Source of the DNA: Sabellastarte sp. h YS-2021
Lineage: Eukaryota; Annelida; Polychaeta; Sabellida; Sabellidae
Reading direction: 5' to 3'
DNA length: 64,000 nucleotides
NCBI GenBank assembly: GCA_964017235.1
Contig: OZ024929.1
Span: 25,417,464 to 25,481,463 of the forward strand
Part shown: positions 1 to 64,000 of the stretch, piece after piece
Numbering within the stretch: the first letter of the stretch is position 1
Layout of the letters: the number at the start of each line of letters is the position of its first letter
Made by a program: the position numbers and the translations under genes
The notes under the pieces: model-generated
Databases searched by the model: none
Told to the model about the DNA's origin: nothing
What the model saw: only the letters and a program-made list of their open reading frames with translations

Positions 1-697
1 TGTTGATTTGTTTCAGTTGCATTGGGTAGGGTGCATAAAAGGGATTAGTGATAAAATATTATTTCATTTTACGCCTCCTTCTTTTTTCTTCTTAATATTG
101 ATATATATTAATAACTATGCTTTTTACAAAAAAAGTTTTTGTATCACTAATAAATGTTTTTGTTTGTTCTGTTCAATATATGTCTCACAATAAGCCAAAT
201 GCAGTTCTAATAAATATATAAGTTTTTATTGTATTACAACTTTTACACTTAAAAGCAACAGAACAAACCTGTCCACTAATATCAAACTGGTGAGGTATCA
301 AAAAGGCCAAGAGGAATAGTTGGGCGTTTCGAAATGGCCAAACCATTTCTAAACCTTGCAAAACGGCTGTGGCTGTTTCGAAAGGGCCAAAGGTTTTGAA
401 ACGGCAAGTAACACGTGCAGTAACCTGGTGGGTTTCAGTGTGGAATCTTGACAAACTATTCTGCACTGCTTTCCATTTAGAAAGTACTTGTAGAGTGCAC
501 TCATTCCACTAGGCCTCTTTTCTAAAAATTTGGGATTTTTTTGGTATCCAGAATATGATTCAGATATTTTTCATAATGTAATCATTCTTTTCTTTGGTCA
601 GACCCTACCCACGTAAAAATTCAGAAAAATGTGTTCATTACTTTGGTAGTCATCCTGAATACAAAGTCAAATGAACACACCCAAAAACACCATGAGA
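1..697. other. No gene identified
   Basis: AT-rich non-coding sequence. The only local structure I see is at 325-400, where a segment reading TTTCGAAA next to GGCCAAA occurs twice with changes. The short reading frames here have no similarity I recognise. Confidence 0.5.
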
Positions 698-925
698 GGG
701 GCCAAGGTGGCAGAGTGGTAACACTCTCGCCTCCCACCTCTGAGTTCGGTTCCTGGCCTGACCTCAAGTGGGAAAGCTGGTAGTTGCTTGCTGTTGGTTG
801 GCAGTTTACAGTACAGAACCTTGACCACCTGTATGTACTGGGTTCATCTACCCATAAAACTACTCGTTGTGATATGACCTATACAATGTGTTGAAAGCAA
901 TGTACAACCCCAAATAAATAAATAT
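698..925 (+). mobile_element. tRNA-derived SINE, full length
   Basis: The head reads like a tRNA gene: an A-box-like TGGCAGAGTGG at about 708-718 and a degenerate B box near 747. A conserved body follows (AAGTGGGAAAGCTGGTAG) and an AAATAAATAAAT tail. Near-matching direct repeats CACCATGAGA (688-697) and CACAATGAGA (926-935) flank it and look like a target-site duplication. It belongs to the same family as the copies at 48150, 57351 and 58869. It is a non-coding retroposon that depends on LINE machinery. It is more diverged than the copies at 57-59 kb, so it is probably older. Confidence 0.85.
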
Positions 926-935
926 CACAATGAGA

Positions 936-1983
936 AAACACAGGTTTATACTTATATGAGGACCTTATAGAGCTGGAGGAAATGTAATGTCTTAACTTTA
1001 TAGTGTTCAGCAGCCATAACTTTGCAGGCCAGAGTTCAAATATATATTTTATTATATATAAATATTATAAATGTCATAAACATGTATTTTGTGTGTGCAG
1101 AAGTACTATATGTCTGGGTAACTTGTAAATAGATTGCAAATATCTGTTCTTCTATCTTTGACTTTGTGTAAGTACTATTAGTCTAGTGCAAAGTGTATTT
1201 GTAAATCTTTGTAAAGATTAATTTTCATGAAATAGTTCAGTACTTATTTCAAAACAAGTACATGCAAATCAGTCACTTGACAATCAAAATTTGTGGTTTC
1301 AGAGACATGATGAATGTTGTAAGCTTACCAGTATATAGTAGCATTTCCTGATTCTGATATTGCCCAACTTCAAACCAATACACAGGAAAAAGCAACTGGT
1401 TCACTAAAGTGCTGAGTGCAGGCTCAAGTTAACTGTTGGTTTTTTTTCCTTTTTTTGCATGAATCTCCAGTGCATTGCAGTGTTAATTTGAAGCAGGTGT
1501 CTATTTAAAATATAACAATTAGTTCTGATATGACCTCAAGTTATTGAAAGAGAATTAAAACCCCAAATGTTTACATTTGCCTAAGATTAATTAAACAGCA
1601 CCAACATTGTGATGAATAATTATTTACATGGGTCATGCAATCTATTTCAACCAAGTATGAAATAATTCAACCAGTTAATGATTGCAGAATGAATGGTAAA
1701 TGGAACAGAAGTATACTTAGGTTTTATTCTTAGGCATTAAATAAGCAAAGTGTGTGTTTTATTTTGTTTAACATAGTGTTGTGTTTCACATAATGTTGAA
1801 AAAATGTTTCTTTGTATATTGTTGTTCATAAAATTATACACAGGACACACACTGGTAGCTGTGGTTTTGTTACTGTTTTCTTGCATAATGGAAATAAATG
1901 GAACTTTTTAAGCACCGGTCTTTCAATTAAACACAAATACAGTTGAACTATGTAAAGTCAGAAATTCTCATACCTGGATAATT
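936..1983. other. No gene identified
   Basis: AT-rich intergenic or intronic sequence with T-runs. I find no coding signal, tandem array or terminal repeat here. Confidence 0.5.
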
Positions 1984-3674
1984 ATGTCCACCCCACTGGG
2001 GGGTGGACATATTATTTTTGCTTTTTCCGGCGTCCGGCGTCCACAGTCCGTCATGCTTGGTTTCCGGTCATTTCAAGGAAAAGTATTTATCCTATGTTTA
2101 CCAAATTTGGTATGGGTGTTTATTGGGTTTATTGCTTTTGGTGAAGATAGCTCTATAGCTAACTGAGTAATAGCTACTTAGTTACTTTTGTGTACTTCTT
2201 TTGTTTCCGGGCATTTTAAGGAAAAATATTTGACATATCTTTATCACATTTGGTATGAGCAATAGTTAGGTCAACAGCTTGCTTGGGATTGCTTTTAATA
2301 GCTATAAAACTCACTCAGTAATAGCTACTTATCTACTTTTAGTAGCTTTTTATTTTAAGCATTTTAAAGGAAAAGTATTTCACCTATGTTCAGGAACAGT
2401 ATTTATCCTGTCTTTACCAAATTTGGTATGGGTGTTTATTGGGTTAATAGCTTGCATGGGATTGCTTTTGGTGAAGATAGCTCTATAGATAACTGAGTAA
2501 TAGCTACTTAGCTACTTTTGTATACTTCTTTTGTTTCCAGGCATTTTAAGGAAAAAATTTGACATATCTATACCAAATTTGGTATGAGCATTAGTTAGGT
2601 CAATAGCTTGCTTGGGATTGCTTTAGTGATAATAGCTGTATAACTGACTGAGTAATAACTACTTACCTACTTTGAGTAGCTTTTTTATTTTAAGCATTTT
2701 GAAGGAAAGTATTTCACCTATGTTCACAAAATTTGGGATGGAGGATTATTGGATCAGTAGCTTGTGTGGGATTGCTTTTGGTGATAATACCTTTATAGCT
2801 AACTGAGTAATAGCTACTGTGCTATATAGCTATTATGCTATTTTAAGTTGACTTTTTTTGGACATTATAATAAAACAATGTTTTCTAGCTTCACAAAAAT
2901 TTATATGAAGGATAATTGGGTCAGTAGTTTGGCCAGGATAGCTTTTGGTTGATATAGCTTTGTAGCTATCTGAGTAATAGCTGCTTTGCTACTTTGAGCC
3001 TACTCTGAATTGCATTTCTGTTTTTCATTCTTTAAAGGAAACATATTTAACACATCTTTTTAAAATTTGGTATGAAGGTTTATAGCGTCAATTGCTTGCT
3101 TGGTATTGTTGTTGATGATAATAGCTTTAACCTCCTGAGTAATAGCTACATAGCAACAAACATAAAAACATAAATATGTACATGTATTATCTCCTAAACC
3201 ATGCGAGATAGAGCGATATCGTCGAAAGTTTTGACCCACAGAGTATCTAAGAAATGTACTATAGGCAATTTTCAAAAAATTTTCCTCTCCCCAAAAATGG
3301 TGGCCATTTTGAAGTTTCGAATTGTTGCCAAAGATGGAAAAACACAAATTTGCTTCTATCTCCTTAACCATGCAAGATAGAGCGATTTCGTCAAAATTTT
3401 CCACCCATATGGTATCTCAGCAAACTACTCTTTGCAATTTTCAAAAAATTTCCTCCCCCCCCCCCCCCATTTTGAATTTTCAAATTTTTGCCAAAAATCC
3501 AAAAACACAAAGTTTCTTTTATCTCCTTAACTGTGTGAGATAGAGCAATTTCGTCGATTTCCATCCACAGGGCATATCAGCAATCTATTCTTGCCAATTT
3601 TGTCCAAGTTTTAGAGCAAAACTCGTGCTTCCCTTTGGGTGGACATTACGCATGCCAATGCGTCCTATTGCTAG
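1984..3674 (+). mobile_element. Helentron-like non-autonomous element with tandem cores
   Basis: The left end is a palindrome (TGTCCACCCC, short loop, then GGGGTGGACA, about 1986-2009). One arm, GGGTGGACA, recurs near the right end at 3637-3645. A perfect 6-bp hairpin, ACGCAT-gcca-ATGCGT, lies at 3648-3663, and the element stops at CTAG (3671-3674) before TTTT. The left flank ends in TT. This is the layout known for Helentron-associated elements: terminal palindrome or sub-terminal inverted repeat, 3' hairpin, CTRR-type end, T-T insertion. The interior has about seven degenerate units of roughly 165 bp (2040-3150) and then about three units of roughly 170 bp (3180-3600). There is no coding capacity. 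Confidence 0.7.
2040..3150 (+). repeat. ~165-bp tandem core repeats
   Basis: The phrase GAGTAATAGCTACTTA and close variants recur every 150-180 bp, together with AAATTTGGTATG and a TTTTAAGGAAAA-like segment. The units are diverged, so the array is old. A second array with a different unit (centred on ATCTCCTTAACC and GATAGAGCGAT) follows at about 3180-3600. Both lie inside the Helentron-like element. Confidence 0.75.
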
Positions 3675-3784
3675 TTTTCGGTTGGAAACAACATTTGGCA
3701 ACTTGATATTTATTATTTGGAAAGTAAAACTAACATTTTTACTGTAAAGTTGTTTTGTTGTATGTTACCTTTATTAAAATGACC

Positions 3785-3925
3785 TAGCTTATTCCTGACT
3801 GCAGCTTATACTTTGAATAACACCTTTATTGCACTTTATATGCTGTAGCTTATTCGTGACTGCTGCTTATACTTTAAATAGGACCTTTATTGCACTTTAT
3901 ATGCTGTAGCTTATTGCAGACTCCT
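3785..3925 (+). repeat. 61-bp tandem repeat, about 2.3 copies
   Basis: TAGCTTATTC starts near 3785 and 3846, and TAGCTTATTG near 3907, a 61-bp period. The units include TTTATTGCACTTTATATGCT. No coding potential. Confidence 0.8.
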
Positions 3926-3928
3926 GTT

Positions 3929-4180
3929 TGAGTGTTATTTGTTCCATTTGCAAAACCGTGTGATCATGCATTCACCTTTGCATACAGATTTCCACTAGCT
4001 GAGTGGTTTACCTGAGTGTTATTTGTTCCATTTGCAAAATCGTGTGATCATGCATTCACCTTTGCATACAGATTTCCACTAGCTGAGTGGTTTACCTGAG
4101 TGTAATTTGTTCAGTTTGCAGCACCGTGTGGTCATGCATTCACCTTTGGATACAGATCTTCCACTGGCTGAGTGGTTTAC
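3929..4180 (+). repeat. 84-bp tandem repeat, 3 copies
   Basis: GAGTGTTATTTGTTCC begins near 3929 and 4013, with a variant near 4097, giving a period of 84 bp. Each unit contains GTGATCATGCATTCACCTTT (or a one-base variant) and TCCACTAGCTGAGTGG. Units 1 and 2 are nearly identical, unit 3 more diverged. The period is divisible by three, but I find no conserved open frame through all three units. Confidence 0.85.
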
Positions 4181-6054
4181 AATTTTGTTTTCTTGTAACT
4201 TCCCTCTCATCTCTCTGGTCATTGGTTTCAAATCTATTTTCACTGAGGCTTTGTCCAAATATAGTATTAACTTTTGAAAAGGACATAAAACGGCCACTTT
4301 AACTTCAAGTTCAATTTATTACCTCATGATTCCCCAAGACTACTTACATAAGTGTCCATCCCATCTCCACCATGCAATCACTTCTTCAAGTCTTAGCCAG
4401 GAAAGATGAAAGTTTGCAAAAGGTGTGATGCCATTGATGGTGTACCTTGAGATGAAAAACTATAACTGATGGAAACAATAACCTACGAATTCAAAAAGTG
4501 TATCAGATTTGCCCTCCTCCCTCCGACCCACTTCAAGGTTAATTGTTGTCGTAAAGGTCATTTTCATATATTTTGCAGTTCATATCACAAAGTAATTCCT
4601 GGAATGGAATAGGATTGCATATAATAATTCTCTGGGAGTCAATGAAAGTTCTGCAAAGGGATTTTGTCAACTGAGTGGGTTTCAAGGTCACTTTTATGAC
4701 CCTAAATGGGTCAGTTGTTGAGATTTTGCTGCATGACTCCTTTACCATTGAACATTGAGCTTTGAAATGTATTGAGAGGTAATAGGACACCATGGGCTAG
4801 GAATTTAAAAAGTAAATCAGGTTGCCCCAAGACCCCAGTCAAAGTGAAGACCACAGAGATTAAATTTGGAACGTGTTAACCACTCAGCTTTGTGGTTATT
4901 TTAGGTCAGAGTACTCCCACTTCAATAATGGGTGTCCTATAAACAGGTCTTAGTGAGATTCTGGAACGAGGTTTCGGGCAAACAGTTGTAGCTAATTCTA
5001 ACAGTACTGTTGTAGTTTCTCCCTGTACAATTCCAAGGGCAGAAACATTTTATCTGTCCATTAAATGTCCATATTTCATGTTTTCAGTTCTGCCAGCTAC
5101 TGCTGTGAATCATGCCACACCTGTACAGGGAAGAGTCATCCCCTCAGGAAAAAAATGGTAGAGCTCTCTGTGGCAAATTACTCATGCAACAAATGACACA
5201 TAACCCATCCATTTGTTGGGAATGTATCAATATGTATACTAAATCAGTTAATGTGCATGGGCCAGTGAAAAGACTGTGTACAGTTTAAATAAGGCATTTG
5301 ATTTACAGTAAGAATATTGAGCGACTTTAAGTCTGAGTCACCATACCAGGGTTCCAATCCTGTAGAAAATTATACAGTAAATCTTCTCTGACTTAATTCT
5401 GTTTAGCAGAAATACAAAACCTATAATGCATCCAAAAATAAGACGAGGCAAGACAAGCTCCATTACAAGGATCACTAATTCGCTATTACCATCATAAATG
5501 TATCGGCATACCTGATTTTTTTTCCTCCAATAAAATAGTAATCTATTTCTTTATTTGTGTAAAGGTAAGAAAACCAGGTTTTATGAAGAACATTTTTCTG
5601 CAGTAACCTTACAAAAGCTGATTATTTTCCCTGTGGACTTTTATGTTGTACCATGACACTGAATGACTTTAAGTCATCCCTGCGCTGTTTCTTTGATCTG
5701 ATATCACTGATTGCTTTCATCCTAATGCATGCGTTCTTTCTGTAGCTTTTATTTTCTTTTGCTGCTAATACCTGGTATTTTCATTGATTCCCCCACTTCC
5801 CAATAATGACAAGAGACCCTCCATGGATACATCAGAAGGGATTCTAACCAATCAGAGGTTTTGTTACATTGCAGTGGCACTACTGGTGGCAGTTGATTCA
5901 AAGCATGTTTACCTGTGTATGACAATTGTCCTCAACAGACAGGGTTATACACTTTTTTACACAGCTGTTCCGTCCATTATTGGATTGGAAATGAAAGTCA
6001 CAAAATTACCCAATAGGAGCTTTCAGGGACACTTATTGTTATCGACACTTATAG
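4181..6054. other. No gene identified
   Basis: Unique-looking AT-rich sequence. A 93-codon open frame at 5784-6065 has no family resemblance and runs into a transposon end, so I do not call it. Nothing else is supportable. Confidence 0.45.
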
Positions 6055-6062
6055 CCATTCAC

Positions 6063-6283
6063 TAGCGGATTGGGGGTTTGAACCCCCCCTCGAAAAATAA
6101 TGTAAAGGGGTTCAACCCAAAGTACAAAAATATTTCTTGAGAGTGATGTTAAATTTACAGGAAATGCACTATATTTTTACCAAAAATTAATTTTTTCCCT
6201 GGGGGAGCATGCCCCCCGACCCCCCTAGTTATGGTATGTCTGATGTGAACCCCCACCTTACTTAAAAGCTGGATCCGCCCTTG
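6063..6283 (+). mobile_element. Short hAT-like non-autonomous element
   Basis: A 221-bp unit with G- and C-runs near both ends. The right end is GGATCCGCCCTTG; its reverse complement (CAAGGGCGGATCC) resembles the left end (TAGCGGATT). CCATTCAC (6055-6062) and CCATTTAC (6284-6291) flank it, a 7-of-8 match suggesting the 8-bp duplication made by hAT transposases. A second copy lies at 45485-45773. No coding capacity. The hAT assignment is an inference from the duplication size and terminal bases. Confidence 0.6.
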
Positions 6284-6525
6284 CCATTTACTCTTTAAGG
6301 AAAATGGTTATGGTAGTCATACAAAGATTGAAATAAATCAAACAAAGTCTTTTAGGTACCAAGAGATACTTCTTGAGCACTTAAGTATGCGTGGGAAGCT
6401 TTAGGTTTTGTTACAGTTGAAGAATACATTGTTGCTGCAGGGTTGAGGTTGTCGTACAAGTTGAAAAACATACTTTCAGATGACTGATACAACTGTTAAA
6501 AGCCATCAGGAGAATTTTTATACTA

Positions 6526-6970
6526 GGCGTATTCCACAACTTGAGATCTGTGTGATCTTTGTGATCCAGATCAAGAGCGAGATCCTTCAGATCAGTAGGA
6601 TCTGTGAAATGCAAAAATTGCAGAAATGATGATCCAAGATGGCCACTGAAATGTCATGCTTTGCATCTTTGGATATATATATATCTTTTTGCATCTTTTT
6701 CATATACACATCAATTGATAATAGAATAACCAAATCCTGCCCCAGTTATAGAAATATTAACAATTAAAATTATAAATGAAAATTACAAGCCTGGTGTTTT
6801 CTGCCATCTTTACAAAGAATTGTGGGATATCTCACAGATCTGATCTCTCGAATCCACCTTTTCATGAGATCACTCAGATCATGATCTGGATCAGTCAGAT
6901 CACGTTCTTTTGACCTGATCTGTTGATCCGTCGAATCTGGATTCTACAGATCACGGCTGTGGAATACGCC
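6526..6970. mobile_element. GATC-rich MITE with TA duplication
   Basis: Terminal inverted repeats GGCGTATTCCACA at the left and TGTGGAATACGCC at the right, directly flanked by TA (6524-6525 and 6971-6972). The roughly 110 bp inside each end are packed with GATC, AGATCTG and GATCCAGATC motifs. The middle is AT-rich and has no coding frame. Size (445 bp), TIRs and TA duplication fit a DNA-transposon MITE. The superfamily (for example ISL2EU or mariner-like) cannot be fixed without a transposase. Confidence 0.8.
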
Positions 6971-6972
6971 TA

Positions 6973-8589
6973 CTGATTATGCAGAAATAAGTATGAAAAT
7001 TGACATTATTTTTCATGTTCAAAGAAGATTGATGAGATGCTACGACATAAAATATATGCATAAATCTAAAATAATTTTATATAATCCTTTTTGTCTTTAT
7101 TAATTGAGCACAACTCCATTTGTAAGAAGACTTTATACAATTTTATTATTAACTGTTGACTTATTATAAAAAAGTAACTTTGCATGTACAAAACTGTGTT
7201 TTATTGCTATGACCTAAATATCCCAATCCCCTTATGTACTGATGTCTTTAATCATTTACAATGCAAGGCTCCCCACCCCCAACCCTCATCTTTCTCTGTT
7301 ATCTGACTTTTACCACATCCAGTGCAGTGTAAATCATTCAAAGGATAGGCCATTAAGTTTATAATTTTCACACAGCAAGAATTAATCAGTTGTTACACCA
7401 CCCAGGGGGTTGCAGTAAAACACTGAGGCTTTGTCTCAGCTCATATTGTGTCAACATGTCATAAAGATATCTAGTAGTCATAGGGACTGTTATTCAATAG
7501 CTGAATATACAAATAAATTGTTACAATTACAGCTCTTTATATATATATATTTTTTTTAAATTAGGAAATTTCCAGTCTTAGCAAGTAGTAAATTAAAATG
7601 AGTTTCTCACAAAGCTATTTTGTACTTTTAAAATTTTTACATCTGGAAAATTCATCATATAAAGCACTTTATTAAATATTCAGAGCTACATATTCCTGTC
7701 CTTTCAGTCTGTTAAATGAAAAGGTAAAAATTCATTCTTTGTGTCATGTGGAGAATACAGGCTGCATATACTGTATCCGTTTCTGTGGCATGAAATATTT
7801 CTACTTCCCTTTACAGAATTCCGTTCTGTCACAGGTTTAAACCACCCCGTCTGTATAGTCCCATCCTTTTGTACTCCTGGGTACAGAAGAATACATATGT
7901 TCTGGGTCATTCAGGCACTGGTGTCGGATTGAAATGCCACCCTGAGCCATTTGATCATCAAACAAATACAACTGGATATTGAAATAGAGGTGCACAGAAA
8001 AAAAAGCGTGGTGGAAAAAATGATGGTGGAAAGAAAGCCTGGTGGAAAGAAAACCTGGTGTTTTCTGGAAAACATGGAAAAAAGCCTGGTGTTTCTTTTT
8101 TGTTTCTGTACATATCCAGATTAATGATGAAGTAGAACTAAAACAGTAATTTATTCCAATGATTTGATTAAAGCAAGAAATATACGAAAGAAACATTTTG
8201 CATACTCTACAAACAAACATTTAAACATTTGATTAAAAATGAAACACAAAATACACAAATGTTAAATCAGCACTTTGTACATGTGAAGAAAAGCATAATC
8301 ATATTACATTTTTTACATTATCAACAATTGAAAAGTCTTATACAATGGCCAATTCCCTGCAAAAAATCTTCAACAGACTTGTCTCCATTTTTCCTAGCTT
8401 GGCAGATGTTTCTTCTGTAAATCTTTTGTGGCCTTTCTTATTCTCTTTGTGGGGGGCTCGCCTGTTTTCCTGTAGAATCATTGTGCACATCATACTTTCA
8501 TCCTCTTTAACGTGAGTGATTAGCCTCCATACTGAAGGGTGGCAGTGTCCAACTAGTTTATTAAAGGTAGAGGATATTTACAGAACGGC
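6973..8589. other. No gene identified
   Basis: AT-rich. A 127-codon minus-strand frame at 7837-8220 is low-complexity (His/Phe/Ser-rich) and arises partly from a local repeat of GGTGGAAA/GCCTGGTG at 8010-8095, so it is not called. Confidence 0.45.
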
Positions 8590-10100
8590 TGTGCACGCTA
8601 GATCAGTTTCACTGCTAGCATACCCAACGGTTGTGTACGCAAGATCTATTTGACTGCTAGCGTACCCAACGGTTGGGTACACAAGATTTATATCACTGCA
8701 TACCCAATGGTTGGGTACGCTAACAGAGATATTAGTCTAGTGTATCCAACGGTTGTGTACCCAAGATTTATATCAGTGCTAGTGTGCCCAACGGCTGTGT
8801 ATATACACTACTGGCATACCCAACTACCCTGCACCCAAGGCACTGAACCCTATGTTCCCAATGGCTGTGTACACTAGATCAGTTTCACTGCTAGTGTAGC
8901 CAATGGTTGGGTACGCAAGATGTATTACACTGCTAGCGTTCCCAACGGTTGTGTACGCTAGCAGGGATATCAGTCTCAGTCTAGTGTACCCAATGGTTGT
9001 GTACGTAAGATCCATTTCACTGCTACTGTAGCCAATGGTTGGGTGTGCAAGATGTATTACACTGCTAGCGTTCCCAACGGTTGTGTACGCTAGCAGGGAT
9101 ATCAGTCTCAGTCTAGCATACCCAATGGTTGTGTACTTTAGCAGTGATATGGGTCTAGCTTACCCAAAGACTGTGTATGGAAGACCCATATCACTGCTAG
9201 CATACCCAACAGCTCTGTATGTACACTAACGGCATACCCAACTATCCTGCAATCAAAGCAGTGAACCCTTTGTTCCCAATGGTTGTGCACCCTACATCAA
9301 TAGCATTGTTAGTGTACCCAGCTGTTGTGTACACAAAATCTATATATGCTAGCATACCCAACGGCTGTGTATGTACACTAATGGCACATGCAACTCTCCT
9401 GCATCCAGTTAAAGCACTAAATTCTGTTTTCCCAATGGTTATGTACCCTAGATTAACGTCATTGATATTTTATTTTGTTAGTGTAACCAAAAGCTGTTTA
9501 AGGTACTGGCATACCCAACTACCCTGTACCCAAGGCAGTAAACTCTGTGTTCCCAATGGTTTTGCACCCAAGATCAGTATCATTGCTGGTATACCCAGTG
9601 GCTGTGTACACAAGATCCATATCACTGCTAGCACCCAGCAGTTGTGATGTTGGTCTAGTGTACCCAGTGGTTGTGCACACAAGATCTATATCGCCGCTAG
9701 TGTACCCAACAACTCCAAATTTTTTACAGCCTGCCCAATTTCTCATTACCCAAGGTAGTATGCACTCAATGGTTGTGCACTCGATATCAGTACCCTTCAC
9801 AGCGTATTCAACAGGTCTGTATCCAAGGCATTGTGAAGTAATTACAGTAGTTTTTAAGGAATTCTTTTGAGTAGTCAGAAATGGGCCAAGGACCACTCTC
9901 TGAATTAAACTTATTCAGCTTATTGTTACATTTTAACAAAGTTAATTTAAGGAAGAAGTGATTAAAATATGGGTACACTAGCACTGATCTTGTGTACATA
10001 GCCGTTGGGTACGCTAGCGATGATATAAATCTTGTATACACAGCCGTTGGGTACGCCAGACCAATATCACAACTACCGTACACAGCCGTTGGGTAAATAA
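8590..10100. mobile_element. Fold-back-type array of ~42-bp units, locus 1
   Basis: Many units of about 42 bp, built on TACCCAACGGTTGTGTACGC, then AAGATCTATATCACTGCTAG, run in one orientation from about 8590 to 9710. After a spacer of roughly 250 bp the same unit appears inverted at about 9966-10095. Inverted arms of repeated units around a unique core are the architecture of Foldback elements and of some long-TIR Mutator-like elements. Open frames over the array merely translate the repeat. A related locus with an equivalent core lies at 47816-48690. Confidence 0.75.
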
Positions 10101-10641
10101 CCACTCCGTTTATTAAAAACATTATTCCACCCTTTACAGTGGTTATTGGTGCAGTCCCCACTCAGTGTGGTGACATCTAGGTCATTCCACAGTGTTGGTA
10201 CATACATTGGAGGAATCTTTCTGAATCTGATGGCGCAACTGGATGAACCATTCTCAGCAGGGCGTCTAATTGCTCTGTAAGTACCAGATATATAAGTTGC
10301 ATTGAAATAGTCAAGGAGAGGAGTGCCATCATTGGGAGCATTGTCTTTCAGGTTTACCATACCCTCTTCTACATCTTCACCTGAAGGAAAGCCAAGCCAT
10401 CTATCATTCCACAGAAATGGCTGAAGTCAGAATCCTCCTTGTAAAGGGATGACAATCCCAAATCTTGGACTTTGCGCCAGGTGCTCTGGGTTAAATGGTA
10501 AAAGCAACCCTTTGTGTTCACATGAGACCCAGATGTGTTCTTCACAGCATTGATGACTGGCCTCTCAAGATCTAGGTGGACAGATTCTAGATCCAGTGTG
10601 AAGCCTAATTCTTCAGCTTCCCTACTGATGGCTTGCAGCAT
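10073..10641 (-). pseudogene. MULE (Mutator-like) transposase remnant
   Basis: Two minus-strand pieces in different frames, broken around 10360-10369. The upstream piece (10641-10369) contains GCFYHLTQSTWRKVQDLGL followed by DGLAFL, matching the stretch after the catalytic region of MULE-type transposases. The downstream piece (10360-10073) contains LLDYFNATYISGTYR, PTLWN and NNHCKGWNNVFNK, the usual C-terminal MULE signature (LLDYF, RTNN, EGW). The N-terminal half and the DDE residues are missing, so it cannot be active. Its last codons run into inverted fold-back units, so it may be the captured or original coding region of that element. Family identity is from motif recognition alone. Confidence 0.7.
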
Positions 10642-10649
10642 TTCCTCAT

Positions 10650-11164
10650 ATAGTTCCTGAGATTTTCCAGTAAGCAGGGCTCAGGCACAAGTTACAGCTG
10701 ATTGTCTGAGTCTTGCACGAATGACATATAACTGCTTGAACAACTTAGAAGAACCATTTCAACACCCAATTAAATGAATCTAAAATAAGTAAGTTTAATG
10801 GGAAATATCATAATTAAGCTAATAAGTATTAATGAACAAACATATCAAAATAATAATTTTTATTGGGTAACTAGCACATTTGCTTGACAATCAAATACTT
10901 TACTTTTGTTAATATGCATATTAAACTGAGGAGTATTAGTCAGCTAGCTGTAGATGTAAACATACACTGGCGATGCTAATTTCTATTTGAATAATTGTCA
11001 TTTTGTGACTTTCATTATTTAAGATTACTTTATATAACCATTAAAATAACAAATGACAATAAACCCTCATGATTTTTATTATTTAATTTGCTATGCTTTA
11101 TATGAAAACTTATCACTATATCATGACAGGAGCCAATTTGTCTATTCAGTATATTTATAATTGG
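10650..11164. other. No gene identified
   Basis: AT-rich sequence between the MULE remnant and the LINE 3' end. No coding signal seen. Confidence 0.45.
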
Positions 11165-11168
11165 ACTT

Positions 11169-11969
11169 TTATACCACTTTATCTCCCTTATTCAAAGGGA
11201 AATCTAAGGTGCAACAGAACCAAAAACACTTTTGAGGCACTTTCTGAAAAAGGCTAGGAGGAGGACGCACAAATCTCATCAGGAAGAGCATACCAAACAG
11301 TGGGGGCATCAAATGCAAAATTATAACCAAACTCTTTGACGGATTTATAAATAGAGGGTTGGAACTTTGGAATGACAAGGAAATTACCACCACTCTGATT
11401 GTGCCTGGTACTGTAAGATCTGCTGTAGGAAGAGATATATAGTAGCAAAATACTTGGAAAACCAGTGTGAAGAAACTTGTAAACAAGGGTGGCTGTTTTA
11501 AAGACTGAGCGATGTTCAACAGGAAGCCAAAGCAATTCTTAGACACAGGAGTTATACTAGTGTATCTACTGGTATTTGATATGATCCTTGTTGTGCTATT
11601 TTGGATGCACTGTAAGTTACGAATATTGAACTTAGAGAGGTTCCTGAAAAGTGAGTTACAGTAATCCAACCGACTACTAAAAAGAGCATTGGCCACAAAT
11701 ACAGAAGCATCATGAGTAAGAAACCGCCTGACATGTCTGAAGTCATGGAGTTGCACAAAACAACTTTTGCAGACATTCTGAACATGTTTGGACAGGGAAA
11801 AATCAGAATTGAACCATACATCCAAATTCTTGACTGACTCAGCAGGGCAGAGAGAACTACCCAAGATGGTGGTTGGGAAATATGCTTTTAACTTATCCCT
11901 CTGTCTTTTTGAACCAAACACAATAAAGTCAGTCTTATCTGGATTCAGTTTGGATTTACTAGGTGACAT
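11169..11969 (-). pseudogene. LINE reverse transcriptase C-terminal part, frameshifted
   Basis: Begins DDVKEWMSPSKSKLNPDKT just outside the MITE (MSPSK at 11969), then KNLDVWFNSDFSLSKHVQNV and SRLDYCNSLF, all standard for the thumb/C-terminal region of CR1-like LINEs. Around 11535 the reading shifts: the continuation LPVEHRSVFKTATLVYKFLH to FAFDAPTVWYALPDEI lies in another frame (11535-11254). The piece therefore carries at least one frameshift plus the MITE interruption. It is a fossil with no expected function. Confidence 0.8.
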
Positions 11970-11996
11970 CCACTCTTTTACATCATCTAGTTACCT

Positions 11997-12660
11997 GGGG
12001 CCGGATTCACGAAAGGTCTCAAGTCTTAGCCAAATCTCAGCTGAGATTTTGCTCAAATCTGAGATTTTTATCTCAGCTGAGATTCTGCTTAAGTTGAGAT
12101 TCACGAAAGGAATCTCAGCTGAGACTAAAATCTCAGCCAAGTTTTGAGTCTGGACCAATCAAAACTGATGTAACATTTTGTTGAGATTAGTGGAAAGTAA
12201 ACACATTTATATTTTACCACCCTACCAGATATACTCACATTTTAGAATATTTTCAATCAAGCAATCTTTTTACTATAATTTGTACTGACATTCAAAAGAA
12301 TTGATTATAACAGCAAAACAAGCCACTCATGTAAATTTGTAATGTAAATGTTTACTGTTGTTTTTGTACAAACTCTTAATATATATTCCTAATTTGGGTT
12401 ACAAGTTAAATAATATGTCATACTTCACTTTCATTTTGTTTTGTGACTTTTTATTACATATACTCTATTTATGTAAACTTAAGTCACCCCCTAGGCAGTC
12501 TTAGATTTGAGACCAAATCTGAGAAAAATCTTAGCCTGAGATCTTTTGTGAATCCCAGCTGAGCTAAAGGTCTCAAGTCTGAGAAAAAGCTAAGAAAAAT
12601 TTTAGATTTGAGACCAAAATCTCAGATTTGAGACTTGAGACCTTTCATGAATCTGGCCCC
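11997..12660. mobile_element. MITE with long TIRs, inserted in the LINE
   Basis: Left end GGGGCCGGATTCACGAAAGG and right end CCTTTCATGAATCTGGCCCC are inverted repeats with two mismatches, and homology continues inward through TCTCAAGTC. The sub-terminal zones repeat CTCAGCTGAGAT- and TTTGAGAC-type motifs. The middle (about 12180-12470) is AT-rich and non-coding. No clear target-site duplication could be read (flanks TTACCT and TGTTCG). It interrupts LINE codons, so it arrived after the LINE. Superfamily unassigned. Confidence 0.8.
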
Positions 12661-13044
12661 TGTTCGACTGTTCAAAGGCAGCAAATCAATTCTTCTGGGA
12701 TAGATGGACATAAACTTGGGTATTGTCTGCATAAAGATGAAACTGTTTTCTGTTTTCTGTTCACCAATAACCAAGCTGACGAGGGTAGTGTACAATGAAA
12801 ACAATAAAAGACCCAAGACAGAACCTTGAAGCACACGAAATAGGAGTTTACAAAGATCAGAGAGAGTAGAACCAACTTTTATGGACTGATAGCGCTCAGA
12901 TAGGTAGAAAGTGAACCATTTCAGAATAGAACACTCAACTCCAAAACAAGACTGAAGACAACTAAGAAGAGTGGAATGATCAATGGTGTCAAATGCTGAT
13001 GAGATGTTCAGCACTATCAAGGCAGTAGGTTTGCCTCTTGACAA
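12661..13044 (-). pseudogene. LINE reverse transcriptase, motifs A and B
   Basis: Minus-strand frame with SSAFDTIDHSTLLS (RT motif A, catalytic Asp in FDTIDH), then YLSERYQSIKVG and VLQGSVLGLLLF (motif B, normally VPQGSVLGPLLF, so two prolines are lost). The expected YADD motif C is not readable: the frame continues as SFIFMQTIPKFMSIYP, with only the part after YADD recognisable. The frame then enters the inserted MITE, so its last residues are foreign. This is a dead RT belonging to the CR1/Jockey/L2 assemblage; finer placement needs a tree. Confidence 0.8.
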
Positions 13045-13278
13045 TGATAGGTGAACTTCACTTTTTTATGGAGAGGAGGTCTGAGCTGTCTCTACAGTAA
13101 AACAAATAGATATTTTAATAACATCATAATCCCATGGACCACAATATATAATAAATTATTTGATTAAGTGTAGAAGTGGCTGTGCCATCTCAACACCAAA
13201 GGACAGTACTGCACTGATTAAGTTTATCAATTTGAAACTGTACTTGGTGATGAAACGGCCTGTAAGACCTATATGTAA

Positions 13279-13601
13279 TGCCCCTGTTCCACCAAAGGAT
13301 TAATCCCTGATTGGTCCTGGGACCCTTAATCCATGAAAGTCTGTGAAAAAATATCTGAAAAATGGCTGGCAAAATGGAATCTTGATTCAGGTGTGGGATC
13401 AAGCACAGCTAGATTGTCCTCAGGAAGCCTTGGAAAGCCTCAAATGTCCTCAGACAAGTCACCGTCATTCCCAGACTATGAGGCGGTTAAGCCATGTTTG
13501 TGATCGGTTTCAACCCCGATCCTATCTGGGATATACTGACTGGGTCTCAGACTGGTCTGAGGCTTCCTCAGGCCTCCTGGGACTAATAACAGATTTCCTA
13601 A
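13279..13601 (+). mobile_element. Non-autonomous Harbinger relative, copy 1 (partial)
   Basis: Starts TGCCCCTGTTCCACC, the same terminus as the complete Harbinger element at 16168, preceded by TAA. Sub-terminal sequence matches too: ATTGGTCCTGGGACCCTTAA, then a run of CTCAGACTGGTCTGAGG- and GGGACTAATAACAGATTT-like motifs. There is no transposase. It is interrupted or truncated at 13601, where a second element of the same kind begins after another TAA. Confidence 0.75.
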
Positions 13602-14145
13602 TGCCCCTGTTCCACCAATTAAAGGTTTAAGTGCCGATTGGTCCTGCGACCCTTAATCCTTGAGAGTCTGTGAAAAAAACATGAATAATGGGTGGGGCAA
13701 TGGAATCGAGATCCAGTTCTGAGATTGTTCTTAGGAAGCCTCAGACAACTCACGATCATTCCCCGACTAAGAGGCGATTAAGCCACAATTGTGATACGAT
13801 TCCACACCGATCCTGTCAGGGATATACTGACTGGGTCTCAGACTTGTCTGAGACTTTCTCAGAATTCCTTGGACTAATAACAGATTTTCTCAGACAACTA
13901 TGGCCGATTTTTGCTTTTCTTTTGCATGATGGGTCAGGGATAGATCTGGGATTAAGCCCATACCTTCTGGGACTAAAACCAAGCTGACCTGGCATTAACA
14001 GTCCCAGGAAGTCTGAGACAACATAGATTGTGTAAATTAGGGTCTGAGGAGGTCTCAGAAAGTCTCAGACTGGAATATTTGTGGGTAGGGGTGACAGTGG
14101 ATCGGTTACAGTCATGACAAATATCAAACATATTTGCTTTTTTAT
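13602..14145 (+). mobile_element. Non-autonomous Harbinger relative, copy 2
   Basis: Again begins TGCCCCTGTTCCACC after TAA. At 14095-14145 it retains a segment close to the inner part of the autonomous right end (GGATCGGTTACAGTCATGAC, then AAATATCAAACATATTTG). The last roughly 130 bp expected at the right terminus are missing, so it is 3'-truncated. It shares both sub-terminal regions with the autonomous element, which suggests internal deletion from a related, more diverged Harbinger. Confidence 0.7.
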
Positions 14146-16164
14146 ACCTTCTGCTCTCATATTACACACCTTAACCATATTATATGCTCGAATGGTTAAT
14201 CACAAAGAAGTATACCCTTAGGTCACAGAAATTTCAGATTCATTTTCAATACCTACAGTGAACTTAATTTAACTTAAGACGACATATGGAAAACTTCCTT
14301 CTAATTATTGTTCAGATCAGATATTCAGATATTTCTATTTTTACCCAATAATAAAACATCCTGATCAATAAGATTTGATTACATAAATCAATATAGAAAT
14401 CTAAAAATATATAAGGAAGTACCAGTAGATTATATGAAATAGCATGTGTTTTAAGAGACATACCATTGCATGCATGTGTATATTTATGTGAGTTGAAATC
14501 TTTTTGGTAAAACTTCAACAGAAAGACCACAAATGACCACTTTACTTTGGTCTTGCATGTTTCCAACAGCAAATCTTTAAAATGACTTCTAATACAGTTA
14601 CATTTTTATGTAGGTTTTCTCTTTCTTCTGCCTCATAGATAACCCTTAAAAGATAACATTTTACCTGGAAATTAACTCACTTCCAACTTCAGCATTTAAG
14701 GTTCAGATGTTGTGAAATGATGCGAAATTTAACATTGGACTTAATGAAGATTAATGGTTTACAATGTGCTGTACATATTGTTACTAACCACTCTGTATTA
14801 GTTTGTATTACTAAGCCTGCTGCTTATTGTGAAAACTTTAACCTGTGCTAGCTGTGCACTACATAGAAGATAATTATTAATACAAATAACAATAAAAGCA
14901 TTCGCAAAGTACAAAACAGCTTAGAAGTATATTCTAAACTGCTGATGTTCTAAAGGAAACACCAGATTGCCCCCCCCCCCCCCCCCAAAATAGTTCCGAG
15001 GTATGTGAGCAGGGAAGAATAGTAGAATAGAAGTAGAATAGTATTTACTAAAGAGATATGTTACTAGTTGATTTCTGATACTAGATACTGTGCCCTGTGA
15101 TCCGATGATGTAATGAAGCTTATTCCATTCAAACAGTGCTGTGAATATGAAACATCATCCAGTTTTTTTATCAAGTTAAGAGAATGGAAATGTAATTTGG
15201 AAAGCCTGCTGGACTTAATTAGTGAAGATAGATACGGAGGTTGATTCATTCTGGTGGCTTTGAGCATGTAATGATTGCATTTTGAACAGATCATCTGATC
15301 AACAGGTGGCTGGTGAAGTTTACTTAAATATTCAAACAGGTAGCTGTACAATCTAACTTGTATACAATGCGGCAGGGTGCATTTTGAACTATTTTTCTGA
15401 AGTTTGTGTTGCCATATAATAATGAATTGCAGTGGTCCAATCAACTGCAGATCATAGTACAGGCCACTGGTATAAACTCTGAAAGTATAACCCCTTTCAT
15501 TTTATACCCAGGTAGTTTCTGGGGACCCCTAGGATCTATACCTTAGTAGATTCTGGTGCCCTCTAAGAATCTTTCACAACCATACAGTTTACAATTAATA
15601 TAGGATAAACATTCTTTGCTTTGAGAACCCTTAATATTTTTCATGAAATTGTCAAAGTAAATTTGGTGATTATTTGGGTTCATGTCTAAATACATGAATA
15701 TGATAATATCAGGATTCAGTCTTATAAAGCTGCAAACTGCACACTCTCTACTTGACAAGATGACTACCAACATCATTTTGAGTTGAAGCAGCTCTGTCTG
15801 GAGATTGCTTGCACAATCTTGAGATAGCCAATCTTTTGATGACAAGATTGCACAAGTCCCATCTTGAGATCATGCAGATTTTAACTTTGTGCCCAACAAT
15901 ATGACTGAGTATTTATTTTAAATTTCTCATTCAGAAATGAATTCATGTAACTCCTACATTGTGTTCAAAACTTCACATGCAGATACTTTTTATCAAAAGT
16001 GTGTGATTTGTAATGCAAAATACATGTATGCATAACCATTAAGTGTGATAAGGTATTAATTGTTAATAATGTAGTAAAAATAGAATTAACACTCTGTTTA
16101 TTGTTATTCCTTCACTCTATGTTACAAATCACAAGGTGGTGGACCATAGATTCTGTGAGGAGGG
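14146..16164. other. No gene identified
   Basis: AT-rich. A poly(C) run lies near 14970-14986. Minus-strand frames at 15064-15444 and 15543-15845 have no recognisable domain and atypical composition. At 16150 and 21132 the copies of TAGATTCTGTGAGG flank the Harbinger insertion. Confidence 0.45.
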
Positions 16165-16562
16165 TTATGCCCCTGTTCCACCAAAAGATTAAGCCCCGAT
16201 CCTGTCGGCGACCCTTAATCGTGGACAGTCGGTGGGAAAATAACAAAAATGGGCGGGAATACTGGGTCGGTACTCAAGTCTGGGATTAAGAACAGATCGT
16301 CCCCAGGACGCCTCAGGCGGCCGCAGACAGTCCCCGACTGGTCTGGGACTAAGAACCGACTAAGCCAGTTTTCAGGTCGGTTTCAACCACGATCCTGTCG
16401 TACACATACCGACTGGGTCCCAGGACGCCTCAGGCCTCCTGGGACTAAGAGCCGACTAACCCACGATTAACTACCGGCGTCCTCAGGCGTCCTCAGGCCT
16501 CCTCAGTCTTCCCCAGACCAGGATCCCTGATTCTTGTTTTCCAAAGTTGCTGGATTTTCTGG

Positions 16563-16578
16563 GTATATATATATAAAA
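16563..16578 (+). promoter_or_regulatory. TATA box of the transposase gene
   Basis: A TATATATATAAAA stretch 43-58 bp upstream of the transposase ATG, inside the left arm of the Harbinger element. Spacing is compatible with a short 5' leader. Alternatively TTGCTTTTCTAG just before the ATG is a splice acceptor, with the promoter further upstream. Confidence 0.45.
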
Positions 16579-16620
16579 TTCGCGATCTAATCATCATTGC
16601 TTTTCTAGGAACACAGCAGG

Positions 16621-17922
16621 ATGCCACCTTTTAATGGAAGACAGATTCAACAACAACTTAGGGCTTTTTTGGTTTTTATTCAGTTACAAATAATCATGTA
16701 TTTCCATTTTTTACGTCGACCACAGCAACCACCACCAGCACCACCAGCACCCATACAGAGACCTAGAAGAAGGCACAACATGTGGGTCAGGCCATGGCTG
16801 CTACAGAGAGAGGAGAGGGGGGCCTACCACAACATTATGGCTGATCTTTATGCCACAGATATTCCAGGATTCACCAACTACATGAGGATGACCCCAGAAT
16901 TTTTTGAAATGATTAAGACCAGACTGGAACCACACCTAGCCAGGCAGGCCACCAACTACAGAGCACCAATCAGTGTTGGTGAGAAGTTAGCCCTCACCAT
17001 CAGATATCTGGCCACAGGAGAGTCCTACACATCATTGTCCTGTCAGTTCAGGGTTGGAAGATCCACCATCTCCAAGTTTATACCAGAGGTCTGCAGGGCC
17101 ATCCAGGATGAGTTCACCAGGGAGCACCTGAAGTGTCCTACAACCCCAGATGAGTGGAAAGAACTGGAGAGGGAATTCAGGATCAGATGGAATGTTCCAC
17201 ATGCCCTGGGAGCTCTGGATGGGAAGCATGTGGCCCTGAAGAAGCCCAAGAACACTGGAGCCCTCTACCACAACTACAAGGGATTCTTTTCCATTGTGAT
17301 GTTGGCCCTGGTAGATGGACAGTACAAGTTTAGATGGGTGGATGTGGGTACTGAAGGATCCTGCTCGGATGGCCAGATATTTAATGCCTCTCAGCTGAAG
17401 AGGAGGTTTGAGGATGGCAGGATAGGCTTCCCTGACCCAGCTCCTATAACACAGGGTGGGAGAGATGTCCCCTACTTCATCCTGGCAGATGATGCTTTTG
17501 CCCTGAAGAGCTGGCTCATGAAACCCTATGGCAGAAGGATGTTAACCAGAGAGGAAAGGATTGCCAATTACAGAATTTCAAGGGGCAGAAGAGTGGTGGA
17601 GAACGCTTTTGGCATCCTTGTGTCAAGATTCAGGGTGATGAGGACAACCATTGAACTACCCCCAGCAACAGTCAGGGAAGTGGTCTTGACCTGTGTTGTT
17701 CTACACAACATACTGAGAAGCCAGTATCAAGGTCAACCTGGTGGTCAGCAGCCTGGGGAGGACGATGATGATGATGTACCTGATGATTGTGGATTGATTG
17801 GGGGTGCTGCTGGTGGTGGCCAAGACAGAAACCCTGCTAGAGAAGCCAAAAGACAGAGGGATTACCTGAAGGACTACTTCAACAATGAGGGAGCAGTGGC
17901 CTGGCAAGATGGCAGAATATAA
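16621..17922 (+). CDS. PIF/Harbinger DDE transposase (HARBI1-like)
   Basis: 433 residues, intact. It would cut and rejoin the element ends. After a short proline-rich N-terminus it carries a helix-turn-helix-like stretch at about 136-162 (YTSLSCQFRVGRSTISKF), typical of the nuclease family DDE_Tnp_4. The DDE domain follows: D200 in GALDGKHV, D241 in RWVDVGTEGSCSD, a conserved ILADDAF near 290 and E327 in RRVVENAFGIL. The C-terminus has an acidic patch (GEDDDDDVPDD) and a basic tail. Length is in the normal range. The first ATG after the TATA box is used. Its partner, the MADF-like protein, is encoded convergently at 20328-19108; in this superfamily the partner is needed for nuclear import and DNA binding. 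Confidence 0.93.
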   Translation: MPPFNGRQIQQQLRAFLVFIQLQIIMYFHFLRRPQQPPPAPPAPIQRPRRRHNMWVRPWLLQREERGAYHNIMADLYATDIPGFTNYMRMTPEFFEMIKTRLEPHLARQATNYRAPISVGEKLALTIRYLATGESYTSLSCQFRVGRSTISKFIPEVCRAIQDEFTREHLKCPTTPDEWKELEREFRIRWNVPHALGALDGKHVALKKPKNTGALYHNYKGFFSIVMLALVDGQYKFRWVDVGTEGSCSDGQIFNASQLKRRFEDGRIGFPDPAPITQGGRDVPYFILADDAFALKSWLMKPYGRRMLTREERIANYRISRGRRVVENAFGILVSRFRVMRTTIELPPATVREVVLTCVVLHNILRSQYQGQPGGQQPGEDDDDDVPDDCGLIGGAAGGGQDRNPAREAKRQRDYLKDYFNNEGAVAWQDGRI

Positions 17923-18023
17923 GTCCTGCTGCAGTAACCAGTCCTTTTCAGGACTAACTACAACAGTCCCTTTCAGGACTACCAATTATTCCAAAAACAA
18001 TTAATCAGCTATGTTTGCTACAG

Positions 18024-18295
18024 ACGGACAAACCCCATGCCAAACTTAACTTGTTGAGACGGACAAACAGACAAACCCCATGCCAAACATAACTTGTTGA
18101 GACGGACAAACAGACAAACCCCATGCCAAACATAACTTGTTCAGACGGACAAACAGACAAACCCCATGCCAAACATAACTTGTTGAGACGGACAAACAGA
18201 CAAACCCCATGCCAAACATAACTTGTTCAGACGGACAAACAGACAAACCCCATGCCAAACATAACTTGTTCAGACGGACAAACAGACAGACACAA
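18024..18295. repeat. 43-bp minisatellite, about 6 copies
   Basis: Units of GACGGACAAACAGACAAACC, CCATGCCAAACATAACTTGT plus a TGA/TCA variant recur every 43 bp. Copies differ mainly by G/C at one site (TTGAG or TTCAG). The period is not a multiple of three, so open frames over it (for example 18046-18258) are artefacts. It sits between the convergent 3' ends of the two Harbinger genes. Confidence 0.92.
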
Positions 18296-19107
18296 CTTTC
18301 TCACCCAACAAACAGACAAACCCACTGTTAAACAAAAGCCAAACACAAAGTCACACATTATATCCGAAATTAAATTATTTTTTTATATATTTTCAAATCC
18401 ACATCATAATTTCACCAATTCTTTTTGTTCATGGCTTTGAAATTTATTTGTAGCAGAAAGGTTTTCATGGAAATCTTCAATTTTAAATCTTCACTTCTAA
18501 TCACAAAAATTTGGAAAATATACCCATGGAACTAGTTTTGCTTTCAATAATGGGGGATTGTGTTTGCAAAATAGTTTGTCAGTTTGTTGGCATGGGTTCT
18601 ATTTACTTTTGGGTTTGTGTGTTTGTTGCTTGGTGGTTACTGGGGTTGGGTTTATTTTTGGTAGTTGGGTGTTAGGTTTGGTACTGGGTTTGTTATTTGG
18701 GGGTTATGTTTGGTGTTGGGTTTGTCTGTTTGTGGGTTGGAAAGTATGTGATAATGCCTTTTAAATCTAGGGAAGGTGTAAGTGTTGGACTTTTCTATTA
18801 AAGATTTTAAACTATCCCATGGATTTTAATCTAAAAATGGGCTGATTAATGGCCATATTGGGAGTTACTTTTTATTTTTTTTATGTGGCCTTTTTTGTTA
18901 TGTGTGGTACCATGGGTTATTTGTTTCATGTTTGGGGTGGTGTAGGTGTTGGACTTGAACTTTTTTTTTCTTGTGATAAGTATTTGTACTGAACTTTTTT
19001 GTTTTGGGAGGGGAATTGGAAGAACACGTAGCTGAATAATTGTTTTTGGAAGATTTGGTGGCCCTGAAAAGGGCCTGGCAGGTCAAAGACCCGCCCTGAC
19101 TGGATGG

Positions 19108-20328
19108 CTACTGAGGAGGCTGCTGCTGCTGTTGAGGCGGTGCTGAAGTGGTGATAGTAAAGAGCTGCTGCTGCGGTTGTTGCTGCTGCTGCTGCTGAGG
19201 CTGCTTGACGATCTGTGTTGATGTCAGATCTGGTAGCTGGCTTAAGATTCCACTCAGATTGTGTCTGCTCCCTTCGTCCTGTACAGTTAGGACAGATGTC
19301 GGGTTGCTGAAGCCAATGGGGCTTGGTGTATAGTACACAAAACTGCTGCTAGCTGCTGCTTGAGTGGAACTAGACGCCTGTGGAGTGGTTGTTGGCAGTA
19401 GGCCGACCCTCTGGGACTCCGTGGTAACAGTGGCTGATCTTCTGGGCAATGGCTGACGTCTGCGGTTACTCTTAATAGTTTCGATGTCTCTAAAAATCTT
19501 GCCCTTTAATTCTTCAAATTCTTCTTGAGTCATCTTCTCGGCCTCTGATGCCACGTAGTCAAAGAAGGGCTGCCTGTCTGACTTCTGATGCAGAAAACCA
19601 GAGATAAGTGTCCTCATCTGCTCAAAGTGTTCGAGAATCTTGGAGTCTGTAGTTGAAACGGGCGTTGATGTAATGATGGACTGACTCCTCTCCCTCAGGA
19701 CACTGGACTCGAGGTGTTCTGTATCAGTAGTTGAGCCACGTGATTCGTCCTGCCTGCTGGTATTTGGACTGGCCTCAAAACCTGAACTTCTATTGGCCCC
19801 CTTTCTTCTGATGTGGGTTTTAAGAAAACCCATCTGTTGGTACACCCAGGACTGTCTCTTGGTCATCTCCCTCGGGGCTTGGCCAGATTGGAGCTTAGAC
19901 AGCTTCCCATAACGGGTTCGCTGGGACTCGAACCATCTTCTCACATCAAAGGGCTGGAGCTTGAGTTCTGCAGATATTTCTGCCCAGAGAGCCTCTCTTC
20001 TGGTCCTGTCGTGGAAACGTGAATGTTCCTTGTCATACAGTTCAGGGTGCAGCTTTACAAATTCCACAATGGAAACTTCCTCACTGTCTGTAAAAGTGGC
20101 ACACACCCTGGCTCTCTTGGCTGAAGAATGGCACTCCGGATCTTCCTCACACCTCTCTTCTTCTTCTGCCACAGCTTCCCCAATAGCTGGATCTTCCTGA
20201 ATCTCCTCCTCCTCTCTCCTCTCACTTCCTTCTTCTGTAATAACTTCACTCCTCTCCTCTACTTGACTTTCCTTCTCCCTCTCATCCATCTTTTTCCTTC
20301 CTCTCTTCCCTCCTTTCTCTTTCCTCAT
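19108..20328 (-). CDS. Harbinger MADF/Myb-like DNA-binding protein
   Basis: 406 residues, intact. An N-terminal basic then strongly acidic segment (1-65) is followed by a MADF/SANT-like domain at about 80-146: VEFVKLHPELYDKEHSRFHD, then ALWAEISAEL and VRRWFESQRTRYGKLSK, with the aromatic spacing typical of the trihelix fold. The middle is Ser/Thr-rich and the C-terminus is polyglutamine (QPQQQQQQQPQQQ), coded by CTG-rich DNA on the plus strand. In PIF/Harbinger elements the second gene encodes a Myb/trihelix protein that binds sub-terminal sites and recruits the transposase; position and domain match that role. A TATA-like box at 20501-20510 precedes it. It could be mistaken for a host MADF gene, but it lies wholly within the TIRs. 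Confidence 0.88.
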   Translation of the reverse strand: MRKEKGGKRGRKKMDEREKESQVEERSEVITEEGSERREEEEIQEDPAIGEAVAEEEERCEEDPECHSSAKRARVCATFTDSEEVSIVEFVKLHPELYDKEHSRFHDRTRREALWAEISAELKLQPFDVRRWFESQRTRYGKLSKLQSGQAPREMTKRQSWVYQQMGFLKTHIRRKGANRSSGFEASPNTSRQDESRGSTTDTEHLESSVLRERSQSIITSTPVSTTDSKILEHFEQMRTLISGFLHQKSDRQPFFDYVASEAEKMTQEEFEELKGKIFRDIETIKSNRRRQPLPRRSATVTTESQRVGLLPTTTPQASSSTQAAASSSFVYYTPSPIGFSNPTSVLTVQDEGSRHNLSGILSQLPDLTSTQIVKQPQQQQQQQPQQQLFTITTSAPPQQQQQPPQ

Positions 20329-20500
20329 AATCCAGTCGACAAAATAATAAAAAAATAGTAAAATGTGTCTCCTAACTGTGAAATTTGCCCTAAGCTCAAG
20401 TATATAAAATATAAAATAAAAACTGAAAACCCCTACAAATCAGTGACACACGTCTCTCAGTAGCCAAACAGTCAGTAACAACGAGAATGTGTGCGCGGTC

Positions 20501-20510
20501 GCTTATATAG
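20501..20510 (-). promoter_or_regulatory. TATA box of the MADF-like gene
   Basis: Minus-strand CTATATAAGC followed by a CG-rich segment (GACCGCGCACAC), about 175 bp upstream of the ATG at 20328. Placement suggests a leader of roughly 140-150 bp. Read by eye, with no transcript evidence. Confidence 0.5.
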
Positions 20511-21132
20511 TCCCAGACCTGCTCATTGCCTCGTTTTAATTTCCAACGCGCGGAAAACAGTCGGTTCTTAATCGGTTGTTAGTCCCAGGCCGCCTGGGGC
20601 ATCCTCAGGCCGCCGCAGACTGAAAATGCGTGGTCCCAGGCGTCCTGGGGAGGCCGGTTTGGATCGGTTAGGGTCGGTTACCCTTAGTCGGTTCTTAGTC
20701 CCAGACCTTGATTTTTGGGTCCCAGGACACCGCAGACGGTCTGAGGCTTCCGGGGACTAATGCAACCGACCCACTTTCAGACGCATGAAATTCATACGCA
20801 TCATATTTGAGTCTGGGATTAACAACCGGCCTCCTGGGACTAAGCTAGGGAGGTCTGGGACTAAGGGTCGCAGGCGGCCTGGGACAACAACCGACTCTGT
20901 AAATTTGGGTCTGAGGAGGCCTGAGGACGCCTGGGACTGGACATTTTGTTGACGGTGGGAAATATGAATCGGTTGTAGTCGTGTGAAATATCAAACATGT
21001 TTGATTTCTCACACGGCCCCAATCGACCACAACCGACCCTTACAGGACGCCTGGGACTAAGCAAATATTTCAAACCGACCCCCCAAAACCCTTAATCGGG
21101 AGCCTTAGTCGTGTGGTGGAACACCCACATTA

Positions 21133-22534
21133 GATTCTGTGAGGGTTCAGAATTTACCTAGGGGTACACTTTAGAATCCAATTTCTCGAAAATTCAAGGT
21201 TAACATAAAAAGCCATTGACTGATTGATAAAATTTGTCAGTAAAATTCAATTAAAGGGCTCCAAAAGATAGCACCATAACAATGAAAGGTGATTTTTTTC
21301 ATTATAAAGTGAAGCTCATTATTACACATAAAAAGGCTTTTTGAAAAGAAAATTTAGTATATATGCTGTGATATTTGTTGTCATTGCTCTCAATCTTATT
21401 AATGGACACATATACACAGAAAAAAAACTATTTGCTTGCACAAACTTATAGTTTCACAGATGACTTTGGATAAACTTTTGCCAAAAATAATACACAATAA
21501 ACTTTAAGGTTACACTTTTCACAGATTGACATCTTTACAGGAAGGCCATTAAGAAATAAAAAGCTATTGTGTTCATTTGTCCAGGAAGTTATTAATGGTA
21601 GCCGGTGGGCACAAAGAACTATGTCTAACTGTTAAAGTGCTGGCTAGTGGTGTTAGCCTTGTCTGATGATAAAGTTAAATAAGACAGCAATATTGATTTT
21701 TGGATGAGAATTTATTTGGGTTTCAGTGTAATATTTAAAACACTTTATAGGTCATATCACAATGGGTAGTTTCATGGTAAAATAAAAAAAAACAGCATCA
21801 AAGAGGTTTAATAAAAAGGTGATATAGTTTTACATTAAAAACTAAAAGTTACGAAGCTGTAAAATTTATTAATTGATCTGTTTATTAACTGAAGTATAGC
21901 TGTCAATGGAGATAGCAAAATGAGGGCTCACTAAGACAAGGTCAAAGATCAATCAAGATCACACCATGACATTGCATACCTTCACTCCCGACCAGTATCA
22001 CTGCTAAGTATTAACTTCTTACAGATTATGGTTTCCGAGATAAAGCCCAGGCAAGATTATAAAGGTCAAGGTCAGTGTGTCAAGGTCAAAGGTGAAATCA
22101 AGGTTTGACCATGCTGTTGCACAACTACAACCCCCAACCTTTTTCTCTGCCAAGATTTTTCCTGCCACCCAACCGCTTGCCCATCCTTCAACTTGTCCGC
22201 ACACCGGGCTCTGTGGGTAAAAACAATACCTGTACAGCCTTTAAAGGCTTTGGAATAAAAGTGTCTAAATATACCAATTTATACACAGCTCTTTGGTTAT
22301 AACAAGTAATATTAGTGTTTCAGTTGTGGATCAGCATAAACTTATTGTTTGTATTGAAAATACAATTTTAATAAATTCGCAGTCTAAGAATTATTTCTCT
22401 GAAAATTGTTATATTCTCAAAACTTTCTTGGAATACGAGTATTATTAATATAACTATATCAGTGAAAATGGATTCAGTGCATATTAATAAGTCAAGAATT
22501 GAACTGGGGATCAGCAAGCAAAACTAACTTTTCC
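21133..22534. repeat. Degenerate repeats, no gene
   Basis: Contains a decayed minus-strand fragment of the SINE 3' body at about 21713-21782 (TTTATTTGGGTTT, then AGGTCATATCACAATGGGTA). At 22050-22110 there is an AAGGTCAAGGTCA-type stretch like those in Helentron-like cores elsewhere in the window. No coding exon is recognisable. Confidence 0.45.
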
Positions 22535-22625
22535 ATTTACAGCTAGGTCCAAAATTAGAACCCAGAACCTGGGAGGTAACAGGCCAGCATGTTACTCATT
22601 ACACTACAACTGGGCCCATGTTCAA
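22535..22625 (-). repeat. tRNA-like SINE head, degenerate
   Basis: On the minus strand an A-box-like TAGTGTAATGAGTAAC precedes a weak B box GGGTTCTAATTTT at tRNA-like spacing. No cloverleaf can be defended, so it is a decayed tRNA-derived retroposon and not a tRNA gene. Confidence 0.4.
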
Positions 22626-25600
22626 TAGCATTCTTATTCTTAAAATATTCTTATTCCAATAATTTTTTTCAAAGAACAGGAGTTTTCTATGATAAAAATC
22701 AAAGAACACTGAAAGTTTCTCAGAATTAGAGGTTTTTTAAAATGCCATGAAAGTGTACATTCTATTCAGCTTTTCTCTGAAATTATGCTTTCATGCTTAC
22801 CAATAACTACAATATTAATGTTATTTGTTTTTCACACAGCTGTTTTTATCCAAATTGTCATCAATACTTTTAGAATTTTAGGCATTTCCAAATATATATT
22901 TTCAAAACTTCTATGAAAATGGATGTTTTCTCAAAAAAATGTAAAAAAGGAATAAGTAGAAGAATAGGAATGCTAGTAAACAGATAAAATCTGACCCAAA
23001 CCAAGTAAGCTAATATAGCAGTATAATTATTTAAAACTATATATCTTCTCTGTTTTCTTGTTTTCACTGACAAAATGTGTTTTATTTTTGTCACTGAGTG
23101 AGACCAACTGGTTACAGCAGTGTAAACTACTGGTTAGTGGTAAGTAATTGCAAGCTTCAAGGTGACAGAGACAGCAGCATGGTACAATGAGTGGTGATTG
23201 CAGGGTAAGAAATGCCACACCTATTTCATTAGTCCTTGGAACATTCTACTTCCTTGAATATAAGTCTTCAGTAATGTACCTATCACACTACAGGTGGTAT
23301 TGCCAATGTTTATAGGTATTGTGTAGAACACCCCGTTCCTTCATATACTGTCAAACTTCTGTCAGTTAACTTTGCCTACTGTGGCATTCCATACTTTTTG
23401 TGGCCATCAACACATGTTTTAAACTATATAAAATTTCTGTGCCTGCATTTTGAGGTGTTTTTAGACGATGTTTTCCACTAAACATCAAAAAGACTAATTT
23501 CAGTTTTGTTTATACGTAGATCTGTGTGCAGCATGTTTGTAAAGAGGCTACATTTCATTAACATCTTTGAGTAAATCACATTCACTAATCACTCATACTA
23601 AACACCTATTTCTTACTATACCTATATAATGAATATCAGCTTTTCTGGTGAATATCTGAAAATTTATTTTGTCACCTTTTCTGGGAAACTTATTGGTTTT
23701 GGTGTTCAAACTTACTTTTACAATGCATTTATGGGAAAGTTATGGGTTTTGGTGTTTAAACTTACTTTTAAAATGCATTTATAGAAGTTTTAGTTATTAT
23801 TATACTTGAGTCTAATACCAGACTACTACAAATGAGAAAAAGAGCTTCCAAACAATAATCAATAGCAGTGAAGTCAATTAGTGCTATATAAATCTCATGG
23901 CATATTCCCTGATAGGGCCATTCAGTGTCACCTGAAATCTGTCACTTGTGTAACCATGCTTAATCAAATTCTCACCGAATCATGCTGGAAAAAACTAATG
24001 TTTTCTTAATAATTTTTAATTATATTCTGACTGAAAGTATTGTTATGTGATTAGTTTTTCATAGGAATTGACAGAATTCATTGTAAGATCAGCGTAAGTT
24101 TTGCGTGTCAGATGAAGAAGGGCTGGGGGGTTTTGTTCATTTATTTCATCTAGGTGAGCTAGCAGCACAAAGTGGGGTGCTGTGTCTTCTGTCACACCTG
24201 TGTCCCATTGCATTATCTCACCTGTACAAGGGAATAATAAGCCCTTACCTGTTGCTGTTACTGTTTGTGTTTGCTGTGTGATAACCAGCTACCGGCCCCC
24301 ATACTGCATGCAAGCAGTAGTAGTGTCACAATATTACAAAAACCATCGCTTTACAGTGAAATGAAGAGTCAGTAAAATTAGTAACAATCTTATTCTGTCT
24401 TAAGTAATTACATAACAATAATAGGTTTAAACAAAATGAAGTAATATCATTATGTCATAAATTAAGGGAAAATTGAGACCTGATTGCACTTTATCAAATA
24501 ATAAATGCTAATTTAATTACTTCTTTGATAAGAAATAAAGTAATATTCCAAGAAGAAATGGGTCTAATGATTCTTTACTGGAAATAATATCAATGCAGAG
24601 AACTTAATTTAGCTTTTGTAATTTTTTCCACATATGAAGGTTGTTCTGTAGTCATAATTCTCCTTTGATACTGGTGAAAAAATTACAACTTGTGAAAATT
24701 ACAGCCTTCAAGGATTTGGAGTTTTTTTTACTCTTCCTCCTCTAACTCTCATTGGTTCAGTTAATATTCTCAATTGCAGATAATTTTTATTTATATGCAT
24801 TTACATTGTGTTCTAAACAAACTATTTCACAGAAATGCACCAAACTTAAGTAGTTTCCTTAATTCCATAATTAGTTCTCTCTCATTAAAATGATTGCATA
24901 AAATGTAATTGATAAACACACCAAAAATATTCTTCAGAATTTATTTTTAAAAAAAACCTATCATAAATTAGTAATTTAAATATAATGCAATGCAATAACA
25001 AAAATTACATTAATTGTGTCTTTTATTCTGTTGGTTTCTCAGAGTGTGAGCCTTGATTTTTTGTGTTGACCAAAATGGTTAGTATTTCATAAGGAAGACC
25101 CAATCAATTCAGTAGCTCCAAAAATATAACAAATTAGATCAATGAATCTTTGATATAAATAACATTCAAGTGACTCAGCTATATTTCAATGCAAAATGTT
25201 TTGCCTACAAACCTGAAATATGTTTTTGCATTTTCTTTTTTTAACAAACTGTGAGATCAAAAATTGTATGTTTATGACACAACTCTCATTCCTGTCTCTG
25301 AATTCCAATTTCATAGATTAAATCTCTCTTCACTTTAATGACACTCCTCTACTTGTGACAAATATCAATGATTTCAGCATTACAACAGATCAAATCAGCA
25401 GTTATGATCCAATTAATGAGATCTGCAAAATGTACATATTTGTCAGTACCTGTTGTGATAATTTATTTATAAGAATGAATATTTTGCTAAGCAATATATA
25501 TTTGGACACAACATCAATATTGTTTCTGAAGTAGTGTTAAATGCCTCTAGTGAAACTCTAATTATGAAATCATGGTACATTTAACACTAGAAAATCCTTC

Positions 25601-28600
25601 TTCGGTCCATAAACTTTATTTAGTCTTTCACAGGGAATTATTTTAAATTAATTATGGTAGACCCTCCATTATCTACTTATTTAGAAGTAAGAGATACTTT
25701 TAGTTTGGATAATAAAAGGTTCATTAAACATGAGGAGATAATTCAGTATCAACCAATAGTATAGGTTGACACAAAGAGAATGAGATAATAAAATTGAATA
25801 ATTGATAATCTTCTGTTGTGTCTTGTTGTATATTTATGACAGATTCTGAAAGTAAAAGATGTTTTTTAAATATATAAACTCACAGGACAATAATTCCCTC
25901 GCACTTGCTTCATTTATTGTGGTAAGTAACCCTTGACAACTATATCAAACCACCTGTTTAATTACTCTGTGGACGTCATTCTTCACAATTTGCAAGTGTA
26001 TTCTTTACAGAGTATACAGCTGGGTTGACCTGCTTATCAATAATAAATAATTACCCTAGGTTCAAACTGTGTGCACGGTAAATAAATCATAGGTCCATAA
26101 TTTTTCAACTTTTCTCATACAGGGATTGTCCCAAAGTTTTCATTAATCTTGAGGTAATACTAACATACAGTACAATGTATCAATGTATCAAGTGACCATA
26201 TTCATATCTTCAATGAGGATTTTTAACATAACACTGTCTCTATTTTTGTCAAATGTAACTGTGTTGTCAATGTTTCTCAAATACCTGTGTAAGTAATTTA
26301 TCTGTGCAAGTAGGTAAGGAGACTGACAATCAGAGTGCAGTTTGAGGTCCCTTGTTCTAATTTATAGAACTCTATTGACACATTCCTGAGACCAAGCAAC
26401 AACAAAACACCATGACACAGGATCTATTGATCTCAGCTTACACAGGACACATGTTGTGTAAATTGTATAATAACTGCCTAGTGCTTATATCACTAGCATT
26501 CTTTATCTTACCTGACCTTAAATTATGTTAAATAACAAAGAAACACCTTTTACCTATTAATTTCTATATATGAAGCTACACACTCATGAAAGTATTCTGC
26601 ATTTTGCAGATTACTCTGTTACCCTCTGAAAATATGAGATATTGACATGATAATTTGATTCAGGGGTTGACAAATTTGGATTTTATTGAAAACTATCTGA
26701 AACAAAAGGAGGTGATTATATGTTTAACAAGGCAAGCTTTTTCTAAGGTTCCATTTGGTCATCTTATTGCTGGAAAAATGTTTCAACTTTGAATTGAATG
26801 TCTGTAATGAACTCAAAAAAGTTCTGTTGCCATGTCAGAATATAGTTACCCAGTGACTCCCACATGGTAACATCATGTGCTGGTGTTCGGGGCAGCAATA
26901 AATGACACTTTGGTATACATGCATACATGTACCTGTTATTCAATGGATCGGGACAAGGAATGTGCTTTGCCAATCAATGGGGATATGTTAAAAAAAGCTA
27001 CAACATTGCATATAACAATCCTAATTATACAAGATATTCTACAACCCTGAATAGAACTCCACCTCATTAAGAGGGGCAATGTCCTACAAATAACTTACTG
27101 CATGATCACTGAATAGAGGTAAACATGCCATTTGTTTAAGAGATTATGTATTGTCAGACTTAAAGGTTAAAAGTACAGCTGAGCTAGAAAATAACTACGA
27201 TTTTCAGGTGATATCTTAAATTTCCACAGAAACGACCCTTTAAAAACATTTACTTCTTCTAAAAATCAAATTATACCTGTCAGATTCCCTTTATAGGTGT
27301 TTGATTTTATCTTGTTTCAGAAACTTTTGTTCAATTGTCTCTAGTTACAGTAGAACCCTGGTAAAAGATTCTCAAGGAACTTGGAAACACTTCAAACAAA
27401 TACTAATATAGCTACATACCTCTGCTGAAAAATGTCTATTCAACACTTGATTAGATTTAACAACAACCTCTACTGTTTGAACCCACTGGGACAGTAAACT
27501 TATGTTCTGATAATAGAAGGTTTATAATACCTTTGTTTCACTATCACACATTTACTGTCCGAACAGCCCAAAAATGCAGTCAGAAGCAGAATCGTGTCAG
27601 TCATGTGACCTATCTTCACTACTGAAGTTTGGAGCATGACACCAGTGACTGTAACACCACTGTTCCACTATCAAGGACCACCTGGAAGTGCACCTCGATT
27701 TAGTGTTCAGGTGTACACCTCGATCTGGTGTTCAGGTGTACACCTGCTGTGATCCACAGAAAGGAAATGTCAAAAAATATTTGAAAAATGTTCATGATGG
27801 TCCTCAATAGACCCTGGACTCATGCCGGGTGCCCATAAATATTACCACAATCTCCCTCCTTGGGCATTGCCATGGGGTGCCCTAGGCCACCCTGGATTCT
27901 CCAATGGTTACCCATAACTGCTACCCCGGGGCTAAAGGCCACCAGTAATGGCTAAGGTCACCTATATTGTAGAATCTGGAGTGTTCCTCCTCAAATGCTG
28001 TTGTCACCACCCTCTTCCTGTTTTCCCTGCAGATAGCATTGGGTTAAATTTTGTACTTTGATTTTTTTTTCAAATTTTTAGAAAATATCTTTAAAGATAT
28101 CAATGGTATTCTTCCCCTTCAAAAAAAAATAGTCCATTAAGGTTTAAATAAAATTGTCAGGGATTACAAAGGTCACCCTTGATTAAAGGCTGGACACCCG
28201 AATTGATTCTGAATTATCTGTAACAGCAAGAGGCCAGGTTACATATTCAGGACAGATTCTAAATACATTGGCATTTTTATGTCAATCCCAATTTTAGTAC
28301 AAAGATGGCCCTGAAAGCAAACCCTGCTGATGCCAGATTTATGGCAAAGAATAAGACAGCCCTTGATCACCCATCAGATTGACTCAGGAGGGGCCAAATT
28401 AGCATTGCTCCTGTTCTATCTTGACAGTGACACATCTATGTAAGCCTCCATCCCATTTTTCAAACATGTTCAAAAACCTTTGCAAGTCATCCTATCAATC
28501 CTGACTACTGATATCCTCTCTGTGATGTCAGACGACCTATCTTTTCAGTCAAACCTATAAAAGTTGTGCAGAGTGATCTTGCCCCTTGAGAAGGTAAGTC

Positions 28601-29890
28601 CTATGAGTCTGTCTATTCATCTAGTCTGTTTGACATGATTACTTATGACTTGGTGTTCAGACTTGCATCTCTTTTTAGTTTTAAGATTCATCTTTTCACT
28701 TCTAACACAAGAATACTTAAATTGATAACTCCTGGTCTTCATGCCTTTTTTATGCTGGGACTGGTCATTGTATCACCCTGACATGAAAACTGGATGGATG
28801 TTATGTTGTCCTGTGAATGTGGAGCAGCAGTAGTGGAATACATTTTGGTATTGTACAAATTATGGACAGTGCAGTGAATCTAAAAATTGTGTATTTTCAT
28901 ACAGAGCGTAATAGGTGGAATAATAGAAAATCTACTGTATATTTCTGCAGCATCACTTTAAATTGAAGTTTAATTGGTAAGAATTTGTCTTCAATATCGC
29001 TTACATCACATTGTTTATACCACAGCATACAGTTTGGGTAGAGGAAACTTGTGCCGATTACCAGTAATTAGTCAAAGTTTCTGTACTGCATTTCAAGGGA
29101 TTAAACCACGGAGTATCGGCATTTTAAAAAAAATCTGCACACCCTTTCTTTTGTATATTTCAGTGTAACATCATATTTTGTATATTTATCACAAACCAGA
29201 TACAACCCCCATCCACAAATTTATGCCACATGTCTCACTGTGAAGAATTATCCATGTATTTTTAAAGAGGTCAGTTTTGAAACCAAAAATGCCTTTTTCA
29301 GCTCAATATGTTCATTTTTTTCAAAGTATCATACCTGTTTAAATTGGAGATGGGACTTCCTATTACCATGCACCAGGAGTTGAATGCATGACTGTCTCAA
29401 GTGTGATTTTAAAACAAATATTATAGGTACAATTATTTCAGAATTGATTAAAAAATATGACAAATCTGGCAGCATTTTTTTTTATTTGGTTTGTAAGACC
29501 CATAAGGCTTAACCAGTAATAATAATAACCAGTTTCATTGATATACCTGTTTGTACCAGATTTATACATCTAATGGAGTGAATGTTTGACAAAATAAGCT
29601 TCATTAAATGTCTATAAAATTAGTTTTAATGATAAATAAAGATCTGAAAGGTGCACCATAACAGATGCACAAAAACTGAAAGTGTGGTAAAAGAAAGAGT
29701 TAAATGGATCAACTCAGGAGTATTTGAAAGGGTAGGATCACTCAAAAATTAAAACTGGATACAGGTGGTAGTTTGTTTTACAAGTGGTTACCTTTTCCAG
29801 AGGGTGTAAATTTTCACAGATGTGATAAGTTTTTTAACATGTGCTGTACCTGAAACCAGGTGTGTCATAACTCAGTGATCATACTTTTTT
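22626..29890. other. No gene identified (7 kb)
   Basis: AT-rich, mostly unique-looking. Minor structure: a 50-bp tandem duplication at about 23683-23782 (GGGAAACTTATTGGTTTTGG and a diverged copy), and a short duplication around TGTACACCTCGAT at 27690-27750. I see no exon with convincing splice sites or protein similarity. Introns or regulatory sequence cannot be excluded. Confidence 0.4.
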
Positions 29891-32010
29891 CACTTCTAGG
29901 CTGGTGTACATAAAATAAAACCTGACGAACGGATGCACAGATGGATGCACGCACAGACACACGTATGGAAGGCGTTTACAATCTCTCGACCATGGCTTTT
30001 GCTTTTCATGGTCTGTCTTTACAATCTGAAGCCATAGCACCAATAAGAAGGGAGAAATAAGGACATTTTAGTGTGACGACCTCATTTAATCTTGAAGCAG
30101 GGGTCAAAGGTCAAAGTCAACATCTGGAAAAGATTCCCAGGCCATGACTTCCTACAAGTTGTTTTCACATTCCGAGCAATATTTGGGTAGATATTAGGCC
30201 TTTTTAATAGGATAACCCCGTTTGACATTAAACATGTGACATGGCAGCCAATTTGTTTTTTGAACTAGGCCAAAACTAGAAGAATGTTTTTGCTGACAAA
30301 AACGAAGCGGCCCTGATGAAAAAGAAGTTACCCATAAAAGATGTCAATATATGCATCATAAGCAATAGAAACTGTGAACTTTATTGCATTGTGTATTTTA
30401 CTTGTCCCTATTTTCATCTTTAATGAGTGCGCACAATTAAAGTGAGGTCAGCTGAACAATACAATAGCTGGAGATTAAAAACTCCATAATTTCGCTGCAA
30501 GATGGCCATAACTTCATTCATATGGGGACTTTAAGGTGACCATAAAATAAGAATGTCCCTTTTCTCATCCTTTATAAGTGCATAAAGTTTAGCTCAGGTC
30601 AGTTGAACAATAAGATAGCTGGAGGCTGAAACTTCCTTTTTCACTTTAAGGTGACCATAATATGAGAATGTCCCTTCAATATCAATATATGCTAGATATG
30701 GAAAAAGAAAGGAGCCAGATGGCTTTATTCAAATGTTATGACTTTAGGGGGGCCAAAATTATATTAACAGTTTAAGGTCACCTTAAAGTCAGGATAACCC
30801 TTTGGTTTGCCATCCTTTATAAGTGTGCAAAGTTTAACTGAGGTCAGTCGAACAATAAGATACTTGGAGGCTGAAAACCCCCTTATTTCACTTTAAGGTG
30901 GCTACAACTTCATTCATACTGAGAGTTTAAGGTGACCATAAGTATTATTTTTATCTAGTTTAATACCAGTGATAATTTCGATATAAAAAAATGGAAAAAG
31001 AAAGGAGCCAGAGCATTTTATTCCAATTTGATGACTTTAAGCAGGCCATATGTCCATTAACATTTTGAGTTTAAGGTCACCATAAAGTCAGGATATTCCT
31101 TTGGTAAATTTTAATATATGTGCCAAGTTTGGTTAAAAAAAGTGAAAAACTAAGTGAACTGGAGGGCCGTTTTTTGACATTAAGGTGACCTTAAAATTGC
31201 AGATACAGGGCTAAAACTTCGGCATGTGAAAGATTATCAAAAAGTAGCTGAATAAGTTATTCCAACAAAACGCCGAAATCCTGACCGTTTTTGAGATACA
31301 GACCAAGTACCCATTTTTAAAAAATTTACGAAAATTAAACGCCTCCCATTCAGGCATCTATGGTCCGATTGATGAGAAAATCCTTTCCGACCTTGGAAAT
31401 TTGGTCTAGAATGTACCTGATAAATTTTATAGCACAGGTGTGTGTGTTTTTTTCCGAAACGCGATGACGAGGTGTTTTGGACTTATGCTTAAGGTTACCT
31501 TAAGTAAAGCTTAAGGTCTGCGCAAAGTATCTCAAAAATTTTTCCGCCCCTATAGTTTTAAAGAAAGATAAGAAGGAAAGAAAAATTTGAAAGGCTAAGA
31601 AGTTATTCAAGGGAGACCATAATCCGGCGGCGGTGGTGATCAGTCGAACTTCGGTGAAAACAAATACGCGTCCCTTACGGGCCGCTTAATTACTATCAGG
31701 CTAGCTTTTCTAGCCATATAGCTTTTGTGCAAATTTGATGAAGCTAGCTGGAATATTTCAAGACTTAGAGCACCTTTATGATTTTCAAAGAATTAGCTAT
31801 GGCGGCCATTTTGTTTTTCAAAATGAGGCTAAAATTTTGCAGAGACAGGTTTTCATAGCCATAAACATTCCCTGCAAATTTGATGAAGATATCTTTATAA
31901 ATGAACGAGATATTAAGGTTTATGCAAAAACGTGACGAACAGACAGACAGACATACAGATGGCGTTTTATAATCTCCCAACAACGGCCTTTGGGCGCAGG
32001 CGGGAGATAA
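29890..32010 (+). repeat. Degenerate repeat block with ~150-bp units
   Basis: Segments with TTTAAGGTGACCATAA, AACTTCATTCATA and GAACAATAAGATA recur between 30430 and 31200 at roughly 130-170 bp. A block with CTGACGAAC, CAGACAGA and then GGCGTTT-A-AATCTC occurs near both ends (29925-29985 and 31930-31975). The right end has a stem AATCTCCC/GGGAGATAAT around 31970-32011. This resembles the tandem-core elements elsewhere in the window, but I could not define both termini. Confidence 0.5.
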
Positions 32011-32704
32011 TAATTTTAAGCTCAGTTTATGGATTATATTTCAGCCAGAGATTGAGATTTTTTTTATGAGTACTGGCTAGTAACATGTGCATTTTTGTCT
32101 GTGTTTGAGACTTTTTGGGAGTACCAGCCCTATAATTATCTCATCTACTGCATATTTACACTTGGTGAATGCCGTGGACTGTTTCACTTTTGACAATACA
32201 GTTACATTAGAAGGCAGTAATTAATAACACATTTTCCTACAGACACAGAGCTAATTAGGACTTGTCACCAGAAACTTCCCATTCAGAGGACACCTCTGGA
32301 AAATTGTGTGCCAAACAATAGAATTAAGACACAAAGCACAAAGATAATGATATAATGATGGGTTTGAGAGTTACAATTAGTAACAGAGCTGAAATTTACA
32401 CACAGGGATTTTGTCACAATAATAGTTTAGTTGGCAAACCTGTTTGGTAAAATGGAAAGAGCTTTTGAAAGATGGGATCACCTTTCTCATAAAGTAAAAC
32501 ACCTGGGCTACTTCGCGCCTCAATGAGTATCCATTACTCATTAAGAGACTAATTATTTGGAGTCCAGAACCAGAAAAAAACTCTTTGTATTATATCAAGA
32601 GCTTTGTAATATTTTTGTAAATTTTTAGTTAAATTATGCATATTATTGTAACTTTTTCCAAGAAACTGAAAACAGGACTGGAATATACAGGTCTGTATGC
32701 CAAA

Positions 32705-32905
32705 CTTGCCACTTCTTGGTTTTGGGTTCAAGTCTTGGCCCTACTTCAAGTGAGGAAGTTGGTCATTACCATACTGAAAAACAATGTATGGTAACTATTT
32801 CCTGGTTGTTTACAGTGTCAAAAGTATTCATTTTGAATTTTTGATACGCAAGTTTCCTCCAATAAATCAACTACTCATTATTATAATATGTTGAAAGCAA
32901 GGAGA
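32705..32905 (+). repeat. Degenerate SINE copy
   Basis: Follows the SINE consensus with many changes: GGGTTCAAGTCTTGGCCC (B box), TTCAAGTGAGGAAG, TTGTTTACAGTG, then CAACTACTCATTAT and ATGTTGAAAGCAA. The head is lost and no duplication is visible, so it is an old copy. Confidence 0.6.
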
Positions 32906-32969
32906 CCTGCACAATTTTATCATAATTTACACAAAATAGAACTTGTATTTTGTGTAATTTCCTATTTTC

Positions 32970-33125
32970 TTGTGGTTGAGCAGCTGGATCGCTGATAAAG
33001 ATGATTTCAGTTCAAATCCCAGACACATTATTGTGTTTATACTGGAGAATATCTTTGGAAAAGAACACAACTGCTATTGTGTTTGTGGGTGAATATAATT
33101 ATATATTAGGATAATGTGTACTGCC
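32970..33125 (+). repeat. tRNA-like SINE remnant
   Basis: TGGTTGAGCAGCTGG (A-box-like) and AGTTCAAATCCC (B-box-like) are at tRNA spacing, followed by an unrelated AT-rich tail. Probably a different SINE family from the one at 698 and 57351. Confidence 0.4.
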
Positions 33126-33213
33126 AGATATGGCACATTAGATAGCATTCAAACATTAAGAAGGTATTTTTATTTATCAAAAGAGACTAGATTAGACAGA
33201 AGATAATTATAAA

Positions 33214-33452
33214 CAAGAGCCTCCAGAGAGCGCAGACCTCTGCAAAGGCACATAGTAATAAGTAAATGGGAAAATCCTGATTATGCTTGTATCCAGACAG
33301 TGATCCAGATCAGTCTCAAAACTGAATGGAATCTAAGTTGAACCAAGACCCGTCTTCTGACTTTTTTCATTAAGTTCCAAGTAGTAGTATTTGTGTAATC
33401 CTGTCAACAGACAAACGTTCATGAAAACAATACCTCCCCAGTGGAGGTAAAT
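33214..33452 (-). mobile_element. Short Helentron-like element
   Basis: On the minus strand the left end is a palindrome TACCTCCACTGGGGAGGTA (about 33431-33449). Near the right end AGAGGTCTGCGCTCTCT is the arm plus hairpin region, ending CTTG before TTT. The ending GGAGGTCTGCGCTCTCT is a widespread terminus in marine animal genomes. The last four bases deviate from CTRR by one. The interior carries a remnant of the GATCCAGATC-type core. No coding capacity. Confidence 0.6.
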
Positions 33453-36400
33453 ATTATGATGAACAGAAATATGTGAAAACTAATACAAATCAAGAAATGA
33501 AAACACTAGTTGTTTATTTCAAATTTTATATTTTTTCAAAAGATCAGTAAAAACTTGATTTTGTATCGAGGGAAAAAATATTGAAAATCAAATATACAAT
33601 TTTTTATGAATTAGTTACTTAATCACTTTGAAAGTCAAATTCTTAGAAAAGTATTTAACTTAAATATTTCCAGTTGTAGTTAGTTTTCTTTTTCCAAAAC
33701 CTGTTGTTGATTTCCTAAAAAAAAAAAACACTCTCTAGGTGAAATCAATTTTGTCTAAAAAATACAAACAAGGTTGACATATTATAGTACTTCATCACAT
33801 AGGTAACCTTTTACAACCTTGAATGATATTTTATTGAAATCTTGAAAGAGTACATGGCCAAAAATGTAATAGATGAAAGCAACAACTGGTTCTGAATGCT
33901 TATAAACAATTGTTTATTTTTGTGACAAAACCAACCAGCTACCAAATAAAGCAGTTTTCCTGTAAAATCTTTAAAATACTCATCCTATCACAAAGTCAGC
34001 TCAAAGAAATAATCAAAGAAAAATGACTTGATGTGTCAATGAATGCAACAGCATGTCAAGAATTACCAGTCCCAAAAAGTCCATCATGAATACTATGAGG
34101 TAAGTTCATTTTGAACCAAACTTACAAAGAATGTCAACGTAGAACAGCAAAACACTGCTGAAGGATAGAATGTCATAATATAATGGTACTCTATAAAATA
34201 AACAATCTGAAAATTGCTTACTTTAACTAATTTTAACAAAAACAGTTGCCTATAATGAAAATTACAAGATCTTTTTCACCTCTTTCATCTGCTCAAATAC
34301 TTGCCAAAATGTTTGGTGTTCACAGCTATGTATATATAGGGAATTCGTATATATATTATGTATACACTTCACTGCTTTTTGAAAATCAGTATGCTGGCCT
34401 ATATATTTTATCACACCATTTCAAGATCTATTACTAACTGCATCATGAGAATTTTAAAGGAAATGGGATTAACATGAGGTTATCAAATATGATTTAATTA
34501 ACACAGAGACACACTTCAATGTTTTGCTTATCACACACTTACATGATAACCTTGTCTATAAGTGGTCACAGCTCTTCATTTATCTGTACACACACAACAA
34601 GGAAGTAATGTGCACAATCTCTTTTGTCGAAAAAAAAAAACAAAATTGTCCAGCTAATTACTGAGAATATGTCTTCAGTAAAACACACCATATACATGGG
34701 TGAGAAAAAAAACAAAATAAATCCAAATGTGTATCTCAGAAGATATCTAGGTTACACCAAATATATTTCAGAAATTGTATAATTGATTTTGATAAAAAAA
34801 ATCTGGGAACTATCTTGAGTAGTCAGGGGTCACAGATAGTTAGTTTCTCTAGCATTTAACTGGACAGATCGAAATGATGGGTATATGAATACACCCATGC
34901 CAAGACACACTCTGATTCTCTGTAAATTGCCTTTGTTTGTAACAAAGTACAAAATACTCGAATAATATGAAATGCACAAAAGAGATCGCCCTGTTCATTA
35001 CCTGTGTAAATCACATTCTGTTCAAACTACATGTTACTCTATACTTAATATACTTTAATTTTCTTCTTTTTTTGTTTTCAACAAGTTAATCAAGATTATT
35101 ATGCCACAGACAAGCCATCAAAACAGGGAGACTCACTGTTCATGTAATATAACCAAATAAAAACCATTTAGCAACATTTGAGCTTCTTCAAAAAAGGCTT
35201 TTTTTCTACATAAGTAAAAATCATTTAAGTACTAACACAACTTGCAAGTAACTCACTCATAAACTCTGCTATGTATTGAGAGATTGTCCTCTAGAAATAA
35301 ATAACTACATTTAGTATGTGCAATTATTCATTAGTAAATACTCTGCGATTAACTTTCATATTTCAACTGTAACAACAACAAAAAAAAAAGTGGAGAAATA
35401 AATTAACACTGATTAACTATACAATTTGGGATGTGTTCTATTTACACTTGCTTATTAAAAGACACAACAACACGTATGCTGTAGATCACAATATGCTTTT
35501 GTATATATAAAGTAAACGGTTCTGAAGAGTTATCAGTTGGTTGTACATGACAATTGGTCCCATGTCACCAGCCTTGGACAAGTAAGACATCACAGATAGG
35601 CTTGACCAGTGCAAGGCCTGGTCCACTACATTTCTCCACCAAACACGGAGAGCCAAACAAGAACACTCTTTTAAAAAGACTGGTTGTATACATGTGTGTA
35701 TACAATGTACAAATGTACACAGATTTGTTAAAGTGAACCACACATCACAAAAATATATAAAAATTCAAAGAGATTTAATTATTGGCATCAAGATTCTTTC
35801 AAAAACATGTGTATAGCTTTAAATGTATTTGATAAGGCAGAATATATGTTGTGAAAAATACCTAAAACTATGAAAGAACATTATCATTGTAAATGATAAA
35901 GGGAGGGTAAGGGAATTTATCAATTTAAAGTTAATGATCCATGCTGATTTGTCCATTCACTTTACTCTGCCTAAATACATTCAAAATACCGTAATCCCTG
36001 TAATAATAGCCCCGGGGCTATGCATTTTTTCAAAGAGGAGCCTGAAAACATTAAAAGTGTAAAGAATTTGACTGCATATTTTTGGTTGAACACGGTCTTG
36101 GTTTAATTTTACTCTACCTGTTTATGAAGTGTATAAAGGAAGTTATGAGACAGGCTCAGACAGCAGTGCGAAAAATGCAATGGACCAGACATCAGGAGGC
36201 TAGATTTTACCACTTTTAGTCACACCAGTCACAAAAAAGCATAACCACCCTTTTTACAGGAGAGAGTAATTTATAGGAGGTACCCTAAAACCATGACAGT
36301 GACATTTGACTGGACAATGTTATGGTTTTTTAAGTATTTTAGTATTCAACTGAATAATGAAAACAAACTTTAGCTGAAATCTGAAAGCAAATCAAATGGG

Positions 36401-38602
36401 ACATGTTGGAAAAAAAGATTCCCACAAAAATATAGGGATAAATTAACCCGTGTATGAATATAAGAAAATGACAAAGTAATAAAAACAAGCCTCCATAAAA
36501 AAGTGCAAACATAAAGAAATTACAATTTTAATTTGTACAAAATTAATATACAATTCCTACACAGATCAAAAAAACATCACAAGTAAAACAACAACTTGTG
36601 AGATTAGCATTTTTACAAAATTATTTTACAATTTACCCGACAGAGGTATGTCATTATGTAACAATAAATAGTCCACTTACAGAATATTTACTCACATTAC
36701 CTTAATACTGACCTTTTTGGAAACTAAATCTCACAACTGTTTCCTTTTAGCCACAGTTATGTCATTGAAACAAAAAAATACACAAAAATAGAAAGTAGGC
36801 TGTTTCATCTAGGTCTCTTATATAGTAGATTTCATTTTCTAATTTCTATATTTAACAATTACAAAATTTCTTCAATTATAATCAGCCCCTTCACTTAAAC
36901 ACAATCAACTTATAAAAAAAACATCAGTATTTAACAAATACAACATCTAGAAACCTTGAACAGGAAATGTCTGCAGCATGATCAGATACTATAACAAAAT
37001 CGATAACATGTAACAGATAAGAAGAAAATACTCAATTCATTTAAAACTTGTAATACACCTGTCAAAATGTGAACTTTCCCATTTCTCACCAAAAGAAAAA
37101 AAAGCGAAGCTGAATATTAACACAATACAGAACATGAATCTCTAATCAAGTGAGGCTAGTTTATCAAGATTAAAATCTATTAAAAAAAGATGTTCCAGTG
37201 AGGTAGCTTTATTGAAGGTTGTATGGAAATGGAATTCTCTATGAATCAGGCTCTTTTATAAAGCTTCATCTTTAGAAACCCAACTGCACACGATTTATCA
37301 ACCTCAAAACTGACTAAATACTGAATACAATGCATTAAAGTTACATAATTATATTGTTTTATTGACCTTAAAATCTACCCTAAAGAGGATGCCAAAAACT
37401 GGAAAAGTATAAGTACACATTCACAGAAAATTTAATTTAAATACATATTCAGATTTTTGTTGTATTTTTCAGCCCACTGTTTCGATTATAACTGCATAGT
37501 CTGATTCATAGCTCTATGTGATGGAATGACTAAGTATTGACCTTCACCTTAGCTAAAGGTCATCTTCAGAGAAGGCTACTCTAGTTAGGTTTACCAGTAC
37601 AGTGGCAAACATGTTGCACAAAATAGTTGGTGCAGTATCCTTGTGTTGATAATATTTACATTGCAATAAATAACAAATAAGCACTTCATTTGGATGGACG
37701 GGATAAGTATACAATATAATTGTTTATATGTCTGTCAGAACAAACAAAATATCAAAAAAAAAAAAAAAATCAACAACAAATATTACAACATAGCAGATCA
37801 ACATAGTGGACAAAAGCAAAACCATTACACATATTTTAAGTGGAATATAAGTTTATGTTGAGATCATAAAATTCTGTAAGCTATAGACTTCCTGTTAGAA
37901 GTCATCAAACCTTCCAAGTTCCAACACTGTTATGGCTAAATGTGAAAACAGGTTTGTAGAATTGGTAAAAAGTTTGAAAATTAATAGAGGAAAAATCCTA
38001 ACTGGCATTGAAAAGGGATATTTTTCTAAGTTATTTGTACAGAAGTACCTTTCAGGAAGTTTCATTTTTATTTCAATTACTGAAATTCCGATGTTCCTGT
38101 AAGTCCTTCTCAATAAAATATTAATATATCCAGGTTACAACAATTTGTTTTAATTAACTAGGAACTTCCAACATTAACTGACACAACAAATATTCTGTAT
38201 ATTTTACACACATATATATCTGTCTGAAATATGGGAGAGATCCTATGTGTTGTATTTCAACCTCAAATTATTTGTACATAAATATATAAAATAGCAATAC
38301 ATCCAACACACATGGACAGAATAATGAAGGAAACTAACCTCCTGAACACATTTGCAGAAACAAACTCTGGAGTACCAAGGTATAGTGTGTTTCTTGGGCA
38401 CTTGTGTATGTGTGTCAAGTAAGAAATCCACACGAAACACAGTCTTGTTTGCCGTGTACCTCACACTATGGCATGCATAGAAACAACGACTGAAGTTTAG
38501 GCATACACAGCCTGTAGTATACAGCCTAGTTTTCACATCTTTGCTGAGGCTCTGAATGTGCTAGTTTAACATTAATGGACAAATTTCCCCAGCAATAGAT
38601 GA
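33453..38602. other. No gene identified; may include 3' UTR of the minus-strand gene
   Basis: Very AT-rich with A-runs. The part next to 38603 lies downstream of the stop codon of the four-exon gene and could be its 3' UTR, but I cannot fix a polyadenylation site. A 16-bp palindrome (ATAGCCCCGGGGCTAT) lies at about 36006-36021. No further exon was recognised. Confidence 0.4.
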
Positions 38603-41600
38603 TTAAATATGCATCACTAACTCCGATAACATCTGTGAGTAATTCTGCTCCACACTCAAACTGGGTAAACATACAGACCGATCCCCTTCTTTCACCGTCA
38701 CTACTTGTAATGTGGTAGTGCCATTATTTAATGTAGCTTTACCGTGTTCAATGTTAAGCTGTGGGAAGAGCTTTTCCGTCACACATTCCACCATGTATGG
38801 GTCTTCCCCAGATACAAATGTCTTACTTGTTACTGGAACCATTTTCCTTGGCCTGAAAGTAGTTTTCAACATTGTTTACAGCACACTCTATTTAATCTTA
38901 AAGTTCTACTATTTTGATATTCATCGGCAATCTGTAAAATATTAACACCGACATAAATATTGAATTTATATATTTTGAAAAATTCCTGTGTCGTAATTGG
39001 CATTTATACTTTCTTACCACATACCTTTTCTACATTATCAATCTAACATAACCATTAACCAATCAGACTTTTACAGCAGTTAATCTTTGTGCTGCCAGAT
39101 CCTAAGTTGCATACAACAAAAGACACTGTTTTGTGTGACTTCTAGTTATATTGATGAGGGTAATACAGTGTCTTAAGACAACTGTTCTGTGAATATTATG
39201 CATTCTTTATTTTGGGGAAAAAAAGAGAATTAATATAAGTCTTTTTTAAATCCATACCTTCCCCTCCTTATTTGTGGAGTAGAAGATTGCACTACTCCTG
39301 AGCTGCTACCACTTGTATTTGCTGCTTGCAATTTCGTTGTTTTTACATCTTTTTCAACAGTATCAAATAGTTTAAAGAGTAAATCTGTGTTTGCAATTGT
39401 AACCTTGCGTTCCGTCACTCTGTTTCCTTTGTTCGGTTTTTCCAATTTAATTGTCTTATCTTTTTCAGCGGTAGTGTCTGTATTTAAAGGAGAAATAGGA
39501 CGCAGGTCTAGAAAATAAAAATTTAATATCAGAAATATCATATTAACAATACAAAAGGATAAAATTAGAGATTATAATTTTATGAGTAGCACTATGCTCT
39601 ACCTTCACAATGCTCCTTGACAGACTGTGTGTAACCTGTATTTTTTAGGTGCAACAGAAGCTAAGCACAATGTGTTAAATACAATTAAAGGGGGCGTTCA
39701 TGGGTGGAAATAAGTCGAATAACCTTGTTGAAATTCACTGAAAACAGCTGATTATTGCAAAATAACTTCAAACTATTACATTTATACTGGGCCAGAATTG
39801 AAACATGTGTTACTATAACGTTAGAACTATCACCCTAACATCAGCTGATTATTGCAAAGTAACTTTAAAATGTTACATTTATACTGGGCTGAAATCAAAA
39901 GGGAAAGGAGATATGTGTTACTATAACAACAAAACCATCACCGTAACTGTGTGTGGGGTGTATCAGATGAGAGTAAAGTGATGATAGTAAAGTTATATGG
40001 ACTTACAACAGAGCACTGACTGGTATTTAAAACTTATGATTTGCAATTAGAAACTTGACAATCTAATCAAAACATTAGCTCGCTGTACCTTCAGTACTTG
40101 TGACCTCTTCCTCATCTTTATTGAGGACCAGAGGAGGTAGCACTGGGTAGTTTTGTGCAGGTGATACATTGTGAGCAACATTTGGCTGCTGCCAGAAACT
40201 CTGTGGCAATGCTCGCATTCGCATTGGTACAGGATCTACAAATGAAATCAGATTGCACAAGATATCGGCATGATCACTTAACCATTCAATATTACCCGGA
40301 GAAACACGTTTTTCAGCTACTTTAATAAATTAATAACACTCATAAAAATACAGTTCTATCTAAAAAATAATCAAAAAGAAATTCTCTGAAATATTATGGT
40401 TCTTCACAAAGGAGAACTGATGATCTATGTGTGAAACAAGCACACTGTGTTATCACAGTTACAACAGACAGGGTACATAATACCCAAGGAAGTAGTGATG
40501 ATAATTTCCCAATACAAGAACATTGGGTAAAATTGCTTACTCACACAATGTACAATGTTAAACTTTTAAGATGGTATTTTGAAAATGGCTACAAGTGTAC
40601 CCCATGCAAAATAAGTACCAAAAATTCAAAATATGTTAAATTTCCAAGATGGTATTTTGAAAATTGATACAAACGTACACATTGCAAAAATAAATACCAA
40701 AGTAGAGGTTAAACTTTTAAGATGGTATTCTGAAAAATGGCTACAAATGTACCCCATGCAAAAATAAGCACCAAAATAGATTTAAAGTTACCTTTGGGGT
40801 ACAGTGTACACCAGGCCTGGGGTAATGGTAATATGCTGTAATGTATTACATTTTCCAAAGCAATGTAATGTGTAATTCACATTAAAAAGGGCAAAGCAAT
40901 GTGTAATGTAATGCATTACATTTGGAAAGTAATGTGAATTCACATTACTTTTACATTACATTGTCATTACTTCTTTCATGAATATTTTAACTTGATCAGT
41001 ATGTTCTTTTTGACTGAAGCCAGAGTTGTCATTTACTGTCAGTTCCTATTTGTTCTACTACAGGGGAAAATACTTAAAGCAGACACTTTTAGATTACTCA
41101 GTAATATTTTAATATGACCATTTGTTGTTATTAGTGCATAATTAATAGACTCTAGTAATAATAAGCCATTCTTAATTTCTTATGGTATTCAATCTGTATT
41201 GGTGTGTCATTGGGTTACATGTGTCAACTGCACTTAGGATTTGGGTTAATGAACTTAATGTATTTGAAACTATGATCAATAGAATAAAAAACAATACAGC
41301 TACTCCTTTTGATGCAAACTACAAACAAGTTAACAATCTTCCTGAATAGACATATCTACTCAGGCTGCCCTTTCATATTAATCCTACTAGGGAACTGTGA
41401 GTACAAATGAAAAGCCTACAATCTGATATAAAGGCTGCATTCAGATGTGTCACTTGTCATTCTAATGTTCTCAATTGTGTGGGTAATATTAAGTATCACT
41501 TGTCAGTTTTTTGAAATGGCAAATGTTAAAACAAAGCAAAGTGTATTCAATCATTTTCACTTGCCAGCAGAAACTGATGGTAAATTTAAAGCTCAATGCA

Positions 41601-42850
41601 AGCATTGCTGTTCAGAGATTTCTGATTCAAAGAAAATAAATTCAAACTTTCTTACACACTTAAATGTAAAACATACCTTGTTATTAACATTTCTAGTGAG
41701 TCTCGATCTGAAGATTGTAAAATTTATGGATGTAAAAAAGCAGGTATTGCGTACATATAGCAAAAATTTAGTAAATAATCTTAACATCTTGGTTCAAGAT
41801 TTTTGAATTCTTTCTGCAGAAACTACATTGGAATTCTTGTACACAGTGGCATTTTTGTACTCACAACTTTATGAAACATGAAATTAAAAATAAGTTATGT
41901 AAACTGTTTCCCTTACAGGATAATATCGGCTTTATTATATGTTGTAGTAAATGTTTCAATGTGGACTAATTTTATTGTTGGAAATTTGTGAAAAGTAATA
42001 TGTAATGTAATGCATTGCAATTGAAATGTAATGTAATGCATTACTTTTCAAAACATCAAGTAATGGTAATGTAATGCATGCAAACTCAAATGTAATGTAA
42101 TGGTAATGCATTACATTTGAATGTAATTGACCCCAGGCCTGGTGTACACCCATACACTGATAACATAAAACTGTAAATGACACATAAAATTTGTGTTATT
42201 AGAAATTCATGGCCACAGTCTTTTCATGGTTTTAACTTTTTAATACTATTCATTGATCAGCTGACTATAATCTTATTGGCAGATATTTGTGTGTGTGGTA
42301 ATGAGTATTAAATTTAATAACATCACATAAAGTTCACACCTTTTCTGTGTTTATTTGCTCTTGCTTGTAAATTTGTTGGAGCATCTACAGTTTTGGTTGG
42401 ATTGTCTGCTACATGTAACAACTGTGAGCTACTTTTCTTTTTCTTTATTTTCGGCCGGGAAACTGTAACTGAATGTGCATGCTGTGTGAATCCACTTGTT
42501 CTGACATAGATTGGTCCACTAGCTGTACTACTGCCACCTGGAGATCCAACACTTTCATAATCATGGTCATGACTGGCAGGTGAAAGAGTGGCTTCTCTTG
42601 GCGATTCTGGAGGTGTGGGAGGCTCTTCCTCATCACTTGTAGTAACCATAGGTCCTGGTGCTTCTCTCTTACCACTGGCACTCCCATCCTTACTCCTACT
42701 TGGGTGAGGACAAGATGGGGGAGTAGGTTTCAGATGTAATCCATGATTTAAATCTAGGTTGCGGTTGTGTACAAGTGGAGTAGTTGATAAGGTCACAGTG
42801 GTGACTGCAGGTGGAACAACTGGGTCTTCAACAACTGGCAAGCTGGTCAT
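38603..42850 (-). CDS. Four-exon gene, unrecognised AT-hook protein (385 aa)
   Basis: Exons at 42850-42340, 40235-40089, 39507-39258 and 38852-38603, all with GT-AG junctions and matching phases (1, 1, 2), give 1,158 coding bases. The ATG is preceded in frame by TAA, which supports the start. Residues 1-175 are Pro/Ser/Thr-rich with an acidic SDEEEPPTPPESP stretch and a basic SRPKIKKKKS. Exon 2 adds RMRALPQSFWQQPN, a compact conserved-looking motif. Exon 3 contains KVTIANTDLLFKLFDTVEKD, possibly helical. The exon 3/4 junction creates RRGRPRK, an AT-hook for minor-groove DNA binding. The C-terminus is a mixed alpha/beta-looking stretch. No signal peptide or membrane segment. I infer a nuclear chromatin-associated protein; the family is not recognised. 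Intron 1 hosts a hAT element. Confidence 0.72.
39752..39945. repeat. ~97-bp tandem duplication in an intron
   Basis: CAGCTGATTATTGCAAA, then TTACATTTATACTGGGC and GTGTTACTATAAC, occur twice about 90-100 bp apart between exons 2 and 3 of the four-exon gene. No coding meaning. Confidence 0.6.
40553..40790. repeat. ~75-bp tandem repeat, 3 copies, intron 1
   Basis: AAGATGGTATTTTGAAAA and related forms occur at 40570, 40648 and 40721 with TACCCCATGCAAAA-like segments. The array abuts the left end of the hAT element at 40812. Open frames over it are artefacts. Confidence 0.7.
40812..42141 (+). mobile_element. hAT transposon remnant with perfect 8-bp duplication
   Basis: Terminal inverted repeats CAGGCCTGGGGT (left) and ACCCCAGGCCTG (right, one base looser inside). 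GTGTACAC flanks both sides (40804-40811 and 42142-42149), a perfect 8-bp duplication as made by hAT transposases. Both sub-terminal zones are packed with TAATGTAATGCATTAC motifs. A BED-finger fragment (41447-41806) is the only coding relic. The element lies in intron 1 of the minus-strand gene, in the opposite orientation. Confidence 0.88.
41447..41806 (+). pseudogene. hAT transposase N-terminal BED finger remnant
   Basis: The 119-residue frame contains FKAQCKHCCSEI and THLNVKH: a C-x2-C pair, then H-x4-H, the BED zinc-finger pattern found at the N-terminus of hAT transposases. The expected RNase H-like catalytic core and C-terminal dimerisation domain are missing, and the frame ends soon after. 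It lies inside the TIRs of the hAT element, so it is an internally deleted transposase. Residues before KTKQSVFNHF are probably not part of the original protein. Confidence 0.7.
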
Positions 42851-43094
42851 GCTGAATAGTGATTAATGCAATTCCCGATTACATGTCTTTTTAAAGAATC
42901 ACAAGATATAAACAAAAAATCTGATATCCTACAAAATCCACGGGTCTGCCTGGTTTGTTTTTCCTCGTTATCCAAGATTACACAGTGGTGACTGGATCAC
43001 AACCCTATCGACGTTTTTGTATCCGACATGTCAGAGCAGGTCGTGTGTATGTAACTTAAATTGTGTAACTAATTTGTATTTACTTAGCATTGCA

Positions 43095-43331
43095 TTAATA
43101 AATGTAGTTTTTGATAGGTTTTCGTAAGGAGTCATCATCAAAAACATGTTTCTGGCTCCAGTTCACATGGTCGTTTTGTTTTGACAGCAGAGACAACAAC
43201 CTGCTGTTTCTAGGCTCATTATCACGATTGCTGTTTGTAAAACGACTTGTCATTGGTTGTCTATGACGCGAAATACCGTAAAGTAATAAAATTGCTAAAT
43301 TTAATAATGTAGCCCCCGAACTTAATTTCAT
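43095..43331 (-). CDS. Candidate small membrane or secreted protein (78 aa)
   Basis: Starts MKLSSGATLLNLAILLLYGI, which reads as a signal peptide or short membrane anchor. A polar tail rich in Arg, Asn and Ser follows, ending KPIKNYIY. The surrounding 250 bp have more CpG than the neighbourhood. It lies 245 bp upstream of, and on the same strand as, the four-exon gene. No family was recognised, and it could equally be an exon of a longer gene or a chance frame. Confidence 0.3.
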   Translation of the reverse strand: MKLSSGATLLNLAILLLYGISRHRQPMTSRFTNSNRDNEPRNSRLLSLLSKQNDHVNWSQKHVFDDDSLRKPIKNYIY

Positions 43332-43339
43332 ATTTAGTA

Positions 43340-44402
43340 GAAGTCTCTAAATTTATGGAAACATTTATAAGGATCACACTAATGAAACTTTATATAAACA
43401 TTTATATCATAGGCTATAAATTACCATTTTATTGTTGCATATATTTGGTAAAATTTAAATAGGAAGACTTTTGCATGTTAAACTTTATGCACACAAACAA
43501 CTATACAGTGTGTTTGTCTCTTGGGAACTAATTTTTATTTAAAAAGGCAGCATTTTATATAACAATGCACAACAAACATAAGTTTTGTGAAAAAGGTTTC
43601 TTTCTAAACTGTTATCAGTCTTGCTTGACTGGGTATAGCAAAGCTATTTGAGTATTGGAGTGTACAAACAAACCACAGAAGGTGAAAGTCCAGGATCTAA
43701 TATTCAAGCTATGTATCAAGTATGAGGAAATTGTCAAAAAAATTGATTTCATTCACTGTTTCACTTTGGATGGAGGACTTTAATTACTGCTGATGATTAC
43801 CACGAAATAATTTCAATTCAGTTACACCTCCAGCAATATGAAAAAGTTTTCAAAATGATTATGTGTCACAGAGTGTGTTTATTTACAAAATGTTTTGGGT
43901 AGTTGTATGAAAAAAACTTGTTTCTATGGGAGAATAAAATAGAAATTGTGCTTCAATCAGACATCATACTAATGAAGCTTTGTAATGATCTATCTTACCT
44001 TTGGTTGTTTTATCACAGGATACTTGAACAACTATCATTTGTAGCATATCACCAAATACCAATTAAGGATTGTAAAATAACTTACAAATGCTTAAAAGTC
44101 ATTTTTATTCCAAATATGATAGACTGTGTTTAAGTCAGTGCCAAGTTTTTAAATTTTCTTTTTTTTAATTTGAAGTTAATGTCATTGTTTGAATGTTTTG
44201 TAATACAAATTAATGTAGTTTATTTTTCTGTATTTTTGTGCTACTAAGGTTTACAACATTTAAATTCCTAAAATAATGGTTTGTAAATGTTACCTCTTTC
44301 CAGAAATTGATGTTAAAATTGTCAGATTGTGATTACCTATTTACATTTATTTTACATCAATGTACAGATCTATAACGAAGAAATTGCAAATGTATTCAAT
44401 AA
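43340..44402. other. No gene identified
   Basis: AT-rich sequence between the candidate small ORF and a MITE. A 76-codon frame at 43903 has no recognisable feature. Confidence 0.45.
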
Positions 44403-45386
44403 TAATGAGGGGACCTACCGTTAATTTGTGTTCCTATTACCAAAATTCTTAAAATTTTCCAGAAGAGTATGGTCTACCTTTTTAATACTTATGACTTCAT
44501 TAGTTAAAAGTTGGGAAACTGCCATTTACTGTTTTTCTACCCTAACTTTTACAACCCCAAACATACAGATTTCTTAGAGTTAATGTGGCAATTGATAAAT
44601 TAACAAACAGTTGAGCTAAATCATGGCTTGGGGGGACTAACTGTTAATTTAATAATCATACCATCTCTCAGTATACAGTGTAAAGGAAAACAGCCATTTA
44701 CAGTTTTTCAGACTTCCTTGAAGAACAGGTAAATTTTGTTTTATTTATATCCATCTGATAGAATGATACCTTGACAAAGGATAAACAGAGAACAAAATCC
44801 CTTCCCATTTCCTGTTACCCATTACCTTTTTTTGTGTGTGTGTGGTACATGTCCAGGTCCCTGAAAAAGTGTTTGTGTTGGGTTGAGGGGGGGGCATTTT
44901 TTTGTGTGAAATAGTGCTTGTACTGGCACTTCAAAGGCCTGTGACGTCATGCATGCTGGTGATGTCACAATTCAGGATTGACATTGTGATTAAGGTTTAT
45001 AATTTTTCTATGGTCAAAATAATAAATAATTCAAAACTGCATGACAGGTTCAGATCATAGTTAGTAGGTAAAAATCTAATGCCCTTAGAACATTTGTTTA
45101 TGGTGACCTTAAACTTCTGACATTAATTATATTGTGCTAACTTTAAGGTTACCTCTTCAACTGTTAATTATCAGCTACTGTTTGTCTGTTTTTCTATGCA
45201 TAGCATTAAAATATGTAATAAGTACATTTAATATTTTTGGAAAAGGGAAGCAATGTAGGAAGATGCCTGTTTACCCATTTTGTAAAAGTAAGGCAGGCTC
45301 TTAAGTAGGAAGACAGTGTTTTTCCAGATGAAAATATAAAATAGGTAATAAGAAAGTAAATTAACGGTAGCTAGGTCCCCTCATTA
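44403..45386. mobile_element. MITE with ~30-bp TIRs
   Basis: Left end TAATGAGGGGACCTACCGTT and right end (reverse complement) TAATGAGGGGACCTAGCTAC-CGTT are inverted repeats that differ by a GCTA insertion and continue through AATTT. Flanks share ATAA, possibly a short duplication. The roughly 984-bp interior has no coding frame. Superfamily unassigned. Confidence 0.65.
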
Positions 45387-45484
45387 ATAATGCTCTCATT
45401 ACAGCATTTTAAAATTTTGTTTTTGGACAAAAATGTTGTAAAGCATTTCCCACTTAATTTTAAAATTAACAGATATTCACACTA

Positions 45485-45503
45485 GTGGATCCAGGGGGTT
45501 CGA

Positions 45504-45535
<32 letters not shown>

Positions 45536-45773
45536 TTGAAAAATAATGTAAAGGGGTTCAACCCAAAGTACAAAATTATTTCTTGACAGTGGTGTTAAAT
45601 TTACAGGAAATGCCCTCTATTTTTACCAAAAATTAATTTTTTTCCAGGGGGGCATGCCCCCCGACCCCCTTAGTTATAATATGTCTGATGTGAACCCCCA
45701 CCTTACTCAATGTGAACCCCCACCTTACTCGATGTGAACCCCCACCTTACATAAAAGCTGGATCCTCCCCTGT
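45485..45773 (+). mobile_element. Second copy of the short hAT-like element
   Basis: Closely matches 6063-6283: GTAAAGGGGTTCAACCCAAA, then TTTACAGGAAATGC, GCATGCCCCCCGACC and GTGAACCCCCACCTTAC. It differs by a run of about 30 C near 45508-45535 and three tandem copies of a 20-22-bp GTGAACCCCCACCTTACTC unit near the right end (45690-45755). Ends GGATCCAG and CTGGATCC are inverted. A clean 8-bp duplication was not readable. Confidence 0.7.
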
Positions 45774-47106
45774 TATTCTGATTGAAATTCTGATTTTTCA
45801 TTTTAAAAAAAGAAAAAAAAAATATTGGTAATTGTCAGAATATTTTGTTTTGTTTTTTTAAAATTTCACAAAAGATTTATCGAATAAAACATCCTTTCAC
45901 AAAGAGCAACTTCAAAGCATTAAATAATTCACATTCTCTGATCCGACTGAGTCATTTCCTTTTCTGTGGTATTTGTGAGTGGTGTCGTCCAAAGGAAAAA
46001 TTTCGTTACTGAGTCTTAGGTCCTTAGGTTTAGTATTAGCCACGCTCGCCTGGAAACGAAAGTAAAAATGGTAAAGATAAACTTTTTTGTCATACTAACT
46101 GTCATGTATGCAATTTAAAATGTATGTGTTTATTCTTTTAAATTTGAGTTTATGTTTTTGTCAAATTTCTATTTCTCATATCTCAGTATAGCCAGAATGA
46201 TTTATTATCGCCCAGCTAATGGCAGTAAACAGTGGGTCTTCAGGAGTGTTAGTGGCTTGCTACCATTGAACGTCCATGCTTTGATTAATATTTTGGATTT
46301 AAGTTATATTAGATATCTTCCAGGACCAAATTGTCAAATGACGTGCACTAGTACAATTAATACTTCGAGCATTCAGTAAAATACTTCTCGGAACGTGTTA
46401 CATTTAACAATTTATCTCGATTATCGGCCGTATTATGGCAAACCGGAAATACCAGTGAACATGCATTTTGTAAATGTATAGAAGCATTTGTGCTTGACCT
46501 CTTACAAAGATATATGGTATCGAGACAATTCGTCCCAATGTCCAACTCGCCCCATTTTAGAAAGAGACAGCTCACCCCATATGAAGTCATAGTATCAAAA
46601 GCTAATGCCCAATGGAAGGGGTTGCATCAGTGGAATAACATTTAGGAAATTTTAAAGTGAGGCTAGGCTTGGACATCATGAATCTGAATTTCCAATTATA
46701 GGAAGAGAGGGCGAGAATTGATGTTACTTTCACTAACATTTTGAGCAGTGGTGGCATTGTTGTATTTTTTTGTACAATTTGTACTCATCTTAATGATGTA
46801 TAATTAAGTTAACCAAATTTCAGAATTTTAATTTGAAAATTTAAATGCATAAAAATCTGAACTTAAGTTAAGAATTTCTGTATGGATGTTACTGGGTGGA
46901 CGATTAGACCAATGTTTGATCAATCGTCGGTGTCATGGTACAATCACGTTTGGTCACTGATAACTTTTAGAAATTGATTAAATCTTACCCTTCTTTATGT
47001 GTCTCAATATCCATGTATTTGTTATATTTTAAGCAGTTTTCTAAACTTTCCTTTAATAAATCAATAGATTTCTCACGAATTTTGGGTTTGTTTATACTGA
47101 GTTGGT
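45774..47106. other. No gene identified
   Basis: AT-rich. Short frames at 46152-46379 (+) and 46590-46357 (-) overlap each other and have no recognisable domain. An ATG directly followed by a donor-like GTAAAG at 46068 is discussed under findings. Confidence 0.4.
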
Positions 47107-47114
47107 ACTTGGGG

Positions 47115-47595
47115 TAGGGCCGTCACGACTACCCGACTAATCGACAACAGTTAGAATAGTGTTATTTATCGGTTCACATTTTAAAGTCGGAATAATCGCT
47201 CAATGTAGTGTAAAAGATGACAGAAGGTCTGAATCCATAAAGTATGTCCATATTCATTGTCACATAAAATAAGCTACAATCCAAAAACAGCCACGTTTTC
47301 TGCATTGTTTATGCATTCACGTAAAACCGGAAGTACCATATACCTCTTCTATCGCCCACTTCCTGTCTGAAATAAATGAAGCAAAAGTTGCAGGAAAATG
47401 GCAAATTTATTAAACTTTACAGATTATATACATATATTTTCATTTTATCTCACATATTTATCAGTTTTCAGTGCTTTTTACAATATGAAACTTAAGATTT
47501 TTGGTTGTTTTATAAATTTGAAGGTTATTCGGTGTCGACACGAATAATACTATGCAATTAGCCAACATGAAATATTTGGAGTCGTGACGTTCCTA
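47115..47595. mobile_element. hAT MITE, 481 bp
   Basis: Ends TAGGGCCGTCACGACT (left) and, inverted, TAGGAACGTCACGACT (right). A perfect 8-bp duplication ACTTGGGG flanks it (47107-47114 and 47596-47603). Further inverted similarity runs inward (CGACTAATCGACA against GTCGACACGAATAAT). No coding frame. The TAGxGCxGTCxCGAC terminus resembles that of the hAT MITE at 57631. Confidence 0.85.
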
Positions 47596-47815
47596 ACTTG
47601 GGGCGAGATGTACTGGAAGCAGATATATAAGGCAGGCGTTCACTGGTAGGCGGGTGTTTACTTTCAGCAAGCCACTACAAATGTCAGTCACTGTTACAAT
47701 TGAGCAAGAACTAATTTAATGCACAAAAATTACAGAAGTTTTCCATCTATATGACTTTAATATTAATATGAAACATTTCCGTGACATGATTTTATTATTT
47801 GAAGTGTTTATTTAC

Positions 47816-48690
47816 CCAACATTACCTAGTAGTGATATTGGTCTAGCATACCCAACAGCTGTGTATGCAAGATCTATATCATCACAGGTGTACCCAACAT
47901 CTATGTATACAAGATCTATATCACTGTTAGTGTAACCAATTTCCATCAGTTCTCCCTTGAAGTCATTGCTGACGTGTCCTTTAAATTTTGTCAAAATGTA
48001 ACAATAATTAAGCTATTCTGCCCACAAACAGAACTGTTTCACAGTGCAAACCCATGCCAAGCTGAATAATAATTTTAATCCAGAGAGTGATCCTTGGCCC
48101 ATTTCTGACTACTCATAAAGTTTCCTAAAAAAACTAATTACTTCACAATTTATTTATTCTGGGTTTTACGTCACTTTCAACATTGTACAGGTCATATCAC
48201 GATGGGTAGTTGGAAGGGCAGAGGAAACCAGTACATACAGTTCGTCAGGGTTCTGTACTGTAAACTGCCGACCAACGGCAAGCAACTACCAGCTTTCCCA
48301 CTTGTGGCTGTGCTGGGAACCGAACCCCGGCCTCAGAGGTGGGAGGAATTACTTCACAATGCCTTGGACCTGTTGAGTACACTGTAAAAGGTACTGATAT
48401 TGAGTGCACAACCATTGAGTACACACTGCTTAGTGCTTACTGCCTTGGATAATGAGAAATCCAGTTCGCTGTTAAAAATTTGGAGTTGTTGGGTATGCTA
48501 GCAGTGATCTTGTGTACACAACCACTGGGTATACTAGACAGATATCATTGCTGGTGTTCACAGCCGTTGGATATGCTAGCAGTGATATAGATCTTGTCTA
48601 CACAGCAGTTGGGTACACTAGACAGACACCACTGCCAACGTACACAACCGTTGGGTGCACTAGCAGTGATATCGATCCAGCATACCCAGC
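47816..48690. mobile_element. Fold-back-type array, locus 2
   Basis: Units like those at 8590-10100 occur in plus orientation at 47830-47940 and inverted at 48485-48690. The core between them, read on the minus strand, matches the core of locus 1 (GAGTAGTCAGAAATGGGCCA, CCAAGGCATTGTGAAGTAAT). A SINE is inserted in this core at 48150-48346. Peptides such as YTSSDIDLVYTAVGY from these frames are translated repeats. Confidence 0.75.
48150..48346 (-). mobile_element. 5'-truncated SINE with perfect 14-bp duplication
   Basis: Minus-strand copy of the SINE, starting at CCTCCCACCTCTGAGG and so lacking the A box and tRNA head. It ends in the AATAAATA tail. AATTACTTCACAAT flanks it on both sides (48136-48149 and 48347-48360). 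The locus-1 core at 9830 keeps the uninterrupted site (GTGAAGTAATT), which confirms an insertion. Confidence 0.92.
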
Positions 48691-49965
48691 TGTTATTCCG
48701 CGGAATGCTGTCACAGTGGAAACCCAATCAGTAATTAATGTACTATGCAGTGAGCAACAAAATTTTTAATTTTTTATTATTACGATGATGATTTTCCAAT
48801 ATCTGGAATTTTTGCAGCACTACAATTTTGGAATCTTCACTACATGGATTAACATGAAGAGGGTCAATTTTTCATTTCTTTAGTCCAGTGTGAAAAGTAA
48901 ATTAGCTAGAAACACTTTATTTGGCAGACATACAGAAGAAAGTGGTGGCAGCAAAATTATGCAAAAATTGGTTCATAACTTGATTTTTTTTTTCAATTAT
49001 AAAATTGCATAATATCTTTGAAAAAATATCTGCATCAAATATTCATGAAGTGGGATGATTTTTTTAGTCAATACTTTTCCCATATTCATATTTTGACCAA
49101 ATCAATATGTTCTTGGAGTTATTATATTTAAAAGTTTATGCTAATTGTTTACAAAAAAAAAAAAAAAAGCAATAAACTCATGATCAATAGATTTAGTTTG
49201 TGAATGTGTCTTGAGGCAATTACAGTCAGGTTTCGCTCCCATGAGAAGGGCAAAAAAATTAATTTTTAAGATTTTAAATTATTAAATTTAAAAGACATAA
49301 ACACATCCAAATCTGATATTTTATAATGTAGCTATGTACTGTGAAACTTCTCCAAAGCATTATGATGCAGGAATACAGCATACTTGTATTTTGGTAGAAA
49401 TTCTTGAAAAATCAACCCACTTCATGCTAACCCATGTACCAATTATGGAGTTTTTGCTATTTTACTTAGAACATATACTGCCTTGCTACCAATTCTCAAC
49501 GACTACCTATAATCACCGGTCAGAATTCAAGTAAAATAACTTGACCCAATTTATCTCTTACTCAGAGAGAGTAAAACACTTGGCTCGATGTGACCAGACT
49601 CTCAAGTGTGTTCTATTATCACCAATCTGTTGTCATTTATGAAGCTGTGTTGGGACACAGTGACCAGCAACACTTCATATACAATTTTTGGGGTCGACTT
49701 TTGTTGGTGGCAAATATGTTTACAGAATGCTTGTGAGAATCAAGCCTAGATTCATAATTTCTTCAGGTTTGTGGAATAAGTTGAAGTAAAGAGCCATATG
49801 ACGTCCAAGGTTTGTAAATCTTAGGTTACTGGGACCACTCAGCAACACATGTACAGCTATATCTAGACATTTTCAAAGTCTATATTGATAAGTAAAATAT
49901 ACATATAAAATAACATTTCTTCAGTGTCTAATCGGTCTTGTCACCTCCCAGTGCTTTAATTAATT
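48691..49965. other. No gene identified
   Basis: AT-rich. A poly(A) stretch lies near 49153-49168. No exon or element end recognised. Confidence 0.45.
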
Positions 49966-51036
49966 GTATCCCCGGACGAAAGTCGGGGATACTTAGGATT
50001 CAGTACGGTCACGCCGCCGCCGCAGAGATTTCCTTTTGGACGTGATAACTTAAAAAATATTTTAGTTAGAACTTTCAAATTTGGTATGTGGGTATATATG
50101 GGCAATGCCACGAACGCTATTGTTTTGTGACCTTGACCTTCAATCTCAAGGTCACTGGTGGCCTCTTAAAGGTCAGATTTTGGCCATTTTTTCACTTTTT
50201 GGCCCAGTTCTCCTATACAGAAAGTCAGATCATCGTATGGCTGGTATATATAATACATATATATGTCCTCTGTAAGCATGCAGAAATTTGACCTTGAAGC
50301 TCTTCATTGAAGGTTATCCACTGACTGCCAAAGTACCTGACTGAGGGTCATTTTTGGCCTTTTTGGAGATATTTTCACACTTAATGCTGACTATATTGCA
50401 TGCAAACTATTGAAAATGGCTTTGGAGGTTGAGTACATGATGGACTTCTACCATCCAGGCTTACTGGTTACAGATCTTCATTTAAGGTCATCCACTGACC
50501 GCCAAAGTACCTGACCAAGGGTCATTTTTGGCAAATTTGGAGATATTTTCACACTTAATGCTGACTACATTGCATGGAAACTATTGAAAATGGCTTTGGA
50601 GGTTGAGTACATGATGGAGTACCAGCATCCAGGCTTACCGGTTACAGATCTTCATTTAAGGTCATCCACTGACCGCCAAAGTACCTGACCGAGGGTCATT
50701 TTTGGCCCTCTGTTTGTTTGTTTGTTTGTGAACAAGATAACTCAAAAACTGACAGATGGATTTTGATAAAATTTTCAGGATATGTCCAAAATGGTAAAAG
50801 GAAGATATGATTAAATTTTGGGAGTGATCCGGATCACTGTCTGGATCTTCTGGATCCATGAAATTTAATTTTTAAAGACGGATATAAGTGAAAGAACTAT
50901 TGATTAGCTTTTGGGAGTAATCTGGTACTATGGAGAATCCTGACCTGGTGCTCCAGGAAACAGGCTCAAGACCGACATATTCACGCCTTAACTATGTCCC
51001 GTCCGGGGATACACTGCGTTGAGACGCAATCTCTGG
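49966..51036 (+). mobile_element. Helentron-like element, 1.07 kb
   Basis: Left palindrome TATCCCCGGACGAAAGTCGG plus GGATA. The arm recurs as GTCCGGGGATA at 51001-51011, followed by a perfect 5-bp hairpin TGCGT-tgag-ACGCA (51015-51028) and the end CTGG (51033-51036) before TTT. The left flank ends AATT. The interior has a CGCCGCCGCCG run near the left end, 2.3 copies of a 174-bp unit (starts near 50302, 50476 and 50650) and a GATCCGGATCAC segment. Non-coding. Confidence 0.75.
50302..50700 (+). repeat. 174-bp tandem repeat, 2.3 copies
   Basis: CTTCATTTAAGGTCATCCAC and CGCCAAAGTACCTGACC recur at 174-bp spacing, with GAAAATGGCTTTGGAGGTTG in each full unit. They form the core of the surrounding Helentron-like element. 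Confidence 0.88.
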
Positions 51037-52065
51037 TTTAACCATTATTTGATTCTGTTTACAAAGAGGTTACAAGAACAACTTTCCAATGTTTATGTGT
51101 AGGAAATATGAGGTCACAGAATTTTGTGGATTTCTTACCAATATATTATAAATAGTTTTGCTGTTTGAAGATCAATTGTTTTGCATAGATATGTCTACTG
51201 AATACATTTCAAACTTATTTTTCCTCCAAAAACAAACAAGAACCAAATATAACAGGAAAATTTACCAAAAGACTGTGCTGTATATTGTGGCATCAGTGAA
51301 TATAAAAACTTTTATTTTTTATTGTGATTTCTCTGCCATTGTCTTAAGTAATTTTTATTTTGTCAAAAATTTTCAGAATACTCGCCCCTGCCTTGCAGTT
51401 TGACTTTAAACACTGCAACACAACATAATTTAATGTGCAGCAGCAAACATCTCCAACATATAATGGCACCTTTCAATTAGCAATATGGATAAGTGAGAAT
51501 ATGTTGTATCACTAAATCAAAACTTTTTAAATTCCAAATTAGAAAGTTTTATTGGAACAGGTATATATGAGCCAGTTAACAAAGGTCATGTGACCAATCT
51601 GATAGAGTACACTAATACACTAATATATCTACTATCCCAGATTTATTTTGTTGACAAGAACATAATTTCTATTTTTAGGTTGGTGTGATTATTAAATTTA
51701 TTTTGAACAGTCTTAGAATTCATTGAAGTATATCCTTATTTATGTTTCTTTTGTGTAAAATATCTTTACAGGATGGATTATTGTCTAAGGGAAAAGATAA
51801 TACAATGCCGGTAAAAAATTCTAATGTTTGTGTTTTTGGGCATAATTGGTGTAATACTCCACTTACCTGCTTGTCATGAAATTTCATCACTTTTGTTTAA
51901 TTACTTGTTTGTGATTCACATATTTTGGTGTATTGCTTAATTGTAGTCTTAACAAATACATTGTCATTTCAAATTAAAACCTTTCTGGTGAGTACTTTTG
52001 ATTGCCCTTGAAACTAATTAAACACATTGTGTTGCTGATTTTGATTGACAATGATTTTACCTCCA
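51037..52065. other. No gene identified
   Basis: AT-rich sequence between two Helentron-like elements. An 81-codon frame at 51158-51403 has no recognisable feature. It could be part of a SKIC8 upstream region or intron. Confidence 0.4.
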
Positions 52066-52387
52066 ACTGCAGGTAATGTTTGTGGGTGTGTGTTTGTCTT
52101 TCTGTTTGTTTATTTGTCTGTGTTTGTGAGATCTCAAAAGTAATGAACAAATCTTTCTGAAATTTTTTATGTGTGTAGGGATTGACCAAAGGAAGAAATT
52201 ATTAAATTTTGGGAAAGATCCAGATCATATTCTTAATGCAAATTATCCCAAAATTTCAAAAGTCCAATTTTCAGTGTAGTTTCTATAACTGTGGCTTTTT
52301 GATTGACATTACTACCATTGTAATGAGCAGATTTTGATAAAATTTTTAATGTGGGTAGGACCTGGTAGAGGTCTGCACTTTTTCTAA
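52066..52387 (+). mobile_element. Short Helentron-like element
   Basis: Left end TTACCTCCAACTGCAGGTAA is palindromic. Near the right end AGAGGTCTGCACTTTTTCTA leads to CTAA followed by T. The interior has ATTAAATTTTGGGAAAGATC-CAGATCA, shared with 50810 and the element at 33214. Same family as 33214-33452, in plus orientation. Confidence 0.6.
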
Positions 52388-53025
52388 TCTAATACATTGC
52401 TTTGTAGACACAATATCTTCCCCACAATGGATAACTCAGTGTGCTAGGTTAACTAAAGTATTATTCAAATCATTAGTCAAGGGACAATCTAGGTCAGTAT
52501 TCCAGAGTTGTGGGTATGACCGCACACTCTATGAGTGTTCCTAGTTTGTATTGGTTTCAGAAAAATTATTATGTCTAGCATACAACATCATCAGAGGTGA
52601 CTAGTACTGTCCTTACTACCCCAAATTTTTAAAGTGAATTCTTTATTGTTGATAATTGGTAAATATCTTGCCTGTTAAGAAATGACCAAACAAAGCTTTC
52701 ATGTGTGATTTAAACATATTGATACTAAGTTTTCTGCTATAAGATTTAAGTGTGAGCATTATGGATAAACCAGAAAACAAATTCAGTGAGAAGTTTGTGT
52801 TAAACTTTTCAGAGGAATCTCTTTGTGTGTTTAACCTTAGGATTGCATGTATTTAAATTTTGGATGTCAGAATTTTAACATTGGTGTGTCTTGCCTGTTT
52901 GAAAAACAAACATGATTTAACCCATTTCCTAATTAATTTTTTTTTTATCTTTCTAAGCTCTGTGTTTTTTTGGTGATTGTTTTTATTATCCTGTTATAAA
53001 GGTTCTGATTGTCAATTGAGTAACT
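52388..53025. other. No gene identified
   Basis: AT-rich sequence between two Helentron-like elements. No exon recognised. Confidence 0.45.
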
Positions 53026-53375
53026 GTATCCGGTGGATACTTTGGTTTAAATTTTCGGCGTTAACAATCTCAGGGGAAAACTAAACCAGCTAGGTTCGCC
53101 AAATATGCAGGATATCTTCATTGGAGGTTAAGCTTCTCTGGGACTAAAATTAGGCTCATTCTGAAAAACAAGATGGCCGCCGCGGGCATTTCTTTGAAAA
53201 TTATCTGCATTTTTCTACTGTCTGTTTCTCATAGGTAGAAGCTTGAATCTCTTCATAGGTGATATGTAGAACAGATATGCATGTCATCTACAACCTTGCA
53301 GACATTTGACCTTGAAGCTCTTAATTCAAGGTCATCCACAGAGTGCCAAAGTACCCGATATAGCAGACTTTAAGT

Positions 53376-53983
53376 GCCTGTACCTTCGTTATTATTGGTC
53401 CTAGAGGTTTGCAATGTGAAACCAACGTATAGGAAATCATGGGTTGGGAATCTTTTGATGTGGTCAGATTTGACCTTGGACCCCTCCTTCAAGGTCAAAC
53501 GAGGATACCCAAACTTAAAAGTGCTTATAACTCGCTTATTATTGGTCCTAGAGGTTTGCAATGTGAAACCAACTTATAGGAAATCATGGGCTGGGAATCT
53601 TCTGATGTGTTCATATTTGACCTTGGGCCCCTCCTTCAAGGTCAAACGAGGATAGAAAAACTTTAAAGTACTTATAACTCTCTTATTAGTGGTCCTAGAG
53701 GTTTGCAATATGAAACCATCCTATAGGAAATCATGGGCTGGGCATGTTCTGATGTGTTCAGATTTGACCTTGACCCCTCCTTCAAGGTCAAATGAGGACA
53801 CCCAAAGTTAAAAGTTCTTATAACTCGCTTATTATTGGTCCTAGAGGTTTGCAGTGTGAAACCAACCTATAGGAAATCATGGGTTGGGAATCTTTTGATG
53901 TGGTCAGATTTGACCTTGGGCCCCTCCTTCAAGGTCAAACGAGAATACCCAAACTTAAAAGTGCTTATAGCTCAGTTATTATT
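53376..53983 (+). repeat. 147-bp tandem units, left block (about 4 copies)
   Basis: GGTTTGCAATGTGAAACC-type segments recur near 53405, 53551, 53698 and 53844. Each unit also holds TAGGAAATCATGGG, GATTTGACCTTGG, CCCCTCCTTCAAGGTCAAAC and CTTATAACTCGCTTATTATT. The array resumes at 57241, 58301 and 59818. The translated repeat (LEVCNVKPTYRKSW) in several frames is not a gene. Confidence 0.92.
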
Positions 53984-54179
53984 ATATCCCCAGACGAAAG
54001 TCGGGGATATATTGGATTCAGGTCCGTCGCGCCGCCGCTGCCGCCGCCGCCGTAGAAATTTCCTTGTGGACGCGATAACTCAAAAACAAATTAATATTTT
54101 TTTTTCAAACTTGGTACACATGTTAAGGGTGCCCAAAGGAAGATCCCTATTTTAAGGTGACCTTAAACTCCCAGTAAAA

Positions 54180-56040
54180 AAGAACTTATGGCCACCTTAA
54201 GGTCAGAAATTGGACTTTTGGCCACTTAGAGCCCTGTAGGTCACAAACTATGATGCTCAGCTGGCTGAAATTTTACCTGACAACACATTAATATGTTCTT
54301 AGTACATGTGCCGAAAATCACGACTTTAAGTTGAGGAGAAAATTGTGTTTGAGGCCCATAAATACCCCCACTTGGGGATTTTTTGCTATACTTTTCACAT
54401 ATTTTGCCCTATAATTTGGAAGTGGTCATTCTGATGAGTCTCAAACTGCGCTAGGTATAACTTTGATATGTAATCCTTGTCTGTAGAAAATTTTAGGGCT
54501 GTAGGTTTACCCAAAGGGGTCGACTTAAGGTCTCAAAAGTGCCCACAGAGACCCAATTTATGCACTTTTTGCCACTTTCAAGCACTGTAGCTTTCAAACT
54601 ATGTCTCTCATCTAAGTTAAATATCATCTGGGAATATATCTATGTGTTTTCTTATATGTGCCCCAACATTTAGGCCTTTAATAGACAGTTAACCTGTGTA
54701 TCAGGACCATAAACACCCACCCGAGTGACCCTTATAAGACATTTTTCACATCTTTTTCCCTGTAACTTGGAAATGGTAAGTCTGAGAAGTTTCAAACTGT
54801 ATTAGATATATATTCTGTGTGTAATCTTAGTATGTAACAGATTTTAAGTCTGAAGCTTTAATTTTGAAGGTCAAATTGAGGTCTCTAAAAGGCTCCCAAA
54901 GACCCAATATTTGGACTTTTTGCTACTTTTAAGCCCTGTGACTGTCAAACTATGTGACTGATAGAGCTCAAATCCTATCTGGGAAGATATTAGTGTGTTA
55001 TTTATATATGTGCCAAAAATTAAGGCTTTAAGAAGACATTTAACCTGTGTATGAGGACCATAAATCCCCACCCGAGTGACCATTTTTAGACATTTTTCAC
55101 ATATTTTGCCCTGTAACTTGGAAATGGTAAGTCTAAGAAGTTTCAAACTCTATTAGATGCATATTCTATGTGTAATCTTAGTATGTGACAAATTTTAAGT
55201 CTGAGGCTTTAATTTGAAGGCCACATTTAGGTCTCTAGAAGGCCCCATAAAGACCCAGTATTTGGACTTTTTGCCAATTTTAAGGCCTGTGACTGTTAAA
55301 CTATGTGACTGATAGAGCTGAAATCTCATCTGGGAATACATTATTATGTTCTTTTTACATGTGCCAAAAATCAAGGCTTCAAGTAGACATTTAACCTGTG
55401 TATGAGGACCTTAAACACCCACCTGAGTGACCCTTTTAAGACATTTTTCACATATTTTGCTCTGTAACTTGGAAATGGTAAGTCTGAGAAGTTTCAAACT
55501 TTATTAGATACATATTCTATGTGTAATCTTAGTATGTAACAAATTTTAAGTCTGAAGCTTTAATTTGAAAGCCACATCGAGATCTCTAAAAGGCCCACAG
55601 AGACCCAATATTTGGACTTTTTAACCACCTTTAAGCCCTGTGACTGTTAAACTATGTGATTGATGGAGCTGAAATCCCATCTGGGAATGCATTATTATGT
55701 CCTTTTTACATATGCCGAAAATCAAGGTTTTTAGTAGACATTTAACCTGTGTATGAGGGCCATAGACACTCGCCCAAGTGCCTTTTTGGACATTTTTTCC
55801 GTATTTTGCCCTGTTATTTGGAAATGCTTAGTGTGACAAGTCTTAAACTGTATTATATATAATTTTTGTTTGTTATGTATGTCCCCCAAAAAGTTTCAGA
55901 TCTGTTGTTTAATTGCTAAGGTCTCTTTAACAATTGTAAAATGCCCACAGAAACCCAATTTATGGACATTATGCCACTTTAAAGCCCAGTAACTGTCAAA
56001 CTATGTGGGTTATAGAGCTGAAATCTTTGAATTTTTAAAA
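54180..56040 (+). repeat. 351-bp tandem array, about 5 copies
   Basis: The AGACCCAAT-type anchor occurs at 54550, 54901, 55252, 55602 and 55952, a spacing of 350-351 bp. Each unit also has AAGCCCTGTGACTGT, GCTGAAATC, CTGGGAATA, TTTAACCTGTGTATGAGG, TGCCCTGTAACTTGGAAATG and TCTTAGTATGTAAC. Inner copies are more alike than the outermost ones, as expected for a tandem array. No reading frame is conserved. Confidence 0.93.
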
Positions 56041-56777
56041 GGAAATGCCTGTCTATTTAAATTTTGAATATAAATAATGTTATGGCTATCTTAGTCTTTT
56101 AAGAACTTATTTTTGTGTGTTATACCTCTGCTTGCTGAGTTTTTAACTTTTTAAAATGAAACTGGTTAAACATATTCAAGTAGACAAAATGGACACTTTA
56201 AGTGAGCTTTAAGTCCCAATATTAATGAAATTATATCCTTATGTAGTAAAAGTAGGGGATTTTTAACCCTCAACTAGCCCAGTTTTATTCAACTTGCCTC
56301 AGTTAATTTTGACACAGCTCCTACAGTTATGAACTCATTTCAGTTGATAATCACATACTTAAAATTCTCAATTCTTTTTGTATTTGAGTACCCCTTTTAT
56401 ATAGATTGTTTGTTTACCATTTATGCATCCCCCACCCGGATTCCCCCCACCCACCTCTGGGACCTCCAGCTATATTGAGTGACACTAAATAAACAAAGGT
56501 ATTTAATGATATCAGATGAGAAACAAAGAACTCAATGGGGTTGCAGATCTTGTGTAATAGTGAGAGAGGTGTGGAGAAGGGGAGAGGGGTGGGGGTGGGA
56601 GGTGGTGGGCTTCATTACATATAACACAAAGGGGAGTCAGAACTGAGATTGTGTCACATATTTAGGTTGCATATATATGGACCACATATATAGGTATAGA
56701 GGAAATGAATAACTGAAAACAATTTGCAAATTCTAAAAATAATATAATAAAATAATAATATAAATAATTTTTTTTTA

Positions 56778-57012
56778 AATAATATTTTATTTGTGAACAA
56801 ATATAGAAACAGATATGCGCTTTTGGGATTATGAATTTTAGAATGGACATTGAATCATCAATCATTTAAATACTTTGAAGGAAGATTGAAAAGTATGATG
56901 AGTTGAGTTAAAAATAATATTTTATTTGTCAACAAATATAGAAACAGATATGCTCTTTTGGGATTATTATTTTAGAATGGACATTCAATCATCAATCATT
57001 TAAATACTTTGA
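56778..57012 (+). repeat. ~133-bp tandem duplication
   Basis: AATAATATTTTATTTGTGAA, then AGAAACAGATATGC, CTTTTGGGATTAT and AATCATCAATCATTTAAATA, occurs twice, beginning near 56779 and 56911. It lies in the right half of the nested Helentron-like element. Confidence 0.8.
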
Positions 57013-57350
57013 AAATAGGTTTAGAGTTATCATTGCAGGAAGATTGAAAATATAATTTGAGTTATGTATTCGGCGTCTGGGGATACACCATCTTCCTTGG
57101 AAGATATAAACAGAGTAGATTGATGTGCTGAAGTTCATATAATAATGGGTAATTATGTTTTAAAAAATTCCCGATCAAAACCTGTGGCGTGAGTGATGAC
57201 CTGTCTGGGGATATGTTGGCGCCGAGTTGGCCCAATCTAGTTGATCCTAGAGGTTTGCAGTGTGAAACCAACTTATAGGAAATCATGGGCTGGGAATCTT
57301 CTGATGTGTACAGATTTGACCTTGGGCCCCTCCTTCAAGGTCAAACGAGG

Positions 57351-57588
57351 GGGCCACGGTGGCAGAGTGGTAACACTCTCGCCACCCACCTCTGAGGCCA
57401 GGGTTCGATTCCCGACACGGCCTCAAGTGGGAAAGCTGGTAGTTGCTTGCCGTTGGTCGGCAGTTTACAGTACAGAACCCTAACGAACTGTATGTACTGG
57501 TTTCCTCTGCCCTTCCAACTACCCGTCCTGATATGACCTGTACGGTGTTGAAAGCGACGTAAAACCCCAAATAAATAAAGAAATAAAT
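57351..57588 (+). mobile_element. tRNA-derived SINE, full length
   Basis: GGGCCACGGTGGCAGAGTGG (A-box region), GGGTTCGATTCCCG (B box), a conserved body and an AAATAAATAAAGAAATAAAT tail. A perfect 15-bp duplication CAAGGTCAAACGAGG is at 57336-57350 and 57589-57603, drawn from the host 147-bp unit. The intact boxes suggest a young copy. Open frames across it on the minus strand are not genes. Confidence 0.95.
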
Positions 57589-57630
57589 CAAGGTCAAACG
57601 AGGATAGAAAAACTTGAAAGTGCTTATAAC

Positions 57631-58300
57631 TAGTGCTGTCGCGACACTCGCTACTTCCGATTCTATCATTTGCTAGGTCTATAAAGAGCGATAATCTGAT
57701 GCGTTTTTTCAGATCTGATTGCAAAGGTAGTAGCATATTTATATAATAAAGATAGAATATATTTAACAGTGAAGGATTATTCAGCATTTTAAAAGATATT
57801 TTCAGCCTTTTGACAACACAGTCCATACAAATCTAGTCACATGACCTATCAGGAAAGCATTAAACCCTTGCTCGAATGTAGTTTCGGAATTGCATCTTTA
57901 TTTTTATTTCTGTTTTTTTTTTTTTTGCACTTGGTAAGTTAATTTAATTGACGTAAAGCTTTCAAGTAATCTTTAAAAACACTGAAGTTCTATTTATTTG
58001 AGGTGTACATGATATTACGTAGCCATTATGTAGCACTTTATAAAGTCGGAATTAGATAATTATTTTAATTTACTGACGGTTTTCAAAGTGTTCCTACGTT
58101 TGACAATGCATAAACAAGCGAAATGAAAGGGCAAATATGACCCTAAAATGATGTTTTCAGGTGAGAAACAAAATATTATTTTATATTTTAATTAAATAGC
58201 TTTGTTTTGAGGTGAGTTTATGAAGTCGACATATGTCGGTACTTGGTTGGCCAACGTGGGCGAGATCCGATGTTATTTGTACCAGTGAGTGACAGCACTA
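57631..58300. mobile_element. hAT MITE, 670 bp
   Basis: Ends TAGTGCTGTCGC (left) and GTGACAGCACTA (right) are inverted with one mismatch. A perfect 8-bp duplication CTTATAAC lies at 57623-57630 and 58301-58308. It is inserted in a 147-bp unit just downstream of the SINE. Contains a T-run near 57909-57925 and no coding frame. Confidence 0.9.
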
Positions 58301-58424
58301 CTTATAACTCCATTATTATTGGTTCTAGAGGTTTGCAATGTGAAACTAACCTATAGGAAATCATGGGCTGGGAATGTTCTGATGTGTTCAGATTTGACCT
58401 TGGACCCCTCCTTCAAGGTCAAAC

Positions 58425-58758
58425 GAGGATAGAAAAACTTTAAAGTACTTATAACTCTCTTATTAGTGGTCCTAGAGGTTTGCAATATGAAACCATCCTA
58501 TAGGAAATCATGGGCTGGGCATGTTCTGATGTGTTCAGATTTGACCTTGACCCCTCCTTCAAGGTCAAATGAGGACACCCAAAGTTAAAAGTTCTTATAA
58601 CTCGCTTATTATTGGTCCTAGAGGTTTGCAGTGTGAAACCAACCTATAGGAAATCATGGGTTGGGAATCTTTTGATGTGGTCAGATTTGACCTTGGGCCC
58701 CTCCTTCAAGGTCAAACGATAATACCCAAACTTAAAAGTGCTTATAGCTCAGTTATTA
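58425..58758 (+). repeat. 147-bp units between the duplicates
   Basis: About 2.3 units almost identical to 53660-53983, including the variant AATATGAAACCATCC. The last unit keeps the uninterrupted site that holds the nested element at 53984. Confidence 0.9.
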
Positions 58759-58868
58759 TTGATCCTAGAGGTTTGCAGTGTGAAACCAACTTATAGGAAA
58801 TCATGGGCTGGGAATCTTCTGATGTGTACAGATTTGACCTTGGGCCCCTCCTTCAAGGTCAAACGAGG

Positions 58869-59106
58869 GGGCCATGGTGGCAGAGTGGTAACACTCTCGC
58901 CACCCACCTCTGAGGCCGGGGTTCGATTCCCGACACGGCCTCAAGTGGGAAAGCTGGTAGTTGCTTGCCGTTGGTCGGCAGTTTACAGTACAGAACCCTA
59001 ACGAACTGTATGTACTGGTTTCCTCTGCCCTTCCAACTACCCGTCCTGATATGACCTGTACAGTGTTGAAAGTGACGTAAAACCCCAAATAAATAAAGAA
59101 ATAAAT
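58869..59106 (+). mobile_element. tRNA-derived SINE, duplicated copy
   Basis: Same insertion as 57351-57588, carried by the segmental duplication: identical 15-bp duplications at 58854-58868 and 59107-59121, differing by a few transitions (mostly C/T or G/A at former CpG sites). Confidence 0.95.
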
Positions 59107-59148
59107 CAAGGTCAAACGAGGATAGAAAAACTTGAAAGTGCTTATAAC

Positions 59149-59817
59149 TAGTGCTGTCGCGACACTCGCTACTTCCGATTCTATCATTTGCTAGGTCTAT
59201 AAAGAGCGATAATCTGATGCGTTTTTTCAGATCTGATTGCAAAGGTAGTAGCATATTTATATAATAAAGATAGAATATATTTAACAGTGAAGGATTATTC
59301 AGCATTTTAAAAGATATTTTCAGCCTTTTGACAACACAGTCCATACAAATCTAGTCACATGACCTATCAGGAAAGCATTAAACCCTTGCTCGAATGTAGT
59401 TTCGGAATTGCATCTTTATTTTTATTTCTGTTTTTTTTTTTTTGCACTTGGTAAGTTAATTTAATTGACGTAAAGCTTTCAAGTAATCTTTAAAAACACT
59501 GAAGTTCTATTTATTTGAGGTGTACATGATATTACGTAGCCATTATGTAGCACTTTATAAAGTTGGAATTAGATAATTATTTTAATTTACTGACGGTTTT
59601 CAAAGTGTTCCTACGTTTGACAATGCATAAACAAGCGAAATGAAAGGGCAAATATGACCCTAAAATGATGTTTTCAGGTGAGAAACAAAATATTATTTTA
59701 TATTTTAATTAAATAGCTTTGTTTTGAGGTGAGTTTATGAAGTCGACATATGTCGGTACTTGGTTGGCCAACGTGGGCGAGATCCGATGTTATTTGTACC
59801 AGTGAGTGACAGCACTA
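59149..59817. mobile_element. hAT MITE, duplicated copy
   Basis: Second copy of the 57631 element, with the same CTTATAAC duplication (59141-59148 and 59818-59825), produced by the segmental duplication and not by transposition. Confidence 0.9.
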
Positions 59818-60163
59818 CTTATAACTCCATTATTATTGGTTCTAGAGGTTTGCAATGTGAAACTAACCTATAGGAAATCATGGGCTGGGAATGTTCTGAT
59901 GTGTTCAGATTTGACCTTGGACCCCTCCTTCAAGGTCAAATGAGGACACCCAAAGTTAAAAGTGCTTATGACTCACTTATTATTGGTCCTAGAGGTTTGC
60001 AATGTGAAACCAACGTATAGGAAATCATGGGTTGGGAATCTTTTGATGTGGTCAGGTTTGACCTTGGGTCCCTCCTTCAAGGTCAAACGATGGTTCACTG
60101 GCTTTGGTGATTTGTCTTTCCGGTGGATAAAGATTTGCATCGGTCATCGATGCGTAGGTCTAG

Positions 60164-60538
60164 TTGTTTGATGATGTTTTCTTGATCGGGTGAGTTTGTA
60201 ATTTTTCCAGCAAGTTGTGTTTTATTTGTACTTCCCTTTTAGTATTTTAGACAGTCAAAAGTAATTAAAATCAAAGTTAGAGTATTTTTGTGCTAAATTA
60301 CAAATGATAAAGACAAGATAAAACAAAAAATCCTTTATACTTTCAGATATTTTTTACATAAGAAAAAAAACTTGTGGGTATACATTATATCCCTGAGTTG
60401 TTTATTTTTTACATATAATATGTTATTTCTGAATATAATAACCATTCTCTGCTTCAACTGTTTACATGAAATTGGTACTGTATAATTAAAGCCATAATAT
60501 TTTAAATAATAAGATGTTTTTGTTCTGTTTTCTTTTAG
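60164..60538. other. Sequence between the repeat nest and the SKIC8 exon
   Basis: AT-rich, ending in a T-rich tract and the acceptor TTTTCTTTTAG. The missing SKIC8 start codon is not found in frame here. Probably intron 1. Confidence 0.5.
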
Positions 60539-61649
60539 TTTGCATTGGTGTATAAAGAGGAACAAGGTATGATAACTACACAAGCAAAAATAAATTACAC
60601 AGATCCTTGTAAAAATTAAATGTTGCAAACTGTGCAACATTGTAGAGTTTTTAAGAATGTGTATTTAATTATATAAAGTTATCAAGAATTTGTGTAAACT
60701 ATTTGATGATGACATTTCTACTTATATTCAAATAACATTAAATTACTACAGAAAAGCCACTATCGGAAAGAAAAATCAGGATTTTATGAGACATGGACAT
60801 GCCTTCCCTAAAAACTAGGGTGACATAACTGTCATGGTAACAGCCTTGGTTGTCATTTGTCAGTAGAGTGTTTTTGTTTGAACAGAATTTTAGTTAGTTA
60901 TTGGCAAAAATTAACCTGAATACACTTGTGAATGTGTTCTGTGTACAGCACATGAGGACAGTATCTGGAGCTGTGCCTGGGGTCGCAGTGAAAACGATGG
61001 CTCAGAGTATATCGTCACAGGATCTGTAGATGACACTGTCAAAGTTTGGAAGTGGTAAATACTTGAATGGACACTGATTTGTGTACAACTTTCATGTTTC
61101 CTTTGTTGATTTCACAAGAATTTTAATATTTGCAAAATTGGTGATATGAAACAATAAGGGAGTAATCTTTGCTGTTATAGTTTGTAACGACACGGATACA
61201 ATTTCCACATATGGATAAAATGTGGTTGTCTGGAATATAATGCAAGTCATTGGTTAGCATGAAGCATGTTTGAAAAAATTATTGCCAAAGATGAAAATTA
61301 CCCTAAACCACATTCAGATTGCTGCTGGGTTTACTAGTATTTCAGATAATATTGTTGCAATTTAGATAATTGTCCAGTAATCAGTTTAAATAAATGCCTT
61401 TTTTTGAATGCCCGCACCCCTCCATCCCAAATAATTCTACCTATATAAGATTTCTAGATGAGGGTAAATATCAATAGGAAGGTTCCCTAACCATCTGATA
61501 TTTCTGTATGAGGACTTTGTACTTATCAGACCTACACTTACAGGTGTTATATTTCTGTGTTAGGCATCAGGAGAAGCTGGAGTTGAAGTACACTCTAGAG
61601 GGTCACCAGTTGGGTGTGGTGTCAGTGGACATCAACGTTCGAGGCTCCA
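60539..61649 (+). CDS. SKIC8: SKIC8/WDR61 WD-repeat protein, exons 2-4 (partial)
   Basis: Exons 60539-60566, 60949-61054 and 61564-61649, each bounded by AG/GT, join in phase. They read [29 protein letters not shown], then [16 protein letters not shown], and [20 protein letters not shown] followed by VDINVRGSS. This follows the N-terminus of animal SKIC8/WDR61 closely, covering WD repeat 1 and the start of repeat 2. The protein is a seven-bladed propeller that serves the cytoplasmic SKI complex (exosome cofactor) and the nuclear PAF1 complex. The start codon exon is missing: the human protein has four or five more residues before this point, so a tiny coding exon must lie upstream. Later exons are beyond 64000 or unrecognised. 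Introns carry LINE debris. Confidence 0.92.
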
Positions 61650-62124
61650 GTAAGTACTCTTTCCTTGTGCAGTAAGAATGTGAATGTATTCTTTGGTTTT
61701 GGTTTTGCTAGTATAGCCTTGAAAACCATTGAAAATGGTGTAATCAGGGTTATAACAATATGAGAAAAAAGAAATTAGCGGAAAATCTACAGTATAAAGA
61801 TGTGTTTACAAGAAGATACTTTGACAGGATTGTTTCCTGTTCAATCTGAAAAGGGTTTGATCGGCATACTCAGCTGGTTAAACTTGCTTTAACTACAGTT
61901 ATTAAAACCCCATTATTGAAACGGAGTACATACACTGAGCCATGGTGGACATGTAGACAATATACAATCAATTGCAATTTGATTCTGTTTACATTACAGG
62001 CATTGCCCTAGACTAGACAATAATCTCCTTACACTGCCAAGTTACAGCTGGTACATCACTAGCCTAGTTTCAAAACTCTGCATTCTGGGGGACACAGCCC
62101 CCTATTAATTGCAAGTCAAGTTAC
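61650..62124. other. SKIC8 intron
   Basis: Follows the strong donor GTAAGT at 61650. No exon with WD-repeat similarity was recognised up to the LINE fragment. Confidence 0.5.
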
Positions 62125-62126
62125 TA

Positions 62127-62640
62127 ATATATATATATATATCTTTATTCGTACCCAGAGTACAATTATAAAAGTACAATTATAATAAAGAATAATTGGT
62201 TAATGCCATACACTTATTACAATGACAAGAAAAGAAACATCAGATCTATTTACAAAAGTATATGATCATCTCGTTAATTTCATCCAATGAAAATAGAGAA
62301 TGTTTGTAATCTCTCATCTTTATAAGATCAATGACATTTGATACAACTACATAATCATCCGTGTTTAACGGACTAAAAGTGGACTTAATGAGTTTATTTA
62401 CCTTAATATAACTTGCTGGTTCATATTTTGAATATTTGACACTGTATCTATACCATATGTAGTTTATATTTTTGCATATTGTGGAATCACTTCCATTTAG
62501 TGCTAATTCACCGCATACTTTTACAATAGTATTACTACTTGAGATAACAGATTGAAAGAACTTTACAAAACGTAAATGAATTTGACTCTCAACTGAAATA
62601 TCATTAACAGTGAAATGTTCATTACCTATAGTCGTGGATT
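62127..62640 (-). mobile_element. 5'-truncated LINE 3' end in a SKIC8 intron
   Basis: A minus-strand frame without its own ATG reads IHLRFVKFFQSVISSSNTIV, KVCGELALNGSDSTICKNIN, then SLDEINEMIIYFCK and a stop at 62246. This is the style of the C-terminal domain of marine-invertebrate LINE ORF2 proteins. It ends in an ATATAT tail at 62127-62143, consistent with a retrotransposon 3' end. No target-site duplication was found. Family not determined. Confidence 0.5.
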
Positions 62641-64000
62641 GAGTTAACTACACCCAGGTTAACTTGAAATATCCCATGTCAAACATGATTACTGTTTTGT
62701 GAACTCATACATTAATCATCATCTTTCAGATAATAACATCACAAGCCAAAAATTCCTGAAAATTATCAGGATTTTAATTATAAAACACATAATTTGCTTG
62801 ATTATCTGTACTACCTCATTATAAAAACATAATGATATGGGTGTAGAACTGCACGTTTTACAGTGTGTTAGAAAGGAAGTCTTTCTTATAAACATGTACA
62901 TGTGTATTTTATATATGTAGACTTCCCAACACAAGTGTTTGACAGTTGACAAAACATGTAATAGATAGTGCTCTCTTATTGCTCTCGTGATGCCTGTGGT
63001 GCCCCTATGTTTTTCTCATGGTGGACTTGTAGTTTATGTTCCTAGTCATTCCATAGACAATTCTGGCCGATTATAATTGTGTAAGTGTGGCATACAAACA
63101 TTTTTTTTTTGCAATTTGTAACCCCACTAACACTTTTAAGATTTTGGAGTATTAAAGTTTGTGGTTGTTCCACAGCCTAAACCCGTGCATAGATTATTGT
63201 TCAAATTTTCAGGATATGTTTACCCCAAGAAAATCTGGAGCTAAGTAGGTTTTTTGGGGTATCTCGCAATAAATGTTACCATGGCAACACTTTACAGATT
63301 TTTGGGTATTATACTTTCACAGGCTAAACCTGTTCATGGATTCTCACCAAATTTTCAGTATATTTTTTTTTTTTTTTTTTTTTGTATAAATAATTTTATT
63401 TACCCTTTTTTCACAATAACTTCTTCATCTGGGTGGGCTAGGGTAGCAAACCCACCATCAGACTGCTAACAAACATATCATACACAGTATGATGTGACAT
63501 TGAAATAATGATACATTACAAGTAGTACAAAAATAGATACCGTTTACTAAAATCATTTTCATTTTTTTTTTTCGATTCTTGTGACCTTACAAATTATACA
63601 TATAAAATAAAAATATAAAATTACTAGCACAGATATAGGTAATTTGTACTTAGTATAACATTCATTTGTAACTTTTAGGAAAAAAAAAAAAATTAATTTT
63701 GCAAACTCACAGGTGTAAATGTTTATCAATCTGACAAATAACCTTGATCAAGTATTACTATACTTCACTAAAAGTTACAATCATTTTACATTAAATACTT
63801 AAATTAAAAGACTTAGGAATGTGTATTTTCAAGAAACTTCCTTTTTAATACTACACATGTACTTCATTTACATCTCAGTCTAGGAGGTACAGAAAAGTAA
63901 ACTATGATTTTTTTTTCTTTCTTTTTTTATGTCTGATTTAGATGAAATACAATAGACTCTACAATATTCTGTAAATGTCTAACTTGTGCATTTCCCAATG
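62641..64000. other. No exon identified; repeats and a poly(A)-type tail
   Basis: Two diverged copies of a roughly 145-bp unit (AACACTTT, AGATTTT, GGAGTATTAAAG/GGGTATTATACT, CACAG-CTAAACC, TTTTCAG) lie at about 63125-63225 and 63280-63360. On the minus strand 63530-63363 ends AATAAAATTATTTATAC followed by about 20 A, like the 3' end of a retrotransposed sequence. No SKIC8 exon was recognised. Confidence 0.45.

Follow-up and report, generated by a model that had tools for sequence, protein, structure and literature searches.

A probable HINE with nested insertions and a duplicated stretch of its 147-bp array beside SKIC8 in Sabellastarte sp.

Pearl elements of Crassostrea virginica consist of short arrays of ~160-bp units flanked by short conserved ends. 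They are mentioned in the account of Cg_HINE from the Pacific oyster (PMC7492417), an element with a 5' subterminal repeat and a complementary inner repeat, a microsatellite, a 3' subterminal repeat with a palindrome, and a TT target. The central array of Cg_HINE is made of satellite-like monomers of 138–181 bp, one cluster of which measures 147 bp, and the same source describes, in the parts drawn on here, insertion into other repeats as well as elements with two arrays (PMC7492417). For the HINEs of the mite Metaseiulus and Drosophila DINE-1, excerpts of PMC4067079 describe autonomous partners in which Rep/helicase is fused to an endonuclease, and which have the same ends as the HINEs. Complex 'shuffled' Helitron/satellite loci in oysters have been attributed to insertion, tandemisation and array recombination inside and between Helentrons (PMC12628747, in excerpt).

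Here we analyse a locus in a window of 64 kb, the whole stretch of DNA studied, in which positions are counted from its first letter and the elements are given on the plus strand. The interval 53026–60163 is very probably a single HINE (a non-autonomous Helentron-type rolling-circle element) that lies either just upstream of SKIC8 or within one of its introns, and whose 147-bp array later became a landing site and a recombination substrate. It is one copy of a non-coding rolling-circle transposon that is common in its own genome and of a kind already known.

Ends of the outer element and their pairing in relatives

The outer HINE, with all its nested parts, runs from a border where CT precedes GTATCC (53026) to one where CTAG is followed by TT (60163); left flank, 147-bp units and right end also co-occur in relatives. 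Its left terminus, GTATCCGGTGGATAC, is a palindrome that can form a hairpin, GTATCC-GGT-GGATAC (53026–53040), and is followed by a left flank delimited by comparison with relatives (53041–53388). The 3' end (60120–60163) consists of the subterminal repeat CCGGTGGATA (60120–60129), a hairpin, GCATCG-GTCAT-CGATGC (60137–60153), and CTAG (60160–60163), then TT. Folding z-scores of 3' ends were −2.9 for this element, −1.1 (weak) for the inner HINE described below and −2.4 for a third element. Both termini, 7.1 kb apart, lie where an earlier note on this DNA had placed them; its 15-bp left motif, however, is a 13-bp deletion form and was rejected as the 5' end of the family, which in intact copies (e.g. 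L012, L015) reads GTATCCACCGG-AGGCAT-CCGGTGGATAC.

Exact CCGGTGGATA occurs at two places in the 64 kb, the left and the right terminus, and when one mismatch is allowed the count rises to 4; 100 shuffles averaged 1.01, one of them reaching 4 or more. The motif common to both termini corresponds on the left to the inner arm of the terminal palindrome and recurs as the 3' subterminal repeat; in intact relatives this 3' repeat is inverted to the 5' one (CCGGTGGATAC versus GTATCCACCGG, 11/11 bases). A chance match between the termini was rejected, since the ends pair in relatives from both sides. In the window's own genome (1.79 Gb), 16 of 20 relatives sampled by their left end carry 147-bp units and the same right end 0.7–2.9 kb downstream (truncated in 4 of the 16), with no right end seen in L016, L020, L022 and L026, and the left end lies upstream in all seven right-end relatives read. 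Because the same pairing recurs in this way, we take 53026–60163 to be one HINE; the earlier note's 'one original element' thus came through, from both sides, the comparison with other genomic copies that the note itself had proposed.

Units lie downstream in the same orientation in 20/20 left-end relatives, beginning at most 23 bases from the left flank in 19 of them and after 764 in L010. TT stands before the 5' end in 19/20 and after the 3' end in 16/17 relatives with a motif-recognised end (27 scanned); the 5' border of the window's copy has CT instead. Also missing from this copy is a GCC-rich stretch, a candidate for the left-flank microsatellite of HINEs, which many relatives have and which was recognised by eye in several of these and in the inner HINE. 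Genome-wide, the family's right end was found in 40 scored of 989 candidate places, and paired 11-base 5' repeats with a spacer of 1–12 bases at 3,011 places (control 0), a count to which sister subfamilies with different spacers may contribute. An apparent head-to-tail pair of HINEs in L050 was rejected because what comes after the first 3' end is other sequence. Viral contigs scanned for exact patterns gave 0 matches, and a text search of the literature gave none for the terminal, monomer and SINE sequences.

The outer element has no coding capacity, as judged from frame lengths alone: the longest stop-to-stop frame in the block, 163 aa, spans SINE and MITE. Its position beside SKIC8, as previously noted, agrees with a 43-aa exon translation (60927–61058) that matches WDR61/SKIC8 chains (residues 14–49 of 6gmh_W); these are the best rows with an individually significant stretch, seven other WD40 chains standing higher by whole-sequence score. 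A candidate preceding exon lies, by eye, at ~60540.

The array, its insertions and the order of events

Eleven monomers were delimited in the outer HINE, ten of 146–147 bp and a partial last one: U1–U4 with the first 8 bases of U5, TTATTATT (53389–53983), U6–U8 with the first part of U9 (58313–58868), and U10 with the partial U11 (59830–60110). The site that the inner HINE fills in U5 is intact at the start of U9 (from 58753).

The SINE occurs at 57351–57587 and again at 58869–59105, both copies bounded by the same 16-bp target duplication, TCAAGGTCAAACGAGG (57335–57603 and 58853–59121 with duplications); its tRNA-like A and B boxes were recognised by eye only, ARAGORN reporting no tRNA anywhere in the window and Rfam giving no match at its position. 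The MITE, also present twice (57631–58300, with ends TAGTGCTGTC/GACAGCACTA, and 59149–59817), carries the 8-bp target duplication CTTATAAC at both places (57623–58308 and 59141–59825 in all), and its short inverted ends together with this duplication mark it as putatively hAT-type.

The duplicates are ~1.52 kb long, hold U3–U5 with SINE and MITE, and over 1,536 aligned bases show 1 gap and 6 mismatches, of which 5 are CpG transitions; monomer identities are 100% for U3 and U7, 99.3% for U4 and U8, and 100% for U5 and U9. U6 is a recombinant, like U10 in its 5' part and like U2 in its 3' part: the last difference to U2 falls at 58404 and the first difference to U10 at 58424, which places the crossover at 58405–58423. 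Copies so nearly identical point either to a recent duplication or to a misjoin of haplotypes; we favour the former, and the duplication may be polymorphic.

Inserted at TT in U5 is a second HINE of 3,259 bp (53984–57242), at whose edges up to 2 T may belong to target or element. Its 5' end, ATATCCCCAGAC plus GTCGGGGATAT, leads into a GCC-rich stretch and then 351-bp tandem repeats (4.2 copies, 54392–55859), its 3' end is GTCTGGGGATA plus hairpin plus CTAG, and its 5' subterminal repeat with complementary inner repeat is intact. A full-length relative in L026 is 98.7% identical over 3,268 columns. The inner HINE is found in one duplicate only, and its empty site in U9 has one TT, as either a 2-bp duplication or an element-borne T would leave it. 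Because the other duplicate lacks it and has the site intact, its insertion was the last event or was polymorphic at the time of duplication.

These features can be ordered as follows. An outer HINE with its 147-bp array would have landed near SKIC8, and SINE and hAT-like MITE would have inserted into one monomer, their mutual order not being readable. An unequal exchange between U10 and U2 of different chromatids would then have doubled ~1.52 kb (U3–U5, SINE, MITE), and the second HINE would have inserted at TT in the TTATTATT monomer start, after the duplication or polymorphic at that time. The parts that the earlier note had listed are all present (147-bp units, a second Helentron-like element of 3.26 kb in single copy, SINE and MITE in duplicate), and its sequence of array, SINE and MITE insertion, and duplication is supported, the duplication now being placed at a crossover inside one monomer. 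Its description of the locus as 'expanding' applies to one duplication, the single event behind the word.

The same duplicates could arise if the HINE were real and two haplotypes, with and without the inner element, had been joined through the 147-bp repeats during assembly. Such a misjoin would suit an inner element present in copy 1 and missing from copy 2, a junction within a repeat monomer, and copies differing by 0.39%, a value below the published heterozygosities of two bivalves (1.34% in PMC7831173 and 2.13% in PMC9210306, each cited from an excerpt). Yet the flanks at 52900–53025 and 60164–60300 are without a second copy in the window, and the 147-bp register is kept in the product, although a repeat-mediated join could keep it too. 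Another HINE copy (L009) also has a tandem duplication of its own, with a junction of a different kind, so such events recur unless that one is an artefact as well. On balance we think a misjoin unlikely and retain unequal exchange as the source of the duplicates.

Conversion between array monomers is common in general, and one can conceive of an inner HINE older than the duplication, later lost precisely from copy 2 or removed when gene conversion reset that copy. Against this history, which we hold to be highly improbable, the U9 site is scarless, a GATCC variant occurs in U5 and U9 and in no other array monomer, and precise excision is not known for rolling-circle elements. Still harder to credit is a 7.1-kb mosaic with left and right ends from two different elements: the terminal motifs in the window do match in direct, not inverted, orientation, but they do so because of the left palindrome, which is intact in relatives, and the same ends are paired in 16/20 and 7/7 relatives. 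A single HINE remains the reading that we adopt.

Autonomous Helentrons in the same genome

A profile search of the genome gave 24 Helitron_like_N matches. At L041 a 2,237-aa frame contains Helitron_like_N, PIF1 and Exo_endo_phos, the last at E 2.3e-4 and 21.4 bits, below the Pfam cut-off of 24.5; by these domains L041 is a predicted autonomous Helentron, with Rep, PIF1 helicase and endonuclease in one protein. In L042 a 1,783-aa frame stops inside the helicase, and no endonuclease was seen. The Rep–helicase–endonuclease Helentron has the end anatomy of a HINE and its own tandem repeats, with different end sequences and subterminal repeats. The outer family's flank and right end (by BLAST) and its exact subterminal repeats were absent from 14 Helitron_like_N loci (12 with 1.5-kb flanks and two 10-kb loci), most of them read short of their termini. 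L032 was considered as autonomous partner of the inner HINE and set aside: its 99.1% identical 5' part abuts the Rep frame, more simply explained by insertion into that frame.

By analogy with the Helentron family, the outer HINE would be mobilised by the Rep–helicase–endonuclease of an autonomous Helentron, for which its ends (5' palindromic subterminal repeat, 3' subterminal repeat with hairpin, TT borders) would be the recognition parts.

Significance and comparison with described elements

This locus is a clean, datable case of a satellite-carrying transposon growing into a composite, in which transposition, recombination and decay can be separated at the level of single bases; should the duplication be polymorphic, array growth could be assayed directly in living populations. 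We suggest, tentatively, that HINE arrays here are both repeated TT landing sites for Helentrons and very recent substrates of unequal exchange, so that loci like this one near the conserved gene SKIC8 would be segregating copy-number polymorphisms, and that the arrays were inherited from autonomous Helentrons that already had arrays next to a microsatellite, rather than being captured filler DNA. Whether HINE repeats are captured or arise internally is a question discussed in the portion of PMC7492417 used here, and an autonomous Helentron that has arrays of its own is relevant to it.

The outer HINE resembles pearl elements in its short array of units between short conserved ends, a likeness of description, not of sequence. 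With Cg_HINE, as far as the excerpted account goes, it has a common anatomy, likewise matched by description; unlike Cg_HINE, the window copy owes its 7.1 kb to nested insertions and duplication and is without a microsatellite-like stretch (PMC7492417). Palindromic subterminal repeats or an inner repeat, a 3' stem-loop, TT insertion and internal tandem or simple repeats also ally it with the HINE/Helentron of Metaseiulus and with Drosophila DINE-1, as partly described in PMC4067079, whereas here the one Helentron whose ends were reached has other ends. Compared with the shuffled oyster loci, in the excerpts of PMC12628747, the present locus resolves the crossover interval, the intact site and the divergence of one event to the base.

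Paired ends of the outer HINE in the window and across the genome

The outer HINE, a non-autonomous element of the Helentron type (53026–60163, + strand), starts with GTATCCGGTGGATAC; at its other end come CCGGTGGATA, a hairpin and CTAG, and the next two bases are TT. Exact CCGGTGGATA occurs in only two places in the 64-kb window, the two ends of this block. The interior holds 11 monomers, of which ten measure 146–147 bp and the last is partial, two copies each of a SINE and a hAT-like MITE, and a second, inner HINE of 3259 bp (53984–57242, + strand).

The earlier note had read the block as one Helentron-like element, to be checked by looking for short versions that share its two ends. Such versions exist. 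A 201-base left-end query against the window's own genome (1 785 957 881 bases, 647 contigs) gave 2258 first-look candidates; the 40 that were scored all reach at least 85% identity, and 39 of them lie outside the window. Twenty of these were read over 8–9 kb each, including all seven whose match starts in the first four bases. In 16 of the 20 the left flank leads through 147-bp units to the same right end, 681–2900 bases from the left match and after 1.8 to 14.7 monomers, with the right end truncated in four (L011, L018, L021, L023); it was not found in the remaining four read (L016, L020, L022, L026). In the reciprocal search, with an 81-base right-end query (989 candidates, 40 scored, 39 besides the window), the right end is preceded by the units and the left flank, all in one orientation, in each of the seven relatives read. 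The relatives read were high-scoring copies chosen by hand, and these fractions thus describe a non-random sample.

Intact relatives define the termini more fully, starting with TT|GTATCCACCGG-AGGCAT-CCGGTGGATACTTTGG (e.g. L012) and finishing with CCGGTGGATACAAATTTGCATCGGTTCTCCGATGCGTAGGTCTAG|TT (L027), their 5′ and 3′ subterminal repeats being mutually inverted in 11 of 11 bases. Compared with these, the window copy is without 13 bases between two ATCC; a collapsed left palindrome was also the expectation from the HINE anatomy set out in PMC7492417. The pattern GTATCCACCGG-N(1–12)-CCGGTGGATAC, which is its own reverse complement and so yields the same count on both strands, occurs at 3011 places genome-wide, against none for a backwards-read control pattern; this number may take in sister subfamilies, since spacers vary among the places listed. 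In a motif search of 27 relatives, 20 had a recognisable 5′ end, bordered by TT in 19, and 17 a recognisable 3′ end, bordered by TT in 16; the 5′ border dinucleotide of the window's outer copy is CT.

About 2 kb upstream, a third HINE-type element (49966 to about 51036, + strand) runs from GTATCCCCGGACG to CGTCCGGGGATAC, a hairpin and CTCTGG|TT, and carries an array of 174-bp units (2.3 copies). Folding z-scores against shuffles for the outer, inner and third elements were −2.9, −1.1 and −2.4 at the 3′ ends and −2.8, −4.6 and −4.6 at the 5′ ends; the minimum-energy fold of the third element's 3′ end pairs additional bases too. A distant relative (about 32009–29950, − strand) has different ends (ATCTCCC..GGGAGAT) and a GTCT stretch, with one monomer-like unit (30171–30035) and a stretch resembling the outer left flank (31832–31778). 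Further partial SINE copies lie at 698–922 (+ strand; 84% identical to the SINE pair of the HINE) and 48149–48346 (− strand; 92–94%). Downstream, about 380 bases past the end of the outer HINE, lies a candidate exon recognised by eye (60540); the exon at 60927–61058 is assigned to SKIC8/WDR61 because it matches residues 14–49 of WDR61 chains, an assignment backed by the following exon (61499–61675) as judged by eye. Elsewhere, a histone 3′ UTR stem-loop (Rfam RF00032, 35.2 bits, cut-off 34) is found at 19035–19080 (− strand).

Order of events in the array

Numbered U1–U11 from left to right, the monomers retain the marks of a duplication: U3 and U7 are identical, as are U5 and U9, and U4 and U8 are 99.3% identical. 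Over the bases compared, U6 is the same as U10 as far as 58423 and the same as U2 from 58405 onwards, which therefore places a crossover within the 19 bases 58405–58423. This is the pattern that an unequal exchange involving U10 and U2 would leave. The SINE and MITE are located in both U5 and U9 with identical target duplications, and therefore were inserted before the duplication, although which of the two arrived first cannot be told from the sequence. The earlier note's succession of array, then SINE and MITE, then duplication is supported. The inner HINE is present in U5 only, U9 keeping an uninterrupted TTATTATTGATCC; either it post-dates the duplication, or the exchange joined chromosomes with and without it.

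The duplicate copies differ by six substitutions, five of them CpG transitions, and one gap over 1536 aligned bases (seven differences in 1530 in an alternative comparison reaching slightly beyond the crossover). This divergence is lower than the heterozygosity values given in reports on two bivalves, which serve as yardsticks only: 1.34% in M. mercenaria (PMC7831173) and 2.13% in D. polymorpha (PMC9210306). A molluscan origin of the genome was supposed from the types of repeat.

Among relatives of the outer HINE, L009 has its own tandem duplication (positions 3726–6205 of that locus; 18 mismatches in 2480 bases, 99.3% identical), which extends over the right end and into the flank for about 600 bases. 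Monomer pairs with at least 96% identity within an array occur in six of 20 copies, with seven in L009, two in L015 and one each in L014, L021, L024 and L028. The window copy and L009 thus show recent multi-monomer duplication, which is not the rule among these copies. The L015 copy has in turn landed in an array-like relative that runs in the opposite orientation, beside a TTATTATT, and the array of L022 continues into an inner-element relative (about 80–85% identical) carrying the inner family's right end.

The inner HINE, Helentron machinery and known HINEs

The anatomy of the inner HINE is the same as that of the outer, with ATATCCCCAGAC / GTCGGGGATAT marking the 5′ end and GTCTGGGGATA plus a hairpin and CTAG|TT marking the 3′ end, and a full-length, likewise TT-bordered relative is found in L026 (98.7% over 3268 columns). 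An extra copy of its 3′ subterminal repeat, 128 bp ahead of the terminal one (57075–57085), may be what is left of an earlier 3′ end. At another locus (L032), an inner-family 5′ part with 99.1% identity sits immediately against a Helitron Rep reading frame, and is probably an insertion into that frame.

The same genome has 24 matches to Helitron_like_N (PF14214) at E ≤ 0.001 among 36 candidates. One autonomous Helentron copy (L041) has a frame of 2237 aa with Helitron_like_N, PIF1 and a C-terminal Exo_endo_phos domain, the latter below Pfam's cut-off; a second copy (L042) is 98–99% identical with a shorter frame. Their 3′ terminus is placed where the copies diverge, directly after CGCAACCCGCCT and a possible hairpin; for the 5′ terminus, AGGTGGGTTGCG...CAACCCGCCT with a GTCC/GTCT microsatellite, the placement comes from the anatomy of a single copy. 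Two arrays, with units of 187 bp and 164 bp and 3.1 copies each, separate the microsatellite from the frame, and 126-bp repeats occur inside the 2237-aa frame of the open-frame copy, observations that draw on loci L041, L042 and L043. The end anatomy of this Helentron, which has the class-defining protein, is like that of both HINEs, but its subterminal repeats differ from those of either, and it does not appear to be the direct partner of one or the other.

Studies of oyster (PMC7492417) and of mite and flies (PMC4067079) also describe HINEs that carry satellite-like arrays, target TT and integrate into repeats, and PMC12628747 reviews ‘shuffled’ loci.
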